This document shows positions 1-64,000 of a DNA stretch of 64,000 nt, one piece after another. How positions within the stretch are numbered: position 1 is the first letter of the stretch; each line of letters begins with the position of its first letter. The notes under the pieces are model-generated. The model searched no databases and was not told where the DNA came from. It saw only the letters and a program-made list of their open reading frames with translations. The stretch is taken from the NCBI GenBank assembly GCA_004010835.2, contig CP030868.2:1612001-1676000 (forward strand). The letters are read 5' to 3'. A program made the position numbers and the translations under genes. Source of the stretch: Oenococcus sp. UCMA 16435. Its GTDB lineage: Bacteria > Bacillota > Bacilli > Lactobacillales > Lactobacillaceae.

Positions 1-905
1 AATTATCTGAAGAAAAGAAGATTAGCGGCGGATCGACATTATTAGTAGTTAACGATGGTTCGACCGATCAAACCTGGCCAATTATTGAAAAATACCATAA
101 AAGTAATCACTTTGTTAGCGGGATCAACCTGAGCCGTAATTATGGCCACCAGAATGCTTTGTGGGCTGGAATGACGGCGGCCAGTGTCGATGCCGATCTG
201 CTTATTACAATCGATGCCGATTTACAGGATGATCCAAAATCGATTATCGAGATGGTTGATAAGTATCATGCCGGTTACGATGTTGTCTATGGCGTAAGGA
301 ACAATCGTGAAAGCGATACCTTTTTTAAACGGGCCAGTGCCAATTTGTTTTATAAATTGATGAATAAACTGGGAGTTGATATAATCCCCAACCATGCCGA
401 TTTTCGTTTAATCGACCGGCGGGTCTTAAAGCAGCTTCTACAGTTTCCGGAAAGAAATCTTTTTTTACGCGGCATGCTTCCGCTGGTCGGCTTCTCGAGT
501 ACGAAGGTCTTCTATAAGCGCCGAGCCCGTCAGGCCGGAAAATCGAAATATCCTTTGCATAAAATGCTTCTGCTTGCCTGGGATGGCATTACTTCTTTTA
601 GCGAAGTTCCGATTCGCTCGATCATTGCTTTTGGTTTTCTACTGGTCTTTTTGTCGGCCTTTTACGTCTTGTACGGTCTGATCCGCTGGGCAACCGGGCA
701 TACCGAAACCGGCTGGACCTCTTTGATGGTTTCAATCTGGCTGCTTGGCGGGATTCAATTAATCGTCATTGGAATCGTTGGCGAATATATCGGCAAGATT
801 TTTAAAGAGGTCAAACGTCGGCCGCGTTTTATTATCCAAGATGATCTTTATACAAAACCAAAGCTTCCAAGAATGAAGAATTCAGATAGTTCGTCAAATG
901 TTTAA
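1..905 (+). CDS. GT2 polyprenyl-phosphate glycosyltransferase (GtrB/DPM1-like), 5' end outside window
   Basis: Transfers a sugar from a nucleotide sugar to undecaprenyl phosphate at the cytoplasmic face of the membrane, typically for later glycosylation of a wall polymer. The reading frame is open from base 3 and already encodes the GT2 motif NDGSTDQTW there, so the ATG at 159 is internal and the gene starts upstream of the window. The DADLQDD nucleotide-sugar/metal-binding motif follows. Two hydrophobic segments near the C terminus (about 90 and 50 residues before the end) match the membrane anchor of the GtrB/DPM1 subgroup. The stop overlaps the next gene by 8 bases, so the two are probably translated together: this enzyme would load the lipid-linked sugar and its neighbour would use it. 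The sugar and final acceptor cannot be read from the sequence. Confidence 0.85.
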   Translation, partial: LSEEKKISGGSTLLVVNDGSTDQTWPIIEKYHKSNHFVSGINLSRNYGHQNALWAGMTAASVDADLLITIDADLQDDPKSIIEMVDKYHAGYDVVYGVRNNRESDTFFKRASANLFYKLMNKLGVDIIPNHADFRLIDRRVLKQLLQFPERNLFLRGMLPLVGFSSTKVFYKRRARQAGKSKYPLHKMLLLAWDGITSFSEVPIRSIIAFGFLLVFLSAFYVLYGLIRWATGHTETGWTSLMVSIWLLGGIQLIVIGIVGEYIGKIFKEVKRRPRFIIQDDLYTKPKLPRMKNSDSSSNV

Positions 906-2928
906 AAGATTAAAAGTTATTTTCGCTTTCAAACAATTACTAATCGTTTTATTGTCAATTGCGATGTTGATCGGGGTTATTTGCAATCTGGTCTATCCCT
1001 TTGAAAATACTAGTTCGCTGATCCTTTTGCCAATTGCTTTTATCGGTCCGCTGTTGGTCTTTTTTCTTTATCGCTATTTAAAAAAACTACCGCCGTTCTT
1101 GTTAAAAAGAATTATCCTGATTGCTTTTTTAATCATGGTGCTAGTTCAGATTTACGTTTTTTCGGCAATGCCGGCCACAATTTACCATGACCCCTTTAGG
1201 GTTATTCAGGAGGCCGAACAGGTCAGTACCGGAGATATCGACTGGACCAGTGATTATTTTTGGCGTTATCCGAATAACGTTCCGCTAACGGCCCTGGTTG
1301 GTTTCTGGTTTAAGTTAACCAACCTTCTGGGCTTGACGCCTAATCTGGCCATTCACATCCTGAGCCTGTTGTTTCTCGATTCAATGATAATCATTTTATT
1401 GATGACGGCGAAGAAAATTACTGGTAATTTGGCTTTGCCGTTTATCGGCCAACTTTTTTTCTTGTTTAGTCCTTATGCCTATACTTATAATCTCCAAGTT
1501 TTCTATTCCGATTTGCCAATTTATTTTACGATATCTGCTTTATTATTCATTGTTCTAAAGTGGCAAAAGTCAGATTTTAAGTCAAAGAAATGGCGTTTTT
1601 CAAGTTTGATAGCTCTATTTTTTGTGTGCTTATTTGCTCAAATTATCAAGCCTAATTTTTTAATCGTCGCAATTGCCGCTTTTCTTACTTTACTTATTTC
1701 CTGGATTGTAAATCGGAAGATAGTTGGTGCTGTAGCAATTCCTATGGCAACGATTATCTTGGCGATTCTGATAGCCTTCCCGGCAACGAAATTTTTGGAC
1801 AATTCAATCAATTTTAAGAATAATGAGCAATATGAGTTACCGATTACACATTGGATATATATGGGGCTGAATCTGAAGAGGGATGGCTCTTATAGTGGGC
1901 GCGACACGAAGTCGGCAGTTAAACGGGTGAATATTAATGCTCGAGAAAAAGCCGATATTAAAGGAATTTCTAGGCGCCTGAAAAAAGCCGGGATTTTTAA
2001 TCTAATTAAATTGTGGACCAGTAAAGTTGCTATTTTGTTGAATGTATCTAAATATAATCATGCGTATACCGGCGGTTATGTATCGGCACCGGCTTGGTTC
2101 CAAAAAGGACAAGCTTGGTGGTCGAGCATTGCTTCTTTGGTATTGCGTCTGGCCTTCGTCACAATTTATTCCCTGGCATTGATGAGTTTGTATCGACTCT
2201 TCAAAGTTAAAGAGGTTGATCCCTTGTCCTTGTTCTCTTTGCTGATAGCAGTCGGCTACATAACTTTTCACACTTTTCTTTGGGAAGTAGAAGGACGATA
2301 TGGCCAAGCAATTACACCGATTCTTTTCTTGCTTATTGCCAACAGTTTCCCTGAAATAAAAATTATAAAAAAGAAGTCTAGAAGAGATTGGAAAATACCG
2401 GTTTTTATACTGACTGTTATATCATTGGGTGGTATTTATCTTAAAATGAACGCTCGCTTGATTAATTCTCGAGGAATTGCCACAATTGCCCAACGCAGCC
2501 AGCTTTCCAACCAGTACAATCCTCAGGTTACTTGGCTGGCAGCTCATTCTTCAGTTACACAAAATGTTTCGATTGCCGCCACCAATGATTATTTTTCCAT
2601 CCTGAAAGTCAAAGGAAGCCGGGCTGTGGCGACTTTGACCAACCGCACCACAAAACAAACATTCAATATTAACGCCGGCCATACAAAGTACAGCATTCTT
2701 AATCAATTAAAACCCGGCGAGTATCAGATCAAGGTCACCAACCCGACCAACGACCAGCAGGCCATCTGGCTAGTCAAGACCCATAACTACCAGCTCGGAC
2801 AGGAATCGGCATCGATGCCGGATCCGACCTCGGGCAAGCGTTCATTTGTCTACATGTTCTCCCAAAACCGGGTTCATGATGATCAAGGGACATTTAGAAT
2901 AGTTAAAGTTAAAAAACCTTATAAATAA
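898..2928 (+). CDS. Large multi-spanning membrane protein, putative GT-C glycosyltransferase
   Basis: A 676-residue protein with about a dozen hydrophobic segments through residue 510 and a C-terminal extracytoplasmic tail of roughly 160 residues. The first long loop (about residues 92-140) carries acidic residues followed by YFWRYPNN, the usual position of catalytic acidic residues in GT-C enzymes that use polyprenyl-phosphate sugars. Its start lies 8 bases inside the upstream GT2 gene, so the pair is translationally coupled, which fits a lipid-linked-sugar synthase and a transferase moving the sugar to a teichoic acid, polysaccharide or protein. I infer the GT-C assignment from topology and context and do not recognise an exact family. 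The downstream two-component genes begin 30 bases later but are clearly richer in A+T. Confidence 0.65.
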   Translation: MFKRLKVIFAFKQLLIVLLSIAMLIGVICNLVYPFENTSSLILLPIAFIGPLLVFFLYRYLKKLPPFLLKRIILIAFLIMVLVQIYVFSAMPATIYHDPFRVIQEAEQVSTGDIDWTSDYFWRYPNNVPLTALVGFWFKLTNLLGLTPNLAIHILSLLFLDSMIIILLMTAKKITGNLALPFIGQLFFLFSPYAYTYNLQVFYSDLPIYFTISALLFIVLKWQKSDFKSKKWRFSSLIALFFVCLFAQIIKPNFLIVAIAAFLTLLISWIVNRKIVGAVAIPMATIILAILIAFPATKFLDNSINFKNNEQYELPITHWIYMGLNLKRDGSYSGRDTKSAVKRVNINAREKADIKGISRRLKKAGIFNLIKLWTSKVAILLNVSKYNHAYTGGYVSAPAWFQKGQAWWSSIASLVLRLAFVTIYSLALMSLYRLFKVKEVDPLSLFSLLIAVGYITFHTFLWEVEGRYGQAITPILFLLIANSFPEIKIIKKKSRRDWKIPVFILTVISLGGIYLKMNARLINSRGIATIAQRSQLSNQYNPQVTWLAAHSSVTQNVSIAATNDYFSILKVKGSRAVATLTNRTTKQTFNINAGHTKYSILNQLKPGEYQIKVTNPTNDQQAIWLVKTHNYQLGQESASMPDPTSGKRSFVYMFSQNRVHDDQGTFRIVKVKKPYK

Positions 2929-2957
2929 AACAAGAAAGCGAGTGTTCAAAAATTATT

Positions 2958-3644
2958 ATGGTAAAACCAATCATTCTTATAATCGAAGATGAGACAGCTA
3001 TTGTAGCTTATTTACAGACGGAACTTAAATTTGAAGATTATATTGTTTTGACAGCTAGTGATGGCGAAATGGGCCTTTCAGTTTTTGAACAGAATTCAAA
3101 CCGAATTAATGTAGTTTTGCTTGATTGGATGTTGCCAAAACGAGATGGGCTCGAAGTTTTACGGCGCATTAGAAAATTAAATAGTCAGGTTTCTATAATT
3201 CTTATGACCGCTAAAAGTGATATTGGCGATAAAGTAGCTGCATTAGATTCTGGTGCAGATGACTATATTACGAAGCCTTTTGAAATTGAAGAACTTTTAG
3301 CACGTTTAAGAGTGACGATTCGTCATCAAAATAAGCCACGCCCAAAACTATATCAGGTATCTAACTTAGTGCTGGATTTAGACGCACACCGTGTTACAAG
3401 GGATGGACAGGTTATTGATTTAACGCAAAGAGAGTTCCAACTTTTAACATATTTAATTGAAAATGCAGGCAAAACGCTTACTCGCGATGATTTACTTGAT
3501 AATGTTTGGGGAGTTGATTTTAACGGTCAATATAATACAGCTGATGTTTATATACGCTATCTTCGTCAAAAGATAGATGATCATTTTTATCCGAAGCTTA
3601 TTCATACGGTTCGTAGTGTTGGATATGTCTTAAGGGCAAAATAA
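2958..3644 (+). CDS. OmpR/PhoB-family response regulator
   Basis: A 228-residue DNA-binding response regulator. The receiver domain has the acidic pair EDE near residue 10, phospho-acceptor D56 in LLDWMLP, T84 and K106 in TKPF. The C-terminal winged helix (about 130-228) has the typical LTQREFQLL and VRSVGYVLR signatures. Its stop overlaps the start of the sensor kinase by one base, giving a standard regulator-kinase pair. The next three genes form an FMN-binding/ApbE/ferric-reductase cassette on the same strand, so the system probably controls that cassette. The stimulus is unknown. Confidence 0.92.
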   Translation: MVKPIILIIEDETAIVAYLQTELKFEDYIVLTASDGEMGLSVFEQNSNRINVVLLDWMLPKRDGLEVLRRIRKLNSQVSIILMTAKSDIGDKVAALDSGADDYITKPFEIEELLARLRVTIRHQNKPRPKLYQVSNLVLDLDAHRVTRDGQVIDLTQREFQLLTYLIENAGKTLTRDDLLDNVWGVDFNGQYNTADVYIRYLRQKIDDHFYPKLIHTVRSVGYVLRAK

Positions 3645-5056
3645 TGCGCAAAGTAAAAAATTTTTTTCATAATCTATTAGCCTTTATAAGGCCGCTAAAA
3701 AATAGTAGTGCCTTAATCATGACGCGCTCTTATTTTTTCTTGCTAGCTATTATTACATTTTCGATGGTGATTTCGGTTCCGACTGTTTTGGGTTATCAGC
3801 TGATAAGGATTCAAGTACAAAATGCAAATCAATATATTAAAAGTTTGAAGAAAACAAATATTGATTCTGCTCATGATTGGAATATTTGGATTAGAAACAA
3901 CACTTTTGATAGCGATGTTATTTTTATTAAAGCTCAGACAAATAAGAAAAAAACTTTTTATTCTGATGGTGCTAGTCATGTTGCTAGTAAAAATTACAAA
4001 CATTTATTTTTTTCAAAAAAATATCTTTTAGATAGCAAAAATTGGCATGACTTTAATCATTACAAGCTATACTACACAAAGACTGTCACTCAATACGGAA
4101 ATCATTTTACAGTTTGGATTAATTTATATAAAGTTTTTAATATCATAAAAATAACTCTTTACACTTTACTAATTATTATTTGTTTGGTTTTGATTTTTGG
4201 AGTTTGGCTAATTTGGCAATTATCACAACGATTGACAACACCTCTATCTTATTTGAGTTCTGCGACTGAGAAGGTAAGCCTTAAAATTAAGCAGAGTAAT
4301 CAAAGAATGGAAGACCGATTACCTGAGCCTACTTCCCCAACAGAAGTAAATGAGTTAGCTGTCTCATTTAATCAACTTTTAGATGTGATTAGTGAAAAAG
4401 AGGTCCGTGAAAAACAATTTGTTTCAGACGCATCTCACGAATTAAAAACTCCCATTGCTGCAATTAATGGGCATCTCAAATTGATTAAACGCCGAGGGCG
4501 TGAACATCCTGAAATTATCGAGAACTCTTTCGATTACATTTCGAATGAAACAAGGCGAATGCAACATTTGGTACAAAATCTATTAGATTTATCTCACGCT
4601 GAACGAGATGAATTGAATATCACTAAGATAAATTTAAGCGAATTATTAGTTGAAATATCGAAAAACGTACCCTTTCCACAAAAGATAAAAACAAAATTTT
4701 CCAGCAATATTTATATCAAAGCCGACTTGGACCAAATACATGAAATCATTTTGGCCATTTTAGAAAACTCCAGTAAATACAGTCCGCTGGATTGTCCAAT
4801 TATTTTAAATATTGAGCAAAACTCTGGGAAAACGATTATGAGAATTATTGACTTTGGGAAAGGAATTTCTGCGAATGATAAAAAACATATTTTTGAACGT
4901 TTTTATCGAGCAGACGCCTCTCGTAGCAATAGCATTCCCGGTTCTGGATTGGGTCTTTCAATTGTCAAGGAATTGGCAAATCGTCAGCATATTAAAATCA
5001 ATGTTTTGGATAATTATCCAAGAGGCACGATTTTTGAATTATCTTTGCCTAGATAA
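3644..5056 (+). CDS. Membrane sensor histidine kinase
   Basis: A 470-residue kinase with a first membrane segment at about 28-52, an extracytoplasmic sensor loop of about 110 residues, a second membrane segment at about 167-192, a HAMP-like linker, a HisKA dimerisation domain with H265 in SDASHELKTP, and a HATPase domain with the N box (ENSSKYS), G1 (DFGKGIS) and G2 (GSGLGLS) motifs. It is the partner of the regulator immediately upstream. The sensor loop has no domain I recognise. Base composition is AT-rich, like the downstream redox genes, suggesting the cassette travelled together. Confidence 0.92.
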   Translation: MRKVKNFFHNLLAFIRPLKNSSALIMTRSYFFLLAIITFSMVISVPTVLGYQLIRIQVQNANQYIKSLKKTNIDSAHDWNIWIRNNTFDSDVIFIKAQTNKKKTFYSDGASHVASKNYKHLFFSKKYLLDSKNWHDFNHYKLYYTKTVTQYGNHFTVWINLYKVFNIIKITLYTLLIIICLVLIFGVWLIWQLSQRLTTPLSYLSSATEKVSLKIKQSNQRMEDRLPEPTSPTEVNELAVSFNQLLDVISEKEVREKQFVSDASHELKTPIAAINGHLKLIKRRGREHPEIIENSFDYISNETRRMQHLVQNLLDLSHAERDELNITKINLSELLVEISKNVPFPQKIKTKFSSNIYIKADLDQIHEIILAILENSSKYSPLDCPIILNIEQNSGKTIMRIIDFGKGISANDKKHIFERFYRADASRSNSIPGSGLGLSIVKELANRQHIKINVLDNYPRGTIFELSLPR

Positions 5057-5112
5057 TTTTTATTTAATTTTTATTTTAAAAATAATTAATATAAAGGAGA
5101 TTCTATAAAATT

Positions 5113-5594
5113 ATGATAAAAAAATTATCGCATTTTTAATTAGCTTGTCTATAACTTTGGCTATTGCGATTGATGGTTACCTATTATTTTTTAAAAAAAG
5201 CAGTGCTGAAAATATTGCTATTGATTCAAGTGTAAATTCACAAAGTAATTCTAATGCATCGGAGTCATCAAGCACTTCTAGCTCGTCTTCAAGTTCTTCT
5301 GTGGACTCCGGTTATCAAAATGGAACTTACACCGGCAAATCAGCCAGCATGCGTTGGGGGAATGTGCAAGTCAAAGTAACGATTAGTAATGGTGAGATTA
5401 CAAAAGTTCAAACTATTAAATATCCAACAGATAATCCTCACGATCAGCAAGTAAATTCTAGTGTTTTGCCAACCTATGAGGATGAAGCTGTTAAAAATGA
5501 TTCTTCAAAAATTCAATCATTTAGTGGAGCCACTGAGACCTGGAAAGGATTTACTAAATCCTTACAAAGTGCTTTAAACAAGGCGGAATCTTAA
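5113..5594 (+). CDS. Extracytoplasmic FMN-binding-domain protein, start region frameshifted
   Basis: A small surface protein carrying covalent FMN as an electron carrier. The readable frame (from TTG at 5145, 149 residues) has the end of an N-terminal membrane segment, a serine-rich linker, and an FMN_bind domain ending in SFSGATETW; the threonine of SGAT matches the flavinylation site modified by ApbE. The natural start appears to be the ATG at 5113, 12 bases after an AAAGGAGA ribosome-binding site. From it, a run of seven As at 5118-5124 puts the protein out of frame and it stops after eight codons; eight As would give MIKKIIAFLISLSITLAIAIDG, a normal signal anchor. Either the run slips, the gene is off in this isolate, translation starts weakly at TTG, or there is a sequencing error. 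ApbE starts directly after the stop. Confidence 0.8.
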
Positions 5595-6437
5595 ATGATG
5601 AAAATTTATAAAAAAAATATTGATCATTATATAATGCTTAGCTTTGAAATTAATGAAATGAATATTCCTTTTACCGGTCAAATTGTAGTTAAAGAAGATG
5701 ACGAAGTTACGAGAGAAGTTATTTTGGGACGTGCAAAAAAAATTCATGAATGGCTTGTGTTAGTGGATCACATTTTTTCTCCTTTCAGAACAAATTCTGA
5801 ACTTACTTTATATAATCATCGAAAAATTGAAATGACTGGTACTAACCTACTTTTTCAAGAAGTTTTTGCTCTGTCGATTTGGGCAAAAGAAATGACGCAA
5901 GGACTGTTTTCAGCGAATTTTGTTGGAAAATATAATCCAACCGGTGCTGTTAAAGGATGGGCAATTGAAAAGGCAGAACGTATTCAACTTGCGCCGCTTC
6001 TATCTGACCCGAATTTTGTAGCTGTTAATTTGAATGGTGGTGGTGATATGCAATTTAGTAGTTCCGACAAGCATAATTGGCAATGGGAAATAGGGATTGT
6101 TAATCCCTTTGATAATAAAAAAGTTATTAGTTGCTTCAGAATGAAAAATGGCGCTATAGCAACATCTGGAACTAGTCAACGAGGAGAACATTTGTTTAAT
6201 TCATCAACTGGACGCGCAATACCAGAAAAAAATTTTAATGTCATTAGTTCAAGTGTCATTGGTTCGGAATTGACTTATTCCGATATTTGGGCTACTGCTA
6301 TTGCTACTACGACAATTAATGATCATAGCTGGTTAAAACGTTTATCCGGTTCAGGATTAAGAATAAGTTATAACAAAAAATCTGAACGTTGGCTCAATCA
6401 CGAAATTATTGATCAAAAGGAGTTAATTTATGCTTAA
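5595..6437 (+). CDS. apbE: ApbE-type FAD:protein FMN transferase
   Basis: Cleaves FAD and attaches FMN through a phosphodiester to a Ser/Thr of an FMN_bind domain. The 280-residue protein has the ApbE elements in order: SPFRTNSELTLYN near the N terminus, PTGAVKGWAIE, the flavin/metal motif NLNGGGDMQF, ATSGTSQRGEHLFNSSTGR, and the C-terminal SDIWATAIATT. It is slightly shorter than most ApbE proteins (about 310-350) and lacks an obvious lipoprotein signal, so it may act in the cytoplasm or need a different export route. It begins at the base after the stop of the FMN-binding protein gene, its evident substrate, and overlaps the reductase gene by 8 bases. Confidence 0.9.
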   Translation: MMKIYKKNIDHYIMLSFEINEMNIPFTGQIVVKEDDEVTREVILGRAKKIHEWLVLVDHIFSPFRTNSELTLYNHRKIEMTGTNLLFQEVFALSIWAKEMTQGLFSANFVGKYNPTGAVKGWAIEKAERIQLAPLLSDPNFVAVNLNGGGDMQFSSSDKHNWQWEIGIVNPFDNKKVISCFRMKNGAIATSGTSQRGEHLFNSSTGRAIPEKNFNVISSSVIGSELTYSDIWATAIATTTINDHSWLKRLSGSGLRISYNKKSERWLNHEIIDQKELIYA

Positions 6438-7737
6438 AAATCATAAATATTTATTAGGACTTTTTTGGGGAGCAGCAATATTTATTATTCCGCTTCCATT
6501 AATTCAAGCGCTTGCGACTGGAATGAATGAATCTTCTGCCTCTATACTTGGAATTCAAATAGGCACGATAGCATATGTTTGGATGTTATTTGTAATTTTT
6601 GTTAGCACAAAACCGAAATGGTTAGATCGAATAATTGGATTGCCATCTATGTATTTCGTTCATGGGCTTCTTGGTATTGGAGCAATTGTTTTAGCTTACG
6701 TACATACTCTAATGAATTTATCTAGTGGCTTAATCAAACTCACTGGAGATTATGCTTTATGGATTTTAATTGGAACTGCCGCTTATTCTATTTTATTTTT
6801 AAGTGGCTGGATAACTGATAGAGTCCACTGGGTTAAATTAATTGTTAGATTCTTGGAATTACATATTTTTAAACACGAAACCAGTGTTTGGATTCATCGT
6901 TTAAATCTTATTGCAACTATTTTTGTTTTTATTCATGTGCTTTTAATTAGTTACATTATGCAAATAAATTCTTTCGCAATTATCTTTTATTTATATTCCT
7001 TTATAACTTTTTTGAGTTATTCATGTTTTCTTGTATCAAAATATTGGCGTTTTAGCAAAGCTAATGTTATTGAAATTAGAAATATTGGTGGGAATATGAC
7101 TCAAATGATTTTGGAATTTTCTAAAATTAAGATTAGTCATTTGAAACAGTATCAACCGGGCGATTATGTCTTTATTAGTTTCCCCAATCTTGAAAAAATG
7201 AAAGAAATGCATCCATTTTCTTTTGTTGATTTTGATTTTAAAAATAGGCGAATTGTTTTGGCTATTCGAGGAGATGGAGATTTCTCGCGACAAGTTTCAA
7301 AAATCGAAATTGGCGAAAAAGTTTTAATTGATGGCCCCTATGGTACTTTGAATAAACAAATTATTGAACAGACGAATGCCAAACAACCACTAATTATGCT
7401 GGCAGGAGGTACTGGCGTAGTACCTTTAATCAGCTTGGTTCTTGAATATTCTCAAAAACGAGAAATATATTTCATATGGACCGTTTCTCGGGAAGACCAA
7501 TTGGTTTATAGGGAAATGCTTTTGCAATTATCTAAAAATCAAAAAAATTTCCATTATTTCGAGTCGATCCATCGTTTAAATTCTGAAAAGTTGCTAAATA
7601 TTTTAAAGACTCCCATTTTGGAAAATAGTTATTATTTATTGTCTGGGTCTAATATTATGATGCTAGGCTATAAAACGTTACTTAGAAAATGTGGAATTCA
7701 TTCAAAAAATGTTTATTACGAGAAATTTAGTTTTTAG
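6430..7737 (+). CDS. Ferric-reductase-like transmembrane flavocytochrome, NAD(P)H oxidoreductase
   Basis: A 435-residue protein with about six N-terminal membrane helices followed by a ferredoxin-NADP-reductase module. Two helices each carry a histidine pair spaced by 13 and 12 residues (VHGLLGIGAIVLAYVH and IHRLNLIATIFVFIH), the bis-haem pattern of the ferric reductase/NOX superfamily. The FAD-binding motif HPFS is near residue 260 and the nucleotide loop GGTGVVPLISL near 325. Known relatives move electrons from cytoplasmic NAD(P)H through FAD and haem to the outside. In this operon the acceptor would be the flavinylated FMN-binding protein (inference). Lactic acid bacteria of this group do not usually make haem, so exogenous haem may be needed. 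Confidence 0.88.
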   Translation: MLKNHKYLLGLFWGAAIFIIPLPLIQALATGMNESSASILGIQIGTIAYVWMLFVIFVSTKPKWLDRIIGLPSMYFVHGLLGIGAIVLAYVHTLMNLSSGLIKLTGDYALWILIGTAAYSILFLSGWITDRVHWVKLIVRFLELHIFKHETSVWIHRLNLIATIFVFIHVLLISYIMQINSFAIIFYLYSFITFLSYSCFLVSKYWRFSKANVIEIRNIGGNMTQMILEFSKIKISHLKQYQPGDYVFISFPNLEKMKEMHPFSFVDFDFKNRRIVLAIRGDGDFSRQVSKIEIGEKVLIDGPYGTLNKQIIEQTNAKQPLIMLAGGTGVVPLISLVLEYSQKREIYFIWTVSREDQLVYREMLLQLSKNQKNFHYFESIHRLNSEKLLNILKTPILENSYYLLSGSNIMMLGYKTLLRKCGIHSKNVYYEKFSF

Positions 7738-7812
7738 TATTTTTTAGTTACACTATTAAAAAGTTTTAGCAATGAAGCTTTATTCACTTTTTAATTCCGG
7801 ACTAAATATTGG

Positions 7813-9396
7813 TTATTTTGTTAGAATTTCATCTAAAATACCATTCGTTTTGTAACATTTAATAATGATAAAAAGTCCAATCAAGGATGATATTAAACAG
7901 GGTAAAAATTGACCGATTCTTGAATCCGAAACAAATAACTGGGTAAAATAATCTGATATGCAGACTAATGCAAACATTATTATCGACGAAACAAATGTGC
8001 TGCTAAGAAAGTCTGCTTCGATGTTCTGGGAAACTTGATAGTTTATTTCTATAAAGGAAAACATCATCATTGTGCTAACTATTAAACCGACAAATGTTGC
8101 CATCATGGCACCTAGCATCGGAAATACTATGATCAAAAATGGTTGAAATAATATTTTAAAAATAATTCCGTAAATTATTGCTTTGATAACGACACGGGTT
8201 TTGCCAATTCCTTGTAAAATCATCGCCAACAGCATGCCACTGCTCATAAATATAGAAACCAAAGCTGACACTTGAACAATCGGAACAAAATCCTGTAGGG
8301 AGCCGTACTTGCCATAAAAAATAATATAAATAGGTTTTGCAAGGGCATATAAAATTAAAACCGAGGGAAAAACGATGGCAATTAACATTTTAATTCCTCG
8401 TGCAATCGAATTTCTCGTCTCTTTTAAATTAGAAGAATTTTTGGAAATAATCGGTAAGATCGTTGAAGCAACCGACATGGCCAGGGAAACTATCAACATA
8501 ATCAATTTGTTGGCATTGAAATTAAATCTACCAAAGATATCTTCTAACTGTATTTGGGGGAAATCAGGATGAAAAATTCTCATTAAAGGGAAGAATGTGT
8601 ATTGATCTATCCACTGATAAAAGGTCAAAAATCCGCCAATAAAAACAAAGGGGATCGACTGTTTAACGATTGGAAGAAATGATTTAAAACTGTTTACGAG
8701 AGAATTATTTTCACTTAATTCAATTTTCGAGAATAAATGAATTTTTTCAGCTTTAAAGAAATAAAGTTTATAAAGAAGATATATGATGGCAGCCAAGGCG
8801 CCTATAAAAGCGGCGAAAGTCGACTGAATTACAACATTAACCCAATTACTGTGGAAAATATTTAGAATAGAAAAGGCCGAAATCAGCATATAAATGATTC
8901 TGACTAGTTGCTCAATAATGTCGGACTTGGCTAATATTTCCATGTCCAGCTGTCCTTGAAATTTTCCGCGTAATACAGAAAGGAAAGGAAAAATAACAAC
9001 GGCAGGAACAAGCGAATGGAGGACGGGAATAAGATTGATATCTCCGACAGCCAAAATTGGAGTTAAAATCCAAAAGATAACGCCGAATAGAAGGCCACTG
9101 AATAGGCTTAGTTGAAAAGCTTTCAATAAAAATAAATCTTTTTCCTTGCCAATCAAGACGGAGGTATATTTAGCCACCGCAGAGGGAAGTCCAACCGTTG
9201 ACATCATTAAAAATAGTTGATAAACGTTGTAGCCTTTACCAAACAAAGTATTGGCCTGCAAGGATAAAACGCCCAGCATCAAAGTCCACGGAATCACATA
9301 AATAGCTCCCAAAAGCCGGGAAACAACGTTACCCAGTGTTAACCAAGACGTGCCTTTTGCTAATTCGCCTGTTATTATATTTTTTTTAAATCTCAA
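7813..9396 (-). CDS. Polysaccharide/lipid-linked oligosaccharide flippase (MOP superfamily, SpoVB/Wzx-like)
   Basis: A 527-residue protein with about fourteen hydrophobic segments and the Polysacc_synt/MurJ-like beginning (TSWLTLGNVVSRLLGAIYVIPWTLMLG). Members flip undecaprenyl-linked saccharides or lipid II across the membrane. The gene is transcribed alone, converging on the reductase operon, with no polysaccharide cluster beside it. The substrate cannot be assigned; a lipid II-type role as in the Gram-positive SpoVB group is possible. Confidence 0.85.
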   Translation of the reverse strand: MRFKKNIITGELAKGTSWLTLGNVVSRLLGAIYVIPWTLMLGVLSLQANTLFGKGYNVYQLFLMMSTVGLPSAVAKYTSVLIGKEKDLFLLKAFQLSLFSGLLFGVIFWILTPILAVGDINLIPVLHSLVPAVVIFPFLSVLRGKFQGQLDMEILAKSDIIEQLVRIIYMLISAFSILNIFHSNWVNVVIQSTFAAFIGALAAIIYLLYKLYFFKAEKIHLFSKIELSENNSLVNSFKSFLPIVKQSIPFVFIGGFLTFYQWIDQYTFFPLMRIFHPDFPQIQLEDIFGRFNFNANKLIMLIVSLAMSVASTILPIISKNSSNLKETRNSIARGIKMLIAIVFPSVLILYALAKPIYIIFYGKYGSLQDFVPIVQVSALVSIFMSSGMLLAMILQGIGKTRVVIKAIIYGIIFKILFQPFLIIVFPMLGAMMATFVGLIVSTMMMFSFIEINYQVSQNIEADFLSSTFVSSIIMFALVCISDYFTQLFVSDSRIGQFLPCLISSLIGLFIIIKCYKTNGILDEILTK

Positions 9397-9850
9397 TTTG
9401 TTGATTTACCCCGAATAAAAAAATAACCTTAGCATGATTACTGAACAAACCGTTGCTCTTTAATAAAAAAAGTGCCAGAGCTCATACATAAATTAAACAA
9501 ACTTTTTATATAAAATTGATTGGCCTAGCTATATTTTAAATAAACTGAATAACAATCATTATAAAGGAATAAACCAACTAGTTTATGATGTTATTAGGAT
9601 TCTCATTATTTTTGTTGCTTTCTTTTGCAGATGTTATCAAACGATTTAGAACTGACTATTTGCATGTTTTTATTAAAGGGCAGGGAATATTTTTTTAAAA
9701 TCGGATCTTATAGTCAGCCAAACACCGTTTTTTCGTACATAGCCTCAAAAATAGAAATAATTGTTTTAATTTTTTATAATTAACGATTTTTTATACCTTT
9801 TCAAGAAAAAATTAGCTTTTTCTTAATTACTTATGTGATAATTTTTTCAA
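9397..9850. other. Intergenic region between divergent flippase and rgg genes
   Basis: An AT-rich stretch of 454 bases expected to hold both divergent promoters. It contains an 8-bp inverted repeat (AAGAAAAA/TTTTTCTT) near 9803-9823 and a short open frame at 9585-9698 (37 codons, starts MMLLGFSLFLLLSFAD) whose nearest Shine-Dalgarno-like AAAGGA lies about 16 bases upstream, further than usual. Rgg regulators are often paired with short hydrophobic pheromone genes, so I record it, but coding is unproven. I see no RNA gene. Confidence 0.4.
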
Positions 9851-10696
9851 ATGGATAAAAATGCAGTAAAAACAGCGGGAGCCGTTTTCCACCAACTCAG
9901 AAAACAAAGAGATTTGCCGATTGGAAAACTATCAAATGGAATTGTTTCTATTTCTTCAATTAATAAATTTGAAAGTGGAAAGACACGTTTGTCTTTTTTA
10001 AAATTGGCCAGTTTGCTCGAACGGATGGATGTCAATTTGGATGAATACTATCAACGGATAAAACCGAAGACTTTGTCCGACAACTATGATAAGTTCCTGA
10101 ATCGAGTTAAAGGGATTTATCGGGAAAACGATTTGCCGACTTTAAAAAAGATGGTTGAAAAAGAACCCGACAAAGACGACGATCTGATTAATTTAATTAG
10201 AAGAGCAACGATTATTTCTTTAATCAAAGATATTAATGATAGTTATCCGGTCGATCAGTCGACGGTTGAAAAATTGCATGATTACCTAATTAATGTTGAA
10301 TATTGGGGTTCTTTTGAAATATCTATTTTAAATAACAACTCGCTGTTACTGACTTCTGCAATGCTAAAAACTATCGCTAAAGAACTCCTATATTTACAAA
10401 GCAAAAATGATTCGGAAGAACTTTTTTCGGCCCTTATAAATATTATTGATGTCCTGTATCGAAGAAATGATTATAAAAGCGCTAGAGATATTTTGAAAAT
10501 TTTGGAAAATTTCTCTTTAAATCAAGAAAAATTAATCATAAGATTCAGACTCACCTTTATGAAAAATCTTTTAACTTTAAACCGCGAACAGGCCAAGCAA
10601 TGCAATGATCGTTTGATCGAAAGTTTAAGGTCGGTTGGCTCTAATTCCATGGCATCCTTCTATGAAAACTACATGAATAAGTATCCATTCCCTTAA
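9851..10696 (+). CDS. Rgg/GadR/MutR-family transcriptional regulator
   Basis: A 281-residue cytoplasmic regulator with an N-terminal XRE helix-turn-helix (about 8-62, including SISSINKFESGKTRLSFLKLA) and an all-helical C-terminal repeat domain, the length and layout of Rgg proteins that sense short imported peptides. It stands immediately upstream of a palindrome and a small membrane peptide followed by ABC genes, the usual arrangement for an Rgg controlling a bacteriocin or peptide operon. No Shine-Dalgarno sequence is evident before the ATG, so expression may be weak. Family assignment is firm; target and ligand are inferred. Confidence 0.88.
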   Translation: MDKNAVKTAGAVFHQLRKQRDLPIGKLSNGIVSISSINKFESGKTRLSFLKLASLLERMDVNLDEYYQRIKPKTLSDNYDKFLNRVKGIYRENDLPTLKKMVEKEPDKDDDLINLIRRATIISLIKDINDSYPVDQSTVEKLHDYLINVEYWGSFEISILNNNSLLLTSAMLKTIAKELLYLQSKNDSEELFSALINIIDVLYRRNDYKSARDILKILENFSLNQEKLIIRFRLTFMKNLLTLNREQAKQCNDRLIESLRSVGSNSMASFYENYMNKYPFP

Positions 10697-10700
10697 AAAA

Positions 10701-10716
10701 TCGGAATATATTCCGA
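10701..10716. promoter_or_regulatory. Perfect 16-bp palindrome, candidate Rgg operator
   Basis: TCGGAATATATTCCGA is a perfect palindrome just after the rgg stop. A second partial copy, TCGGAATAGAAATCGA, follows at about 10740-10755, ahead of the small-peptide gene at 10844. Two related sites between a regulator and its presumed target fit an operator; binding by this Rgg protein is inference. Confidence 0.55.
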
Positions 10717-10843
10717 AAAATCAAGAATATCGCCAAAAATCGGAATAGAAATCGATTTTCTCCCAAATTGAAAATATCCCTTTAGAATTATATTAATCCA
10801 AGAAAAGAATTTATCTTGGACTTGAAAAAGGAGAGAACTAATA

Positions 10844-11053
10844 ATGGGAATCGCAAGCTATGAAATGGAACTTACAAATAAATATGAAAGTGTTATCCGA
10901 AATAAATGGTTTTGGATAATTGTTGTTTTAATGATTGTTATTGGATATTTTTCATACGCATATTATTGCACTAGCCGCGGATATAATTTTCAAGGTGGCA
11001 TAAAATTTCATTCACCTAAGTCTTGGGAGATGATGATTGGATGCAAGCGTTAA
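10844..11053 (+). CDS. Small single-TM peptide, candidate secreted peptide precursor
   Basis: A 69-residue product with an excellent ribosome-binding site (AAAAGGAGAG, about 9 bases before ATG). A hydrophilic N terminus of about 22 residues is followed by one hydrophobic segment (about 23-42, WFWIIVVLMIVIGYFSYAYY) and a 27-residue polar tail, CTSRGYNFQGGIKFHSPKSW then EMMIGCKR, with one cysteine at each end that could form a disulfide. I do not recognise the family. Position between an Rgg regulator and an ABC exporter, with an HExxH membrane protease downstream, is typical of ribosomally made peptides matured at the membrane. A plain membrane subunit of the transporter is the main alternative. 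Confidence 0.65.
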   Translation: MGIASYEMELTNKYESVIRNKWFWIIVVLMIVIGYFSYAYYCTSRGYNFQGGIKFHSPKSWEMMIGCKR

Positions 11054-11118
11054 AACTATGTTTATAGAAACTTTCAAGAAGCGCGCCTTTGAGCCTTTTC
11101 TTATCAGAGAGGTTAACT

Positions 11119-11835
11119 ATGCTAATTGTCCGTAATCTTAGTAAGTCATATGGCAAGAAAAAGGTTTTAGAAAATTTAACAACCAGTTTTGATGAAAAAG
11201 GTATTTCAGTTATTGTTGGGGCAAATGGCAGCGGGAAAACCACTTTCTTAAATACCATTACTTCTTTGACTAAGGCTGATCAAGGAGAAGTTAAAATAGG
11301 CGATCTTTTTCTAGAATCCTTGGATTTTAAGAAACATATTTTTTATGTCCCATCTGATTTTTTTCTGCCCGAATACATGACAGGCAGTGAGTATGGATCT
11401 TTTATTATGAAAAGGTATCCAAATGGTGATTATGAAATGTTCAAATTTTTATTTAATACGCTAGGGCTTAGTGATATAAATGGAAAATTAATTGAATCAT
11501 ATTCGTTTGGAATGAAAAAGAAAATATCGATCGCCGCTGGTTTAAGTGTCCAACCAAAATATTTATTGGCTGATGAACCCTTTAGCGGATTGGATTTTGA
11601 ATCAACTCTTTTGGTTCAGAATATTTTTGAGATATTCGGTAAAAAAAGAAAACTTGTTGTCATATCACACGAGCCTAGTACCTTAACGAGGTTTCCTAAC
11701 GATATCAGATTAATGCGCGAGGGGGCACTAATCCCGTTTACGGGATCTCCGAATGAATTGACTCATATTATAGAAAAAGAAGGGCCACTACATGAAAAAC
11801 TCGATAGAGTTCAAAAATATTTTGACCCTTCTTAG
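11119..11835 (+). CDS. ABC transporter ATP-binding protein
   Basis: A 238-residue ATPase with Walker A GANGSGKTT, signature SYSFGMKKKIS, Walker B YLLADEPFSGLD and H-loop ISHEPS. I chose ATG 11119 because AGAGAGG precedes it by 6 bases and the protein then begins with the normal MLIVRNLSKSYGKKKVLENL; an open frame extends upstream to 11089. It overlaps the permease gene by 44 bases. Together they probably form an export or self-protection transporter for the adjacent small peptide. Confidence 0.88.
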   Translation: MLIVRNLSKSYGKKKVLENLTTSFDEKGISVIVGANGSGKTTFLNTITSLTKADQGEVKIGDLFLESLDFKKHIFYVPSDFFLPEYMTGSEYGSFIMKRYPNGDYEMFKFLFNTLGLSDINGKLIESYSFGMKKKISIAAGLSVQPKYLLADEPFSGLDFESTLLVQNIFEIFGKKRKLVVISHEPSTLTRFPNDIRLMREGALIPFTGSPNELTHIIEKEGPLHEKLDRVQKYFDPS

Positions 11836-13165
11836 GTTCTTTTATTTAGATAGTTTCCACGGGTTGTTTAATCGTCCTTTTTTCAGAAAAAAAATAAACA
11901 GATATGTACTGATTATTTTATTTCTGTTTCTATATTTTATTTATTTTTATTACAATATGATCGAAGTAGCACATTTAGCACAAGGCACACAAGATGCTTC
12001 ATCAAAGTCTATATTGATGGCATCGAAGGTCACGTTGAGTAGTTATACAAATCTAACATTTGTTATTAGCATTATATTTTTCGTTTTTATAAATTCCACA
12101 ATATCCTTGAGCAAGAACTCACTATATTTTGCTAAGATACTACCATTTTCTCTTAGAGAAGTTGAAGTTAGCCTAAATATATTTAGATTATCAGTTTCCT
12201 TATTCTTCTTTGAATTAATAATGATTGTTGTTCTTCCGGCATTGAAATTAATTCCAATGACTTTATTTATGTCATTTTTATTTTTGATCACATTGCATCT
12301 TATTTTTATTGACGGTTTTCTGCTTGTTTCTTGGATATATCATTTTATTATTCAGTTATTTTCTAAAAATCGTTCGTTAGTATCTTTTGCTTTGGATCTT
12401 ATTTTATCTATGATTTCAATAATATATTCAACTAGTCTTCGTTACATTGTTGATTATACAGTTGGACAAAGTTCTTTTAGTATTTCAAACATTATTTTGT
12501 CGATCTTTTCTTTATCGATGTTACTTCTGATAGTAAATTATTTTTTGATAAAAAATTCTATAAAGGCAGATGCTTCTTATGCAAGAACTAATTTCATTTT
12601 TTTGTTTCCATTAAATAATGATGGATTAAATTTATCTTTTCCACCGGTTATTCGTCATAAAGAATTCATTTATTTTTTGGGTTTTACAATTTTAACGTTG
12701 GGAATATTAGTTATTCAGAACGGTTTAAATAATGCGATGCAATCGCTGGCATTCTTGTTTCCGATGATTGGGATTTCAGGAATTTGTTACTCTGAGGGAA
12801 CGATAAAGTTCAAAAAATTGTTTAACATCCTTAGGCTTACTCCTTTTAATGAATTTTCTTCAATTTTGTTTGTTTCTTCTACTTTGATGGTGCCTTCTCT
12901 TCTGATAGGGATATTGGTGATCCACTCACTTGATCCTTATGTTTTTGGAATTTGCATTTTTGTTTCATCAATTACAGCCGGATTGCTTTTCCCAAAATCT
13001 GAAAGTAATATTAATGAAACCGTTTCATTCTTTATTACTTTTGTAGTTATTGTCCTACTTGCTGTTTCCATCAATGTCAAAGGATCTTTGTTACTAGCAT
13101 TATTTATTTTATTAGTTATTTTATATTGTTTATTAAAAATCGAAAGTAAAGAGACTAAATTATGA
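11792..13165 (+). CDS. ABC transporter permease-like membrane protein
   Basis: A 457-residue protein with about ten to twelve hydrophobic segments and little charged sequence outside the first 40 residues. It begins inside the 3' end of the ATPase gene and overlaps the next gene by 4 bases, so it is the natural membrane partner of that ATPase. No export-family motif is recognisable beyond topology. AT-rich composition matches the whole Rgg cluster. Confidence 0.75.
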   Translation: MKNSIEFKNILTLLRFFYLDSFHGLFNRPFFRKKINRYVLIILFLFLYFIYFYYNMIEVAHLAQGTQDASSKSILMASKVTLSSYTNLTFVISIIFFVFINSTISLSKNSLYFAKILPFSLREVEVSLNIFRLSVSLFFFELIMIVVLPALKLIPMTLFMSFLFLITLHLIFIDGFLLVSWIYHFIIQLFSKNRSLVSFALDLILSMISIIYSTSLRYIVDYTVGQSSFSISNIILSIFSLSMLLLIVNYFLIKNSIKADASYARTNFIFLFPLNNDGLNLSFPPVIRHKEFIYFLGFTILTLGILVIQNGLNNAMQSLAFLFPMIGISGICYSEGTIKFKKLFNILRLTPFNEFSSILFVSSTLMVPSLLIGILVIHSLDPYVFGICIFVSSITAGLLFPKSESNINETVSFFITFVVIVLLAVSINVKGSLLLALFILLVILYCLLKIESKETKL

Positions 13166-13443
13166 AACAGATTAAATATACTTCAATAGGATCTACTGTT
13201 TGGTTTGCAATTTTCGTCTTGGATTATGTGATTGAACTTTTTCAAATCAATTCTTCCAGCAAGATAGTTACATTTATGGGCTTAAAAATAACGACAGTTA
13301 TGACAAAACAAAAAATTGACACTGTTTTATCAATGACTTGGAAAGCTTTAATTATCTATTTAATTTTTATTATCATCTGGATTTTTGCGGTTACTTTAAT
13401 TTCAAAAAACAGAAAGCAAAAATCGCGATCCAATGTTTGTTAG
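13162..13443 (+). CDS. Small two-TM protein of the Rgg/ABC cluster
   Basis: A 93-residue protein with hydrophobic segments at about 10-30 and 60-82 separated by a polar extracytoplasmic loop, and a basic tail (KNRKQKSRS). It overlaps the permease by 4 bases and the HExxH gene by 11. I do not recognise it; immunity protein or accessory transporter subunit are possible roles from context only. Confidence 0.55.
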   Translation: MKQIKYTSIGSTVWFAIFVLDYVIELFQINSSSKIVTFMGLKITTVMTKQKIDTVLSMTWKALIIYLIFIIIWIFAVTLISKNRKQKSRSNVC

Positions 13444-13708
13444 CGGTTTGATATTTTTTGTTGAATATATATTAATTATGTTTGCAGTAGTAATTTTTCA
13501 TGAAATTTTGCATTGGTTACCAGCAATAATATTTAATCGAAATCCATCTTTGTCATTTCAATATGGACTTATTCCTGTCGTTTCTTATAATAACAATCAA
13601 AATTATTGCCAAAATCTTTTAATAACTATATTGCCAAGTCTAGTTTTAGTAATTATCGGGATACTATTAGATGGCAATAATTCACACATAATTTTTTTAA
13701 ATTATTAA
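13433..13708 (+). CDS. Truncated membrane zinc protease-like protein (HExxH, M50/DUF3267-like)
   Basis: A 91-residue frame with two or three hydrophobic segments and the metalloprotease motif HEILH at about residue 23 inside the first helices, as in site-2 proteases and the DUF3267 family. Whole members are about 170-220 residues and carry a second zinc ligand (NxxxD-like) that is missing here. Immediately downstream, at 13725, lies the 3' half of an ABC ATPase gene with no 5' half, so one deletion probably removed the end of this gene and the start of the ATPase. In related peptide operons such a protease matures the peptide; here it is likely inactive. Confidence 0.55.
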   Translation: MFVSGLIFFVEYILIMFAVVIFHEILHWLPAIIFNRNPSLSFQYGLIPVVSYNNNQNYCQNLLITILPSLVLVIIGILLDGNNSHIIFLNY

Positions 13709-13724
13709 CTGAATTACACGTTCC

Positions 13725-14036
13725 TTGAAAAAGAAAATTGGGAAGATGTCCACCGGAATGAGTGCTAAATTAAATATTTCTGTTTGTCTAAACAGAAATA
13801 GTGAATTGACGATTTTGGATGAAGCGACCAGTGGTGTTGATCCTGTTGATAGAAACGAAATCATTGAAGTATTAAAAAAATTTGTTCATTTAAAAAAGAA
13901 GTCGGTTATTATTGCTTCTCATATCCTCGATGATATCCTTGGCACGGTCGATGAAATTTTTGTAATGAAAGATGGATCTTTATCAGTCCTTCCTTCCCAA
14001 AAAAATAATAAGAAAGATATCTTGGAAAAGATGTAA
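13725..14036 (+). pseudogene. 3' half of an ABC transporter ATPase gene
   Basis: The 103-codon frame starts directly at the signature region (KMSTGMSAKLNISV), followed by Walker B (LTILDEATSGVD) and the switch histidine (ASHILDD). Walker A and the whole first half are absent, so it cannot bind ATP alone. Its first possible start is TTG 13725. The downstream permease gene begins 8 bases after its stop, so this was a second ATPase-permease pair whose ATPase has been deleted. Confidence 0.75.
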
Positions 14037-14044
14037 GGGTTATT

Positions 14045-14695
14045 ATGATGAAAGGCTTGATTTTTAAAGACGTTTATGTATTTATCGGCATTTTTCGTCA
14101 AAAAAAATTCTTTATTCCGATTCTTTTGGTGCTAATTTTAAACATATTAATGCGATCTAACGATGGTCAGTTAATAAATATGGTAGTTGCTTTATTTATA
14201 TTTTTCACGGCTCAAAAGGTCTTTGAAGATAAAGATGATAACTGGTCTGAATTTATTCATTCAACATGGATTTCGGAATATAAAATAATTGCCAGTCGAT
14301 ATATCTTTGAATATTTACTAATTATTTTTGTTTCTTCTCTTTCTTTTTTAGTTACTGAAATAAACGGTGATTTTAATAAAATCGATTTTATCGAAGGAAA
14401 TTTAGGATTAGCTATTATATTATTTTTCTTTCTGTTGATTTTTGTTACTTTAACGATCCCTTTATCTTATTTAATGGGTATGGCCGGAATGCAAACATTT
14501 GTTATGATAATTTTTTCTTTTGGTTTGGTAATTGGCCAAGTAGTTAAACTCCGGACTTTTAATTTAAATGTTACTAATTTTGTTACTAACAACAGAAACG
14601 AAGTAATTATGATGGCGATCATATTCACATTATTCATGATAATTATTTCTTATTTTATAAGTGTCTATATAGAAAATAAAGGACTGAAAAATTGA
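14045..14695 (+). CDS. ABC-2-type permease-like membrane protein
   Basis: A 216-residue protein with six hydrophobic segments, about half the size of common ABC-2 permeases but similar to the short permeases of GntR/LanFEG-type transporters. It follows the truncated ATPase gene, so unless another ATPase serves it, the transporter is probably not functional. It is the last gene of the cluster, ending before a terminator at 14815. Confidence 0.65.
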   Translation: MMKGLIFKDVYVFIGIFRQKKFFIPILLVLILNILMRSNDGQLINMVVALFIFFTAQKVFEDKDDNWSEFIHSTWISEYKIIASRYIFEYLLIIFVSSLSFLVTEINGDFNKIDFIEGNLGLAIILFFFLLIFVTLTIPLSYLMGMAGMQTFVMIIFSFGLVIGQVVKLRTFNLNVTNFVTNNRNEVIMMAIIFTLFMIIISYFISVYIENKGLKN

Positions 14696-14814
14696 TAATT
14701 ATTTTTTTTGGACTATAAAGTTAAACGTTTATCTTTATATAACAAAAAATTATTTTAAATATTTTAAAAAAACGATTTTTCCAATTTTGATAATTGAAAC
14801 TTTGTTTGTTCAGC

Positions 14815-14842
14815 AAAAAGCCGCATTATTATTGCGGTTTTT
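14815..14842. terminator. Rho-independent terminator (usable on both strands)
   Basis: AAAAAGCCGCA, a 7-base loop, then TGCGGTTTTT. The A and T tracts let it work in both directions: after the ABC cluster on the plus strand and after the reductase gene on the minus strand. Confidence 0.85.
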
Positions 14843-14949
14843 AATTGTTTATTAAATTAAAAATATGAAAATAGATCATTTCTAATCTAGCTATAGTTAT
14901 TCGGCTGTTTTTCATTAACGAAAAATAGTAGTTCTTTTGAAAAGACCTA

Positions 14950-15921
14950 CTAAAAAGTAATTACTGATCTGATGCCGTTTTTTGAAGTGTCGAACCAGTT
15001 TTTCGCGGTTTCTTCAAGAGAGATTTCCGAAGTATCACCATAAATTTTTTTATTGATCAACCATTTCCACAAAAATTCAGCTGCTTTTGTTCGATTGGCT
15101 AAACTTTTATTAGTCATCATTCCTCTTAATTGAACTCCAGAAGTTCTTAAGGCTGTTGCCGGTAGTATAATATCGTTTTGGCCGGTTGCTGCACCAATTT
15201 CGACAATAATCGTTTGTCGAAGATTAGCTGGAGAATTTGGAATTAAATTTTTTAAGAGTTTTTCTGTTGACTTGCCCCAAAGATAGTCTAGGATCACAAG
15301 TTCTCCACTAATATTTATTTTGTCTGTAGAGATTTCTGATTGACTAACATCTAACAATTGATTTGCCCCTAAAGCCAGAGTATCTTCTAATTTTTTCTTG
15401 TTTCGACCAGTGGCTATAATATTTTTGACACCCAATTGTTTGGCAACTTGAATCGCCAGTTTTCCAGCGAAACCTGTTGCACCATTGACAATCACGGTGT
15501 CTTTGGAACCGATATTTATATCGTATTTTAATGGCAGCAGGCTTGTTAAAGCAGATGAAAATGAAGCCACTGCCATTTTTACATCAATTTCTGAAGGCAA
15601 TTCAACCAACATGTCTCCTTGAGCCACTGTGTATTCCGCCATTCCGCCATTAAGCGGGCGCATAGACATCGCTGGCAAATAAACCAGTTCGTTAGTATTG
15701 ACTTTTTTTCCAATCGCACTGGCTCCGGGAATACTGGGGAAACTTGGATGCCAGTATTTGCTTGAATAATGTTTTCCTGATGCAACTCCTTTATCAAGAT
15801 TTTCAATTGGCGTAGCCAACACCCTTATTAAGGTGTTGTATTTGGAATCTGTCTCAGGCATAGGGAAATTGTCAACGAACTTTGGTGCGGAATCAAAATT
15901 ATCTATAATTAAAGCTTTCAT
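14950..15921 (-). CDS. Zinc-independent MDR-family oxidoreductase (quinone reductase-like)
   Basis: A 323-residue medium-chain dehydrogenase/reductase. The C-terminal half has the Rossmann motif VNGATGFAGKLAIQVAKQLG and the cofactor-binding ATGRNKKKLE. The cysteine/histidine ligands of zinc alcohol dehydrogenases are absent, placing it with quinone oxidoreductase/enoyl reductase-type members that use NAD(P)H. It is transcribed divergently from a MarR regulator across three copies of a shared operator, so it is likely induced by an electrophile or phenolic ligand. Substrate unknown. Confidence 0.85.
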   Translation of the reverse strand: MKALIIDNFDSAPKFVDNFPMPETDSKYNTLIRVLATPIENLDKGVASGKHYSSKYWHPSFPSIPGASAIGKKVNTNELVYLPAMSMRPLNGGMAEYTVAQGDMLVELPSEIDVKMAVASFSSALTSLLPLKYDINIGSKDTVIVNGATGFAGKLAIQVAKQLGVKNIIATGRNKKKLEDTLALGANQLLDVSQSEISTDKINISGELVILDYLWGKSTEKLLKNLIPNSPANLRQTIIVEIGAATGQNDIILPATALRTSGVQLRGMMTNKSLANRTKAAEFLWKWLINKKIYGDTSEISLEETAKNWFDTSKNGIRSVITF

Positions 15922-15946
15922 TTTTTAGGCTCTCTTCTAAATATAT

Positions 15947-16023
15947 ATTACCAGTAATTAATTACCGGTAATATATATTCTACATGTGAGAAGGCCTGGT
16001 GTCAATAATTAATTACTGGTAAT
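15947..16023. promoter_or_regulatory. Three MarR-type operator copies in a divergent promoter
   Basis: ATTACCAGTAAT (15947-15958), ATTACCGGTAAT (15961-15972, a perfect palindrome) and ATTACTGGTAAT (16012-16023) share the form ATTACYRGTAAT. They lie between the reductase and marR starts, covering both promoters, as expected for autorepression plus repression of the divergent gene. Confidence 0.8.
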
Positions 16024-16052
16024 ATAAAACTAAAAGGAAAGGCCATTATTGT

Positions 16053-16511
16053 ATGAATGATACACAATATCAGAAAGTCGCCAGTCTCTTAGAAAGATTA
16101 TCCAGAAATAACGCGATGAATATATACGGAGACTGGATCAGAAACAGTTTTTCTAATGAATTGATTGCTTTAATATCCGTGCTTACTCATAATGACCTAA
16201 GGATATTAGACAATCTGTCCAAACAAGATTTATCAATCAGTGAAGTCGTTAGCAAAATAGGTTTATCACAGGGTGGAATTTCTCGTCGGGTGAACATGAT
16301 GTCTAAAAAAGGCATTATTAAAAAGTACCAAAACGATAAAAACAAGAAAACCGTTTATTTAAGGTTGACCCCTATAGGACACGAGCTAGTCGACTTCCAT
16401 CACAAATTGCATGGCCATATGAAAAAAATATTTTTCAAAAAAACGCAGGCATTCACTGAAGGGGAAATTCAAATAGTCATTTCTTTTCTTGAAACTATTC
16501 TGGCGAAATAA
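16053..16511 (+). CDS. MarR-family transcriptional regulator
   Basis: A 152-residue winged-helix repressor: helical N terminus, recognition region LSISEVVSKIGLSQGGISRRVNMM, wing with KKGIIKKYQNDKNKKTVYLRLT, and a C-terminal dimerisation helix. The start has AAAGGAAAGG upstream. It presumably binds the three ATTACYRGTAAT copies in the divergent region and controls the reductase gene. It appears monocistronic. Confidence 0.9.
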   Translation: MNDTQYQKVASLLERLSRNNAMNIYGDWIRNSFSNELIALISVLTHNDLRILDNLSKQDLSISEVVSKIGLSQGGISRRVNMMSKKGIIKKYQNDKNKKTVYLRLTPIGHELVDFHHKLHGHMKKIFFKKTQAFTEGEIQIVISFLETILAK

Positions 16512-16776
16512 AAATTTATTTCCTAATAGAAGCAAGAATTTACGTTATTATTCTTAAAACGAACCGATTACCGACTTTGTTTTCATGGTTTTTGACATAG
16601 AGTTTTGCGTCCTTTTTGTTTTTATGGATGAAAGAATTATGGTCGATATCTATTTTTAATTAGCGACTTTAAACTCAAACAATTATCTCTTAAGTCAAAA
16701 AAAGATTGGTTGCAGCTTTAAAATCTACTATCGATCTTTGAATGAAGTTATCATTTACATGATAAGGAGTTGCATT

Positions 16777-17448
16777 ATGATTAATATTCTTGTCCTAGAG
16801 GACGATGAAAAACTTAATTATGTCATGTGCGCAAAACTGAATTCTAATAGTTATAATGCTATCGGCTGTAAAAATGCTATGGAAGCTCTTGATAAGATAC
16901 AAAATGTTAAGTTCAATCTTATTATTTCTGACATTATGATGCCGCAAATAGATGGTTTTGAATTCGTGTCATTGATACGTCAACACGATAAAATGATTCC
17001 GATTATGTTTATAACGGTAAAAAACGACTTTGCCGCAAAAGAACACGGTTATCGTATCGGCATTGATGATTATTTAACTAAGCCGGTGGATCTTGATGAA
17101 ATGTTACTGCATGTTGGCGCGCTTTTAAGACGGGCCAATATTGTTAATGAAAAGAAAGTCACTATCGGTAATTTTTATATAGATGCAGAGGAAATGACTG
17201 CTTATTTTAATGGCGATGAAATACCTCTTACCGTTAGAGAATTTAACATTTTGTTCAAACTACTTTCATACCCGAAAAGAACTTTTACCAGAAACCAACT
17301 GATGGATTCTTTTTGGGGATTGGATTCAGACACGACATCCCGTACGCTCGATGTTCATATTGCACGCTTAAGGGAAAAATTGATTAATTGCGACGAATTT
17401 GAAATTCAGACAATTCGAGGAATAGGATACAAAGCAGTGCCCAAATGA
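16777..17448 (+). CDS. OmpR-family response regulator
   Basis: A 223-residue regulator from ATG 16777, which has AAGGAG upstream; the open frame extends further but without a signal. The receiver domain starts INILVLEDDEKL, has the phospho-acceptor aspartate in LIISDIMMPQIDG and lysine in LTKPVDL; the winged helix ends with IQTIRGIGYKAV. It overlaps the kinase gene by 4 bases. The ABC exporter starting at 18658 is the likely target. Confidence 0.92.
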   Translation: MINILVLEDDEKLNYVMCAKLNSNSYNAIGCKNAMEALDKIQNVKFNLIISDIMMPQIDGFEFVSLIRQHDKMIPIMFITVKNDFAAKEHGYRIGIDDYLTKPVDLDEMLLHVGALLRRANIVNEKKVTIGNFYIDAEEMTAYFNGDEIPLTVREFNILFKLLSYPKRTFTRNQLMDSFWGLDSDTTSRTLDVHIARLREKLINCDEFEIQTIRGIGYKAVPK

Positions 17449-18500
17449 AAAATAAAAGAAAACAGGTAAATGCAAAAGTAATTTCTATCAAAGAATACTT
17501 ATTGCTGTTTTTGGCCACAATAGTTGTCTGTGGCGGTTACAGTGGAATTCTTTTGGCAGCCGTTAAAAAAAATAATGCATCTTCTCCTTCCCAGGCATCA
17601 TTGCTTATGTTGGGATACGTTGTATTTGTAAGTGTAACGATCTGCATTATTGTAGCCGCCTTTCAATATTTTCGGATTAATCGTCCGATTCGCAGGCTCC
17701 AGGATGCAGCACAAAAAATAACTAATGGAGATTTTTCTGTAAGATTAAAACCGTATCTTGGCAATAAAAAAAAGAACGAGATTGAAATTCTGTATGAAGA
17801 TTTTAATAAAATGGCTGAAGAATTAGGTACTACCGAAACATTAAAGACAGACTTTATTTCAAGTGTTTCTCATGAAATAAAAACACCAATTGCCATAATT
17901 GAAAATTATGCGAGTTTTCTGCAAAGCAAAAACATTGATGAAAAAGAACGCTCAAAATATATTAAAACGATTATTCAAGGAGCACGGCGTTTGTCCGAAC
18001 TAGTCAATGATATTTTAAATATGAACAAACTTGAGCATTTGAAAATTATTCCTAAAGAAAAACCTTATTCTCTTGATGAACAGATTCGTCGATGTGTTAT
18101 ATTCGCTGAAAATTTATGGTCGGATAAAAAAATTACGATTAGTGCCGATCTTAACGATGTTACGATTTCTTATGATGAAAGTTTGCTTGAACTAGTTTGG
18201 AATAATCTGATTTCTAATGCAGTAAAATATACCGATTCCGGTGGGGAAATAAAGATTTTTTTAAAAAAAGAAGAAGGATATGCCATTGTTTCCATACAAG
18301 ATAATGGTTGTGGCATGGATGAAAAAACTCATTATCATATTTTTGATAAATTTTATCAAGGCGATACTTCGCGTTCAAAAGAAGGAAACGGTCTAGGCCT
18401 TTCGATGGTTAAAAAAATTATTAGTATTTTGGATGGAGAAATATCAGTTGATAGTCAACTGGGAATTGGCAGTTCTTTTACTATTAAATTAAAAATTTAG
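17445..18500 (+). CDS. Sensor histidine kinase
   Basis: A 351-residue kinase with two membrane segments (about 15-37 and 50-75) separated by only about 15 external residues, so it has almost no extracytoplasmic sensor and may detect signals within the membrane or from a partner transporter, as in antimicrobial-peptide systems. A HAMP domain is followed by HisKA (ISSVSHEIKTPIAIIENY) and HATPase with WNNLISNAVKY, DNGCGMD and GNGLGLS. It pairs with the regulator upstream and ends before a strong terminator. Confidence 0.92.
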   Translation: MKNKRKQVNAKVISIKEYLLLFLATIVVCGGYSGILLAAVKKNNASSPSQASLLMLGYVVFVSVTICIIVAAFQYFRINRPIRRLQDAAQKITNGDFSVRLKPYLGNKKKNEIEILYEDFNKMAEELGTTETLKTDFISSVSHEIKTPIAIIENYASFLQSKNIDEKERSKYIKTIIQGARRLSELVNDILNMNKLEHLKIIPKEKPYSLDEQIRRCVIFAENLWSDKKITISADLNDVTISYDESLLELVWNNLISNAVKYTDSGGEIKIFLKKEEGYAIVSIQDNGCGMDEKTHYHIFDKFYQGDTSRSKEGNGLGLSMVKKIISILDGEISVDSQLGIGSSFTIKLKI

Positions 18501-18520
18501 GTTTCCCAAAAATTTAAATA

Positions 18521-18555
18521 AAAAAGAATGGAAAATTATCTTCCATTCTTTTTTT
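18521..18555 (+). terminator. Rho-independent terminator after the two-component genes
   Basis: A 13-bp stem AAAAAGAATGGAA/TTCCATTCTTTTT with loop AATTATC and a T tract. It separates the two-component operon from the ABC operon, so the latter has its own promoter. Confidence 0.88.
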
Positions 18556-18657
18556 ATTGGTTTAAAACTTATCAAATTAAGGTTCGGTTAACATTTCCTT
18601 ACCATTGGCGAAAGGTACGAATCATATCATGAGACCACATAGGAGGAAAAACATTAT

Positions 18658-19572
18658 ATGGCAGTAATCGAAGTGAACCATTTAACAAAGAATTATGGAT
18701 ATGGCCGTGGAATTTTTTCAGTCTCTTTTCAAATAGAACAAGGAGAAGTATTTGGGTTCGTTGGTCCCAATGGAGCTGGCAAAACAACAACGATTAGACA
18801 TTTAATGGGATTTTCAAATCCGCAAACCGGCAAGGCAGTTATTAATGGTATGCCGTGTTTTCAAAGAGCGAGTACGATTCTTCAGGACATTGGTTATCTT
18901 CCCGGCGAAGTTGCTTTACCCGACGGATTGACCGGATGGCAATTTATCCGGATGATCCAAGGATTAAGAAATTACCACGATGATAAACGACTTCGTTATC
19001 TTTTAGGCAAATTCCAATTTGATCCAGCGGACAAAACGAAAAAAATGAGTCTGGGAAATAAAAGAAAACTTGCAATTGTAGCCGCGTTTTTAACTGATCC
19101 TAAAATATTGATACTTGATGAGCCAACTAGTGGTCTTGATCCTGTTATGCAAGAAACATTCATTGATTTTTTAAAGGATGAGAAAAAACGTGGGAAAACT
19201 ATTCTTTTGTCCAGCCACATGTTTAGTGAAGTAGATGCGACTTGCGATCGGATTGCCATTATCAAAGATGGGAAAATAGTTTCTGTCGTTGCGGCTGAGG
19301 ACATTCATCACAGTAGTCGCAAAACCTATCAAATTGTTTTTAAAAATTTTGAAGATCTATCTGCTTTTTCAAAAGAGTTCAATGCTGATATTGATTCCGT
19401 AGATAGAAAACTCAAAATGCTAGAAATAAATATCGAAGATAACAAGATTAATTCGATGATTAATGTTTTAACTAAATATCAAATCCTTAATTTTAAGGAA
19501 AAGAAATTCACATTGGAAAATTATTTTATGCATTTCTATGCAAAGAAAACGATAAAAGAGGCCAGTAAATGA
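18658..19572 (+). CDS. ABC transporter ATP-binding protein 1
   Basis: A 304-residue ATPase preceded by a perfect AGGAGG. Walker A is GPNGAGKTT, signature MSLGNKRKL, Walker B ILILDEPTSGLD, with an H-loop SSHMF. After the ATPase core comes a roughly 80-residue C-terminal extension of the kind found in multidrug/antibiotic export ATPases. It overlaps the second ATPase gene by 4 bases, and both serve a single permease, so the exporter is probably a heteromeric ATPase complex, likely induced by the adjacent two-component system. Confidence 0.92.
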   Translation: MAVIEVNHLTKNYGYGRGIFSVSFQIEQGEVFGFVGPNGAGKTTTIRHLMGFSNPQTGKAVINGMPCFQRASTILQDIGYLPGEVALPDGLTGWQFIRMIQGLRNYHDDKRLRYLLGKFQFDPADKTKKMSLGNKRKLAIVAAFLTDPKILILDEPTSGLDPVMQETFIDFLKDEKKRGKTILLSSHMFSEVDATCDRIAIIKDGKIVSVVAAEDIHHSSRKTYQIVFKNFEDLSAFSKEFNADIDSVDRKLKMLEINIEDNKINSMINVLTKYQILNFKEKKFTLENYFMHFYAKKTIKEASK

Positions 19573-20474
19573 AAGAAATTATTAGAATTAACAATCTAAC
19601 AAAAGACTATGGATCAAAGAAAGGCGTTTTCGATGTTAATTTGTCTATAAATAAAGGCGAAGTTTTTGGTATCGTCGGTATTAGTGGTAGCGGAAAGACT
19701 ACTATAATCAGGCATCTGATGGGCTTCTTAAAGTCTGACAAAGGAGAGACTTTGATTAAGAACGAAGATTGCTGGAAAAATTCTGCTGAATTAAAAGAAA
19801 ACATCGGTTATGTTCCTGGAGAGATTGCCTTTCCCGACGCTAAAAACGGAACAGATTTTCTAAACACACAAGCAAATTTTTTGCATCTTGACGATATGTC
19901 ATTTGCTGATGATCTTGTTAAAAAATTTGATCTTGATCCAAGCGCTAATTTAAAAAGGATGAGTAAAGGTATGAAGCAAAAGACTGCTATAGTCAGTGCT
20001 TTTATGGCGGATCCAGAAATTCTCTTATTGGATGAAGCAACTACCGGATTGGATCCATTAATGCAAAATGTTTTCATCGATTTGATAAAAAAGGAAAAAA
20101 GTAAAGGCAAGACTATATTTATGAGTAGTCATATGTTTAACGAATTAGAAAGTACTTGTGATCGTGTTGCCTTTCTAAAAAATGGACATATTATTCAAGT
20201 AGTTAAGATTGACCAAATTCGCGGAAACGAAAAAACCAAAGAATACAAAATTGAATTTGTAAAAGAAGAGGATTACAAAAAATTTCTCAGACATCCTTTT
20301 AATATGATCCGTTTGCAAGAAAAATTAAATCAAGTCACTATCAGTATTTCTGATACGAAAATCAACGAGTTGTTTCGTGTTCTTTCAACTATGGAAGTTA
20401 AATTCATTTCGCAGCTGCCACTGACTTTGGAAACATATTTTAAGGAAAAATACAATCAAACGGAGGTCGCATAA
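19569..20474 (+). CDS. ABC transporter ATP-binding protein 2
   Basis: A 301-residue paralogue of the preceding ATPase with Walker A GISGSGKTT, signature MSKGMKQKT, Walker B ILLLDEATTGLD and H-loop SSHMF, plus the same C-terminal extension. The glutamate after Walker B aspartate is present in both paralogues, so both ATP sites look competent. The pair arose by tandem duplication. Its stop overlaps the permease start by one base. Confidence 0.92.
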   Translation: MKEIIRINNLTKDYGSKKGVFDVNLSINKGEVFGIVGISGSGKTTIIRHLMGFLKSDKGETLIKNEDCWKNSAELKENIGYVPGEIAFPDAKNGTDFLNTQANFLHLDDMSFADDLVKKFDLDPSANLKRMSKGMKQKTAIVSAFMADPEILLLDEATTGLDPLMQNVFIDLIKKEKSKGKTIFMSSHMFNELESTCDRVAFLKNGHIIQVVKIDQIRGNEKTKEYKIEFVKEEDYKKFLRHPFNMIRLQEKLNQVTISISDTKINELFRVLSTMEVKFISQLPLTLETYFKEKYNQTEVA

Positions 20475-21193
20475 TGATTAGTTGGACCTTAATGAAACAA
20501 ACGATTAAAAATAATATTGTCCTCTGGTCAGTGATTACTGCTGTACAGGCAGCTATGCTTATTTTGCTATCAAGCATAGGAATTAAAGTAGCAGCAACGG
20601 GACAAATGTACTACAATCTTTTGCCGGAAATTTTATCAGCCATTTATATTATGGTGACTGGTAATAAACTATTAGCGGCTCAGGTCGACAGAGGAACAAT
20701 GGCATATATATTGTCAACGCCGGTAAAACGTATCAAAGTAGCTATCACGCAAGCAACTTTTTTTATAGTTTCTCTATTTGCCATGTTCCTTGTGACATCC
20801 TTGGCTCATGCTATTTCTGCTTTAATTGCATTTAACGGTATTAGTTCAAGCGATGTGGAAATGATTGTAAAACTTAATTTAGGCTTGTTTTGTTTGACAT
20901 TGGCTTTCAGTGGCATTTGTTTCTTAGCCTCGTGTATTTTCAACCTTTCTAAATATGCTACTGGAACTGGAGGCTTTATAGTTGGTTCTTTTCTGCTAAT
21001 ATCTTTAATTCCACTATTTAGCCAAAAGTTGGCCGATCTCAAATACTTCACAATAGTTACCCTCTATGATTTGACATCTATTATTGCTGGTAACTCGGAC
21101 TTTGTTATAAAAGCGCTAATATTGGCTGGAATAGGCGCTTTAGCTTACATTGCCGGAACAACAATTTTTATCAAAAAAGATTTACCGATATAA
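20474..21193 (+). CDS. ABC-2-type transporter permease
   Basis: A 239-residue membrane protein with six hydrophobic segments in the ABC-2 export topology. The segment TMAYILSTPVKRIKVAITQ is the short cytoplasmic coupling region often seen in these permeases. It completes the operon with the two ATPases and is translationally coupled to the second. The cargo is unknown; an antimicrobial or lipid-like molecule is typical. Confidence 0.85.
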   Translation: MISWTLMKQTIKNNIVLWSVITAVQAAMLILLSSIGIKVAATGQMYYNLLPEILSAIYIMVTGNKLLAAQVDRGTMAYILSTPVKRIKVAITQATFFIVSLFAMFLVTSLAHAISALIAFNGISSSDVEMIVKLNLGLFCLTLAFSGICFLASCIFNLSKYATGTGGFIVGSFLLISLIPLFSQKLADLKYFTIVTLYDLTSIIAGNSDFVIKALILAGIGALAYIAGTTIFIKKDLPI

Positions 21194-21338
21194 ATAGCAC
21201 TAATAATTAGTATTATGAATTAATTTTATTAAAGACAGTTTACTCATAAATTTATTTGTCCGAGAATTTGGCGTAATATATATTCGAATAGATATATTAG
21301 GCAGCATGAAGTTATAACTTTATTTGAGGCAACTAATT

Positions 21339-23969
21339 ATGCAAAAGAGTAAAGATATTGTTTATGATTTTGTCAGGAAAACTATTTATACAAAACCAGG
21401 TTCTGGTCGAGGAATAACTACTTTATTTATTTCTGAGGCACTTAAGCTTCAAAGAACTAATGTTAGTACTTCGTTAAATGAATTGGTGAATGAAGGACTC
21501 CTGAAAAAAACAGATACACGTCCGGTACTTTATACAATAGCCGAACAAGAGAAAAAAGACGCCTTTACTTCATTAATTGGTTATGATGGCAGCCTGAAAA
21601 AAGCATGCCAATTGGCAAAAGCGGCTGCTCTTTACCCGAATGGAAGTTTAAATATCCAGATTTTTTCTAAACCTGGAAGCGGAACTTCATTTTTTGTTTC
21701 TCAAATAATAAAATTTGCTAAGGACAATAACGTTCTTTCATTAGATGCACCGAACATAGTAATTAACTGTCGCAATTTTGCAAAAGATATCCATTCTTTA
21801 GATGAAGAGTTATTTGGTCCTAATGGGGATTTTGAAAACAGCTGTTTTGATAGAGCGCGTGGAGGAATTCTCTTTTTAAATCATTATGATTTTCTTGATT
21901 CAGCTCAACAATCTCGTATTTTAGATCTATTGGATAGAGAACAAGATGTTTTAAACCAAGTTCATGAATCAAATAATAAGATATCCAAAAAAACTTTTCT
22001 AATACTTTCTTGCTCTCAACAAAGCAACAAACAAATCGAACAAAAAATACAAGTGAATATTAAATTACCTTCATTGGATGAACGCCCTTATATTGAAAAA
22101 CTTGCACTAATTAACCTCTTTTTTTCTATTGAAGCTAAAAATGCGCAGCGAAATATAATTGTTTCGATTGATGTCTTAAAAGCACTTTTGTTAGCTGATT
22201 ATGATTGCAATATTAAAAATATATCTCTTGCAATTCTTATGGCTTGTGCAAATGCATATGTCCGCGTGGTTGATATTTCACATAAAAATGTAAATGTTTA
22301 TCCGAACGATTTAAATGCAACTATTAGAAAAAGTCTTCTTAAAGAAAAAGAAAATTCTCATGTAGTAAAAGTTTTTTTTGAAGGTATGAATGAGGCTTTT
22401 TATGATTATCAAGCCAATTTGCAAAACGATTTTTCAAATAAAAATATGAATGATCTTTATGCGAATATTAACAAACAATATGAACATTTGATTGACCAAG
22501 GTATTAGTAACGGAAGTATTAAAAGTGTTATTAATAATCATATTCAAGAAATATTTAATAATCAAAATTATTCAAGCTTTAATACAGATTCAAATCCAAA
22601 AAAACTTGAAAAGGTGGTTGACCCAAAAATAATTTCAATTGTTCAAAATTGGTTGAACACTTGTAAAAAGAACTTGAACAGAGATTTTGGCGGAAATGTT
22701 TTTTATGGTTTATGTCTCCATATCAATTCATTACTAGCTCTGCAAAATAATAACGAAAGAGTAAATAAGCAACAAGTTAGAAAACTAATTTTTCAGTATC
22801 CATTAGAGTACAAAGAGGCAGTAAAATTATCGCAGATTTTGCAGGATGAATTGGAATTAAAAATATCAACTGAAGAAGTGGCTTTAATTACAATGTTTCT
22901 TGTTGATCCTCAAGAAAAGAACGATAACAGGCATCCGGTGGTTTTGTATGTTATGCATGGTAATGGAACTGCTAAATCGTTGATGGAAACAACCAATTCT
23001 TTAACTCAAAGTCATTATTCTTTTGCTTACGATATGAATTTAGAGACGGAGGTAAAAACGGCGAAGGAAGATATTGAATCTTTGATATTAAAAATTAATC
23101 AAGGTAAAGGTGTTATTGCCATATATGATATGGGTTCAATTAAATCTATGCTAGAGACTATTAGTGAAGAAACCGATATAAAAATCAGGATGCTTGAAAT
23201 TCCGATAACCTTGATTGGTATTAATGCTGCTCATCGGAGTTCCATGGAAACAGATATTGATTATGTCTATCATCTTATTAATACGGATATAAATCGTTTG
23301 CAGGGTGAAGAACAAAAAAAAGAGGACACGGTCATAACTCTTTGTCACACTGGTGAAGGAGGAGCTGAAGAACTTAAAAATTATATAGAACAATATTCAA
23401 AATTAAATTTAAGAGTAGTTCCGCTTTCGATTTCCAACAGAGAAAAATTAATTAAAGAAGTTATTGACCTGCGTAAAATCTATCATATTTCGGCTTTTGT
23501 AGGAACGTACGACCCAAAGTTATTTGGAATACCTTTCATTTCGATAAATAAAATTTTTGAAAATTCAAAAATGGATTTAGACTCAGTGCTAACTTTTAAA
23601 CCGATTTTGTCTCGATATGAAGCATATGAACAAATATATGAATATTTTAAACAGCAATTTAAATATACTTCAGTATCTGAATTGAAAATAGTCTTACCAG
23701 AGGTTATGGATCAACTATGCCTTTCGTACCAATTAACCGAAGACCAAAGAATAGGTCTGTTTGTTCATTTAGGGTGTCTCATCGAGCGGACGCTTTCTGG
23801 CAAAGAACTTGGACATAACATGAATCAGAAAAAAATAAATTTAATGTTTAAAAATGATTATCATCTCATTACAAGAATAATGAAAAAAATAGAAAAGAAA
23901 TTTACAATAATTATTAATGATGATGAAATTGCAACGATGATCATGATAATAAAAAAATTACAAATTTAG
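21339..23969 (+). CDS. LevR-type PRD transcriptional activator with a degenerate AAA+ domain
   Basis: An 876-residue regulator from ATG 21339 (GAGG 9 bases upstream). Order: winged helix (about 1-65), AAA+ sigma-54-interaction-like domain (about 75-300), PRD1 (about 440-535), EIIA-Man-like domain with the histidine in VMHGNGTAKSL (about 540-660), an EIIB-like stretch, and PRD2 at the end. LevR relatives activate sugar-PTS operons and are controlled by phosphorylation of the PRDs. Here the AAA+ core is decayed: the Walker A lysine is missing (SKPGSGTSF), the GAFTGA loop is absent, and Walker B reads GGILFLNHYDF. It lies just before a cellobiose-type PTS operon, its probable target. Confidence 0.85.
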   Translation: MQKSKDIVYDFVRKTIYTKPGSGRGITTLFISEALKLQRTNVSTSLNELVNEGLLKKTDTRPVLYTIAEQEKKDAFTSLIGYDGSLKKACQLAKAAALYPNGSLNIQIFSKPGSGTSFFVSQIIKFAKDNNVLSLDAPNIVINCRNFAKDIHSLDEELFGPNGDFENSCFDRARGGILFLNHYDFLDSAQQSRILDLLDREQDVLNQVHESNNKISKKTFLILSCSQQSNKQIEQKIQVNIKLPSLDERPYIEKLALINLFFSIEAKNAQRNIIVSIDVLKALLLADYDCNIKNISLAILMACANAYVRVVDISHKNVNVYPNDLNATIRKSLLKEKENSHVVKVFFEGMNEAFYDYQANLQNDFSNKNMNDLYANINKQYEHLIDQGISNGSIKSVINNHIQEIFNNQNYSSFNTDSNPKKLEKVVDPKIISIVQNWLNTCKKNLNRDFGGNVFYGLCLHINSLLALQNNNERVNKQQVRKLIFQYPLEYKEAVKLSQILQDELELKISTEEVALITMFLVDPQEKNDNRHPVVLYVMHGNGTAKSLMETTNSLTQSHYSFAYDMNLETEVKTAKEDIESLILKINQGKGVIAIYDMGSIKSMLETISEETDIKIRMLEIPITLIGINAAHRSSMETDIDYVYHLINTDINRLQGEEQKKEDTVITLCHTGEGGAEELKNYIEQYSKLNLRVVPLSISNREKLIKEVIDLRKIYHISAFVGTYDPKLFGIPFISINKIFENSKMDLDSVLTFKPILSRYEAYEQIYEYFKQQFKYTSVSELKIVLPEVMDQLCLSYQLTEDQRIGLFVHLGCLIERTLSGKELGHNMNQKKINLMFKNDYHLITRIMKKIEKKFTIIINDDEIATMIMIIKKLQI

Positions 23970-23979
23970 TTTAATTAAG

Positions 23980-24417
23980 TTATCGCGTAATATCATTTTG
24001 TTTATCCAATATATTTTTTTGAATAGAAGAGAGAGTATCTGACATTCTGCCATAATAAATGGCTTCGCTAAACCACTGCATAAGAATATTATGCTTTGAT
24101 ACCAGATAGCCAGCGATATTTTGATCGAATATGATTTCTAATCCTTTGTCTTTTTTTGTGGTGTTATACGTAATCTTAATGATATCTGTGGGTAATTTAG
24201 TTGTTGATTGATATTCTGAGCCTCTAATATATTTATTTATTGTGATATTTATAGGGATTTTGCTTTTTGCTTGAAATTTGGAATATTTTAAGCCGCTCTG
24301 AAGATCTTTTCTTGTCAAATTTCTTTTTGTATTTGCGTTAATATCTTTTAAAAGTTCGACTTCTAAATAATTGTAAAATTGTTCTTCCGTTATTTTTAAC
24401 TGCCTAACAATTTTCAT
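23980..24417 (-). CDS. DUF3284 family protein
   Basis: A 145-residue protein beginning MKIVRQLKITEEQFYNYLEVELL, the pattern of DUF3284 proteins, which look like SRPBCC-fold domains and repeatedly sit beside cellobiose/beta-glucoside PTS genes in lactic acid bacteria. Function unknown. It is read away from the PTS operon from the same intergenic region and converges with the LevR-like gene. Confidence 0.75.
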   Translation of the reverse strand: MKIVRQLKITEEQFYNYLEVELLKDINANTKRNLTRKDLQSGLKYSKFQAKSKIPINITINKYIRGSEYQSTTKLPTDIIKITYNTTKKDKGLEIIFDQNIAGYLVSKHNILMQWFSEAIYYGRMSDTLSSIQKNILDKQNDITR

Positions 24418-24725
24418 AACAGTCCTCGAAATCTATTATATGCTGACATATTGTCATTAATGCACCTATCAATCGTAAAGAAAAAAAGTTTTGAAATCTA
24501 TACGAAATAGACTCTTTCTTATACAGTATCTGAATTAACATTATTTGTTTTATACACTAAAACAAATAAGTTTTTTTAATTAGAAAATTTGAGATTAAAT
24601 TACATAATCAATTTTTTTAATCAAAAAAACTTATACACAAGTAAATGTAAGCGTTTTTTATATACTCGATATTGCTTTAGTATACAGTTGTAAAAAAAAT
24701 TAGGCTATTGGAGGATTCAATTGAC
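24418..24725. promoter_or_regulatory. Divergent promoter region with a cre-like site
   Basis: An AT-rich control region between DUF3284 and the PTS operon. TGTAAGCGTTTTTT at 24646-24659 resembles a catabolite-responsive element, matching the CcpA consensus apart from the last two bases. I found no convincing -24/-12 sigma-54 promoter (TGGCAC/TTGCW spacing), which agrees with the decayed AAA+ domain of the upstream activator. Confidence 0.5.
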
Positions 24726-25058
24726 ATGCCAAAAAAAACAAACAGTAATTACAATTCGGAAATTCAGAGTATAGCGATGAAAATCATCGCCCATTCTGGT
24801 GACGGGCGATCGTTAGCGTTTAATGCTTTAGAAATGGCACGTGGCCATGATTTTGGGAAAGCAGAAAAATTACTTAAAGAATCGGATGAAGCAATTGCAC
24901 AAGCACATGAAGTTCAGACTCAACTACTTACTAAAGAGGCTAATGGCAAGAAGACAGAATTCAGTATTTTATTGGTCCATGCACAAAATCATTTTATGAC
25001 CAGTATGCTGGCTAACGAATTAATTAAAGAAATGGTCCATATTTATAAAAAAATATGA
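24726..25058 (+). CDS. PTS lactose/cellobiose-family EIIA component
   Basis: Accepts phosphate from HPr and passes it to EIIB. The 110-residue product from ATG 24726 has the family signature VHAQNHFMTSM containing the phosphorylated histidine near residue 84. The TTG at 24708 is part of the TGGAGG ribosome-binding site and not a start. EIIB, EIIC and a phospho-beta-glucosidase follow on the same strand, indicating a beta-glucoside (cellobiose-type) system. Confidence 0.92.
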   Translation: MPKKTNSNYNSEIQSIAMKIIAHSGDGRSLAFNALEMARGHDFGKAEKLLKESDEAIAQAHEVQTQLLTKEANGKKTEFSILLVHAQNHFMTSMLANELIKEMVHIYKKI

Positions 25059-25072
25059 AGGAAGGAACGATT

Positions 25073-25369
25073 ATGAGAATTTTATTGGTTTGCGCAGGTG
25101 GCATGTCAACGAGTATTTTGATGAAGAAATTAGATAAATATAGCGAGGAGAAAGGCTTAAATATGAAAATAAAAGCCGTTGGAATGTCTGATTATAGTGA
25201 TCTTTACAAAGATTTCGACGTAATTTTAGTGGGACCGCAAGTATCGTACCGAGTTAAAGAGATTCAAAGCAATACCGGTTTACCTGTGGCTGCGATTCCA
25301 TCATTTGATTATGCTGTTGGCAATAGTGAAAATATTTTTAAACTTGCCGTTAATTTGTATAAAAAATAA
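25073..25369 (+). CDS. PTS cellobiose-family EIIB component
   Basis: Carries the phosphocysteine that donates phosphate to the sugar. From ATG 25073 (GGAAGGA upstream) the product has 98 residues, with the P-loop CAGGMSTSIL near the N terminus, the active cysteine at residue 7, and the VGPQVSYR segment. The EIIA gene ends 14 bases upstream and EIIC begins 58 bases downstream. Confidence 0.92.
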   Translation: MRILLVCAGGMSTSILMKKLDKYSEEKGLNMKIKAVGMSDYSDLYKDFDVILVGPQVSYRVKEIQSNTGLPVAAIPSFDYAVGNSENIFKLAVNLYKK

Positions 25370-25427
25370 AAAAATTATTAATTATAAAAGTCTAAATCAA
25401 AAACAAATTTTTAGGAAGGAAATAATC

Positions 25428-26729
25428 ATGGAAAAGCTTTTTAACAGTAAATTCATGAAAGGTCTACAAAATTTTGGCCAAAAACTTGGTTCGAATAAAT
25501 TTATTACATCCCTACAGGCCGCGATGATGTCTTTGATGGGAATTCTGATGGTTGGAGCTATTTCTGAAATTGCTATCTCAGTATTGGGACCAGCGATGTT
25601 CAATATTATTTCGGCAAAAAGTACAACATATGCTTATTTAAGTCTCCCATATCAATTTTCTTTAAATATGTTATCTGTTTATGTAGTTTTATTTTTAGCC
25701 TATCATTACGCACAAAATTTAAAAATGAAATCTCCGATAATGAATTCAATTGATGCTTTATTCGCTTTTTTATTAGTTGCTGGAATATTGACTGCTACTA
25801 AATCTGGCACTTACAGTATCGATATGTCTTATTTGGGGGCTGAGGGATTATTTATTAGTTTTGTAGTTGTTTTTATCTCTGTCCAGGTTGAAAAATTCTG
25901 CTTAGATAAGAATATCCGTATCAAAATGCCAGATGTCGTTCCCCAATTCTTGCAAGATGGTTTTTCTTCAATATTGCCATTACTGTTTAATGCAATTATT
26001 TTTGTTGGCGCCTCGGCAATTGTTAATGTTTCAACTGCTGGTAAGTATACTGTTTGCTCCGGTTTTATGGCTTTACTTTCCGCTCCTTTAGGGGCCTTGA
26101 ATTCGATTCCAGGAATGTTTATTATTTGCATTTTTGCTGCTCTACTATGGGTGTTTGGTATTCATGGTACTGGTATTGTAGGTGCTGTTCTTACGCCAAT
26201 AATTATTCAAGACACCGCCGCCAACGCAGCTTTACATGCAGCTGGAAAACCAGTCGTCTTCTACGCCGTGTTCTTATTTGGAAGTATGACTATTGCAGGA
26301 GGTGCTGGTAATACGTTGCCTTTAGCTTTGATGGGTTTGAGATCTAAAAGTAAACAAATTAGTGCTGTTGCTAAAATTTCTGCAGTCCCTGGCTGGTTTA
26401 ATATCAATGAACCAATGACCTTTGGCATGCCAATTATGTACAATCCAATACTAGCAATTCCATACGTTTTAAACATTCCAATAGTAATGCTATGTAGTTT
26501 GATTGCTTATAAAACTGGTTTTTTAATGCCAAATTGGATTATGATTCTGGCTTTGCTTCCAATGGGATTTAACAGTTATTTAGCTACTTTGAATTGGCAC
26601 AATGCTATTTGGGATTATTTAATGTTGATACCATCAGCTATAGTATATTATCCCTTCTTTAAGGTTTATGAGAAGCAGTTAGTTGCCAAAGAAAATAAGG
26701 CAACTGGTTCAGAAACAATGGCAAAATGA
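25428..26729 (+). CDS. PTS cellobiose-family EIIC permease
   Basis: The membrane channel of the PTS, 433 residues from ATG 25428, which has AGGAAGGAAA upstream; the open frame runs further up through EIIB and is not coding. About ten hydrophobic segments are visible, with the family stretch WFNINEPMTFGMPIMYNP near residue 325 that forms the sugar site in the EIIC-Lac/Cel group. Works with the upstream EIIA and EIIB to import and phosphorylate a beta-glucoside. Confidence 0.92.
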   Translation: MEKLFNSKFMKGLQNFGQKLGSNKFITSLQAAMMSLMGILMVGAISEIAISVLGPAMFNIISAKSTTYAYLSLPYQFSLNMLSVYVVLFLAYHYAQNLKMKSPIMNSIDALFAFLLVAGILTATKSGTYSIDMSYLGAEGLFISFVVVFISVQVEKFCLDKNIRIKMPDVVPQFLQDGFSSILPLLFNAIIFVGASAIVNVSTAGKYTVCSGFMALLSAPLGALNSIPGMFIICIFAALLWVFGIHGTGIVGAVLTPIIIQDTAANAALHAAGKPVVFYAVFLFGSMTIAGGAGNTLPLALMGLRSKSKQISAVAKISAVPGWFNINEPMTFGMPIMYNPILAIPYVLNIPIVMLCSLIAYKTGFLMPNWIMILALLPMGFNSYLATLNWHNAIWDYLMLIPSAIVYYPFFKVYEKQLVAKENKATGSETMAK

Positions 26730-26844
26730 CAAGTTTATTCAACGATTATTATAGATACAAGTATTAAATTTATTATCTTCTAATTAATGAAATCTAAAAA
26801 CAACGTTTTATTTTCATTGAAATAAAATTAATAATTTTATATAA

Positions 26845-28353
<1,509 letters not shown>

Positions 28354-28383
28354 CCTGATTTAATATTTTTTTAATTTTAATGT

Positions 28384-28418
28384 AAAAGCGGAAAGCTTTA
28401 AACTTTCTGTCTTTTTTT
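28384..28418 (+). terminator. Terminator of the PTS/phospho-beta-glucosidase operon
   Basis: An imperfect stem AAAAGCGGAAAG/CTTTCTGTCTTTT with a TTTTTTT run follows the GH1 stop by about 30 bases. Confidence 0.75.
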
Positions 28419-28439
28419 ATATACTTATGATTAATTTTT

Positions 28440-28826
28440 TTAAGCTTCTTGATTTTGCTGAGAACTTATTAACATATTTTTCATACGATAATTTGATGGA
28501 GTCATACCAATAATGCTCTTAAAAACTGCTCCAAAATGGCTTTGCGAATCAAAGCAAAGATAATTAGCAATTACTGAAATCGGTTGATTTGAAAATTTAA
28601 GCATATTTTGGGCTGCTTTGATGCGCTCTTTGTGAATATACCTTTTCAGACTTATTCCTTCCTGCTTTGAAAATTGATTTTTTAAGTAACATTTGTTGAT
28701 GGAAATTTGATCTGCAATGTCATCTAAACTGAAATGCTGAAAAAGATGTTTTTCTACATATTGTTTGCATTGCCTTATATATTTCGATTCATAATTCTTT
28801 TCCTTGAAATTTTGATCAATGCTACA
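28440..28826 (-). pseudogene. 3' remnant of an AraC-family regulator gene
   Basis: The minus-strand frame encodes a complete AraC DNA-binding domain: first helix-turn-helix around FSLDDIADQISINKCYLKNQFSKQ and second around PISVIANYLCFDSQSHFGAVFKS, with the terminal MTPSNYR. The sensing domain, normally about 150-180 residues, is missing. The open frame continues to 28886, but from about 28826 it overlaps the GH3 remnant on the other strand, so the gene is cut there. In the ancestor this regulator and the GH3 gene were probably divergent neighbours. Confidence 0.75.
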
Positions 28827-29494
28827 AAAATCCAAATGACAAGGTTGATATAGAACCGTTGTTTCCCTTTGGATATGGATTATCATATACTGATTTCAAA
28901 TATTCGAACATCCAGGTTGATAAAAAGAAATTTTTAGATACTCAAGAATTACAAGTATCTGTCAAAGTAAAAAATATTGGAAAAAGAACCGGAAAAGAAA
29001 TTGTTCAACTTTATGTAAAAGAAATTAATAGCAGTGTAATCAGGCCTCTCAAAGAGTTAAAAGCTTTTAAAAAAGTTGAACTTGAGCCAGATGAAGAAAA
29101 GTCTGTAAGGTTCACTCTCGGAAAGAGAGCGTTCGCATATTATGACGTTAGTCTGCATGATTGGCATGTAAAAAGTGGAGAATTTGAAATACTAGTTGGG
29201 AAATCTTCTCGCGATATTCTTCTAAATGAAACAATTAATGTTGAATCAACTGTCAAGTTAAAGAAGAAATACACTTTAGATTCAACAATCGCGGATGTTA
29301 TGCATGAGCCCGCATCCCAAGCAATTGTTTCAATGATAATTAATTCTACCGAGAGAAGTAATACTGATAGTCTTGGCGTTGACAGAGAATCAATACTGGG
29401 AGGCATTAAGTTAAGTTCTTTAGTTGCTATTAGCCAAGGAAAATATACGCAAACGAAGTTGGATAATTTAATTAAATCCCTAAATAAGAATTAA
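28822..29494 (+). pseudogene. 3' remnant of a GH3 beta-glucosidase gene
   Basis: The frame reads EPLFPFGYGLSYT from 28853, the junction between the catalytic and fibronectin-III-like domains of GH3 beta-glucosidases, and continues through the Fn3-like domain (VKVKNIGKRTGKEIVQLYV) and about 85 more residues. The catalytic domains (about 550-600 residues) are gone. The open frame extends up to 28808 at most. No promoter or proper start remains, so the enzyme is inactive. It abuts the araC remnant head to head, implying one deletion removed both 5' ends. Confidence 0.85.
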
Positions 29495-29586
29495 AGGAAC
29501 AACCGTATTGTTTTATTTTATTAATGCCTTCATATGATATGGAAAACAATTCTTGAGCCAGTCTTTCGTTGCAAATATGTAAGAAA

Positions 29587-30051
29587 CTATTTAAACAGCG
29601 TGATCATGCCTTCACTTTTTTTGGCCAAACTGTTTTTCGGGATAAGTTTAAATTTTTTTGCACTTTTTAGAATTTTAAATTTTGCGAATTGTCGAGAAAA
29701 ACTGTTTTTTAAATAAATAAAATTGTGGCCTGTATTATTGCTGATATAGTAGTGAATAGTATCCAAGTTTTGATAAGAAAATTGCTGCCTTTTTTCACGG
29801 TAACTCAGACTTAAAGAATTATCGTCGAAGAGGGCTTTTTTTATGGTTCGGTTTTTTGAAGATTTATAATACCAAAAATTTCCATCCTCTAAATCGTATT
29901 CCAAATTCAATTTGGCAATCTCATTGGAAATGCTTATTGAAAAAACGGCAATCATTAAAATTGCCCCCAAAGATATGATCAATAAATGTTTCTTTGCACC
30001 TATTCCTCTTAATTTTTTTAGATTAACTGTTCTCATTTTCTTGCGCGCCAT
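29587..30051 (-). CDS. Hypothetical single-TM protein
   Basis: A 154-residue protein with a strongly basic N terminus, one hydrophobic segment at about 24-44 and an extracytoplasmic, lysine- and tyrosine-rich domain. I do not recognise it. It starts 30 bases after the end of the CDF gene on the same strand and is probably the last gene of the MarR-CDF operon. An alternative start five codons later is possible. Confidence 0.6.
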   Translation of the reverse strand: MARKKMRTVNLKKLRGIGAKKHLLIISLGAILMIAVFSISISNEIAKLNLEYDLEDGNFWYYKSSKNRTIKKALFDDNSLSLSYREKRQQFSYQNLDTIHYYISNNTGHNFIYLKNSFSRQFAKFKILKSAKKFKLIPKNSLAKKSEGMITLFK

Positions 30052-30081
30052 TCGTCAGTTTTAATCTTTAAATACCTTAAT

Positions 30082-30987
30082 TCAGCATAAACAAAATTCT
30101 AAATGGACGAATTCAAGTTTTTTGGATAGTTCTTTTAAAATTAGAACTTTTTTCCTCGATAATTTTTCATTGTCGATTAATTTTGCTTTGCCCTTGATAA
30201 ACACATCAATGCGAAAAGACATCCCAATTTTATATATTAGACAGCTTTTGATTGATACAATTTCCAACAGATGTTTTTTTAGACAATTCTCAATCCATTT
30301 CTGCATATCTTGGTCCAACAATAAACCACCACAAATTTCATTGAAAGCTCTCTTAATGACTTGAAAAGGCATTTTTATCGTCAACATAATAAGCAAGGAT
30401 GTTATGAAAAAATCACCTGTATAGCGTAAGAATCCAAATGGAGAGCTCTGTTTGATAAAGAATAAAATGAAAGCAAATATTCCGATTCCTAGAGACATAA
30501 GGCCATCAACCAAAGTGCCTTTTGCTTCCGAAAAAAGTATCATACTAAGACGATTGATTTTATTATTCTGCCGGTTGTAATAATAGGATAAGCCTAAAGA
30601 CAAAAGAACCATGACAATCTCATAGGGAATCACCGGTTCAACATTCATTAAGCTTCCCTGGCCATCGACAAAGTATCGGTAGGCTTTGAGGCTCACTTTA
30701 ATTAAGGAGACAGCTAATAATACAATTGTCAGTAATGATTGAAACAGTGAATATAGCGGTTCTAATACAAAAAAACCTTCTGGGAATTTTTTGCTGCGTC
30801 GTGCACTTATTTTTGAAACAATCAAAGAGAAAACACCGGAAATAAGTGTTATCGCCGAAAAATAGGCATCAACGAATAGGGCTTCTATTTGAGTGGCGTT
30901 GTATACGAGCGCACCAGCACAGCACATCAGAAAATTTACGAAAATACCACCAATTAATGCTTTTTGTTCAACCTTTTTAGAATTCAT
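30082..30987 (-). CDS. Cation diffusion facilitator (CDF) family transporter
   Basis: Probably exports a divalent metal in exchange for protons. The 301-residue protein has six hydrophobic segments and a C-terminal cytoplasmic domain. Helix II has LFVDAYFSAITLISG and helix V AKGTLVDGLMSLGIGI; both retain the CDF metal-site aspartate, but the second ligand in helix II is serine instead of His/Asp, so metal choice may be unusual. It overlaps the MarR gene by 4 bases and is probably under its control. Confidence 0.82.
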   Translation of the reverse strand: MNSKKVEQKALIGGIFVNFLMCCAGALVYNATQIEALFVDAYFSAITLISGVFSLIVSKISARRSKKFPEGFFVLEPLYSLFQSLLTIVLLAVSLIKVSLKAYRYFVDGQGSLMNVEPVIPYEIVMVLLSLGLSYYYNRQNNKINRLSMILFSEAKGTLVDGLMSLGIGIFAFILFFIKQSSPFGFLRYTGDFFITSLLIMLTIKMPFQVIKRAFNEICGGLLLDQDMQKWIENCLKKHLLEIVSIKSCLIYKIGMSFRIDVFIKGKAKLIDNEKLSRKKVLILKELSKKLEFVHLEFCLC

Positions 30988-31403
30988 ATTTTTTGATTTA
31001 CCTTGTTGATTAGATATTCAAGCTGGTCTTGTTCCTCTTTTGAAAGGACAGAGATGCAGTCAAGAAATACTTGATCGAATAATTTATAACTATTCCGGCA
31101 ATAAACTTGAAGCTCTTTGCTAAGCTTCAAATACGAAACCCGTTTATCCGTCAAAGAGGGCTGCTTACTCAGATAGCCTTTTTTAAAAAAGCGGTGAATG
31201 ATTCTTGTAGCAGCTGGTTTTGATATTTGTGCTTTTTCTGCAAAACTTGTCAGGATTGGCTTTTTGAGCTCGTATAAAAGGTTAATATAATGCTCGTCAT
31301 TAGCTGATAAATCTGGTAATTGCTGATTTTGTTGACTGCTGTTCTGATAACGAATCAGGACTTTGTCGTATAGTTCTGAAAAAATCTGACTAATTGTTCT
31401 CAT
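30984..31403 (-). CDS. MarR-family transcriptional regulator
   Basis: A 139-residue winged-helix regulator from the start at 31403, chosen because AAGGAG precedes it; the open frame extends nine codons further without a signal. Recognition helix region is TSFAEKAQISKPAATRIIHRFF, wing KGYLSKQPSLTDKRVSYLKLS. It is the first gene of an operon with a CDF transporter, so it may respond to metal or a small ligand. Two GTTAAC sites lie in its promoter. Confidence 0.88.
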   Translation of the reverse strand: MRTISQIFSELYDKVLIRYQNSSQQNQQLPDLSANDEHYINLLYELKKPILTSFAEKAQISKPAATRIIHRFFKKGYLSKQPSLTDKRVSYLKLSKELQVYCRNSYKLFDQVFLDCISVLSKEEQDQLEYLINKVNQKI

Positions 31404-31422
31404 CTTGAAACTCCTTATTATG

Positions 31423-31450
31423 GTTAACAAAACTAATTACTTTAGTTAAC
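31423..31450. promoter_or_regulatory. Paired GTTAAC sites, candidate operator of the MarR-CDF operon
   Basis: GTTAAC at 31423-31428 and again at 31445-31450, centres 22 bases apart (about two helical turns), within the sequence just before the marR start. The position fits autoregulation; binding is inferred. Confidence 0.5.
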
Positions 31451-31552
31451 TATATAAAAGAAAATAATTTCCGTCAAGTGATTAATGCTTTCTGTTTTTT
31501 GACATCAAGCTTAATTCATGGTATTAAGTATGTACAAAAAGGAGAACTAGCC

Positions 31553-31777
31553 GTGACACTATCGCAAACACAAAAAGACGAAATCGTTGATATTTTAATC
31601 AATATTGATGATCCCTTTTATCTCAATACCTTTGTCGATGACGATGACGAGCAAGAATGGTTTCATATTAACGAGAGACGTATGTTCCTTGATATGCAAC
31701 GTTATTTGCCGATGATTGATTTAAATGACCAGGAAAACTGGGCCTTTGTTCGACGCTGCTTTTTACAATTTCAATAA
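31553..31777 (+). CDS. Small acidic hypothetical protein
   Basis: A 74-residue soluble protein from GTG 31553, which has AAGGAG 9 bases upstream; an in-frame extension to 31478 has no start signal. The middle is very acidic (VDDDDEQEWF). It has no domain I recognise. It lies between the divergent MarR operon and kup. Confidence 0.6.
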   Translation: MTLSQTQKDEIVDILINIDDPFYLNTFVDDDDEQEWFHINERRMFLDMQRYLPMIDLNDQENWAFVRRCFLQFQ

Positions 31778-31911
31778 TTTTTTTGCTTTATTTTTGAATT
31801 TTTTATTTTATTGCTTTAATTTGTTTAAGTGTTATAGTTTTCTGGTTAATTTAATAGCACTGTTTCGATTGTAAATACCAGCGCTAATAAGGGAACTGAC
31901 TTGGTGAATAA

Positions 31912-33936
31912 ATGGCAAAAAAGATTTTCACAAAGGGAACTGTTATTGGCCCGATAATCGCATTAGGAATTGTCTATGGAGATATCGGAACTTCGCCTTT
32001 ATATGTTATGAATGCAATTGTAACCGACGCAGGTGGATTGAAAAATGCCGGTCCCAGCTATATTGTCGGCTGTCTTTCATTAATATTTTGGACTTTGATG
32101 CTAATTACAACGGTGAAATATATCTTGTTAGCTATGCAGGCGGATAATCACCATGAAGGTGGCATCTTTTCTTTATACGCGTTAGTTAGAAATAGAGGTA
32201 AATGGTTGCTTTTCCCGACTTTGATTGGTGGAGCAGCACTTTTAGCTGATGGGACTTTAACACCTGCTGTGACTGTTACGTCCGCTATTGAAGGATTGAA
32301 AGGCGAAAACTTCGGTCTCTTCAAGCTTGGACAATCACAGACACCTATCATTATGATTGTTATAAGTATTTTGATAGTTCTTTTCCTTTTTCAAAGATTT
32401 GGAACATCTTCGATTGGAAAAGCTTTTGGTCCCTTAATGTTTATTTGGTTCTCTTTTATCGGAATTTTTGGATTAGTAAATATGTTTGGCCATTGGGAAG
32501 TTTTGAAGGCTTTATCACCGATTTATGGTGTTCAGATTCTCTTTAGTTCGGATAATAAAATGGGATTTTTCATCCTTGGCAGCATTTTTCTAGCAACAAC
32601 CGGTGCTGAAGCACTTTATTCAGATATGGGGCATGTTGGCAAAGACAACATCTATCGAACTTGGCCATTTGTTTATTTGTCTCTAATGCTAAGCTATTTT
32701 GGACAAGGAGCTTGGGTAATTGCTCAAAACAGAAATGTTTCAGTTGATATAAATCCTTTTTACAGTATGCTTCCGCAGGAACTTCATCCGACAGCTATTG
32801 TAATCGCAACTGTTGCTGCTATTATTGCATCGCAGGCCTTAATTACCGGATCATATACCTTGGTTAGCGAAGCAATTGGTTTAAAACTTCTTCCGAGACT
32901 GAAAATTAGATATCCGGGAAAAATAAAAAGTCAATCATATATTGGAACTGTTAATTGGCTGCTTTGCGCTACTACATTGCTAATAGTTTTGTTTTTTAAG
33001 AGCTCCGAGCATATGGAAGCAGCTTATGGCTTGGCAATCATCGTTACGATGTTGATGACAACGATTTTATTGCACGAATTTTTGCTCATGAAAAATAAAA
33101 AAACTTTGGCTCTCCTTTATTTAATTTTTTTCGGTTTGCTTGAATCGTTGTTTTTGTTATCCAGCATGATCAAATTTATTCATGGTGGGTATCTGACTCT
33201 ATTGATAACTCTGTGCATTTTAATGATTATGTTTTTTTGGCATTTTGGTAATAGCATCAGAAGATCATATATGGTCGACAGTCAGTATCTATCTTTAAAA
33301 GATTTTACCTCCAAGCTCCAACAACTTAGCGAGGATGATTCACTTCCTCTTTATGCAACTAATGTAGTCTATATGAATAGAATCAGGGACAACTATCAAA
33401 TTAAACGTCATGTACTTTATTCTATTTTCGACCAAAGACCAAAAAGGGCAAAAGTATACTGGTTTATCACTGTTAATCAAACCGATTTGCCCTATGAAGC
33501 AAATTATAAAATTGATATGCTTGATACAAGAAATGTAGTTGATGTTCAGCTCTATTTGGGTTTTAAAAGATCCCAACATATTACTATTTATATAAGACAG
33601 ATTGTTAATAATCTAATTAAAGAAGGAGTAATTGACAGGCAAGCACCAAGGTATTCGACTATTCCCGATCGTCAAGTTGGAGACTTTAAATTTGTTCTTT
33701 TAAATCAACGTATTCGAGACTTGAATTATTTGCCAAGCATAAAGAGATTAGATAAATTCCTAATCGCAGGACGTTTATTTTTACAAAAAATAACTGCATC
33801 GCAGCCAACTTGGTACGGACTTGAATTCAGTGAATTCGTTGAAGAAACGGTTCCTTTGTTTATTGAAGAAAGAGAAGACAGCCACTTGCTCCAAACGAAA
33901 ATAGACAACAAAGAAGCAGGAGAAGAAAATGAATAA
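31912..33936 (+). CDS. kup: KUP-family potassium uptake protein
   Basis: Proton-coupled K+ importer. The 674-residue protein begins with the family signature [18 protein letters not shown], has about twelve membrane helices up to residue 455 and a long C-terminal cytoplasmic domain that in relatives can bind regulators such as c-di-AMP. The leader of about 130 bases is AT-rich; I could not make out a ydaO riboswitch. Monocistronic, convergent with the next small gene. Confidence 0.93.
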
Positions 33937-33948
33937 ACCTATTTAATT

Positions 33949-34194
33949 TTATTTACCGTCAGTTTGGTTAACTTCATATTTTGATGCTTTAACAACACTA
34001 AAGGATAAATTATGATTAACTTCAAGTAGCTTGGCACTAAGATCTTCTGTTGAAAGATTTGTTTTGATTAAAAATTGATTGGTCAAAGTTGTTTCCCAGT
34101 TATTTTTTCCGGCTATCTTTTTTATTGCCTGAATAAATTTACCTGTTTCTTGAAATTTACTTTCATTATCAAAAGTTATAAAAATTTTATTCAT
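33949..34194 (-). CDS. Small hypothetical protein, possibly ferredoxin-like fold
   Basis: An 81-residue protein, MNKIFITFDN at the start, with alternating beta/alpha character (strand, helix FIQAIKKIAG, strand FLIKTN, helix LSAKLLEV, strand LSFSVVKA). The order recalls small ferredoxin-like Cas2/VapD-type folds, but no catalytic motif is visible and I do not assign it. It has GGAGAAAA upstream on its strand and is transcribed alone. Confidence 0.6.
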   Translation of the reverse strand: MNKIFITFDNESKFQETGKFIQAIKKIAGKNNWETTLTNQFLIKTNLSTEDLSAKLLEVNHNLSFSVVKASKYEVNQTDGK

Positions 34195-34312
34195 AACAAT
34201 TTTCTCCTATTTGAAAAAATGTAATTGAACAAATAATATTTATTTCTCTAAACGACTCGATTATAGCTATGTTTTAGACAAAAAATTACAAACATGCTAA
34301 CACGAAAATATA

Positions 34313-34645
34313 AAAACCCTCGAACTTAATCGAGAGTTCTGGAACAAACTAATCTTTTATTAACGTAAACGATATGTGGATGCCAATGTTTGGTATCCAC
34401 AATTATTATATGCAATTATTTACTTGCCGAAGCAGTGAAACTTGAATCAGTTGATTAAACTGCATTTACGTCACTGGGACCATCGGGATTAAATTGTTAG
34501 AACTACATTTAATATATGAAGTTAGGCTATTAAAAAAGTTGTTAGAGTTAAAAGCAAAATTCAAACTCATAGTAAGCCTTTAGTATAAAAGCTTCTCGAG
34601 TAAAACCAGGTCATTTTATAGAGAGTAATTTTCAACTTTGACAAT
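34313..34645 (-). ncRNA. Candidate small RNA between a minus-strand promoter and terminator
   Basis: On the minus strand TTGTCA, an 18-base spacer and TATAAA (about 34612-34645) are followed by roughly 270 bases ending in the stem CTCGA/TCGAG with a T run (34313-34342). Inside is a strong hairpin at 34375-34401 (arms TGTGGAT/ATCCACA). No gene or convincing open frame lies between. The evidence is a promoter-terminator pair only. Confidence 0.3.
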
Positions 34646-34666
34646 CAAAGATTTTCTCTAGTAATT

Positions 34667-34692
34667 AAAAGCCGCATTACTGCGGTTTTTTA
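34667..34692 (-). terminator. tmRNA terminator
   Basis: AAAAGCCGCA, loop TTAC, TGCGGTTTTTT. It lies 22 bases past the 3' end of tmRNA and is symmetrical enough to work in both directions. The stem is the same as the terminator at 14815. Confidence 0.8.
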
Positions 34693-34713
34693 AACTTTAT
34701 TAAATTCAAAATA

Positions 34714-35060
34714 TGGAGTAGATGGGAGTCGAACCCATGTCCAAATTATCCAATCACATAAATATCTACGTTCATAGTTAACAAGCAATTTCGCTCAAGA
34801 TTAGGTTGCTAACTTCCAAATCAAGGGCTAGTTCGATTATTGTTTCACTGCTTTTATTCCGAACATAAACGCCAGCAGCTAATCCACTAATTAGGCCGAG
34901 AATGTTGCCGTGGACTCAACAAAGGGCTACGCGACTGCGATTAAGCAGCTAATGCGTAAGCTGGTTCATTATTTTTTGCAGTTATATCTGCAGTCTCTAA
35001 CCCGACAAACGGGAACGCAATCCATGCTTGTAATAACCTGTCGAATTCCGGAACTACCCC
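34714..35060 (-). ncRNA. ssrA: tmRNA (SsrA)
   Basis: Rescues stalled ribosomes and tags their products for proteolysis. The two ends form a tRNA-like acceptor stem: GGGGTAG at the 5' end (35060-35054) pairs with CTACTCC at the 3' end, discriminator A at 34714; CCA is not encoded. The T arm GGGTTCGACTCCC is clear. The tag frame starts with GCA at 34979 and ends with TAA at 34941, giving AKNNEPAYALAA. Length 347 nt is normal. On the minus strand a TATAAT box lies about 15 bases upstream of the mature 5' end. Confidence 0.97.
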
Positions 35061-35186
35061 AAAAACTTAACAATACAATTATAGCATCTGGTTAATTGTA
35101 TTTTTTTGGCGCTTAAAACCATGCTGATTATTTGACCAACAAATAGTTCTTCTTTCTATTTTCTGATACAATATTAAGCGTGCTTT

Positions 35187-35258
35187 GGCTCCATGGTCAA
35201 GTGGCTAAGACGTCGCGTTCTCAGCGCGGAATCATGGGTTCGATCCCCATTGGAGCTA
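35187..35258 (+). tRNA. tRNA-Glu (CTC)
   Basis: A complete cloverleaf: acceptor GGCTCCA/TGGAGCT, D arm around GGTCAAGTGGCTAAGAC, anticodon stem TCGCG/CGCGG with loop TTCTCAG (anticodon CTC at 35220-35222), T arm ATGGGTTCGATCCCCAT, discriminator A. CCA is not encoded. CTC is a second glutamate isoacceptor; the usual TTC gene is not in this window. Confidence 0.93.
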
Positions 35259-35298
35259 TGTAAATTCACTGATATCAGCATTTATAGCATGTTTATAC

Positions 35299-35336
35299 AA
35301 AAAAGCATCTAACCAATTAAGGGTGGATGCTTTTTT
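35299..35336 (+). terminator. Terminator after tRNA-Glu
   Basis: AAAAAAGCATC, a loop, GATGCTTTTTT about 40 bases after the tRNA. Confidence 0.85.
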
Positions 35337-36387
35337 AATTTTAATTAATTATCAAAAAAATTAAATGTTTTTATAGGGGGGATAATCTAAACTGGATATT
35401 TTCTATTCCGGCTCTTTATGAAAAAAAGATGAATTATGATTTGATTAGCGTTTAGTAATAATTAATCATCATTTCTAAAGGGATTTAATAACTGAATATG
35501 ATTTCGATGTCTCAAGAGTAGTGCTTCGGAAATTCTCGATTGTTTGAAGATTATATTCTCGTTTTATCAATAAAAGAGATCATGCAAAATAATTAATAGA
35601 GACTGTTGATTTGGAGGTGGCAGTAAAAAATATGTCCAAAAAAATATTGCCTAATTTAGTTTATCTGGTCTTTAATTTTCTTTGTACCCACAATATTTTT
35701 TCCAACGGCAAATACTGGCAGTCAGTATATATTTAAGATGATTTTCTATGTTGTGATGATTGATAAAAAGACCACTGCTGGAACCGTTACTATTAATTTG
35801 GTAGCGATTTTTATTTAAAAAGAGCTATAATTCATTCAAGGCACTTTTAATAAGTACCGACCGCCAAAATCTTTTAATATTTTTTAAGTAATCATATTAA
35901 TTTATCCATGTTGCATGATATATAAATAAGCCGACCCTTAATTGAGTCGGTTTTTTGTTCAAAATATTTTGTAATATTACTTTCATATATACTGTATTTG
36001 CTTATATTAGCGGCAGTGGATTTGCTTTGTACCTTTTCTAATTCACAATAGAAATGGTTGGAAAACTGAGAAGGAAAAGTTATCACAAAATATTTAATAG
36101 AAGAGTCTATGATAATTTCAATATTACTGTCAAAATAGCCATGATTCGATAACGTTTTTTATTTTAGAACGACTAAAAGCTACAGTCGGTGGCGAATTAT
36201 AATAATTGATAAAAGATGGATTATACTAGGCGTAGGACCAAAGCTTTTTAATAATTTTAGTAGGCACCATTTCCAATAGATAGGGTCCTCACAAATACTT
36301 TACAGATTAATTTTGTTGTCTATTATCGAACGTTATTTTTAGATAAAAATCATGTTAAAAAATTGAATTATATTCCAAATCATAAGG
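35337..36387. other. 1-kb gene-poor stretch with coding remnants
   Basis: No intact gene is visible. From 35632 (ATG after GGAGG-like sequence) a frame reads MSKKILPNLVYLVF and then stops; in a shifted frame a hydrophobic stretch follows (FIWSLIFFVPTIFFPTANTG to about 35818), which looks like a decayed small membrane protein. A plus-strand terminator stem CCGAC/GTCGG with TTTTTT lies at 35931-35956 and has no intact gene in front of it. The rest is AT-rich without features I can name; some of it must hold the msrA promoter. Confidence 0.5.
35931..35956 (+). terminator. Orphan terminator hairpin
   Basis: CCGAC, 10-base loop, GTCGG and six Ts. It may have ended the transcript of the decayed gene at about 35632-35818. 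Confidence 0.65.
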
Positions 36388-37239
36388 ATGGCCATGATGA
36401 CAAAAAATAATCATGAAGATACTTTAAATGATATTTATAATCTAATACTTAATCCGGCCACTAGCGCATGGGAACGTTCCTTATTATTATCGGCTAAGAA
36501 TGCGATTGCTGATGATGCAAATTTTGATAGCCAACTTTCGAAGCTTGAATTTGAATTGCGGCCACTTGCTTTAAGGAATAATTTAACTTCCGATGTTACG
36601 GATTTTTATATGAAGATCACCGGAGATTCGCCCGATAATGTTCAATTTGATTTTTCAAAGCATTACGCTCGGGATCTGCCTTATCAAGACCGAGCGATAT
36701 TTGCCGGGGGATGTTTTTGGTGCATGGTTGAGCCCTTTGAAACCAAGCGCGGAATTGTCTCAGTGCTATCCGGTTATACCGGAGGTCATGTAGACAATCC
36801 AACATATGAACAAGTGATTAGCGGCTATACGGGACATGTCGAAGCAGTTGAAATCATTTTTGATACAAGAATTGTTCAATACACAGAACTGGTTGATCTT
36901 TATTGGCAGATAACTGATCCGACTGATGAATTTGGACAAATTGATGATCACGGAAGTAATTATCGCCCAGTTATTTTTGTTAGGAACGAAGAACAACGAA
37001 AAATTGCCGAAAGTTCAAAACAAAAATTAGCCGAATCGGGAATGTATAACCGCCCGATTGTTACGGCGATTGAACCTGCATCCACATTTTGGCCGGCTGA
37101 AAACTTTCACCAACAGTTTTATAAAAAAAATCCAAAAAAATACAAGATAATTGAACAATCTCGTCAACGATACTTAGCGTTTCAACATTTACAAGGAAAA
37201 ATTAGAGTCGGGTTGAGTGGATTTACGAAGAAATCTTAA
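36388..37239 (+). CDS. msrA: Peptide methionine sulfoxide reductase MsrA with an N-terminal helical domain
   Basis: Reduces methionine-S-sulfoxide in oxidised proteins. The MsrA domain starts at about residue 100 with the catalytic [11 protein letters not shown], then [25 protein letters not shown] and the C-terminal YKII. Residues 1-95 form an extra helical region ([20 protein letters not shown] and onwards) that resembles the four-helix enterocin A immunity-type bundle by pattern; I cannot prove this. Several starts are close together (36388, 36394, 36397). Monocistronic and followed by a terminator. Confidence 0.9.
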
Positions 37240-37298
37240 AATGTTTTTTGATTGATTTCTTTTTTTAATTAATCGTCTAATCTTATTTGCAATAATAG

Positions 37299-37330
37299 AA
37301 AAGCCGCTATTTTGATAACGGCTTTTAATT
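37299..37330 (+). terminator. Terminator of msrA
   Basis: AAAAGCCG/CGGCTTTT stem with inner TAT/ATA pairs and a T-rich tail. Confidence 0.85.
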
Positions 37331-37417
37331 TTTATTTAATTTTCAATATAATTTTATTTAAAATTTCTGCCTTACATTAGTAAATGTGCTTGTTTTAAGG
37401 CAAGTGCTTGTAATTTC

Positions 37418-37521
37418 GGAGAAGTACTCAAGTCTGGTTTAAGAGGCCTGTTTAATTTATTAGGCAGGTAGGTCGTTAACGTTTGTTACGATGCGAGGGT
37501 TCAAATCCCTTTCCTTCTCCA
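37418..37521 (+). tRNA. Aberrant tRNA-Ser-like gene (pseudo-tRNA or non-decoding tRNA)
   Basis: The ends match Gram-positive tRNA-Ser closely: acceptor GGAGAAG (37418-37424) with CTTCTCC (37514-37520), TACTCAAG in the D arm, AGGTAGGTCG before the variable arm, and GCGAGGGTTCAAATCCC in the T arm. The long variable arm still pairs (TCGT and AAC with GTT and ACGA). Three places are abnormal: the D loop is two bases longer, the anticodon stem GCCTG/TAGGC closes a 10-base loop TTTAATTTAT with no normal anticodon, and two extra bases (TC) sit between T stem and acceptor. Total 104 nt against about 90. It cannot decode serine codons normally. Confidence 0.7.
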
Positions 37522-37542
37522 TAAGGATTTATTTATAAGATT

Positions 37543-37947
37543 TTAGTAATCCCTTCTTTTCTTAACTTGAAAAGAGATCAGTATTAGACCCAAAAGTCCA
37601 AGACTGATTCCTAGAAACATGAATTGATAAACACTTAGCCAGATAATCGAGACAAATATTAAAAGCGCATTGCTAACAAAGACACTTACGATATAGATTA
37701 TTCGCCAGATGTCGCTAATAGGGACGAAAAGACAAATAACTTGAAAAATATTTAATGATCCCGAAGCCAAAGCGGCATAAATTGAGATGTTTAATAGTAA
37801 GCTGCCGGCTTTTGTGATTGAATAATTATCAACTGCATTTTTGATTAATATAAATGCAATCAGTGTAGTGCCAATTGCTGAAATCAATTTTAAAAAAAGT
37901 AGGAAGAACTTGAATAAACGATTGTCATCATACATAAGCAGGTCCAA
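37543..37947 (-). CDS. Hypothetical four-TM membrane protein
   Basis: A 134-residue protein with four hydrophobic segments and a basic C-terminal QVKKRRDY. No family recognised. It is monocistronic and ends only 22 bases from the tRNA-Ser-like gene on the other strand. Confidence 0.65.
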   Translation of the reverse strand: MDLLMYDDNRLFKFFLLFLKLISAIGTTLIAFILIKNAVDNYSITKAGSLLLNISIYAALASGSLNIFQVICLFVPISDIWRIIYIVSVFVSNALLIFVSIIWLSVYQFMFLGISLGLLGLILISFQVKKRRDY

Positions 37948-38019
37948 CTTTCCATTGCTTAAATAAAGAACTATATTTTAATTATATTCGTATACGCTAA
38001 TCATCGACAAAACATGGTT

Positions 38020-38053
38020 GATTCGGTTGTTTAAACAGCCGAATCATTTTTTT
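38020..38053 (+). terminator. Strong hairpin with T run, transcript unassigned
   Basis: GATTCGG and GCCGAATC-type arms around TGTTTAAACA, followed by seven Ts. The T run is only on the plus strand, yet the gene in front of it is on the minus strand. It could end transcripts from the tRNA-Ser-like gene or act as an attenuator in the leader of the aldo/keto reductase gene. Confidence 0.6.
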
Positions 38054-38181
38054 GACTTCAAAAAGTTGAAGAATTTTAAAAATTACGATTCTTTTTGATT
38101 AATTTATAAAAAGGAACTGTTTAATGTATCTATTTTTTGAACTATACTTACTTTTAGAAACCAATTTAAGGAGGTAGATAT

Positions 38182-39057
38182 ATGTCACAAATAAATGCTT
38201 CTGCATCGGGAACATATACTTTTGATGATAAATTCAAAGTGAATCGGCTTGGTTATGGAACAATGCAGTTAACCGGTAAGGGAACCTGGGGACCATATGG
38301 TAATCCGGAAAATGCTGTTTCTGTTATTAAAAAAGCGGTCGATTTGGGAATCAATTTCTTTGATACGGCAGATTCTTATGGACCTTGGTTCGCTGATCAC
38401 TACTTGGCGGACGGCCTGAAATCTGCAAGCAATCGTGATGAAATTTTTATTTCTGACAAGGTTGGTCAAACTCGTCAGGGGCCAAACGCTTGGACACCGC
38501 ATGGCGAACCTAATTATCTTCGGCAGCAGGTTGAAGTATCTTTAATGACCTTGGGCATCGACCACGAAGATTTGCTCTTTTTGCACCGAATTGATTCTCA
38601 TTTTTCAGTTGCAGAGCAAGTTGGCGAGTTGAAAAAAATGCAGGACGAAGGAAAGATCAAGCATATTGGTCTCAGCCAGGTAACTGTTGACCAAATCAAA
38701 GAAGCTCAAAAATACGCAAAGATTGATGCAATCGAAAATCTTTATAATGTTTCCGATCATCGTGATGACGATGTGCTTGATTATGCTGAATCCCAGCACA
38801 TGGCTTTTGTACCTTGGTTTCCATTAAATACGGGAAAACTGACTGGCAAAAACAGCCCGTTAGCCAAGATTGCCGAAAAGTATAATGCTAGTCCGGCTCA
38901 GATTGCTTTGGCCTGGTTATTGAAGAGATCGACAAACGTTCTTCCGATTCCTGGTACTAGTTCAACGGCTCATTTGGAAGATAATGTATCTGCTGCTTCA
39001 ATAAAGTTAAGTGATGATGATTTTGAAGTTGTTACTAATTTGGGTACATCTAAATAA
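38182..39057 (+). CDS. Aldo/keto reductase
   Basis: A 291-residue NADPH-dependent TIM-barrel reductase, preceded by AAGGAGG. Catalytic tetrad positions are visible: D and Y in FFDTADSYGPW, K in ISDKVGQTR, H in LLFLHRID. Near the C terminus LPIPGTSSTAHLEDN forms the cofactor-binding loop. It resembles the AKR13/YdhF-like group. Substrate not predictable. A promoter with TATACT about 30 bases upstream is plausible. Confidence 0.92.
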   Translation: MSQINASASGTYTFDDKFKVNRLGYGTMQLTGKGTWGPYGNPENAVSVIKKAVDLGINFFDTADSYGPWFADHYLADGLKSASNRDEIFISDKVGQTRQGPNAWTPHGEPNYLRQQVEVSLMTLGIDHEDLLFLHRIDSHFSVAEQVGELKKMQDEGKIKHIGLSQVTVDQIKEAQKYAKIDAIENLYNVSDHRDDDVLDYAESQHMAFVPWFPLNTGKLTGKNSPLAKIAEKYNASPAQIALAWLLKRSTNVLPIPGTSSTAHLEDNVSAASIKLSDDDFEVVTNLGTSK

Positions 39058-39083
39058 GTAGATTATCAATAATTTAATTAATT

Positions 39084-39128
39084 AAAAAGCGCTAATATGG
39101 TCTTCAATCAATCGTGTTGGAGCTTTTT
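39084..39128 (+). terminator. Terminator of the aldo/keto reductase gene
   Basis: A long imperfect stem whose base is AAAAAGC/GCTTTTTT. Confidence 0.7.
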
Positions 39129-39249
39129 TCATAAATATTTAAATTTTTTCAAATAATTGCTTAAATACTAATTTTTTATTAGTAGAATAGACAATAGTTT
39201 CTTTGAAGAGATGGGGGCGGCTGCTGTTTTTTTAAAGGATTTTATAATA

Positions 39250-40008
39250 ATGAAGACAGCAATTAACAAAGTTTCAGAATACCAAGGATTCGACATTTTT
39301 GATTACTCTTTAGAGAATGATCGAGGTACACGAATTTCAATTAGAAACTTTCCAAATTTTTGGCATGAGTACTCATTCATAGACGAAAATAGCCAACGCC
39401 AAAATCTCTTGATCGATCCTTTCGATGAAAAAAACATTGATCAAAATAAAGGAAATTGTCAAACCTTAAAATTTGTTATTCACGAAAATTCAATTACATT
39501 AAAAGAAGATTCGAAGAATTTTATTGCTAAAGAAAATAACTCTACCAAAACTTTCCCTCAAATAACTTATACTCTTTTTGAAGATGACTCGGTCACGATT
39601 AAATTCGATACAGACTTTCGAACGGATTATTCTAAATTGCCAACTTATTTAAAAAATTATTGGATTATCGCGAAAGGTCAAGTGAAGATCAAGTCGGATG
39701 ATGATTTTAATCTTGAAAGAAAACCAGTTGGACAGACTTTTGTTCTGAATGAAATGGATCGAAAAAGCATCCCGGTTCTCCAAGCAAGAGGTCCTTCTTT
39801 AAAACGGGAGCTGAGTTTTTTTACAAATATGGATCAGTTGCTTTTATCAGCAAGCGATTTAAAGAATTCAAATTCTATACTGACTGATCGAAAAGAGTCC
39901 GGCAGTGCAGTACTCGAACTTTGTTTTCAGAATTTATTTTATTTTGAAAAAAATAATCAATTAGTTGTTCGAAATAATTGGATTACGTATAGAATTAAAT
40001 ACCATTGA
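39250..40008 (+). CDS. Hypothetical beta-rich protein, copy A, upstream of MATE fragment
   Basis: A 252-residue protein from ATG 39250 (AAAGGA upstream; an in-frame extension to 39211 lacks a signal). It has no signal peptide and many alternating beta segments; recurrent patterns are FWHEYSF, VIHENSITLKED and YTLFEDDSVTIKFD. The protein at 48780 shares these as FVWQEFSF, VIHENSITFQTD and YSLFEDNSLTVKFD, so the two are paralogues. Each stands directly upstream of a copy of the same MATE gene start. Carbohydrate-binding or mutarotase-like folds have similar texture, but no catalytic motif is seen. Confidence 0.75.
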   Translation: MKTAINKVSEYQGFDIFDYSLENDRGTRISIRNFPNFWHEYSFIDENSQRQNLLIDPFDEKNIDQNKGNCQTLKFVIHENSITLKEDSKNFIAKENNSTKTFPQITYTLFEDDSVTIKFDTDFRTDYSKLPTYLKNYWIIAKGQVKIKSDDDFNLERKPVGQTFVLNEMDRKSIPVLQARGPSLKRELSFFTNMDQLLLSASDLKNSNSILTDRKESGSAVLELCFQNLFYFEKNNQLVVRNNWITYRIKYH

Positions 40009-40019
40009 ATAATTAAGGA

Positions 40020-40141
40020 ATTTTTATGCATAGTTTGACTGAGGGGAAACCGTTAAAATTAATAATTTTCTTCACGATACCGCTTTTGTTGGGGAATCTT
40101 TTTCAGCAGCTTTACACTTTTACCGATACGGTGATTGTTGG
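40020..40141 (+). repeat. 122-bp direct repeat, left copy
   Basis: Identical base for base to 49487-49608. It covers the ribosome-binding region and first 39 codons of the MATE gene. The two copies bracket about 9.35 kb. Confidence 0.95.
40026..40141 (+). pseudogene. 5' fragment of a MATE efflux gene
   Basis: Encodes MHSLTEGKPLKLIIFFTIP and on to TVIVG, identical to the first 39 residues of the intact MATE protein at 49493. The similarity stops at 40141, where the sequence continues into the inverted 5' part of an ECF transporter gene. The open frame runs to 40238 by chance. Confidence 0.9.
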
Positions 40142-40303
40142 CCCAAGCAGCACGGCAGCGATAATGACTGTAATCGGTATAATTGTCAAACTCAAAGGTC
40201 CGATTGGAATATACCCCAACAAGGGTACGAAATTTTGAATGATAACAATGGCGATAAAAAGCGCCATGATAGCTAAATGAAATGCTTTTGTTTGATGTAT
40301 CAT
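40142..40303 (-). pseudogene. 5' fragment of an ECF-transporter S-component gene
   Basis: On the minus strand, ATG at 40303 has AGAAGGG upstream and the product reads two hydrophobic segments with QNFVPLLGYIPIGPLSLTI, the typical start of an ECF S component (vitamin-uptake subunit). Similarity ends near residue 54 at the repeat junction 40141; genuine members have about 170-190 residues. A pantothenate-type S component is possible but not certain. Confidence 0.7.
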
Positions 40304-40557
40304 GATTAACCCTTCTCTACCAGCGGCTTAGATGTTACTAATTATAATATCGAATAGTGATGACCGAATTAAATACATATGTACAGTTTTAATTTTATTA
40401 AAACAATTTTTATACTCAGACGTATTAGACAGTAGTTTCTGTCTAATCTATAATCATATTGTTTTACCGATTATTCGCAAGGCGATTACAACAAAACAGA
40501 TACTTACTTTTAGTGTTTAATGGTAGTGTATCTGTTTCGTAACTAAAACTATTGATA
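40304..40557. other. Intergenic region with two hairpins
   Basis: ATTAGACAG/CTGTCTAAT is a perfect 9-bp hairpin at 40424-40447. AACAGATAC/GTATCTGTT at about 40495-40540, with a T-rich flank on the minus strand, is probably the terminator of the crotonase gene. Nothing coding is visible. Confidence 0.55.
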
Positions 40558-41358
40558 TTAATTATTTGCGAAATCAGGGTGTCGTTTTTCTAGAAAAGCC
40601 TTCATACCTTCTTTTTGATCGCTAGTAGCAAAGGTCTGAGCCCACATTTGTGTCTCAAAATCAATTGCAACGTCTAAAGGCAAATCCGCACCATCATCAA
40701 TAACGTTTTTGGCCATCGAAACAGCAATTAATCCATTTTTCATAATTGTATGAGTGATTTTATCCACTTCTGTGTCCAACTGTTCTGGAGAAACAATCTC
40801 TTCTAAAATACCGACTCTGTGTGCTTCTTCAGCATCAATCATTTGCCCAGTCGCAATCATCTCTTTTGCTTTGCCACGACCAACCAAACGAGTGAGCCGT
40901 TGTGTACCGCCAAACCCAGGTACAATTCCAAGGGTAACTTCTGGTTGACCAAACTTAGCTTTGGTTGACCCAATTCGAATATCACATGATGCGGATAGCT
41001 CAAGACCGCCACCCAATGCATAACCGTTTACTTTCGCAATTGTAATTTGTGATAATTTTTCAATTTTACCAAATGATTCATGTGCCAATCTAGATAAGTT
41101 CGCTGCTTCCAGTGAATTCATTGACTGCATTTGCGAAATATCCGCGCCAGCAACGAATGCTTTTTCACCAGCTCCAGTAATTACCAAAACTTTAATATCT
41201 TTCTCATTTGCCTTCACATAATCCAAGCATTGACCAATTTCAGCCAAAGTATCAGAGTTAAGTGCGTTAAGTGATTTTGGACGGTTAATTGTTAAATATC
41301 CAACCCCATCTTTTTCTTCAAACAATAAATTTTCATAAATTCCAGTATTCTTTGTCAT
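40558..41358 (-). CDS. Enoyl-CoA hydratase (crotonase family)
   Basis: Adds water to (or removes it from) 2-enoyl/3-hydroxyacyl-CoA, S-specific in typical members. The 266-residue protein has the acyl-CoA loop GEKAFVAGADISQM, the oxyanion/first catalytic glutamate segment ALGGGLELSASCDIR and the second glutamate in FGQPEVTLGIVPGFGGTQRL, so both catalytic glutamates are present and hydratase activity is expected. It is divergent from the aquaporin-MaoC-FabV-Pct genes; a cre-like site lies in its promoter. Crotonases are unusual in lactic acid bacteria, supporting acquisition with the island. Confidence 0.92.
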   Translation of the reverse strand: MTKNTGIYENLLFEEKDGVGYLTINRPKSLNALNSDTLAEIGQCLDYVKANEKDIKVLVITGAGEKAFVAGADISQMQSMNSLEAANLSRLAHESFGKIEKLSQITIAKVNGYALGGGLELSASCDIRIGSTKAKFGQPEVTLGIVPGFGGTQRLTRLVGRGKAKEMIATGQMIDAEEAHRVGILEEIVSPEQLDTEVDKITHTIMKNGLIAVSMAKNVIDDGADLPLDVAIDFETQMWAQTFATSDQKEGMKAFLEKRHPDFANN

Positions 41359-41392
41359 AACTAAGTAAACATCCTTTCAGTAATGTTTAATT

Positions 41393-41408
41393 AGCAAGCG
41401 CTTTCAAA
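41393..41408. promoter_or_regulatory. cre-like site upstream of the crotonase gene
   Basis: AGCAAGCGCTTTCAAA matches the reverse cre consensus at 12 of 14 defined positions. A related sequence, AGCAAGTGCTTTCG, is at 43177-43190 before fabV, so the two units may share CcpA or another regulator. Confidence 0.5.
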
Positions 41409-41661
41409 GAAAAACATAACAGGATTAGCCTAAAAAAACAAGTTAATGGTTAGTTTTTTGAATTCAAATTCATCTAATTTAATTGAAATATCAAAAGAGA
41501 TATTGTGAATAATTGATTTTTATAAGCAAAAGGTGCCGGATCTATGGACTTTTGTTAAGTATAACTTATAGTTATGGCTTGTATGAAAAACAATTAGCAT
41601 TTACTCGTAATAATTGTCTCGTTATGATAGTTTTGTCACAAAGTGACGTGGAGGTTTAATT

Positions 41662-42399
41662 ATGTATTCAGTATTAGTTACTAAGCTGGCAGCTGAATTT
41701 TTTGGTACAGCAATTTTAATCATATTAGGGAACGGCGCTGTAGCCAATATGGCTTTAAATGGTACGACCGGTCGCAATGATGGGGGTTGGCTATTTGTAG
41801 CATTGGGTTATGGATTTGGTGTCATGATTCCAGCAATGATGTTTGGTTCCATTTCGGGAAATCATTTAAATCCTGCGGTTACAATAGCTTTCGCTTCGAT
41901 TGGAAGAATTTCCTGGTCTTTGGTGATCCCGTACATCACAGTTCAATTGCTCGGTGCCATGACTGGCCAATTGGTTGTGGTTTCCACTTATTGGCCTTTT
42001 TACAAAAAAACAAGTGACGAAAGCAGTGTTTTTATGACTTTTTCAACTGGTGATGGTGCAGGCAGCTGGTTTAATGGTTTTGTGAACGAATTTTTTGGTA
42101 CATTGATATTGGTTTTTGGTGCATTGGGTTTGTATAAAGATATGTTCTTTAAAACGAATACAGATATTGCAAATATTGGGATAGGTTTGCTAATCATGGT
42201 TTTGGTTATTTCCATTGGTGGTGCAACGGGACCGGCGATCAATCCCGCTCGTGATCTTGGACCAAGGATAATTTTGGCACTATTCAAAGTCCCTAATAAG
42301 GGCAAGTCAGTGCACTGGGACTATGCATGGGTTCCTATCCTGGCACCAATTTTCGGTGGTCTTGTCGGTGCAAATATTTTTCATTTATTTTTTGACTAG
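41662..42399 (+). CDS. Aquaglyceroporin (MIP family, GlpF-like)
   Basis: A 245-residue channel with six helices and both NPA boxes: NHLNPAVTIAF and GPAINPARDLGPR. The aspartate after the second box (NPARD) is the mark of the glycerol-permeable subgroup, so small neutral solutes such as glycerol or undissociated hydroxy acids could pass. It has a GGAGG-type ribosome-binding site. Its place among acyl-CoA genes suggests it supplies the substrate or lets the product out (inference). Confidence 0.92.
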   Translation: MYSVLVTKLAAEFFGTAILIILGNGAVANMALNGTTGRNDGGWLFVALGYGFGVMIPAMMFGSISGNHLNPAVTIAFASIGRISWSLVIPYITVQLLGAMTGQLVVVSTYWPFYKKTSDESSVFMTFSTGDGAGSWFNGFVNEFFGTLILVFGALGLYKDMFFKTNTDIANIGIGLLIMVLVISIGGATGPAINPARDLGPRIILALFKVPNKGKSVHWDYAWVPILAPIFGGLVGANIFHLFFD

Positions 42400-42707
42400 T
42401 CTTTGAGTCTTTATATTTAGTATATAACTATAGGTTATGATAAGAATGAAAATTTTGTATTGGAATATTCTCGATTCAAGGTCTAAATTATGTGTTGTAG
42501 ATAATTATTTATTTCACTAGGTTGATTATAAATAATTTGTGATTTATTTATCAACTCTCTTTATTAAATAATTATCTGCTTTGTCTGGATGATGATATTT
42601 GTTGGTTAACGAAATGTTAGTGGATATTGATTTGTGAAAATAATAACAAATATCATATTGTTTTGTTAAGTTTGTTCCGAACTATGAATTGTCAAGGAGG
42701 AATTGCA

Positions 42708-43151
42708 ATGGATACCACATACAAGATTATTACAGAAGATATGATCCAAATGGGCATGAGTGGCCAATTAGTATCTAAAATTACTGAATCAGATATAGCA
42801 GAATTCGCAAGGCTTACCGGTGACAGGAATCCTGTTCATATGGATGAGGATTTTGCTAAAAGAACACAATTTGGTGGTCGAATCGCACATGGCAGTTATT
42901 CTGCATGTCTGATATCAGCGTGTATTGGTATGAAGATGCCAGGCCCTGGTGCTATATATTTGGGTCAAAATCTGCGTTTTAATCTTCCGGTTCATTTTGG
43001 CGATGTATTAGTGACCAAAGTACAAGTTATTAATATTGAGCAAAAAAAGAATTTTAAGGTAGTTGACTTGCAAACTGATGTGATAAATCAAAATGGTGAA
43101 GTCGTTACAAGCGGAGTGGCCACGGTGATGCCAGCAAAAAAAGAAATTTAG
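42708..43151 (+). CDS. MaoC-like (R)-specific enoyl-CoA hydratase
   Basis: Interconverts (R)-3-hydroxyacyl-CoA and 2-enoyl-CoA. From ATG 42708 (AAGGAGG upstream) it has 147 residues; the earlier in-frame start at 42627 has no signal. The hydratase-2 motif is complete: catalytic Asp and His in TGDRNPVHMDEDFA, then FGGRIAHGSYSACLIS. The hot-dog fold and length match PhaJ-like enzymes. With the S-specific crotonase nearby, both stereoisomers of a hydroxyacyl-CoA could be dehydrated. Confidence 0.92.
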   Translation: MDTTYKIITEDMIQMGMSGQLVSKITESDIAEFARLTGDRNPVHMDEDFAKRTQFGGRIAHGSYSACLISACIGMKMPGPGAIYLGQNLRFNLPVHFGDVLVTKVQVINIEQKKNFKVVDLQTDVINQNGEVVTSGVATVMPAKKEI

Positions 43152-43176
43152 AGTTTGATTTTTAAAACGTGATGTT

Positions 43177-43190
43177 AGCAAGTGCTTTCG
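43177..43190. promoter_or_regulatory. Second cre-like motif, upstream of fabV
   Basis: AGCAAGTGCTTTCG repeats the motif found at 41393 with one transition in the central CG. It is weaker as a cre. Confidence 0.4.
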
Positions 43191-43254
43191 TAAATATGAA
43201 TATCTCCTTTCAGAACAGATATTCACAAGTTATTTTGATTCAGAAGGGTAAATT

Positions 43255-44463
43255 ATGAGCACAGAAGTAAAAATATCGGAAAAATTAAAAGGGAATGCAG
43301 CACGTTCTGTTAATCCTTACGGATGCAAACAAGAAATTGCTGACCAGATTAATTACGTCAAAAACAAGGGCTATTATGATGGTGCAAAGAAAGCTTTGAT
43401 CATTGGAGGGTCATCAAGTTATGGACTCGCAAGCAGAATTACTGCAGCATTTGGTCAAGGAGCAGACACCATTTCAGTTGCATTTGAACGCCCGCCAAAG
43501 GATGAAACGATGTTGGGGACAGCTGGTTGGTGGAATAATATTTATTTTCGTCAACAAGCTGAGAAAGCTGGATTGATTGCTAAAAATTTTAATGGGGACG
43601 CGTTTACTGATGAAATGAAGCAACAAGTAACTGATTATATCAAGCAGAACTTTGGCGGAAAAATTGATCTACTAGTATATTCTGTTGCAGCTCCCAAAAG
43701 AACCAATCCTAAGAACAAAGATCAAATATGGCGTTCCGTGATTAAGTCGATTGGTGAACCAGTAACTGGAGAAAATATTGATTTGGAAAAGAATGAATTA
43801 TTTACTCAGACTGTTGAACCAGCTACCCCTGAAGAAGTAGAAGCCACCCGCCGTGTCATGGGCGGAGATGACTGGGAATTATGGATTGATTTCTTAAAAC
43901 AAGCGGATGTTTTAGCGGATGGATTCAAAACAATTTTGTATTCATATATTGGTCCCAAAAGCACGTATGCTTTCTATCACGAGGGGACACTAGGCGCGGC
44001 AAAGGACGCAGCTGAAGAATCCTCACATAAAATTCAGAAAAAAATCGATGATATAAACGGTGAAGCATTGATAAGTGTTTCGCGAGCTGTCACAACAAAA
44101 GCTTCGGTAGTTATTCCTATTTTTCCATTATATTGTATTGCTTTGTATAAAGTTGAAGAAAAGACAGGAACACACGAAACACCGATTATGCATAAAGATC
44201 GTTTATTCCGCGATATGGTCTACGGCAATAAACGTGAAACTGATGATCACGGACGTTTGCGTCCAGATTCGTGGGAGCAAGATCCAAAAGTTCAAAAACA
44301 AGTATCTGAATTAATGGCAAAAATAACTCCGGAAAACTTTAACTCTGATTTGACTGGTTATGCTCAATTCAGAAGAGAATTTATGCAGCTCAATGGATTT
44401 GAAGTCAAAGGTGCCAATAATGATACGGTCAATTTTGATGAAATTACAAAGTTAGAACCATAA
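43255..44463 (+). CDS. fabV: trans-2-enoyl-CoA reductase (FabV/TER family)
   Basis: Reduces 2-enoyl-CoA (crotonyl-CoA in typical TER enzymes) or enoyl-ACP with NADH. The 402-residue length is typical. The N-terminal nucleotide motif GGSSSYGLASRI is followed by the acidic position in VAFERP associated with NADH use; the catalytic tyrosine and lysine are in YHEGTLGAAK, the Y-x8-K spacing that separates FabV from other enoyl reductases; the C-terminal KITPENFNSDLTGYAQFRRE is also characteristic. Its stop lies 15 bases before the CoA-transferase gene, so they form an operon. It is the NADH-consuming step of the island pathway. Confidence 0.93.
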   Translation: MSTEVKISEKLKGNAARSVNPYGCKQEIADQINYVKNKGYYDGAKKALIIGGSSSYGLASRITAAFGQGADTISVAFERPPKDETMLGTAGWWNNIYFRQQAEKAGLIAKNFNGDAFTDEMKQQVTDYIKQNFGGKIDLLVYSVAAPKRTNPKNKDQIWRSVIKSIGEPVTGENIDLEKNELFTQTVEPATPEEVEATRRVMGGDDWELWIDFLKQADVLADGFKTILYSYIGPKSTYAFYHEGTLGAAKDAAEESSHKIQKKIDDINGEALISVSRAVTTKASVVIPIFPLYCIALYKVEEKTGTHETPIMHKDRLFRDMVYGNKRETDDHGRLRPDSWEQDPKVQKQVSELMAKITPENFNSDLTGYAQFRREFMQLNGFEVKGANNDTVNFDEITKLEP

Positions 44464-44478
44464 GAAGAGAAATGAGAT

Positions 44479-46080
44479 GTGGCTATGACGATAAAATTTA
44501 TTAAAAGTTCGGAAGTACCAAAACTTATTTCTGATAACTCAACTATTGCTTTGGAAGGATTTTTGGGGTCGGATGTGGCCGAAGAAATTCTCGAAGCAAT
44601 TAAATCTAATTTTGAGAAAACTTCCCATCCAAATCAGCTAACTATTTGGCACGCATCTGGTATCGGAGATGGTGACGATAAGGGTATGAACAATTTCGCG
44701 GTTGCTGGTTTGACTAAACGAATTGTTGGTGGCCACTGGGCACTCGCCCCGAAGTTGGAACCATTAGTAGAACACAATCAAATTGAAGCCTATAATTTCC
44801 CACAAGGCGTTTTATCACAAATTTTTAGAGATTCCGCAGCTCATAAGCCAGTCCTTATTACAAAAGTTGGTCTAGGAACTTTTATTGATCCAGATCTACA
44901 AGGGGGCAAACTTAACGCTGTGGCCACCGAAGATTTGGTTTCTAAAATTGAGATTGACGGTGAAGATTATTTAGCTTATAAAGCGCCGCGTCCGAACATT
45001 GCCATATTGAGAGGAACATTTTCTGACGAAGACGGTAACATCACCTTCGATGACGAACCACTTACATTGGAATCGACGGCGATTGCTATGGCTGCTCATA
45101 ATAATGGAGGCAAGGTATTTGTCCAAGTAAAAAGAGTGGTAAAAAATGGGTCAATGAGGCCTAAAGATATTAGAATTCCTGGCTTGCTGGTGGACTATGT
45201 AGTAGAAACTGCGGATGAGGCTATGACCATGCAAAGTAATTCTACACAATATAACCCAGATTTTATTCACGCAAATATCCTTAAAAAGGCTGGAACTATC
45301 AATGTATCGTTGGATGAAAAGAAGGTCATCGCTAGAAGGGCTGCAATGTGTTTGAATCCTGATACAGATCATATTGTTAATTATGGGATTGGAAAGTATC
45401 CAGAGACGGTTTCTTTAGTGCTTAAAGAAGAGGGCGCTGCTGATGATATTACGACTACAGTTGAACCTGGAACTTTTGGTGGTGTTCCTCTAGGAGGAGG
45501 AGACTTTGGCTGTGCGATTGCACCAGTATCAACTATTGACCAGCCTTATATGTTCGATTTTTATGATGGTGGTGGCATTGATATTGCTTTTCTTGGTTTA
45601 GCTGAGTTGGATAAACATGGGAACGTAAATGTTTCAAAATTTGGTCCAAAAATTGCTGGAACAGGTGGCTTTGTAGATATCTCACAAAATACTAAGTCAA
45701 TCATCTATACTGGCACATTTACTGCCGGAGGTTTGAAAGAAGAAATCAGAGACGGCCAATTACACATTATTCAAGAAGGCAAATACGATAAAATGGTCGA
45801 AAGTGTCGAACAGGTTACATTTAGTGGACCGGTAGCTTACGCGAATAAGCAATCAGTTTATTATGTCACTGAAAGGGCTATATTTAAGCTCGTAGATAAT
45901 GGTATTGAGTTAATTGAAATCGCACCAGGAGTTAATTTGCAAAAAGACATTCTCAACCATATGGTCTTCACGCCGATAATTTCAGATAATTTAGCATATA
46001 TGGATAAGAAAATCTTCGAGGATCCGCTAATGGGCAATATCAAGAACGAAATAGGATCGAAATTATTGATTAATAATTAG
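44479..46080 (+). CDS. Propionate-CoA-transferase-like family I CoA-transferase
   Basis: Moves CoA between carboxylic acids (for example acetyl-CoA plus a hydroxy acid). The 533-residue protein is a fused alpha-beta family I enzyme and resembles propionate CoA-transferase from start to end: HWALAPKLEPLVEHNQIEAY, TKVGLGTFIDPDLQGGK, the catalytic-glutamate region TVEPGTFGGVPLGGGDFG, FDYYDGGG-like FDFYDGGGIDIAFLGLAE and NVSKFGPKIAGTGGFVDI. Known members accept acetate, propionate, butyrate, lactate and 3-hydroxypropionate. Start is uncertain: GTG 44479 has the better spacing from AAGAAGAG, ATG 44485 is the alternative. It would activate the acid and recover CoA from the reduced product. Confidence 0.92.
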   Translation: MAMTIKFIKSSEVPKLISDNSTIALEGFLGSDVAEEILEAIKSNFEKTSHPNQLTIWHASGIGDGDDKGMNNFAVAGLTKRIVGGHWALAPKLEPLVEHNQIEAYNFPQGVLSQIFRDSAAHKPVLITKVGLGTFIDPDLQGGKLNAVATEDLVSKIEIDGEDYLAYKAPRPNIAILRGTFSDEDGNITFDDEPLTLESTAIAMAAHNNGGKVFVQVKRVVKNGSMRPKDIRIPGLLVDYVVETADEAMTMQSNSTQYNPDFIHANILKKAGTINVSLDEKKVIARRAAMCLNPDTDHIVNYGIGKYPETVSLVLKEEGAADDITTTVEPGTFGGVPLGGGDFGCAIAPVSTIDQPYMFDFYDGGGIDIAFLGLAELDKHGNVNVSKFGPKIAGTGGFVDISQNTKSIIYTGTFTAGGLKEEIRDGQLHIIQEGKYDKMVESVEQVTFSGPVAYANKQSVYYVTERAIFKLVDNGIELIEIAPGVNLQKDILNHMVFTPIISDNLAYMDKKIFEDPLMGNIKNEIGSKLLINN

Positions 46081-46087
46081 CGAGTGA

Positions 46088-46996
46088 TTAAAGAGCAGCT
46101 TGATCTTTAAAATAATCGAAAAAATATTTTCTGGTGAAGCGAGTGATATTAGTTTCTCTCTGGCCTCCCAGAGTACATAAACTTATATTCCAAGGAAAGA
46201 TTGGATTAATATCCCGATGATAGATTTTTGTTCCAGAAAAATTTTTTCCGATTGGTGTTGCAATGATCGCAGCGACGTCATCCATTTCGTTGCACATGTT
46301 AAGCAGCAGATCCCAAGATGAGGACTGAAAGAAAAAATTAGGTTGTAAATGAAATTTTTTGAGTAATTGTCTCCATTGATAAGTAACCATAAAACTATTA
46401 TCTAGGGTAATAACGTTCGTTCGACTATTGATATCTTTTATTGGGATTGATCCTTTGAAACGATTAAAAGGGTGGTTCTTGTTAAACCATACAGATACGG
46501 TATTACGATAAATTATATGTTCTCTGATTGCTGGGAATGTCGGTGGTGATACCAACACAGCAAAATCAATATCTTGAAGTATCAGCATTTTTTGGAGTTC
46601 GTAAGCCCCTTTTTCCACGATTTTTAATTCAATTTTAGGATTTTCTTTGATGAATTGAGGAATTAATTGATTAAACAGAGTTGAAATTATCACTGGTGCA
46701 ATACCTATTTTAACGATTCCTTTTTTTGTAGATGTACTATCCTGAAAATCCTTCATCATTGTATTGTATTCGACTTCGACTCTGCGAGCATCGTGTAAAA
46801 GCTCTTCTCCAATTAAAGTTAGTCCTGTTATGCGGCCGTTTGCTCTGATGAATATCTTGGTTCCTTGAAAGTTCTCCAGTTCATTTATAAATTTGCTCAA
46901 GGCCGGTTGAGATACATTCAGGTCTATGGCGCTTTTCGTCAAATTAAAGCCATGATCAACGATTCCGATTAAATATTCAATTTGTCTAATTTCCAT
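46088..46996 (-). CDS. LysR-family transcriptional regulator
   Basis: A 302-residue regulator. I place the start at 46996 (AAGAGG 7 bases upstream; product MEIRQIEYL); the TTG at 47014 is an alternative. The N-terminal helix-turn-helix (LTKSAIDLNVSQPALSKFINELE) is standard and is followed by a periplasmic-binding-fold effector domain. It converges on the CoA-transferase gene and is divergent from the alpha/beta hydrolase gene, and is the likely regulator of the island genes. An acid or CoA-ester ligand is plausible but unproven. Confidence 0.9.
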   Translation of the reverse strand: MEIRQIEYLIGIVDHGFNLTKSAIDLNVSQPALSKFINELENFQGTKIFIRANGRITGLTLIGEELLHDARRVEVEYNTMMKDFQDSTSTKKGIVKIGIAPVIISTLFNQLIPQFIKENPKIELKIVEKGAYELQKMLILQDIDFAVLVSPPTFPAIREHIIYRNTVSVWFNKNHPFNRFKGSIPIKDINSRTNVITLDNSFMVTYQWRQLLKKFHLQPNFFFQSSSWDLLLNMCNEMDDVAAIIATPIGKNFSGTKIYHRDINPIFPWNISLCTLGGQRETNITRFTRKYFFDYFKDQAAL

Positions 46997-47027
46997 CTGG
47001 GACCTCTTTGCCAAAAGTATTGTTGGA

Positions 47028-47041
47028 CACTAATAATAGTG
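47028..47041. promoter_or_regulatory. Inverted repeat in the lysR-hydrolase divergent promoter
   Basis: CACTAATAATAGTG, arms CACTA/TAGTG, 32 bases before the lysR start. A symmetric site of this size in a divergent LysR promoter is a normal operator. Confidence 0.55.
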
Positions 47042-47135
47042 ACACATCAAAAGCAAAAAAGTACTTGACAAGCAGTTATTAATTTTCATAAGTTGTTCCG
47101 AAATCTTTAAATTAAAGGCGAAGAAAGGTTTTGTC

Positions 47136-47918
47136 ATGATTTTTATAACAATCGACAATATTCATTTAAATTATTCAGATCAAGGGCACGGTTTTCCGGT
47201 TATTATCATGACGGGATATGCTGGCTACAAAGAAATTTGGAGAAGCCAAGTTGATTATTTAATTAATCATGGCTACAGAGTTATCAATTTGGACCGAAGA
47301 AACAGTGGGAATTCGGAAACTACTACAAAAGGGCTTCGCATGAGTCGCCAGGGTCAAGACTTGGCTGAATTAATAGCATACTTGGTTTTTACTAGGGTTA
47401 ATTTAATGGGAAATTCTATGGGAGCTGCGGTCATTTGGACATATTTGTCTCTTTATGGAGAGGCAAAAGTTAACAAAATTATTTCTGTTGATCAATCACC
47501 GAAAATGGTAACCGATGATACTTGGCCATATGGACTGTTAGACGTGACTTGGGATAATTTTCCTAAAGAATCCGAAAAAATGTATAGTGTAAAAACAACT
47601 TATAACCGAATTAGCAATGAGACATATGCTGCAGTTAAAGCGGCGCAAGGCAATGCAGAATTTAATCATGGTTTAAATAGGCCATTACTTTATGACCACG
47701 TCTTTCAAGATTGGAGGGATATTTTAACTATTTTAAGAAAACCAATTTTGTTTGTGGCTGGTCGACAAAGCCCTTTTTGGTCTAGCAACTACGCTTTGGC
47801 ATCTGCGACTTTATGTGACAAAGGATATGCCAAAATTGTTAATAATGCTGGTCATGTGGTTATGGCCGAACAAGAAAAAGAATTTAATCAGCTGATGCAA
47901 GAATTTTTATTAGATTGA
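47136..47918 (+). CDS. Alpha/beta-hydrolase family protein
   Basis: A 260-residue hydrolase with the oxyanion region MTGYAGYKEIW, nucleophile elbow GNSMGAA and terminal histidine in NNAGHVVMAEQ. The family includes esterases and haloperoxidase-like enzymes. It is divergent from lysR across the probable operator. In an acyl-CoA island it could release a hydroxy acid from an ester or lactone; that is only context. Confidence 0.85.
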   Translation: MIFITIDNIHLNYSDQGHGFPVIIMTGYAGYKEIWRSQVDYLINHGYRVINLDRRNSGNSETTTKGLRMSRQGQDLAELIAYLVFTRVNLMGNSMGAAVIWTYLSLYGEAKVNKIISVDQSPKMVTDDTWPYGLLDVTWDNFPKESEKMYSVKTTYNRISNETYAAVKAAQGNAEFNHGLNRPLLYDHVFQDWRDILTILRKPILFVAGRQSPFWSSNYALASATLCDKGYAKIVNNAGHVVMAEQEKEFNQLMQEFLLD

Positions 47919-47976
47919 AATAAAGAAATTTGATTTTATTCACATTTATTAAAGCGTTTAAGAAGAAGGACTAATC

Positions 47977-48456
47977 ATGACAAAAGCGGTTTTTCCAGGA
48001 TCATTCGATCCATTAACATTTGGACATTTAGATGTGATTCAACGTTCGTCATTACTTTTTGATCAGGTCGTAGTTGCGGTGGGCGTAAATACGACTAAAA
48101 CGGCTATGTTTACGACTGAAGAAAAAGTGGCTTTAATTCGCGAAAATGTTAAGGATCTTCAAAACGTTAACGTTATGGTCATGCGAGGATTAACTTGCAA
48201 TTTTGTTACGGCGGTAACTGGTGATGTTATTATTCGTGGAATTAGAAATGTTCAAGATTATGAGTACGAACGTGACATTGCCGATATTAATAATTGTCTC
48301 GGCAAGGTTGATACTGTCTTAATACCTTCGAAAACTGCTTACCAAGATATTTCTTCTTCTAATCTGAAAGAAGTTGCTAAATTTGGTGCGGATGTCAGTT
48401 CTTTTGTACCTCGAAATGTATCAAAGTTGTTGAAAATGAAATTAGAATCGAACTAA
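47977..48456 (+). CDS. coaD: Pantetheine-phosphate adenylyltransferase
   Basis: Penultimate step of CoA synthesis: 4'-phosphopantetheine plus ATP to dephospho-CoA. The 159-residue length is normal. Nucleotidyltransferase motif TFGHLD (T/HxGH) is in FPGSFDPLTFGHLDV, with VIIRGIRNVQDYEYE and ISSSNLKEVAKFG in the expected places. The region NNCLGKVDTVLIPSKTAYQD is more divergent than usual. Whether this is the only chromosomal copy or an island-borne second copy cannot be told from the window; it directly follows the hydrolase gene. Confidence 0.93.
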   Translation: MTKAVFPGSFDPLTFGHLDVIQRSSLLFDQVVVAVGVNTTKTAMFTTEEKVALIRENVKDLQNVNVMVMRGLTCNFVTAVTGDVIIRGIRNVQDYEYERDIADINNCLGKVDTVLIPSKTAYQDISSSNLKEVAKFGADVSSFVPRNVSKLLKMKLESN

Positions 48457-48779
48457 ATTTTTATCAAAGAAATGAATTCCCATGATGGTCGATAGTTTTC
48501 ACTTAACAATTTGTTTATAAAATTTTTAGCTGGCATCTATCTGAAAGTATGTATTAGAAATTCACGCTAAGTAGTGATTTAAGATTATGATAATTTATGT
48601 TTACTGTTCGTGACTATCCTGGGTATGATTAAATAATTAATTTTTAAGCTCTGAATTTATTAGAGCTTTTTTTGTTCGAAAAATATCATAGTCGCTGATC
48701 AATATCATGACTTAAATTTTTTGTTGGAAAAAGTTAAAAAAAGCTGGATAATTGGTATATTATTCTCTAACATACCATC
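48457..48779. other. Intergenic region with terminator
   Basis: A terminator AAGCTCT/AGAGCTT with a T run lies at 48646-48673. The remaining sequence is AT-rich and should contain the promoter of the next gene; no other feature is seen. Confidence 0.7.
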
Positions 48780-49361
48780 ATGAAATCATTCATTGACAAC
48801 AGGACAATTCGAAACGAAACGGCCCCGACCCGTTTCTCTTTAGAAAACAGCCATGCGACGAAAATCGTCTTTCAAAATGCGCCGTTTGTTTGGCAAGAAT
48901 TTTCTTTTTTGAATCGTGCAAATGAGCGTCATAATTGGATGTTTGATCAAACTATTTTCAATCAGAGAGATAGACAGGCCAAGCAGCATTTCCCCGTGAT
49001 CGTACATGAGAATTCGATTACTTTTCAAACGGATCCGAGCTGTAAATTGGCCGATCCGCTTTTCCAATTTACTTATAGCCTTTTTGAAGATAATTCATTA
49101 ACGGTTAAATTTGATAACCTAGGTGATACTGGATTGGATTTAGCGTCGATCTTTCTGAAAACTTGCTGGAGGCTAGCAAGTGACTGGATTAAGTCATTAC
49201 AGATTTATTCTAAGCCGGTTGAATTAAGCCAAGATGATGTTGGAAATCCAGAGAAACAACTGTTGGCACCGGTTCTATTTGATCCAAAAAAACAAGCAGC
49301 CGTTATTTTAGAAAATAATCAAACAAAAGCCACGCTACAGATCTTTAGCAATTTCGATTGA
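48780..49361 (+). CDS. Hypothetical beta-rich protein, copy B (paralogue of 39250), probably truncated
   Basis: A 193-residue product paralogous to the protein at 39250 (shared VIHENSIT, YSLFEDNSLTVKFD, KTCW-like region). It stops at TGA 49359. The same frame then continues open to 49483 and ends GYWITYKIKS, which matches the C terminus NNWITYRIKYH of copy A, so the TGA is probably a recent stop within a once longer gene. The distance from this extended end to the MATE start is 9 bases, like copy A. Function unknown. Confidence 0.65.
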   Translation: MKSFIDNRTIRNETAPTRFSLENSHATKIVFQNAPFVWQEFSFLNRANERHNWMFDQTIFNQRDRQAKQHFPVIVHENSITFQTDPSCKLADPLFQFTYSLFEDNSLTVKFDNLGDTGLDLASIFLKTCWRLASDWIKSLQIYSKPVELSQDDVGNPEKQLLAPVLFDPKKQAAVILENNQTKATLQIFSNFD

Positions 49362-49486
49362 CTGGCTTGGTCGCTGATGGCTTTGAAACAGGAAAAAATC
49401 TTGTCGCTGACGATGCGAAACAGAATCATTGATAGCCGTTCACAGAATCATGGTTACTGGATAACATATAAAATTAAATCATAAGG

Positions 49487-49608
49487 ATTTTTATGCATAG
49501 TTTGACTGAGGGGAAACCGTTAAAATTAATAATTTTCTTCACGATACCGCTTTTGTTGGGGAATCTTTTTCAGCAGCTTTACACTTTTACCGATACGGTG
49601 ATTGTTGG
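49487..49608 (+). repeat. 122-bp direct repeat, right copy
   Basis: Identical to 40020-40141 and here part of the intact MATE gene. Perfect identity over 122 bases at 9,467 bases distance indicates a recent duplication or gene conversion. Confidence 0.95.
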
Positions 49609-50869
49609 GCGAGCTTTAGGTGTCAGCGCGTTAGCAGCTGTTTCTTTAGCAGCAACTTTAAATTGGCTTTTGGTCGGATTTGCCCAGGGGTTTACCGCGG
49701 GAACAGCAATTGTAACTGCCAAACGTTTTGGAGCCGGAGATTTTCGCGGTGTCCGCCAGTCAATGGTCACTACGATTTTATGCACCGTAATTTTGACAAT
49801 TGCCATGACTTTTATTGCAGTTGTTTTCAATAAACAAATTTTGGAATTAATGCAAACACCAAAAAATGTCATGACGCAGGCAAACATTTTTCTGACAATT
49901 TTGTTGGGTTTTATGTTTACGACTATGAGCTATAATTTGGCAGCAAATGCAATGCGGGCAGTCGGAAATTCCCGAGCACCATTGATTTTTCTAATTGTAG
50001 CTGTCTTCATCAATATCGCTCTAGAAATTCTTTTTATCGTTGTTTTTCATTGGGGGATTGCCGGAGCAGCTTTTGCTACTGTTATCGCTCAACTTATTTC
50101 GGGAATTGTTAGTTTTATTTATATTTATAAAGTCTTGCCTGTTTTGCAAGTTCGTCACGGCGATTGGCACACGAATATAAGCGATATTAAGGAACATTTA
50201 CGTTTTGGTTTGCCAATGGCTTTTCAAAATTCAATTATCGCAATCGGCGGGGTAATTTTGCAAACAGCTTTAAATACGCTCGGCACAGACTCGGTTGCTT
50301 CTTCTGGTGCCGCCTCCAGAATCGATCAATTGGCAACTTTGCCTATGATGAGTATCGGAATTACGATGGCAACTTTTACTGCCCAGAATTTAGGGGCCAG
50401 AAAATACTCCCGAATTCTTGAAGGAGTAAAAAAAGCTTTGATTGTGGGTGGAATTTGGGCAGTTTCTATGTCGATTCTCGAAATTAGTTTTGGTCATTAT
50501 ATAGTTCAGCTCTTTTTGGGGTCGGGCAGTCAGCAAGTACATGTACTTGAATTGTCGCGAATTTACTTTGTTATTAACGGAGGCCCATATATTCTTCTCT
50601 CGACCTTGTTCTTGATTCGTTATACCTTACAGGGCTTGGGAAACACTTATGTCCCAACGATTGCCGGTGTTTTCGAATTATCGATGCGGGCCTTCGCGGC
50701 TCTTGTATTAGTTGCTATTTTTGGTTATGCCGGAGCAGTTATGGGGACTCCGTTAGCCTGGTTCGGTTCTTTAATGGCTTTAATGCCTGCCTGGATTTCA
50801 GCCCGCAGGAAATTAAAAAAGTTAAACGACGGACAGAAAATTAATGAAAAGTTTGAAGAGACTGAATAG
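49493..50869 (+). CDS. MATE-family efflux transporter
   Basis: A 458-residue multidrug/sodium or proton antiporter with twelve hydrophobic segments in two related halves; the first half begins PLLLGNLFQQLYTFTDTVIVGRALG, a standard MATE start, and the second half repeats the pattern around residue 240. Complete, unlike the left-hand fragment at 40026. It follows hypothetical copy B closely. Cargo unknown. Confidence 0.92.
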   Translation: MHSLTEGKPLKLIIFFTIPLLLGNLFQQLYTFTDTVIVGRALGVSALAAVSLAATLNWLLVGFAQGFTAGTAIVTAKRFGAGDFRGVRQSMVTTILCTVILTIAMTFIAVVFNKQILELMQTPKNVMTQANIFLTILLGFMFTTMSYNLAANAMRAVGNSRAPLIFLIVAVFINIALEILFIVVFHWGIAGAAFATVIAQLISGIVSFIYIYKVLPVLQVRHGDWHTNISDIKEHLRFGLPMAFQNSIIAIGGVILQTALNTLGTDSVASSGAASRIDQLATLPMMSIGITMATFTAQNLGARKYSRILEGVKKALIVGGIWAVSMSILEISFGHYIVQLFLGSGSQQVHVLELSRIYFVINGGPYILLSTLFLIRYTLQGLGNTYVPTIAGVFELSMRAFAALVLVAIFGYAGAVMGTPLAWFGSLMALMPAWISARRKLKKLNDGQKINEKFEETE

Positions 50870-50918
50870 TTTTTAATTATTGAAATTGGTCTTTATTTGT
50901 ATTTCTGTTTATAATATT

Positions 50919-50935
50919 AGTCAGGAATGGTCAAA
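50919..50935 (+). promoter_or_regulatory. CtsR operator overlapping the ctsR ribosome-binding site
   Basis: AGTCAGGAATGGTCAAA fits the CtsR heptad repeat (A/G)GTCAAANAN(A/G)GTCAAA with a weaker first half. A TATAAT box is just upstream at 50910-50915, and the site ends 2 bases before the ctsR ATG, so bound CtsR would cover both the transcription start and the ribosome-binding site. Confidence 0.8.
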
Positions 50936-50937
50936 TT

Positions 50938-51420
50938 ATGGCAGAAGCTAATATTTCAGATTTAATTGAACAATATCTAAAGGAAATCCTCAGTCAAGAC
51001 GAAATCGCCGAGATTAAACGTAGCGAGATCGCCAGTCGTTTTGCTGTTGTACCTAGTCAAATAAATTATGTGATCAACACTCGTTTTACGCTCCAGAATG
51101 GTTATATAGTTGAGTCTAAACGCGGTGGTGGTGGATACATCCGTATCGAACATGTTGATTTGGTTGATGATACAAAAATCTTTGATGAACTGATAGATTA
51201 TATCGGTGATTCAATCGGCAATAACAATGCAGATCAGATCATTGCTGCTCTTTTGGAAGATAAAGTTATCAGCGAAAGAGAAGCAAATTTAATGGTTGCA
51301 GCAATCGACAAGAATTCTTTGCGGATTTCTGATAAAGTATCAGAAAACACAGTTCGAGCTCGTGTCCTTGTCGGCATGATCAATCGGCTGAGATTTGAGA
51401 GCACAAACATTCATGGATAA
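50938..51420 (+). CDS. ctsR: CtsR heat-shock repressor
   Basis: Represses clp and other stress genes and is released on heat stress. The 160-residue protein begins MAEANISDLIEQYLKEILSQ, has the winged helix with the glycine-rich wing KRGGGGYIRI that senses temperature in CtsR, and the C-terminal dimerisation domain. It overlaps clpC by 8 bases and is autoregulated through the site at 50919. McsA and McsB, present in bacilli, are not between ctsR and clpC. Confidence 0.96.
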   Translation: MAEANISDLIEQYLKEILSQDEIAEIKRSEIASRFAVVPSQINYVINTRFTLQNGYIVESKRGGGGYIRIEHVDLVDDTKIFDELIDYIGDSIGNNNADQIIAALLEDKVISEREANLMVAAIDKNSLRISDKVSENTVRARVLVGMINRLRFESTNIHG

Positions 51421-53881
51421 TCAATACACAGCATCTGCAAAAAATGTTTTACTTTTAGCCCAAGAACAGGCGAAGTATTTTAAACATGAAATCGTTGGCT
51501 CAGAACATCTATTGTTGGCTCTTGCCTTGGAAAAAGACGGGTTGGCAAGCAAAGTTCTCCAAGACTACAACGTCACCGATGATGATATTAGAAACGAAAT
51601 TGAACAATTTACCGGATATGGTTCTCATACGAATATAAAAGCCGGTTTTTTAGCATATTCGCCAAAGGCCCAGGAAATTTTGAAAAATGCAGCGCTACAG
51701 GCTCAAAGTCTTGGTGCTCGGCAGATTGGGACCGAACATCTTCTCTTGGCTTTGCTAACTGACGAGTCAATTCTCAGTTCACGAATTTTGGCCAGCTTGG
51801 ATGTTCGTTTACAAGATCTGACTCGTGCAGTTTTCAAACGGATTGGTGTTGACCCAAGCCAGCAAAAGCCAAAATCCAAGCAACAAGGGCAAAATCAACA
51901 AGGAACACCAACTTTGGACTCAATGTCGCGTGATTTAACGGCCTTGGCATCGGCTGGCCAAATTGATCCGGTTGTCGGCCGGGATCAGGAAGTTCACCGG
52001 GTAATTCAGATTTTGAGTCGTCGAACGAAAAATAATCCGGTTTTGATTGGCGAGCCTGGCGTCGGAAAGACAGCGATTGCTGAAGGATTGGCACACAAAA
52101 TTGCTGTTGGTCAGGTTCCTTTTGATCTAGCGAATAAGCGATTGATGGCGCTGGATATGGGAGCTTTGATTGCCGGTACTAAATATCGTGGTGAATTTGA
52201 GGACCGTTTAAAGAAAATTATCAATGAAATTCATCAAGATGGTCAGGTGATTCTTTTTATTGATGAATTGCATACTTTGATCGGTGCTGGTGGAGCGGAA
52301 GGAGCGTTGGATGCTTCCAACCTTTTAAAACCTGCTTTAGCTCGTGGAGAGCTGCAAACAATTGGTGCAACTACTTTTGATGAATATCAGAAATATATTG
52401 AATCCGATCAAGCACTTGAACGCCGTTTTGCAAGCGTAACAGTCGAGGAACCAAGCCAGGAGGATTCTGTCGAGATTTTAAAGGGTTTGCGTCCACGTTA
52501 CGAAGAACATCATCGTGTTAACATTTCCGATGAGGCGATTAACGCGGCTGTCAAATTAAGCTCGCGTTATATTACGGATCGTTTTCTTCCCGATAAAGCA
52601 ATTGATTTGATGGATGAAGCTGCTGCAAAGGTTCGAATCGATACAGTTCAGCCAGAGGACAAAAAAGTTGATTTGGAAAGGCAACTAAACGACTTGCGTG
52701 ACCAATTAGATGATGCTGTTTCTTCTGGTAATTTTGACCAAGCAACTAAGATTCGTCAGCAGGAAATCAAGATTAGAAAAGAATTGGCGGTTGTTGAAAC
52801 TGATAATTTAATTAATGGCACTAAAGACCATAAATATCAGTTAACGGTTCTTGAAAAAGATATTACCGATGTCGTTGGACAGCAAACAGGTATTCCTGTG
52901 ACTCAATTACAAAAATCAGAATCCGAGCGGCTTTTGCATTTAGAAGAGATACTTCATCGACGGGTTGTTGGCCAGAATGAAGCCATTTCGGCTGTTTCCC
53001 GTGCTATTCGCAGAGCTCGCTCGGGTATCAAAGATCCAAGCCGTCCGATTGGGACCTTCCTTTTTCTTGGTCCGACTGGTGTTGGTAAGACTGAATTGGC
53101 TAAGGCGTTGGCCGAGGCAATGTTTGATTCGGAAGATAATATGATTCGAGTCGATATGTCCGAATATCAGGAATCGTATTCTGCTTCACGGCTAATTGGA
53201 TCGGCTCCTGGCTATGTCGGTTATGACGAAGGTGGCCAGCTGACTGAACGTGTTCGTAATCATCCTTATTCGGTTGTTTTACTAGATGAAGCTGAAAAGG
53301 CTCATCCGGATATCTTTAATCTTTTGTTGCAGGTATTCGATGACGGCTATATGACAGATTCAAAAGGGCGCAAAGTTGATTTTAGAAATACGATCATTAT
53401 CATGACATCCAATCTTGGAGCAACTCGAATTCGTGATAATAAACATGTTGGTTTTGGCGCAATCGAGCCCCAAGACAGTTACAAAGCAATGTCTAGCGAA
53501 ATCCAAGCGGCTTTAAAAGAGCGTTTCCGTCCTGAATTTATCAATCGAATTGATGAGACGATTATTTTCCATTCTTTGAGCAAACCTGAACTTCACAAAA
53601 TTGTCGAGTTAATGAGTCATGGAATTTTGCAACGTGTTGCTGAACAAGGGGTCTCGATCAAGATGAATAAAGCGGCTATTGATTTGGTTGCTCAAGTCGG
53701 CTTTGATCCCGAATATGGTGCTCGTCCAATTCGGCGAGCCTTCCAAAACCAAGTTGAAGATAAAATTTCAGATGCGCTGTTATCTAACGATATTCGTCTT
53801 GGCGATTCGGTGACGGTTGGTTCAAGAAAAGGCAAAATTGATCTGATGATTCATCACCAAATTGAAAAGAGTGCAAAATAA
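51413..53881 (+). CDS. clpC: ClpC AAA+ unfoldase
   Basis: Hexameric ATPase that feeds substrates to ClpP. From ATG 51413 the product has 822 residues: N-terminal Clp-N double repeat (about 1-145), AAA+ 1 with Walker [14 protein letters not shown] and Walker [10 protein letters not shown], a UVR/middle domain (about 405-470, [22 protein letters not shown]), AAA+ 2 with [12 protein letters not shown] and [11 protein letters not shown], and the sensor 2 region GARPIRR. Start 51413 is favoured over 51395 because it gives the normal N terminus. A strong terminator follows. Confidence 0.96.
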
Positions 53882-53914
53882 AAACTTTCAGTAAAGTTCA
53901 CTGAAAGTTTTTTT
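53881..53914 (+). terminator. Terminator of ctsR-clpC
   Basis: A 12-bp perfect stem AAAACTTTCAGT/ACTGAAAGTTTT plus Ts. Confidence 0.92.
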
Positions 53915-53972
53915 GTTTTTAACGCAAATTATTTTTTTAGTTACTTTTAAAATGATGAAATATAATTGATCT

Positions 53973-54419
53973 ATGGCAAATTACATAAAAGATATTCGTA
54001 AAAAGGTCGGTCATATGCCTTTGATTATGGTTGGTGTAGGTGCGGCTTATATTAAGGAAGGAAAGATTCTGTTGCAGGAAAGAGCTGACACAGGCGGATG
54101 GGGTCTGCCTGGTGGCTATATGGAATATGGAGAAAGCATTGAACAAACTCTTAAGCGCGAGTTTAAGGAAGATGCTGGTTTTGAAATTCTAGATTGCAAA
54201 TTTTTAAAGAATTTCGATCAAGAATTTTTTAAATATCCAAATGGCGATCAGACTCAGGTTCTGACACCTTTTTATTTGGTAACAAAGATCAAAGAGGGCA
54301 AGCCACAATTTGATCCTCACGAAACCAAGAGGGTTGATTTTTTCGATTTTAATGATTTGCCGGAAATCCATTTTGATTCCCATAAACGTATCCTTACTTA
54401 TCTGCACGATATTTTGTAA
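53973..54419 (+). CDS. Nudix hydrolase
   Basis: A 148-residue Nudix-fold protein. The Nudix box runs GGYMEYGESIEQTLKREFKE then DAG, close to GX5EX7REUXEEXGU but with Asp in place of the second catalytic Glu (REFKEDAG). It begins MANYIKDIRKKVGHMPLIMVGVGA, the N terminus shared with the second Nudix protein at 57956, a common lactic acid bacteria subgroup. Substrate unknown. Confidence 0.9.
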   Translation: MANYIKDIRKKVGHMPLIMVGVGAAYIKEGKILLQERADTGGWGLPGGYMEYGESIEQTLKREFKEDAGFEILDCKFLKNFDQEFFKYPNGDQTQVLTPFYLVTKIKEGKPQFDPHETKRVDFFDFNDLPEIHFDSHKRILTYLHDIL

Positions 54420-54446
54420 ATATATTTATCCTTTAATAAAACCAAG

Positions 54447-55565
54447 TTAATCGGCTGTTAGTTTGGAATGTTTCTTTTTTGTTAAAAATCTCCAAAATGG
54501 AGGGGTAATCTGTAACTGTTTTAAGTCCGTTTTATCAAGCGAATAATTAATTCGTTCTTCTTGGTCACTTTGGACTTTCTCTACCCATTGAGGTTCACGC
54601 AACATTTCTCGTCCGAGGGAAACGAAATTAAAGCCACTTTCAATTACCTTTTCAGCTTCGGCTGGTTTGGCAATATTTCCCACGGCGATTAAAGGAACCT
54701 CGTTTTTTGTATGTGCTTTAATTTGCTCAACAACGGGTATTTGATCGTCGGGATCATTTTTGCTGGTTTGCCAAACGTTTCTTGTTGAAATATGCAGATA
54801 ATCAATCGGTTGTTTCTTTAAAACGTCAATCAAGGCTAAAGTGTCAGCCAAACGAATACCGGGAGTTTCAATTTCTTCCGGGGAAATTCGGTAGCCGATT
54901 ATAAAGGGACGATCAGCATATTTTTCAACAATTTTATGAACTTGATCAACCACTGCAAGAGGGAATTTCATCCTTTTTTCTAATGTTCCTCCCCAATCGT
55001 CCGACCGCCGATTGGAGTGTGGAGAAAAGAATTGTTGTATCAAATAAGTGTTAGCTCCATGCAATTCAATTCCGTCAAAACCGGCTTCGATCGCCCGCCG
55101 GGTTGCTTGTCCGAAATCAGAAATTATTTGTAAAATTTCTTCGTTTGTTAATTCACGTGGAATCTCGGACCCTGGGCGCAGAGAGGCAACGGACGAGGGG
55201 CTGACTGCCTGCTGGCCGCGAAGAATTTTTGAGTTAGTTATCCGCCCGGCATGATGTAATTGCAGGATAGCTTTGGTCCCATTGACTTTAATTGTATTTG
55301 CTACTTGAGTAAGACTTGGAAGCATATCGTCACTGGCACAACTTAACTGCCCTTCAAAACCTTTGCCAAGGTCGCTGACGTTACTTGCTGGAGTAATAAA
55401 GATTCCGGCCCCACCGGTCCTCAAGGCAAAATAATCTAATTCGTTTTTGGTGACATTACCATCTTCGAAACTTGAGCATTCCGTCATCGGTGGGATTACA
55501 ATTCTATTTTTAATCTTGATGCCATTTTTGAATTCGAATGTCTGTAAAAATTGATAATTTGTCAT
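54447..55565 (-). CDS. NADH:flavin oxidoreductase, old yellow enzyme family
   Basis: A 372-residue FMN TIM barrel that reduces activated alkenes. Visible landmarks are NRIVIPPMTE at the start, the active-site pair in ELHGANTYLIQQFFSPHSNRRSDDWGG and the phosphate-binding AVGNIAKPAEAEKVIE/FVSLGREML near the C terminus. No Fe-S domain, so it is the short class. Transcribed alone, divergent from the ABC-F attenuator region. Confidence 0.9.
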   Translation of the reverse strand: MTNYQFLQTFEFKNGIKIKNRIVIPPMTECSSFEDGNVTKNELDYFALRTGGAGIFITPASNVSDLGKGFEGQLSCASDDMLPSLTQVANTIKVNGTKAILQLHHAGRITNSKILRGQQAVSPSSVASLRPGSEIPRELTNEEILQIISDFGQATRRAIEAGFDGIELHGANTYLIQQFFSPHSNRRSDDWGGTLEKRMKFPLAVVDQVHKIVEKYADRPFIIGYRISPEEIETPGIRLADTLALIDVLKKQPIDYLHISTRNVWQTSKNDPDDQIPVVEQIKAHTKNEVPLIAVGNIAKPAEAEKVIESGFNFVSLGREMLREPQWVEKVQSDQEERINYSLDKTDLKQLQITPPFWRFLTKKKHSKLTAD

Positions 55566-55669
55566 AAACAGCCTCTTTTTTATTAACAGCTAAATTTGAC
55601 ACTTTGATAATCGCTTACTCAGTTTCCTTAATTATAGAACTTTGATATAATTTTAACGAGGCAAGTCCA

Positions 55670-55699
55670 GTGAAGAATACATTAATTCCAAAAAAATAA
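55670..55699 (+). CDS. Putative leader peptide of the ABC-F gene
   Basis: GTG at 55670 with CGAGG 7 bases upstream encodes the nine-residue peptide MKNTLIPKK, ending at TAA 55697-55699. It follows a TATAAT box at 55646-55651 and precedes the mutually exclusive hairpins at 55709-55757, the layout of ribosome-mediated attenuators of antibiotic-resistance ABC-F genes. Confidence 0.5.
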   Translation: MKNTLIPKK

Positions 55700-55708
55700 A
55701 AATTGAAA

Positions 55709-55757
55709 TTGGTGTTTTATATTGATGAAAAACCACCAATTCCCAAGGGTGGTTTTT
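55709..55757 (+). promoter_or_regulatory. Terminator/antiterminator attenuator before the ABC-F gene
   Basis: Terminator: AAAAACCACC (55728-55737) pairs perfectly with GGTGGTTTTT (55748-55757). Antiterminator: TTGGTGTTTT (55709-55718) can pair with the same AAAACCACCAA, one base bulged. CCAA at 55688-55691, inside the leader peptide, can pair with TTGG at 55709, giving a third stem that a stalled ribosome would block. The terminator stem also holds the GGTGG in front of the GTG start at 55758. Confidence 0.65.
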
Positions 55758-57104
55758 GTGTATTCTCATATTGAAAATTTAGAAAAAAATATCAATGGCA
55801 GTCCTTTAATATATGTGAAGAGACTAAAGATTGCAGTTCATCAGAAAATTGGAATTATTGGCGACAACGGCCAAGGCAAAACAGCTTTGTTAAACATTAT
55901 CTCGGGAAAAGATCGTGATTTTTCTGGAAATTTTCAAAGCCAAGGGGAAATAATCTTTGTTCAGCAACTCAATAAATTCAATGATCTATCTGGTGGCCAG
56001 AAAACGCGTGAATTGATTAAAAAAGCTTTAATTCAAAGACCGGATTTACTTTTATTGGATGAGCCAACGACCCATCTTGACGAAAAAAATGTCCAGTGGT
56101 TGCTCCAACAATTGCAAGATTTTTCCGGAAGTATTTTAGCCGTTTCTCATGATCGGTATTTTTTAAAACAATTTGCAGATTTGCTTTGGATCTTTGAAAA
56201 TCACCGAGTAAGAGAATTTAAAGGAAATTTTGCTCGTTTTCTTGAATCTCGAAAATCTTTGTTGACTAGTCAGAAAAATGCTTATAAAAGTGCCAAAAAT
56301 AAGCGCCGTCAATTACAAAAATCTGTTCAAATCATTAGCGGAAAAGCTGATAAATTATCGAAAACGAGCATTCGTAATCCTTTTTATGCCAAAAAATCAA
56401 AAAGTTTAGCTCATTTGGCCAAAAATAGTCAAAGACGAATTGAAAATTTAAGCAGAGTAGAAAAACCTTTCGAAAAAAAATCTTTGAAATTGCGGAATTC
56501 GTTTAACTTAACGAAAGGAAAAAATTTAATTAAAGTTTTAAATCTTGATGTTGTTCGCGAAAAACATTTGTTGGTATCTGGATTTAGCCTGACAATTTCG
56601 TCCGGAGACAAACTGGCATTAATTGGTGACAACGGTGTTGGCAAAACAACGTCTATTGAAGCAATTGTGGCTGGTAAAGCACCAACGGTTACTCGATCAG
56701 AAAATTTAAAAATTGGTTATTTTCATCAGGATTTAAATCAATTAGATAATTCAAAGAATTTGTTGGAAAATATTTTAGACGGATCACTTGAAAACGAGCA
56801 GACGGTTCGCGACTTCCTTGGTGCTTTTGGTATCCGTCGAGATAAGGTTTTTCAAAAAACGGTTAGTCTTTCCGGCGGAGAAAAAATTAAATTGGCTTTG
56901 ATTAAGATCCTGCTATCTGGGGCCAATCTTTTGATTTTAGACGAACCAACGAATTTTCTTGATTTGTCGGCAATTGAGGCTTTGGAAGATTTTCTGCTTG
57001 ATTATTCAGGCGGTATTCTATTAATTTCTCATGATTTGGAATTAGTCAAAACTGTAGCAAATAAAATCTACAAAATTGAAGGTCAACGTATAATTGAATT
57101 ATGA
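55758..57104 (+). CDS. ABC-F family ATPase
   Basis: A soluble twin-ATPase protein of the ribosome-associated ABC-F family (antibiotic-resistance or translation factors). Walker A sites are GDNGQGKTALL and GDNGVGKTTS; signatures LSGGQKTRE and LSGGEKIKL; Walker B LLLLDEPTTHLD and LLILDEPTNFLD. Between them is a lysine-rich linker of about 100 residues. I prefer GTG 55758 (448 residues, AAGGGTGG upstream) because the earlier ATG 55725 would place the terminator stem inside the coding sequence; ATG 55725 is the alternative. Expression is likely controlled by the attenuator. It overlaps the next gene by 4 bases. Not a transporter: no membrane domain. Confidence 0.88.
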   Translation: MYSHIENLEKNINGSPLIYVKRLKIAVHQKIGIIGDNGQGKTALLNIISGKDRDFSGNFQSQGEIIFVQQLNKFNDLSGGQKTRELIKKALIQRPDLLLLDEPTTHLDEKNVQWLLQQLQDFSGSILAVSHDRYFLKQFADLLWIFENHRVREFKGNFARFLESRKSLLTSQKNAYKSAKNKRRQLQKSVQIISGKADKLSKTSIRNPFYAKKSKSLAHLAKNSQRRIENLSRVEKPFEKKSLKLRNSFNLTKGKNLIKVLNLDVVREKHLLVSGFSLTISSGDKLALIGDNGVGKTTSIEAIVAGKAPTVTRSENLKIGYFHQDLNQLDNSKNLLENILDGSLENEQTVRDFLGAFGIRRDKVFQKTVSLSGGEKIKLALIKILLSGANLLILDEPTNFLDLSAIEALEDFLLDYSGGILLISHDLELVKTVANKIYKIEGQRIIEL

Positions 57105-57952
57105 GTATTTTAGATGAAACTTTTCAATTGAATAACGGGAATCAAATTCCCAAAGTCGCCTTTGGTACATGGCGTTTAAAAAATGGGGACGAAGCTTATC
57201 AAGCAGTTGCGGCTGCCTTAAAAATTGGCTATCGCCATATCGATACTGCTTTTCATTATTTCAACGAGCCGTCTGTCGGTCAAGCAATCAAGGATTCGGG
57301 AATCAAACGGGAAGATATTTTTCTGACAACAAAATTGCCGGCCGAAATTAAAAATCACGATGATATTTTAAAGAATTTTCAGGAATCTCTCAATCGCCTG
57401 CAGACTGATTATGTCGACCTTTATTTAATTCATGCTCCATGGCCGTGGGCTGATATTAATTTGGATTATCGCTACGATGGGGCTAATCGCGAGGCTTGGC
57501 AGGCAATGGAAGAAATTTATAAATCCGGCCGAGCAAAAGCGATTGGTGTTTCTAATTTTGATATGCACGATTTAAAAAACATTCAACAGATTTGGTCGGT
57601 TAAACCGGCAGTTAACCAAATAGAATTCTATGTTGGCTGGACGCAACCAAAGATCGCCGAATTCACCAAGGCCTTGGATATCCAGCTAGAGGCATATTCC
57701 CCGCTAGCAACCGGAGGCTTGGCAACTCAACCCGATATTCAGAAGATTGCCGAAAAATATCAAGTTTCTGTACCCCAAATTGCACTGAAATATGTTCTTC
57801 AAAAGAATGTTTTGCCACTGCCGCGGGCCACGAAGGCCGAACATGCTAAATCGAATGCTGAACTTGATTTTGAAATTTCTGCCGAGGATATGAAGGTTCT
57901 TGATCAAATGCCGGATACCGGTCAAGCACGTCACAATGTAACGATGGGCTAA
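57101..57952 (+). CDS. Aldo/keto reductase (2,5-diketogluconate reductase type)
   Basis: A 283-residue NADPH-dependent reductase with the tetrad D and Y in HIDTAFHYFNE, K in LTTKLPAE, H in YLIHAPWP, and cofactor segment LPLPRATKAEHAKSN. It overlaps the ABC-F gene by 4 bases (ATGA), and the Nudix gene begins 3 bases after its stop, so the three are probably one transcript. Unrelated in detail to the aldo/keto reductase at 38182. Confidence 0.93.
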   Translation: MSILDETFQLNNGNQIPKVAFGTWRLKNGDEAYQAVAAALKIGYRHIDTAFHYFNEPSVGQAIKDSGIKREDIFLTTKLPAEIKNHDDILKNFQESLNRLQTDYVDLYLIHAPWPWADINLDYRYDGANREAWQAMEEIYKSGRAKAIGVSNFDMHDLKNIQQIWSVKPAVNQIEFYVGWTQPKIAEFTKALDIQLEAYSPLATGGLATQPDIQKIAEKYQVSVPQIALKYVLQKNVLPLPRATKAEHAKSNAELDFEISAEDMKVLDQMPDTGQARHNVTMG

Positions 57953-57955
57953 AAG

Positions 57956-58462
57956 ATGGCTGAAGGTAATTATATTAGCCGGATCCGTGCCAAAATTGGT
58001 CACGATCCTTTAATTATGATTAATACATTTGCTGTCCTTTGGAATGAAAAACACGATGCCATTTTTTTGGAACAAAGAGCTGATATTCCTGATGGATGGG
58101 GTTTTCCGGGTGGCTTTGTCGAATATGGCGAATCGCCGATGGATGCAATTGTCCGCGAGGTCAAAGAAGAGACCAATCTGGATGTTAAAGTAAAAAATAT
58201 GTTTGAAATGATTTCGAGTGTTAATCCACATAACTTTTGGGGAGACGCTCAACAGAATTTAAGCTTGGGATTCGAAATTGAATTGCTTGACGGAAAATTG
58301 CAGGTTGATCAAAGTGAGACTTTGGCGGCTGAATTTGTTCCAATTAATCCGGAACCAAAGATGTTCGTCCCAGCAGCTCAGGCAAATATGCATCGGATTT
58401 TGACTTGGGAAGATCGGCCGAAACCCTGGTTAATTGACAGTAATATAAAAAGTCATAGTTGA
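57956..58462 (+). CDS. Nudix hydrolase
   Basis: A 168-residue Nudix protein with complete box GGFVEYGESPMDAIVREVKE then ETN, retaining both catalytic glutamates (REVKEET). N terminus ISRIRAKIGHDPLIMINTFA resembles the Nudix protein at 53973. Last gene of the ABC-F transcript; its TGA lies in the loop of the terminator. Confidence 0.9.
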   Translation: MAEGNYISRIRAKIGHDPLIMINTFAVLWNEKHDAIFLEQRADIPDGWGFPGGFVEYGESPMDAIVREVKEETNLDVKVKNMFEMISSVNPHNFWGDAQQNLSLGFEIELLDGKLQVDQSETLAAEFVPINPEPKMFVPAAQANMHRILTWEDRPKPWLIDSNIKSHS

Positions 58463-58475
58463 ACTATGACTTTTT
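58447..58475. terminator. Bidirectional terminator shared by convergent genes
   Basis: A 13-bp perfect stem AAAAAGTCATAGT/ACTATGACTTTTT with loop TGA. It overlaps the 3' ends of both the Nudix gene and the DUF1129 gene, an economical arrangement. Confidence 0.92.
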
Positions 58476-59287
58476 ATTTTTCTTATATTTGAATAAAACG
58501 GATGTCAGCCAAGGGAGATAGCACAGGGCGATAATAGTAACGACCAGATAAATTTTGCCGGTCGAATTATTGATCAAGTAATGGCCAAGTTTGGGCAGGC
58601 GCGCCAAAATATCAAGCACACCAAAACCAATAAAAGAGAAATTTAAGAAAAACCATAGTTTACGGTCTTTTTGCCGAAAATACCAGATCAATTCGGACAA
58701 CATTAATAAAATAATGACGGATATACCAAGTATTCCCTGAAGCTTCAATTGAAAAGATGTTCTAACGAATATCATGATTAAAAAGATTGGGATAGTCAAA
58801 ATTATGATCAATATGATCTTCAAGATCCGTGAGAGAATATTTTTGTTTCTGTAGATATCACGATTGATTATATAAAAGATGCCGATCACTAATATAATCG
58901 CGTAGAGACCCGTTAGACCGATGCTGCCTATATTGAGGGTCCGTTGGGGATTTAGCAGACTGGGAAAAAACCAAAAAATGTGAAAGATCCGATGGTTATC
59001 AAAATTAATTTAAAAGCTTCAATAAAATCGTTAGGCAAAACTTTAATCATATCATCGGCATATGCTTGTGGGCTTTTGCCAAAATAATCCTTGGATGAAA
59101 TGCCCTTAGCTTGGGCCTCCAACATGTCCTGCAGTATTTCCAGTAAAAGTGTTTCGACTTGTTGATCATTTTTTGAAAGACTTTTCGTTCGTAGATACAG
59201 CAGCAAATTTTCGTAATATGCTTTGTTAGCAGGACTTAGTTGTTCTCGTAATTGATTGTTTTTCTCGATTAATTGCTCGCTGGTCAT
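58464..59287 (-). pseudogene. DUF1129-like membrane protein gene with a frameshift
   Basis: The 5' part (59287 to 58952, 111 codons) encodes a helical N-terminal domain with AYADDMIKVLPNDFIEAFKL and then ends abruptly in SFTFFGFFPVC. The other frame continues without a gap as SLLNPQRTLNIGSIGLTGLY and four further hydrophobic segments to 58464. One extra T in the minus-strand T run (plus-strand A6 at 58965-58970) would restore a 274-residue protein with the DUF1129 layout. The gene overlaps padR by one base, a pair that is common in lactic acid bacteria. Whether the shift is real, phase-variable or an error is open. Confidence 0.75.
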
Positions 59288-59619
59288 TACTTATCCTTTT
59301 TAATTAGTTGGTCCACACTGTTTGCTAAAGACTGCCATTCGCTTACGAATATCTTCTTTTCTCCCAAACCTTTTTCGCTAATTCGATAATACTTTCGCTT
59401 TGGTCCGTCAGACGATGGTCGCATTTTACCGGTGATTAATCCCTTCTTTTCCATGTTTAAAAGTAATGGATAAATCGTTCCCTTGGGGATGCCTTGAAAA
59501 CCATACTGCTCTAATTCTTGACTAATTTTATAACCGTACATCTCTTTTTTTGTCAGTAATATTAGCAAGCAGCCCTGAAGAATACCTTTTAACATTTGCG
59601 ATGACGTTTCCTGTTTCAA
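59287..59619 (-). CDS. PadR-family transcriptional regulator
   Basis: A 110-residue winged-helix regulator with the PadR hallmark LKGILQGCLLILLTKKEMYGYKI, PKGTIYPLLLNMEKKGLI and KYYRISEKG. It is read together with the DUF1129 gene and probably represses its own promoter through the CTAG-containing inverted repeat upstream. Such pairs often respond to phenolic acids or membrane-active drugs; no effector can be named. Confidence 0.92.
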   Translation of the reverse strand: MKQETSSQMLKGILQGCLLILLTKKEMYGYKISQELEQYGFQGIPKGTIYPLLLNMEKKGLITGKMRPSSDGPKRKYYRISEKGLGEKKIFVSEWQSLANSVDQLIKKDK

Positions 59620-59642
59620 AACTATCGCCTTCTTTCACTAGC

Positions 59643-59692
59643 TTGTATTGCCAACTAGTAATTTAACAAAATTTCATCTAGTTTGCAATACA
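59643..59692. promoter_or_regulatory. Inverted repeat, candidate PadR operator
   Basis: TTGTATTGCCAACTAG (59643-59658) and CTAGTTTGCAATACA (59678-59692) are inverted copies with one mismatch. ATACTAG follows at 59692-59698 as a further half-site. All lie within 80 bases of the padR start. Confidence 0.7.
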
Positions 59693-59841
59693 TACTAGAT
59701 TAATAGAAAAAGGGGAAAATGTTTTGATAATTTGTATATCGTAAATTAAATAAATGTCATAAAAACTTTAGAAGCAAGAAATTCTTTTGACAATCTTAAA
59801 GGTCTTATAAAGAATATTTTTATTTTTTTTAGCGCGCTAAA

Positions 59842-60255
59842 ATGGTTTATATGGTCAAAATTGAGAGAATTTATGGAACAGAATCAAAGGGTTATCGAAT
59901 TTTAATTGATAGTCTTTGGCCCCGTGGGGTTAGTAAGGAAAAAGCCGCAATCGACTTATGGGCAAAAGATATTGCCCCTTCGGCAGATTTACGCAAACAG
60001 TTTTACGATCACGATATTGATGAAATGGCTTTTAGGGCAATTTATTTAACGGAGCTTTCGAGCAATCCCGCCAGCAAAGATTTCTTGCAGACCTTAAGAG
60101 ACCACGAGGACAGTGTTTTATTGTATGCAGCTAAAGATGATCATGAAAATAATGCTAAAGTTTTGGCTGATTATTTAAAACGTCAAGGATTTGATTTCAG
60201 CAAAAATGAACCGGAAAAGGAGCCTGATAAAGACGACCAAGAAAGCAAAATCTGA
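59842..60255 (+). CDS. DUF488 family protein (YeaO-like)
   Basis: A 137-residue protein with IDSLWPRGVSKEKAAIDLW and SVLLYAAKDD-type motifs of the DUF488 family; biochemical function is not established. The C terminus is highly charged (EPEKEPDKDDQ). It overlaps the glycosylase gene by about 50 bases. The start could be ATG 59842 or 59851. Confidence 0.85.
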   Translation: MVYMVKIERIYGTESKGYRILIDSLWPRGVSKEKAAIDLWAKDIAPSADLRKQFYDHDIDEMAFRAIYLTELSSNPASKDFLQTLRDHEDSVLLYAAKDDHENNAKVLADYLKRQGFDFSKNEPEKEPDKDDQESKI

Positions 60256-60757
60256 ATTTATTCATGTAATCCATCCCTGGCCGCCAATTTATGATGAGAA
60301 TTCAAAAGTTTTATTATTAGGCAGCTTACCGTCTCCGAAATCTTTGGCTTCCGGATTTTACTATGGCAGCCCTCAGAATATATTTTGGTCGACTTTGGCA
60401 AAAACGCTTGGTGTTGATGAACCGGAAAAAAGTAAAGAAGCGCGTTTATCGTTTGCTTTGAAACATCGTGTTGCGATATGGATAACTTTAAAGGAAGCCG
60501 ACATTATTGGAGCACAGGATTCAACAATTAAGAATCCTGTTCCAAATGATTTTTCCGATATTTTAAAGAATTCTCAAATTAGGACAATTTTTACAGAAGG
60601 AAAAAAAGCCACGGAGCTCTTTAACAAATTGGCAGCGCCGAAAATAGGCCAAGAATCAGTTTATTTGCCCTCGACTTCTCCTGCTAATCGGGCCACACAG
60701 GCCAAACCAATTTTTATGGAACGTTGGAATTTGGTTAAAGACGCTCTTAATGACTGA
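60206..60757 (+). CDS. Uracil-DNA-glycosylase superfamily protein (deoxyinosine glycosylase type)
   Basis: A base-excision repair enzyme. From ATG 60206 it has 183 residues; an earlier start at 60191 is possible. Typical sequence is HPWPPIYDENSKVLLLGSLP, FYYGSPQNIFWSTLAKTL and the later LPSTSPANR, matching the group annotated as DNA-deoxyinosine glycosylase in Firmicutes. It overlaps DUF488, so the two are co-transcribed, and a terminator lies at 60819. Confidence 0.82.
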   Translation: MNRKRSLIKTTKKAKSEFIHVIHPWPPIYDENSKVLLLGSLPSPKSLASGFYYGSPQNIFWSTLAKTLGVDEPEKSKEARLSFALKHRVAIWITLKEADIIGAQDSTIKNPVPNDFSDILKNSQIRTIFTEGKKATELFNKLAAPKIGQESVYLPSTSPANRATQAKPIFMERWNLVKDALND

Positions 60758-61170
60758 TCTGAAGCGCAAATACTGCTACTGCCGTTTTTAGTTCAAATTT
60801 TTTATATCACTAATCGGGAACTGTTGGGGAATTGAGACAGTTTTTTTAATTATATCTAAGTAAGGGCTTCCACAATGTTTATTTCTTTACAATAATATGG
60901 TATATTATCTTTGTAAATTTTTGTACAAACTTTCAGGGTGCAAGTTTACGAATTCCTCAAAAATTTAGAAAAGTAAAACCATCTTTTGTGACAGAAAATC
61001 ACAGATTACTGGAAACAAATAATCTGTTATTTGGTTTTGTTTGAAGAAATAAGAATCTTTCAAATTGTTCGTTTGTTTTAGTCGGTGTGCTTAATTATCG
61101 TGATTTAATGGTCTTTCTATTTGCTACAAAAGAAGGAATTAAGATATTCAAAGAAAGTCGAGAACTAAAA
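60758..61170. other. Intergenic region upstream of the alcohol dehydrogenase gene
   Basis: AACTGT/ACAGTT with seven Ts at 60819-60847 ends the DUF488 operon. The following 320 bases are unusually long for a leader; no riboswitch or RNA gene is recognisable. An in-frame extension of the dehydrogenase to 61087 has no ribosome-binding site. Confidence 0.6.
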
Positions 61171-62229
61171 ATGAAAGCTGCAGTTGTTCGTGAAAAAAAT
61201 GATGGGTTTGTTGATCTGATAGATGATTGGAAACCACGTGAATTAGGCTTTGGCGATGCATTGGTAGATGTTGAGTATTGTGGTCTTTGCCACACCGATC
61301 TGCATTGTGCAAGCGGAGATTTTGGCGATCCAAATACTTTAGGCGAACGCAACGGAGATTTCCGTCGTGTCGTTGGACATGAAGGAGTTGGAATTGTTTC
61401 TAAATTGGGCGAGGGGGCAGACCAATATTTGAAGGTTGGCGATCGTGTTTCAATCGCTTGGTTCTATGACGCTTGTGGTGTTTGCGACTATTGTGTATCC
61501 GGTAACGAGACTTTTTGTCGCAAGGTAAGAAATTCCGGTTATACAGTTGATGGCGCAATGGCTCAACAGGTTGTTGTCGATGCTAAATATGCAGTTAAAG
61601 TTCCTGAAGGACTTGATCCGGCTCAGGCTTCTTCGATTACTTGTGCCGGAGTTACAATGTACAAATCTTTGAAAGTCGGCGAAACCAAACCTGGTCAGTG
61701 GGTATCTGTACATGGTGCCGGCGGATTAGGCAATTTGGCTGTTCAATACGCTCATAATGTTTTTGGTGCCCATGTTGTTGCAATTGATGGGAATCCGGAT
61801 AAGCTGGAAGCCGCTAAAGAAGGTGGCGCTGAAGTTTTGATTAACCGTAAGCAGCCCGGCATCGATGTTGCTGCTGAAGTTCAAAAGGACACTGGCGGTG
61901 TCCACAACGCCCAAGTTACGGCTGTTAATGATGCAGCTTTCAAGCAGGCTGTTGATTCGCTTCGGCCAATGGGCAAGCTTGTTGCTGTTGCTCTTCCGCA
62001 GGGCGATATGGCACTTAATATTGTTAAAACTGTTTTGGATGGGATCGAAGTTCGTGGCTCATTAGTTGGAACAAGAGCTGATTTGAAAGAAGCTTTCCAA
62101 TTTGGCGCCGAAGGTAAGGTTACCCCAATTGTTGAAAAGGTTGATTTGAATGATATTAATGATGTGATTGAAGAAATGAAAGAGGGCACGATCACTGGTC
62201 GCAAAGTCTTTGATTTTACTCACATGTGA
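61171..62229 (+). CDS. adhP: Zinc-dependent alcohol dehydrogenase (AdhP-like)
   Basis: Interconverts ethanol and acetaldehyde with NAD(H), an NADH-consuming end step of heterolactic fermentation. From ATG 61171 it has 352 residues, a normal length. Catalytic zinc ligands: C in [10 protein letters not shown] in GHEGVG; structural zinc cysteines in [15 protein letters not shown]; nucleotide motif [13 protein letters not shown] followed by the acidic VAIDGNPDK, indicating NAD preference. Confidence 0.95.
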
Positions 62230-62248
62230 GATAAATATTTAATCATTT

Positions 62249-62278
62249 AAAAAAGTTCGCTTAAAGCGAACTTTTTTT
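62249..62278. terminator. Terminator between alcohol dehydrogenase and the convergent membrane protein
   Basis: AAAAAAGTTCGC/GCGAACTTTTTT with loop TTAAA, usable in both directions. Confidence 0.9.
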
Positions 62279-63458
62279 ATTTGATCTCAACAGTAAAAAT
62301 TTCGGCATTTTCAATATACAAAGTATTTAAATTCTGCATTAATAAAATCAGCAAACCAAAAGAAAGGCTGAATGAAATAATCTCAAAGGCAGTTAGTGAT
62401 AGATAATGCACGGTTTGAAAGAGAATTTCCGAAAGTGCCAACAATCCCGCAAAACCATAAGCCGTTAGAAGAAATTCACGGGTGGCATTCGGCAGTAGCC
62501 ATTTCAAACCGATAATTAAAATTAATACTAATATGACAAGGGCGTTGGCGGACCACCAATGCAGTTCGTGTAACCAAATAATCGATCGATTATTTTGGAA
62601 AGCACCCACTAAACCAAAAACGATTGAAGTTGCCGCTAAGAGCAAACGCAAGACCTTCATTTGTGTGTTAAAGAACTGAGGGATTTGAAAAATTAAAGAA
62701 AAAATATAATCAATTAAAGTCAACATAATCATGGCGGAAAAGATTAAAGTCAGATTGAACTGCCACCAGTTATTTGATAAATTCGACCCCAAATAAGAGA
62801 AATTAATTTGCCACCAATCTTCATGCTTGTTATTGATCATTGAGAAAAAAATTCCGCCAACAAGTGTGAAAATCAGAATTGTTGTGATTGTTGAAAAATC
62901 AATTGACTGAGCTGCGTTCATCATTAAATAACTTGCGATCCCGACAAAGCCGGCAATCAAAGCAGAACTTGTGTACCGATCCAAAATAACGCCGTGAAAG
63001 GCCAAATCAACGAAATAAAAGAAATAGGAAGTTAAAGAAAAATCAAGCAACGTAAACGCAATCGACAGAGTTGTGATTGAGCGAAATTTTGCTAATCGAC
63101 TTGTAATGACCAACTGTTTTCTGCCTAGTAACAATAATGCGATTAAAAAAGTAATAAATCCGAATAGAGCAGCTAAATAAATTGTAATTTGACTGATTGA
63201 GTTGGCACCTGATAATTTAACGTAGTCTGTTTTTTGAATAAAAAAATTGACCAGTGCGACGAATCCGGCTAATAGGCCGGGAACCATAAACCAGCGAAGT
63301 GATTGTGTTTGTGCCTCTGTTTTTGTTTCTTTGGCTTGAAGAATAATTCGATTATGATCGATTCTTGCCAGGAGCTTATTTTTACCGCCATTATTCAAAT
63401 ATAGTTTGTCAAAGGCTCTTTTTGGAATCGAGATATTTACCTGCTCATTTTTATTCAT
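62277..63458 (-). CDS. DUF998-like membrane protein with an AbrB-like N terminus
   Basis: A 393-residue protein. Residues 1-45 (VNISIPKRAFDKLYLNNGGKN, then RIDHNRIIL) have the look of an AbrB/SpoVT swapped-hairpin domain, followed by about ten membrane segments in two similar halves of five (about 55-215 and 245-385), as in DUF998 proteins. Role unknown. Monocistronic. The AbrB assignment is by pattern only. Confidence 0.7.
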   Translation of the reverse strand: MNKNEQVNISIPKRAFDKLYLNNGGKNKLLARIDHNRIILQAKETKTEAQTQSLRWFMVPGLLAGFVALVNFFIQKTDYVKLSGANSISQITIYLAALFGFITFLIALLLLGRKQLVITSRLAKFRSITTLSIAFTLLDFSLTSYFFYFVDLAFHGVILDRYTSSALIAGFVGIASYLMMNAAQSIDFSTITTILIFTLVGGIFFSMINNKHEDWWQINFSYLGSNLSNNWWQFNLTLIFSAMIMLTLIDYIFSLIFQIPQFFNTQMKVLRLLLAATSIVFGLVGAFQNNRSIIWLHELHWWSANALVILVLILIIGLKWLLPNATREFLLTAYGFAGLLALSEILFQTVHYLSLTAFEIISFSLSFGLLILLMQNLNTLYIENAEIFTVEIK

Positions 63459-63531
63459 TACTTAATTCTAATTCAATTGGTAAATTCCTATAATCTCAAT
63501 TATTCCTGCATATGGCGTAAAATATTTGCAT

Positions 63532-64000
63532 ATGCAAAAAGTATTTATTTTAAGTGCGGTTCGAACACCGATCGGAAAATTTGGCGGCGTTTTAAAAAAT
63601 AAAACGGCTGTTGAACTCGGAGCAACGGTTATTAAATCACTGCTTAAGCGTTCAGAAATATCTGCCGAGGAAATAGATGAAATTTATATGGGTAATGTTA
63701 TTCAAGCAGGCGTCGGGCAGAATCCTGCTCGTCAAGCAGCTCGTCTAGCCGGTATTCCCTTTTCAATTCCCAGCACGACAATTAATGATGTTTGTGGGTC
63801 GGGACTGCATTCGATTAATTTGGCGGCTAAATTAATCGCTGGCGGTTTTGATGACATAATTGTAGCCGGAGGAATGGAATCGATGTCCAATGCTCCATTT
63901 TTGCTTAAAAATCATCGATTTGGACATAAATTAGGAAACGAAAAGATTGATGATACATTGTTACGGGATGCTTTGATTGACCCGATCGGAAACTTCCATA
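63532..64000 (+). CDS. Acetyl-CoA acetyltransferase (thiolase), 3' end outside window
   Basis: Condenses two acetyl-CoA to acetoacetyl-CoA, first step of the mevalonate pathway in lactic acid bacteria. The first 156 codons are present, beginning MQKVFILSAVRTPIGKFGG, with GVGQNPARQAA and the nucleophilic cysteine in NDVCGSGLHSI, then VAGGMESMSNAPF. The gene runs off the right edge. It lies about 15 kb from the acyl-CoA island and has no adjoining 3-hydroxyacyl-CoA dehydrogenase, so a link with that pathway is not indicated. Confidence 0.93.
   Translation, partial: MQKVFILSAVRTPIGKFGGVLKNKTAVELGATVIKSLLKRSEISAEEIDEIYMGNVIQAGVGQNPARQAARLAGIPFSIPSTTINDVCGSGLHSINLAAKLIAGGFDDIIVAGGMESMSNAPFLLKNHRFGHKLGNEKIDDTLLRDALIDPIGNFH

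Follow-up and report, generated by a model that had tools for sequence, protein, structure and literature searches.

A conserved acyl-CoA gene island in Oenococcus sp. UCMA 16435 and its possible role as an electron sink for 3-hydroxy acids

The window analysed here, a stretch of 64,000 nucleotides of the Oenococcus sp. UCMA 16435 genome (contig CP030868.2, positions 1,612,001 to 1,676,000), contains an island of eight genes between window positions 40558 and 48456, all of which profile searches found at the places and in the families that an earlier note on this DNA had given them. The genes, two operator-like palindromes and the flanking features are as follows (strand in brackets where one applies):

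40020..40141 (+), direct repeat, left copy: duplicated 5' end of a MATE gene, 122 nt, 100% identical
40136..40351, donor-type left flank, 95.8% to genome G004 (L089 10874-11089)
40558..41358 (-), crotonase, short-chain enoyl-CoA hydratase, Crt-like (Pfam ECH_1, 222 bits)
41561..41575, palindrome ATAACTTATAGTTAT, putative LysR-type operator between the crotonase and aquaporin genes
41662..42399 (+), aquaglyceroporin of the MIP family, putative channel for acid or glycerol (profile searches)
42424..42438, palindrome ATAACTATAGGTTAT, putative operator of the maoC-fabV-CoA-transferase unit
42708..43151 (+), MaoC-type hydratase, PhaJ-like, predicted (R)-specific (family profile)
43255..44463 (+), NADH enoyl reductase of the FabV/Ter family (Pfam and NCBIfam)
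44479..46080 (+), class I CoA-transferase, YdiF/FadX type (NCBIfam FadX; YdiF structure 2ahu)
46088..47014 (-), LysR-type regulator, CidR/AlsR-like (family profiles)
47136..47918 (+), alpha/beta hydrolase with aryl-esterase-like fold (predicted structure, putative triad)
47977..48456 (+), second CoaD (pantetheine-phosphate adenylyltransferase), Oenococcus-type paralogue (TIGR01510, over cut-off)
48631..49480, donor-type right flank, an uncharacterised ORF (comparison with G004 in 100-base steps)
49487..49608 (+), right copy of the 122-nt direct repeat: start of the intact MATE gene

Alignments indicate that the catalytic residues are intact in all four acyl-CoA enzymes of the island. The best NCBIfam model for the crotonase is short-chain-enoyl-CoA hydratase (329 bits, under the cut-off of 394), and its closest solved structures are a short-chain-enoyl-CoA hydratase (5z7r) and, second, 3-hydroxypropionyl-CoA dehydratase (5zai); E120 and E140, which we take to be the known catalytic glutamate pair of the family, are invariant in 14 of 14 aligned sequences. 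The ORF of the MaoC protein (42627-43151) opens with a TTG codon at 42627, and the methionine that fits the homologues lies at 42708. Its closest solved structure is an (R)-specific enoyl-CoA hydratase (5cpg, 108 bits), its GD-NP-H motif is invariant in all 16 aligned sequences, and its D-x4-H motif aligns to PhaJ structures, by which (R)-specificity is predicted. FabV scores 429 and 508 bits with the two FabV models of NCBIfam, above the cut-off of each, and has CA_C0462 (4eue, 'putative reductase', 346 bits) as its top solved structure, with FabV 8rcz next (344 bits); Y241-x8-K250, presumably the catalytic pair of the FabV/Ter family, is invariant in the 18 sequences aligned (fragment L045 omitted). 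At the sequence level, FabV/Ter enzymes acting on C4 are not distinguished from those acting on longer chains. The CoA-transferase had been called Pct-like; a CoA-transferase gene is present, but the searches name FadX and YdiF instead. It is a fused alpha-beta chain that matches YdiF structure 2ahu at 466 bits, with E329 aligned to E333 of E. coli YdiF (which we take to be the catalytic glutamate), and since it scores 450 bits against the FadX equivalog cut-off of 750, it is a relative of FadX and not FadX itself.

The aquaporin scores 123.5 bits with the LarD equivalog, the cut-off of which is 390, and has valine rather than methionine after its first NPA motif; methionine at this position is suggested for the lactic-acid facilitator GlpF4 in a review (PMC4150397). 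The LysR family profiles start at residue 7, a methionine at 46996. Residues S94, D119 and H240 of the hydrolase are invariant in 12 of 12 aligned sequences and would form its catalytic triad. The structural model of this protein has a pLDDT of 79, and its closest matches are aryl esterases with some 20% identity, suggesting general aryl-esterase/haloperoxidase relatives and pointing to no substrate.

The flanks of the island derive, judging by their nucleotide similarity, from an O. sicerae-like donor. The right flank is 93-99% identical to G004 up to about 49430 and beyond that is nearer to genome G003, and the left flank includes the beginning of an ECF-transporter S-component-like gene on the minus strand (about 40303 to 40139), detected by tblastn with the ECF protein of locus L014 (49% over 55 amino acids). 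Two uncharacterised flanking ORFs matched no Pfam family. Searches of six other Oenococcus genomes, two of which are incomplete, detected no FabV, and a plasmid search with FabV returned 102 records, none at 60% or above.

Crotonase, aquaporin, FabV, CoA-transferase, LysR and hydrolase genes are found together in 13 of 46 FabV loci, representing five genera of Lactobacillaceae. At least five genera of lactic acid bacteria besides Oenococcus thus share the cluster. The LysR gene has the same position in all 13 of these full loci, and MaoC is present in 12; it is missing from the stretches of Companilactobacillus nantensis (L011) and Lactobacillus intestinalis. The CoA-transferase gene adjoins fabV in 18 of the 46 loci. 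Among 397 Lactobacillaceae genomes, 21 encode a FabV of at least 70% identity and 20 such a CoA-transferase, with both genes present and adjacent in 19; two genomes have such a FabV but no CoA-transferase of this kind, and one has the CoA-transferase but no such FabV. Another 22 genomes have only a FabV of lower identity, and two of these have the CoA-transferase. The earlier note had proposed this survey and had named scattering of the genes in relatives as the outcome that would speak against it; the result went the opposite way, FabV and the CoA-transferase being adjacent in 19 of 21 genomes.

A palindrome of the form ATAAC-N5-GTTAT precedes the aquaporin gene in 14 of 14 loci and the FabV unit in 15 of 15. 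The site between the crotonase and aquaporin genes has at most one mismatch in all 14 homologous intergenic regions and is exact in nine, against an average of 0.43 regions within one mismatch, and a maximum of 3, in shuffled controls; the site upstream of the FabV unit is exact in all 15 homologous regions (mean of 0.01 exact in shuffles). The palindrome also precedes the reductase, thiolase, MaoC, FabV and CoA-transferase genes of Neobacillus, where it is exact, and of Brevibacillus, with one mismatch. As in a LysR regulon, the putative promoters share a conserved inverted repeat, with the island LysR as its putative binding protein. One control sequence is apparently common to the island genes, and the island is probably under the control of its own LysR, for which the palindrome would be the operator. 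The claim that the genes form one unit is borne out by their co-occurrence in several genera and by the shared operator-like palindrome; this conservation and the putative operator indicate that the island is more than a chance assembly. A scan of both strands with the cre (CcpA) consensus gave sites with at most one mismatch in 12 of the 14 regions preceding the aquaporin gene (exact in six), and none in the window's own aquaporin upstream region. A promoter scan was uninformative (35 found, 32.2 expected).

A separate FAS cluster in the genome encodes FabK-like, FabH, FabF, FabG, FabD and FabZ proteins. FabV might be an additional enoyl-ACP reductase serving membrane lipid synthesis, with incidental neighbours, as its NCBIfam name and the FabVs of 53-61% identity that other lactobacilli have without an island-type CoA-transferase would allow; but a role in fatty-acid synthesis is disfavoured because the FAS cluster has its own FabK-like enzyme, and the tight linkage of FabV to the CoA-transferase and the shared palindrome make this explanation scarcely credible.

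The clostridial butyrate pathway proceeds through thiolase, Hbd, Crt, Bcd/Etf or Ter, and CoA-transferase. The island has in common with it the crotonase, enoyl-CoA reductase and CoA-transferase steps, but adds an (R)-type hydratase and lacks thiolase and 3-hydroxybutyryl-CoA dehydrogenase; that is, the gene set of a canonical butyrate operon is not complete within 40558-48456. From the lack of a thiolase and a 3-hydroxyacyl-CoA dehydrogenase the earlier note had concluded that acetyl-CoA cannot be the starting point of the chain; thiolase is indeed absent from the island, but a thiolase gene starts at window position 63532, and the conclusion goes too far. A weak NMO match at 1679 kb, taken for an isomerase, is GMP reductase, so nothing places the thiolase in a mevalonate cluster. 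This thiolase and a reductase encoded elsewhere in the genome could feed the island to make butyrate or butyryl-CoA from acetyl-CoA, as in Bacillaceae-type relatives: in the Brevibacillus and Neobacillus loci, with the same palindrome, MaoC-FabV-CoA-transferase follows genes for thiolase and for a reductase of the FabG/PhaB type. Such a route is nevertheless improbable in Oenococcus, as the thiolase (c15) and reductase (c27) protein clusters of those loci have no members in the 13 full lactobacillar loci, and among the SDR stretches compared the best match to the Brevibacillus reductase, at 43%, is FabG from the FAS cluster. The Brevibacillus and Neobacillus operons themselves would also fit butyrate formation from acetyl-CoA.

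A cluster of Vagococcus fluvialis (L015) has MaoC-FabV-CoA-transferase-LysR in the order of the island, together with a 3-hydroxybutyrate dehydrogenase, a 3-oxoacid CoA-transferase and a thiolase (each over a family cut-off), a second LysR, and the pantothenate-kinase-like gene of the island's relatives, which the window lacks. The Vagococcus stretch has no island-type crotonase, MIP or hydrolase and no palindrome with one mismatch or fewer. By analogy, the occurrence of these three enzymes beside the same core favours 3-hydroxybutyrate as the substrate. Ilyobacter polytropus (Fusobacteria) ferments 3-hydroxybutyrate and crotonate, with butyrate among the products of 3-hydroxybutyrate (PMC3035301); the likeness to the island is butyrate from 3-hydroxybutyrate, here predicted from genes alone. 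I. polytropus also makes acetate. In the stretches around 19 SDR matches of the Oenococcus genome, the SDR nearest to the Vagococcus 3-hydroxybutyrate dehydrogenase reaches 32%; no close counterpart of that enzyme was detected there, so that the reductive branch alone would operate. In a different Fusobacteria strain, a plasmid encodes a CoA-transferase, crotonase, GntP permease, MaoC, acyl-CoA dehydrogenase and EtfBA, with no thiolase annotated in the stretch; the CoA-transferase and hydratases are as in the island, and acyl-CoA dehydrogenase/Etf stands in FabV's stead. A Lactobacillus intestinalis plasmid cluster (L097) likewise has the crotonase, the CoA-transferase, an exact palindrome and an aquaporin gene, the last of these split, as judged by eye, into two open segments. 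In FabV's place it has a FabK-like protein with 73-76% identity to proteins of Companilactobacillus; its annotated pantothenate kinase is 30-36% identical to the island kinases, and neither MaoC nor FabV is annotated in the stretch. The logic of CoA-transferase, hydratase and enoyl reductase is thus kept where other lineages have a different reductase.

Co-occurrence, the palindrome, the FabK of FAS-II, the exchange of reductases and the Vagococcus pairing favour the cycle proposed in the earlier note, and we consider the island to be a horizontally acquired electron-sink module with 3-hydroxybutyrate to butyrate as its most likely conversion (probability about 0.6). A 3-hydroxy acid, most likely 3-hydroxybutyrate, would enter protonated via the aquaglyceroporin, and the CoA-transferase would charge it with CoA taken from the product acyl-CoA, or from acetyl-CoA for priming. 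MaoC would dehydrate the (R)-form and crotonase the (S)-form to trans-2-enoyl-CoA, which FabV would reduce with NADH to the saturated acyl-CoA; the CoA would then be handed on to another hydroxy acid molecule, and butyrate would exit. The net reaction would be 3-hydroxybutyrate + NADH + H+ -> butyrate + NAD+ + H2O with zero net CoA use, and in a heterofermenter each NADH so reoxidised would spare acetyl-phosphate from ethanol formation, for ATP. The single unit, the separate FabK and the reductase swaps fit this cycle, while its substrate, product, direction, stereochemistry and benefit, and the roles of the hydrolase and CoaD, are what we infer; the two FabV-only genomes and the one with only the CoA-transferase, the gaps in MaoC, the lack of a close 3-hydroxybutyrate dehydrogenase in the SDR stretches, the thiolase-bearing Brevibacillus and Neobacillus operons and the aquaporin without the GlpF4-type methionine count against it.

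The same chemistry might instead be directed at non-C4 2-enoic or 3-hydroxy acids, such as 2-hexenoate, sorbate or acids with longer or branched chains, which would accept electrons or be detoxified. The substrate ranges of the island enzyme families are broad, neither operator nor enzymes name a chain length, and the esterase-like hydrolase could free acids from esters or lactones, but the top structures of the crotonase (short-chain-enoyl-CoA hydratase) and FabV (clostridial CA_C0462) and the coupling of the Vagococcus core to 3-hydroxybutyrate dehydrogenase render this unlikely, though worth bearing in mind. Conversion of 3-hydroxypropionate (from glycerol) to propionate would suit the aquaglyceroporin, the second-best structure of the crotonase, and the glycerol-kinase-like and glycerol-3-phosphate-dehydrogenase-like genes (named by eye) that lie roughly 1.7 kb past the hydrolase gene in Companilactobacillus loci; it is very doubtful, as a genome search for diol/glycerol dehydratase gave no match (nor did the controls of that search), and acryloyl-CoA is not, to our knowledge, an established substrate of FabV.

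More broadly, the proposed electron-sink module may be a mobile one-operator regulon in which a CoA-transferase loop makes external 3-hydroxy (or 2-enoic) acids terminal electron acceptors, the reductase being interchangeable (FabV, FabK-like or acyl-CoA dehydrogenase/Etf) and a CoA-biosynthesis gene often added, a generalisation for which we judge the odds to be even. If true, it would be an unrecognised butyrate-forming branch of fermentation in several Lactobacillaceae genera; among the open-licence PMC matches listed, none describes such a pathway in lactic acid bacteria in its title or the start of its abstract. Some lactic acid bacteria of food and drink would then make butyrate from 3-hydroxybutyrate, gaining ATP, which would matter for off-flavours, for claims that lactobacilli form butyrate and for mixed cultures that include polyhydroxybutyrate makers. 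The palindrome together with fabV adjoining the CoA-transferase gene would be the marker, predicting the trait in about 5% of the Lactobacillaceae species surveyed (19 of 397).

CoaD, which the earlier note had counted among the module's parts, is seen in this island and in none of the related loci (0 of the 13 full loci), and is therefore rejected as a general member. Where Oenococcus has CoaD, 12 of 18 lactobacillar relatives have a pantothenate-kinase-like gene in the island. The island CoaD is an extra copy, 76% identical to a protein encoded by the 2,026,464-base contig of the same genome, the native coaD being at C1:1909061. A second coaD over the cut-off was found in two other genomes of 23 searched, on contigs different from those of FabV.

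The eight genes of the island (40558-48456) are present as the earlier note described them, according to profile matches and gene calls in the window, which belongs to a genome of 2.03 Mb in two contigs, and alignments show intact catalytic residues in all four acyl-CoA enzymes. The aquaporin and crotonase genes are divergent; downstream of the aquaporin gene, and in its orientation, come maoC, fabV and the CoA-transferase gene, and LysR is transcribed towards the CoA-transferase gene and away from the hydrolase gene. The observation holds, more strongly than could be known from the window, and the interpretation placed on it, that the island reduces a 3-hydroxy acid to its saturated acid with NADH, is the best available, the substrate being one that we infer.

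Scanning of genome contigs for FabV yielded 46 loci, of which 13 (L002-L007, L009-L013, L020 and L022), from the five genera Furfurilactobacillus, Companilactobacillus, Lentilactobacillus, Lactiplantibacillus and Paucilactobacillus, contain crotonase, aquaporin, FabV, CoA-transferase, LysR and hydrolase genes all together. MaoC is present in 12 of these (all except L011), and CoaD in none of the 13. Paucilactobacillus shares the window's gene order, apart from one extra kinase gene between the LysR and hydrolase genes; maoC, where present in the remaining full loci, lies beyond the crotonase gene. Five further loci have the FabV-CoA-transferase pair.

Loci in which FabV adjoins the CoA-transferase in an incomplete gene set
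L008, cut by the contig end
L045, Loigolactobacillus, also cut
L015, Vagococcus
L016, Brevibacillus
L017, Neobacillus

The remaining 28 FabV loci have no CoA-transferase of the island type. FabV is 39-48% identical in 24 of them, of which most come from metagenome-assembled genomes and some lie on short contigs; the nearer FabV proteins are those of L014, L018, L019 and L046. At L014 (9977-11868, Bombilactobacillus), an island-type FabV gene (72%) without a CoA-transferase gene is directly upstream of a gene for an ECF-transporter S-component, and the island of the window has a fragment of a similar gene at its left edge. In Bacillus (L018 and L019), MaoC and FabV genes have another setting, behind an ABC transporter (by eye) and also behind KAS III-like and acetyl-CoA hydrolase/transferase-like genes (Pfam, L018).

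The 397 Lactobacillaceae genomes surveyed sample the family evenly, and the counts are raw, ignoring kinship. Matches to FabV were found in 43 and to the CoA-transferase in 30, or in 21 and 20 respectively at an identity of at least 70%; at this level 19 genomes, of seven genus groups including the window's own, have both, adjacent on one contig. Island-type FabV occurs without the CoA-transferase in two genomes (G287 and G052), and the CoA-transferase by itself in one (G229). Of the 22 genomes whose only FabV is of lower identity, two (G208 and G365) have the CoA-transferase. Thus, FabV of the island type goes with the CoA-transferase, and FabV of the other type only rarely.

A palindrome, ATAAC-N5-GTTAT, occurs twice in the 64-kb window (41561 and 42424), both times in intergenic regions of the island, with an expectation of 0.15 and two or more copies in 3 of 100 shuffles. 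Among relatives, all 14 regions upstream of the aquaporin gene have it, 9 exactly and 5 with a single mismatch, and all 15 upstream of the FabV unit have it exactly; shuffling these regions 500 times gave copies with up to one mismatch in at most 3 and 4 regions, respectively. The Neobacillus operon is preceded by an exact copy and that of Brevibacillus by a one-mismatch copy; none with up to one mismatch was found in the Vagococcus and Loigolactobacillus loci. The palindrome is a putative binding site of the island's LysR protein. Of 14 ECH-MIP intergenic regions, 6 (L003, L004, L007, L009, L010 and L011) have exact cre-type (CcpA) sites upstream of the aquaporin gene; the window's own such region has none.

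Behind the hydrolase gene, five Companilactobacillus loci have two additional palindromes (up to one mismatch) at a spacing of 128 bases, and in L003 the gene that follows encodes a FabK-like product. A FabK-like gene is located approximately 0.6-0.7 kb behind the hydrolase gene in L003, L004, L007, L008 and L011 (family tested in L003 only), followed, by eye, by glycerol kinase, glycerol-3-phosphate dehydrogenase-like and ApbE-like genes.

FabV is not the sole candidate enoyl-ACP reductase of the window's genome, since a separate FAS-II cluster at 771-778 kb encodes FabZ, FabF, FabG, FabD, FabH and a FabK-like protein (score 447.8 versus a cut-off of 453.1). On a plasmid of Lactobacillus intestinalis (L097), genes for a related crotonase (62%) and CoA-transferase (62%) lie on either side of one for a FabK-like protein, annotated as nitronate monooxygenase, that is 73-76% identical to the Companilactobacillus ones; an annotated type I pantothenate kinase gene comes next, an exact palindrome is upstream of the CoA-transferase gene, and a likely aquaporin gene in two open pieces is beside the crotonase gene. 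At 12660-13600 of L097, directly behind this cluster, are annotated type I-E cas genes and CRISPR-like repeats, the latter seen by eye from open frames. A Fusobacteria plasmid has CoA-transferase, crotonase, GntP permease, MaoC, acyl-CoA dehydrogenase and EtfBA genes in line, with no annotated thiolase in the stretch; Cetobacterium has a related line with a thiolase and a ketoacyl reductase. That the enoyl reductase of this type of setting comes in three kinds suggests that the purpose of the module is enoyl-CoA reduction.

In Vagococcus fluvialis, a 3-hydroxybutyrate dehydrogenase gene (406 bits versus a cut-off of 258) adjoins those of MaoC, FabV and the CoA-transferase, in a neighbourhood that also encodes both 3-oxoacid CoA-transferase subunits and a thiolase. 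This set is the oxidative half of a 3-hydroxybutyrate fermentation, and MaoC, FabV and the CoA-transferase would be the reductive half, which lactobacilli and Oenococcus may have retained alone as an electron sink. Heterofermenters generate NADH from sugar, and a lone reductive half suits such a metabolism. Against 3-hydroxybutyrate as the substrate, we know of no source of it in the habitat, and the sequence does not fix the chain length. Nor can the statement that the chain cannot start from acetyl-CoA be upheld: a thiolase gene begins at 63532 of the window, making it possible that a route from acetyl-CoA feeds the island.

Among seven Oenococcus genomes (two just 65-68% complete), FabV is found only in the window's. 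In G003, the nearest Oenococcus by identity (96%) of the MATE transporter gene to the right of the island, the site is empty: an uncharacterised ORF and MATE are followed by the same genes as in the window. In O. sicerae-like G004, 216 bases match the left edge of the island at 95.8%, and approximately 0.8 kb match the right edge at 93-99%. The window turns G003-like near the MATE start (approximately 49430-49530), of which 122 nt are duplicated without a mismatch as direct repeats at both island ends (40020-40141 and 49487-49608), with sequence of the O. sicerae-like type between repeats and island. The simplest reading is that the island passed between Oenococcus species, from an island-bearing O. 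sicerae-like donor, by recombination, for which the right end would have offered homology and the left end six bases in common. Island proteins are 61-81% identical to their best matches in other genera, whereas CoaD, the only yardstick, is 46-55% identical to named Leuconostoc, Fructobacillus and Weissella proteins; this difference is consistent with the other island genes having come earlier from lactobacilli.

CoaD is a second copy, 76% identical to the genome's own, and its closest proteins are that copy and Oenococcus proteins. A pantothenate-kinase-like gene, scoring below the curated cut-off, is within approximately 4 kb of the FabV-CoA-transferase pair on the same contig in 12 of 18 pair-bearing lactobacilli, although a canonical pantothenate kinase is encoded elsewhere in each of the 18. 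The six that lack a nearby kinase-like gene belong to the Companilactobacillus group (g4). In both cases an extra CoA-making enzyme is beside a CoA-dependent loop, a parallel that may be due to chance: in two genomes of group g3, a second coaD lies on a contig that lacks the pair. Pantothenate-kinase-like matches in the five larger Oenococcus genomes are all short and below the cut-off, and in that of the window's genome stops fall inside the match, the open frame being 233. Elsewhere in the window, the tag of the tmRNA at 34714-35060 was called by ARAGORN as unusually long (32 residues), possibly from a misread frame.
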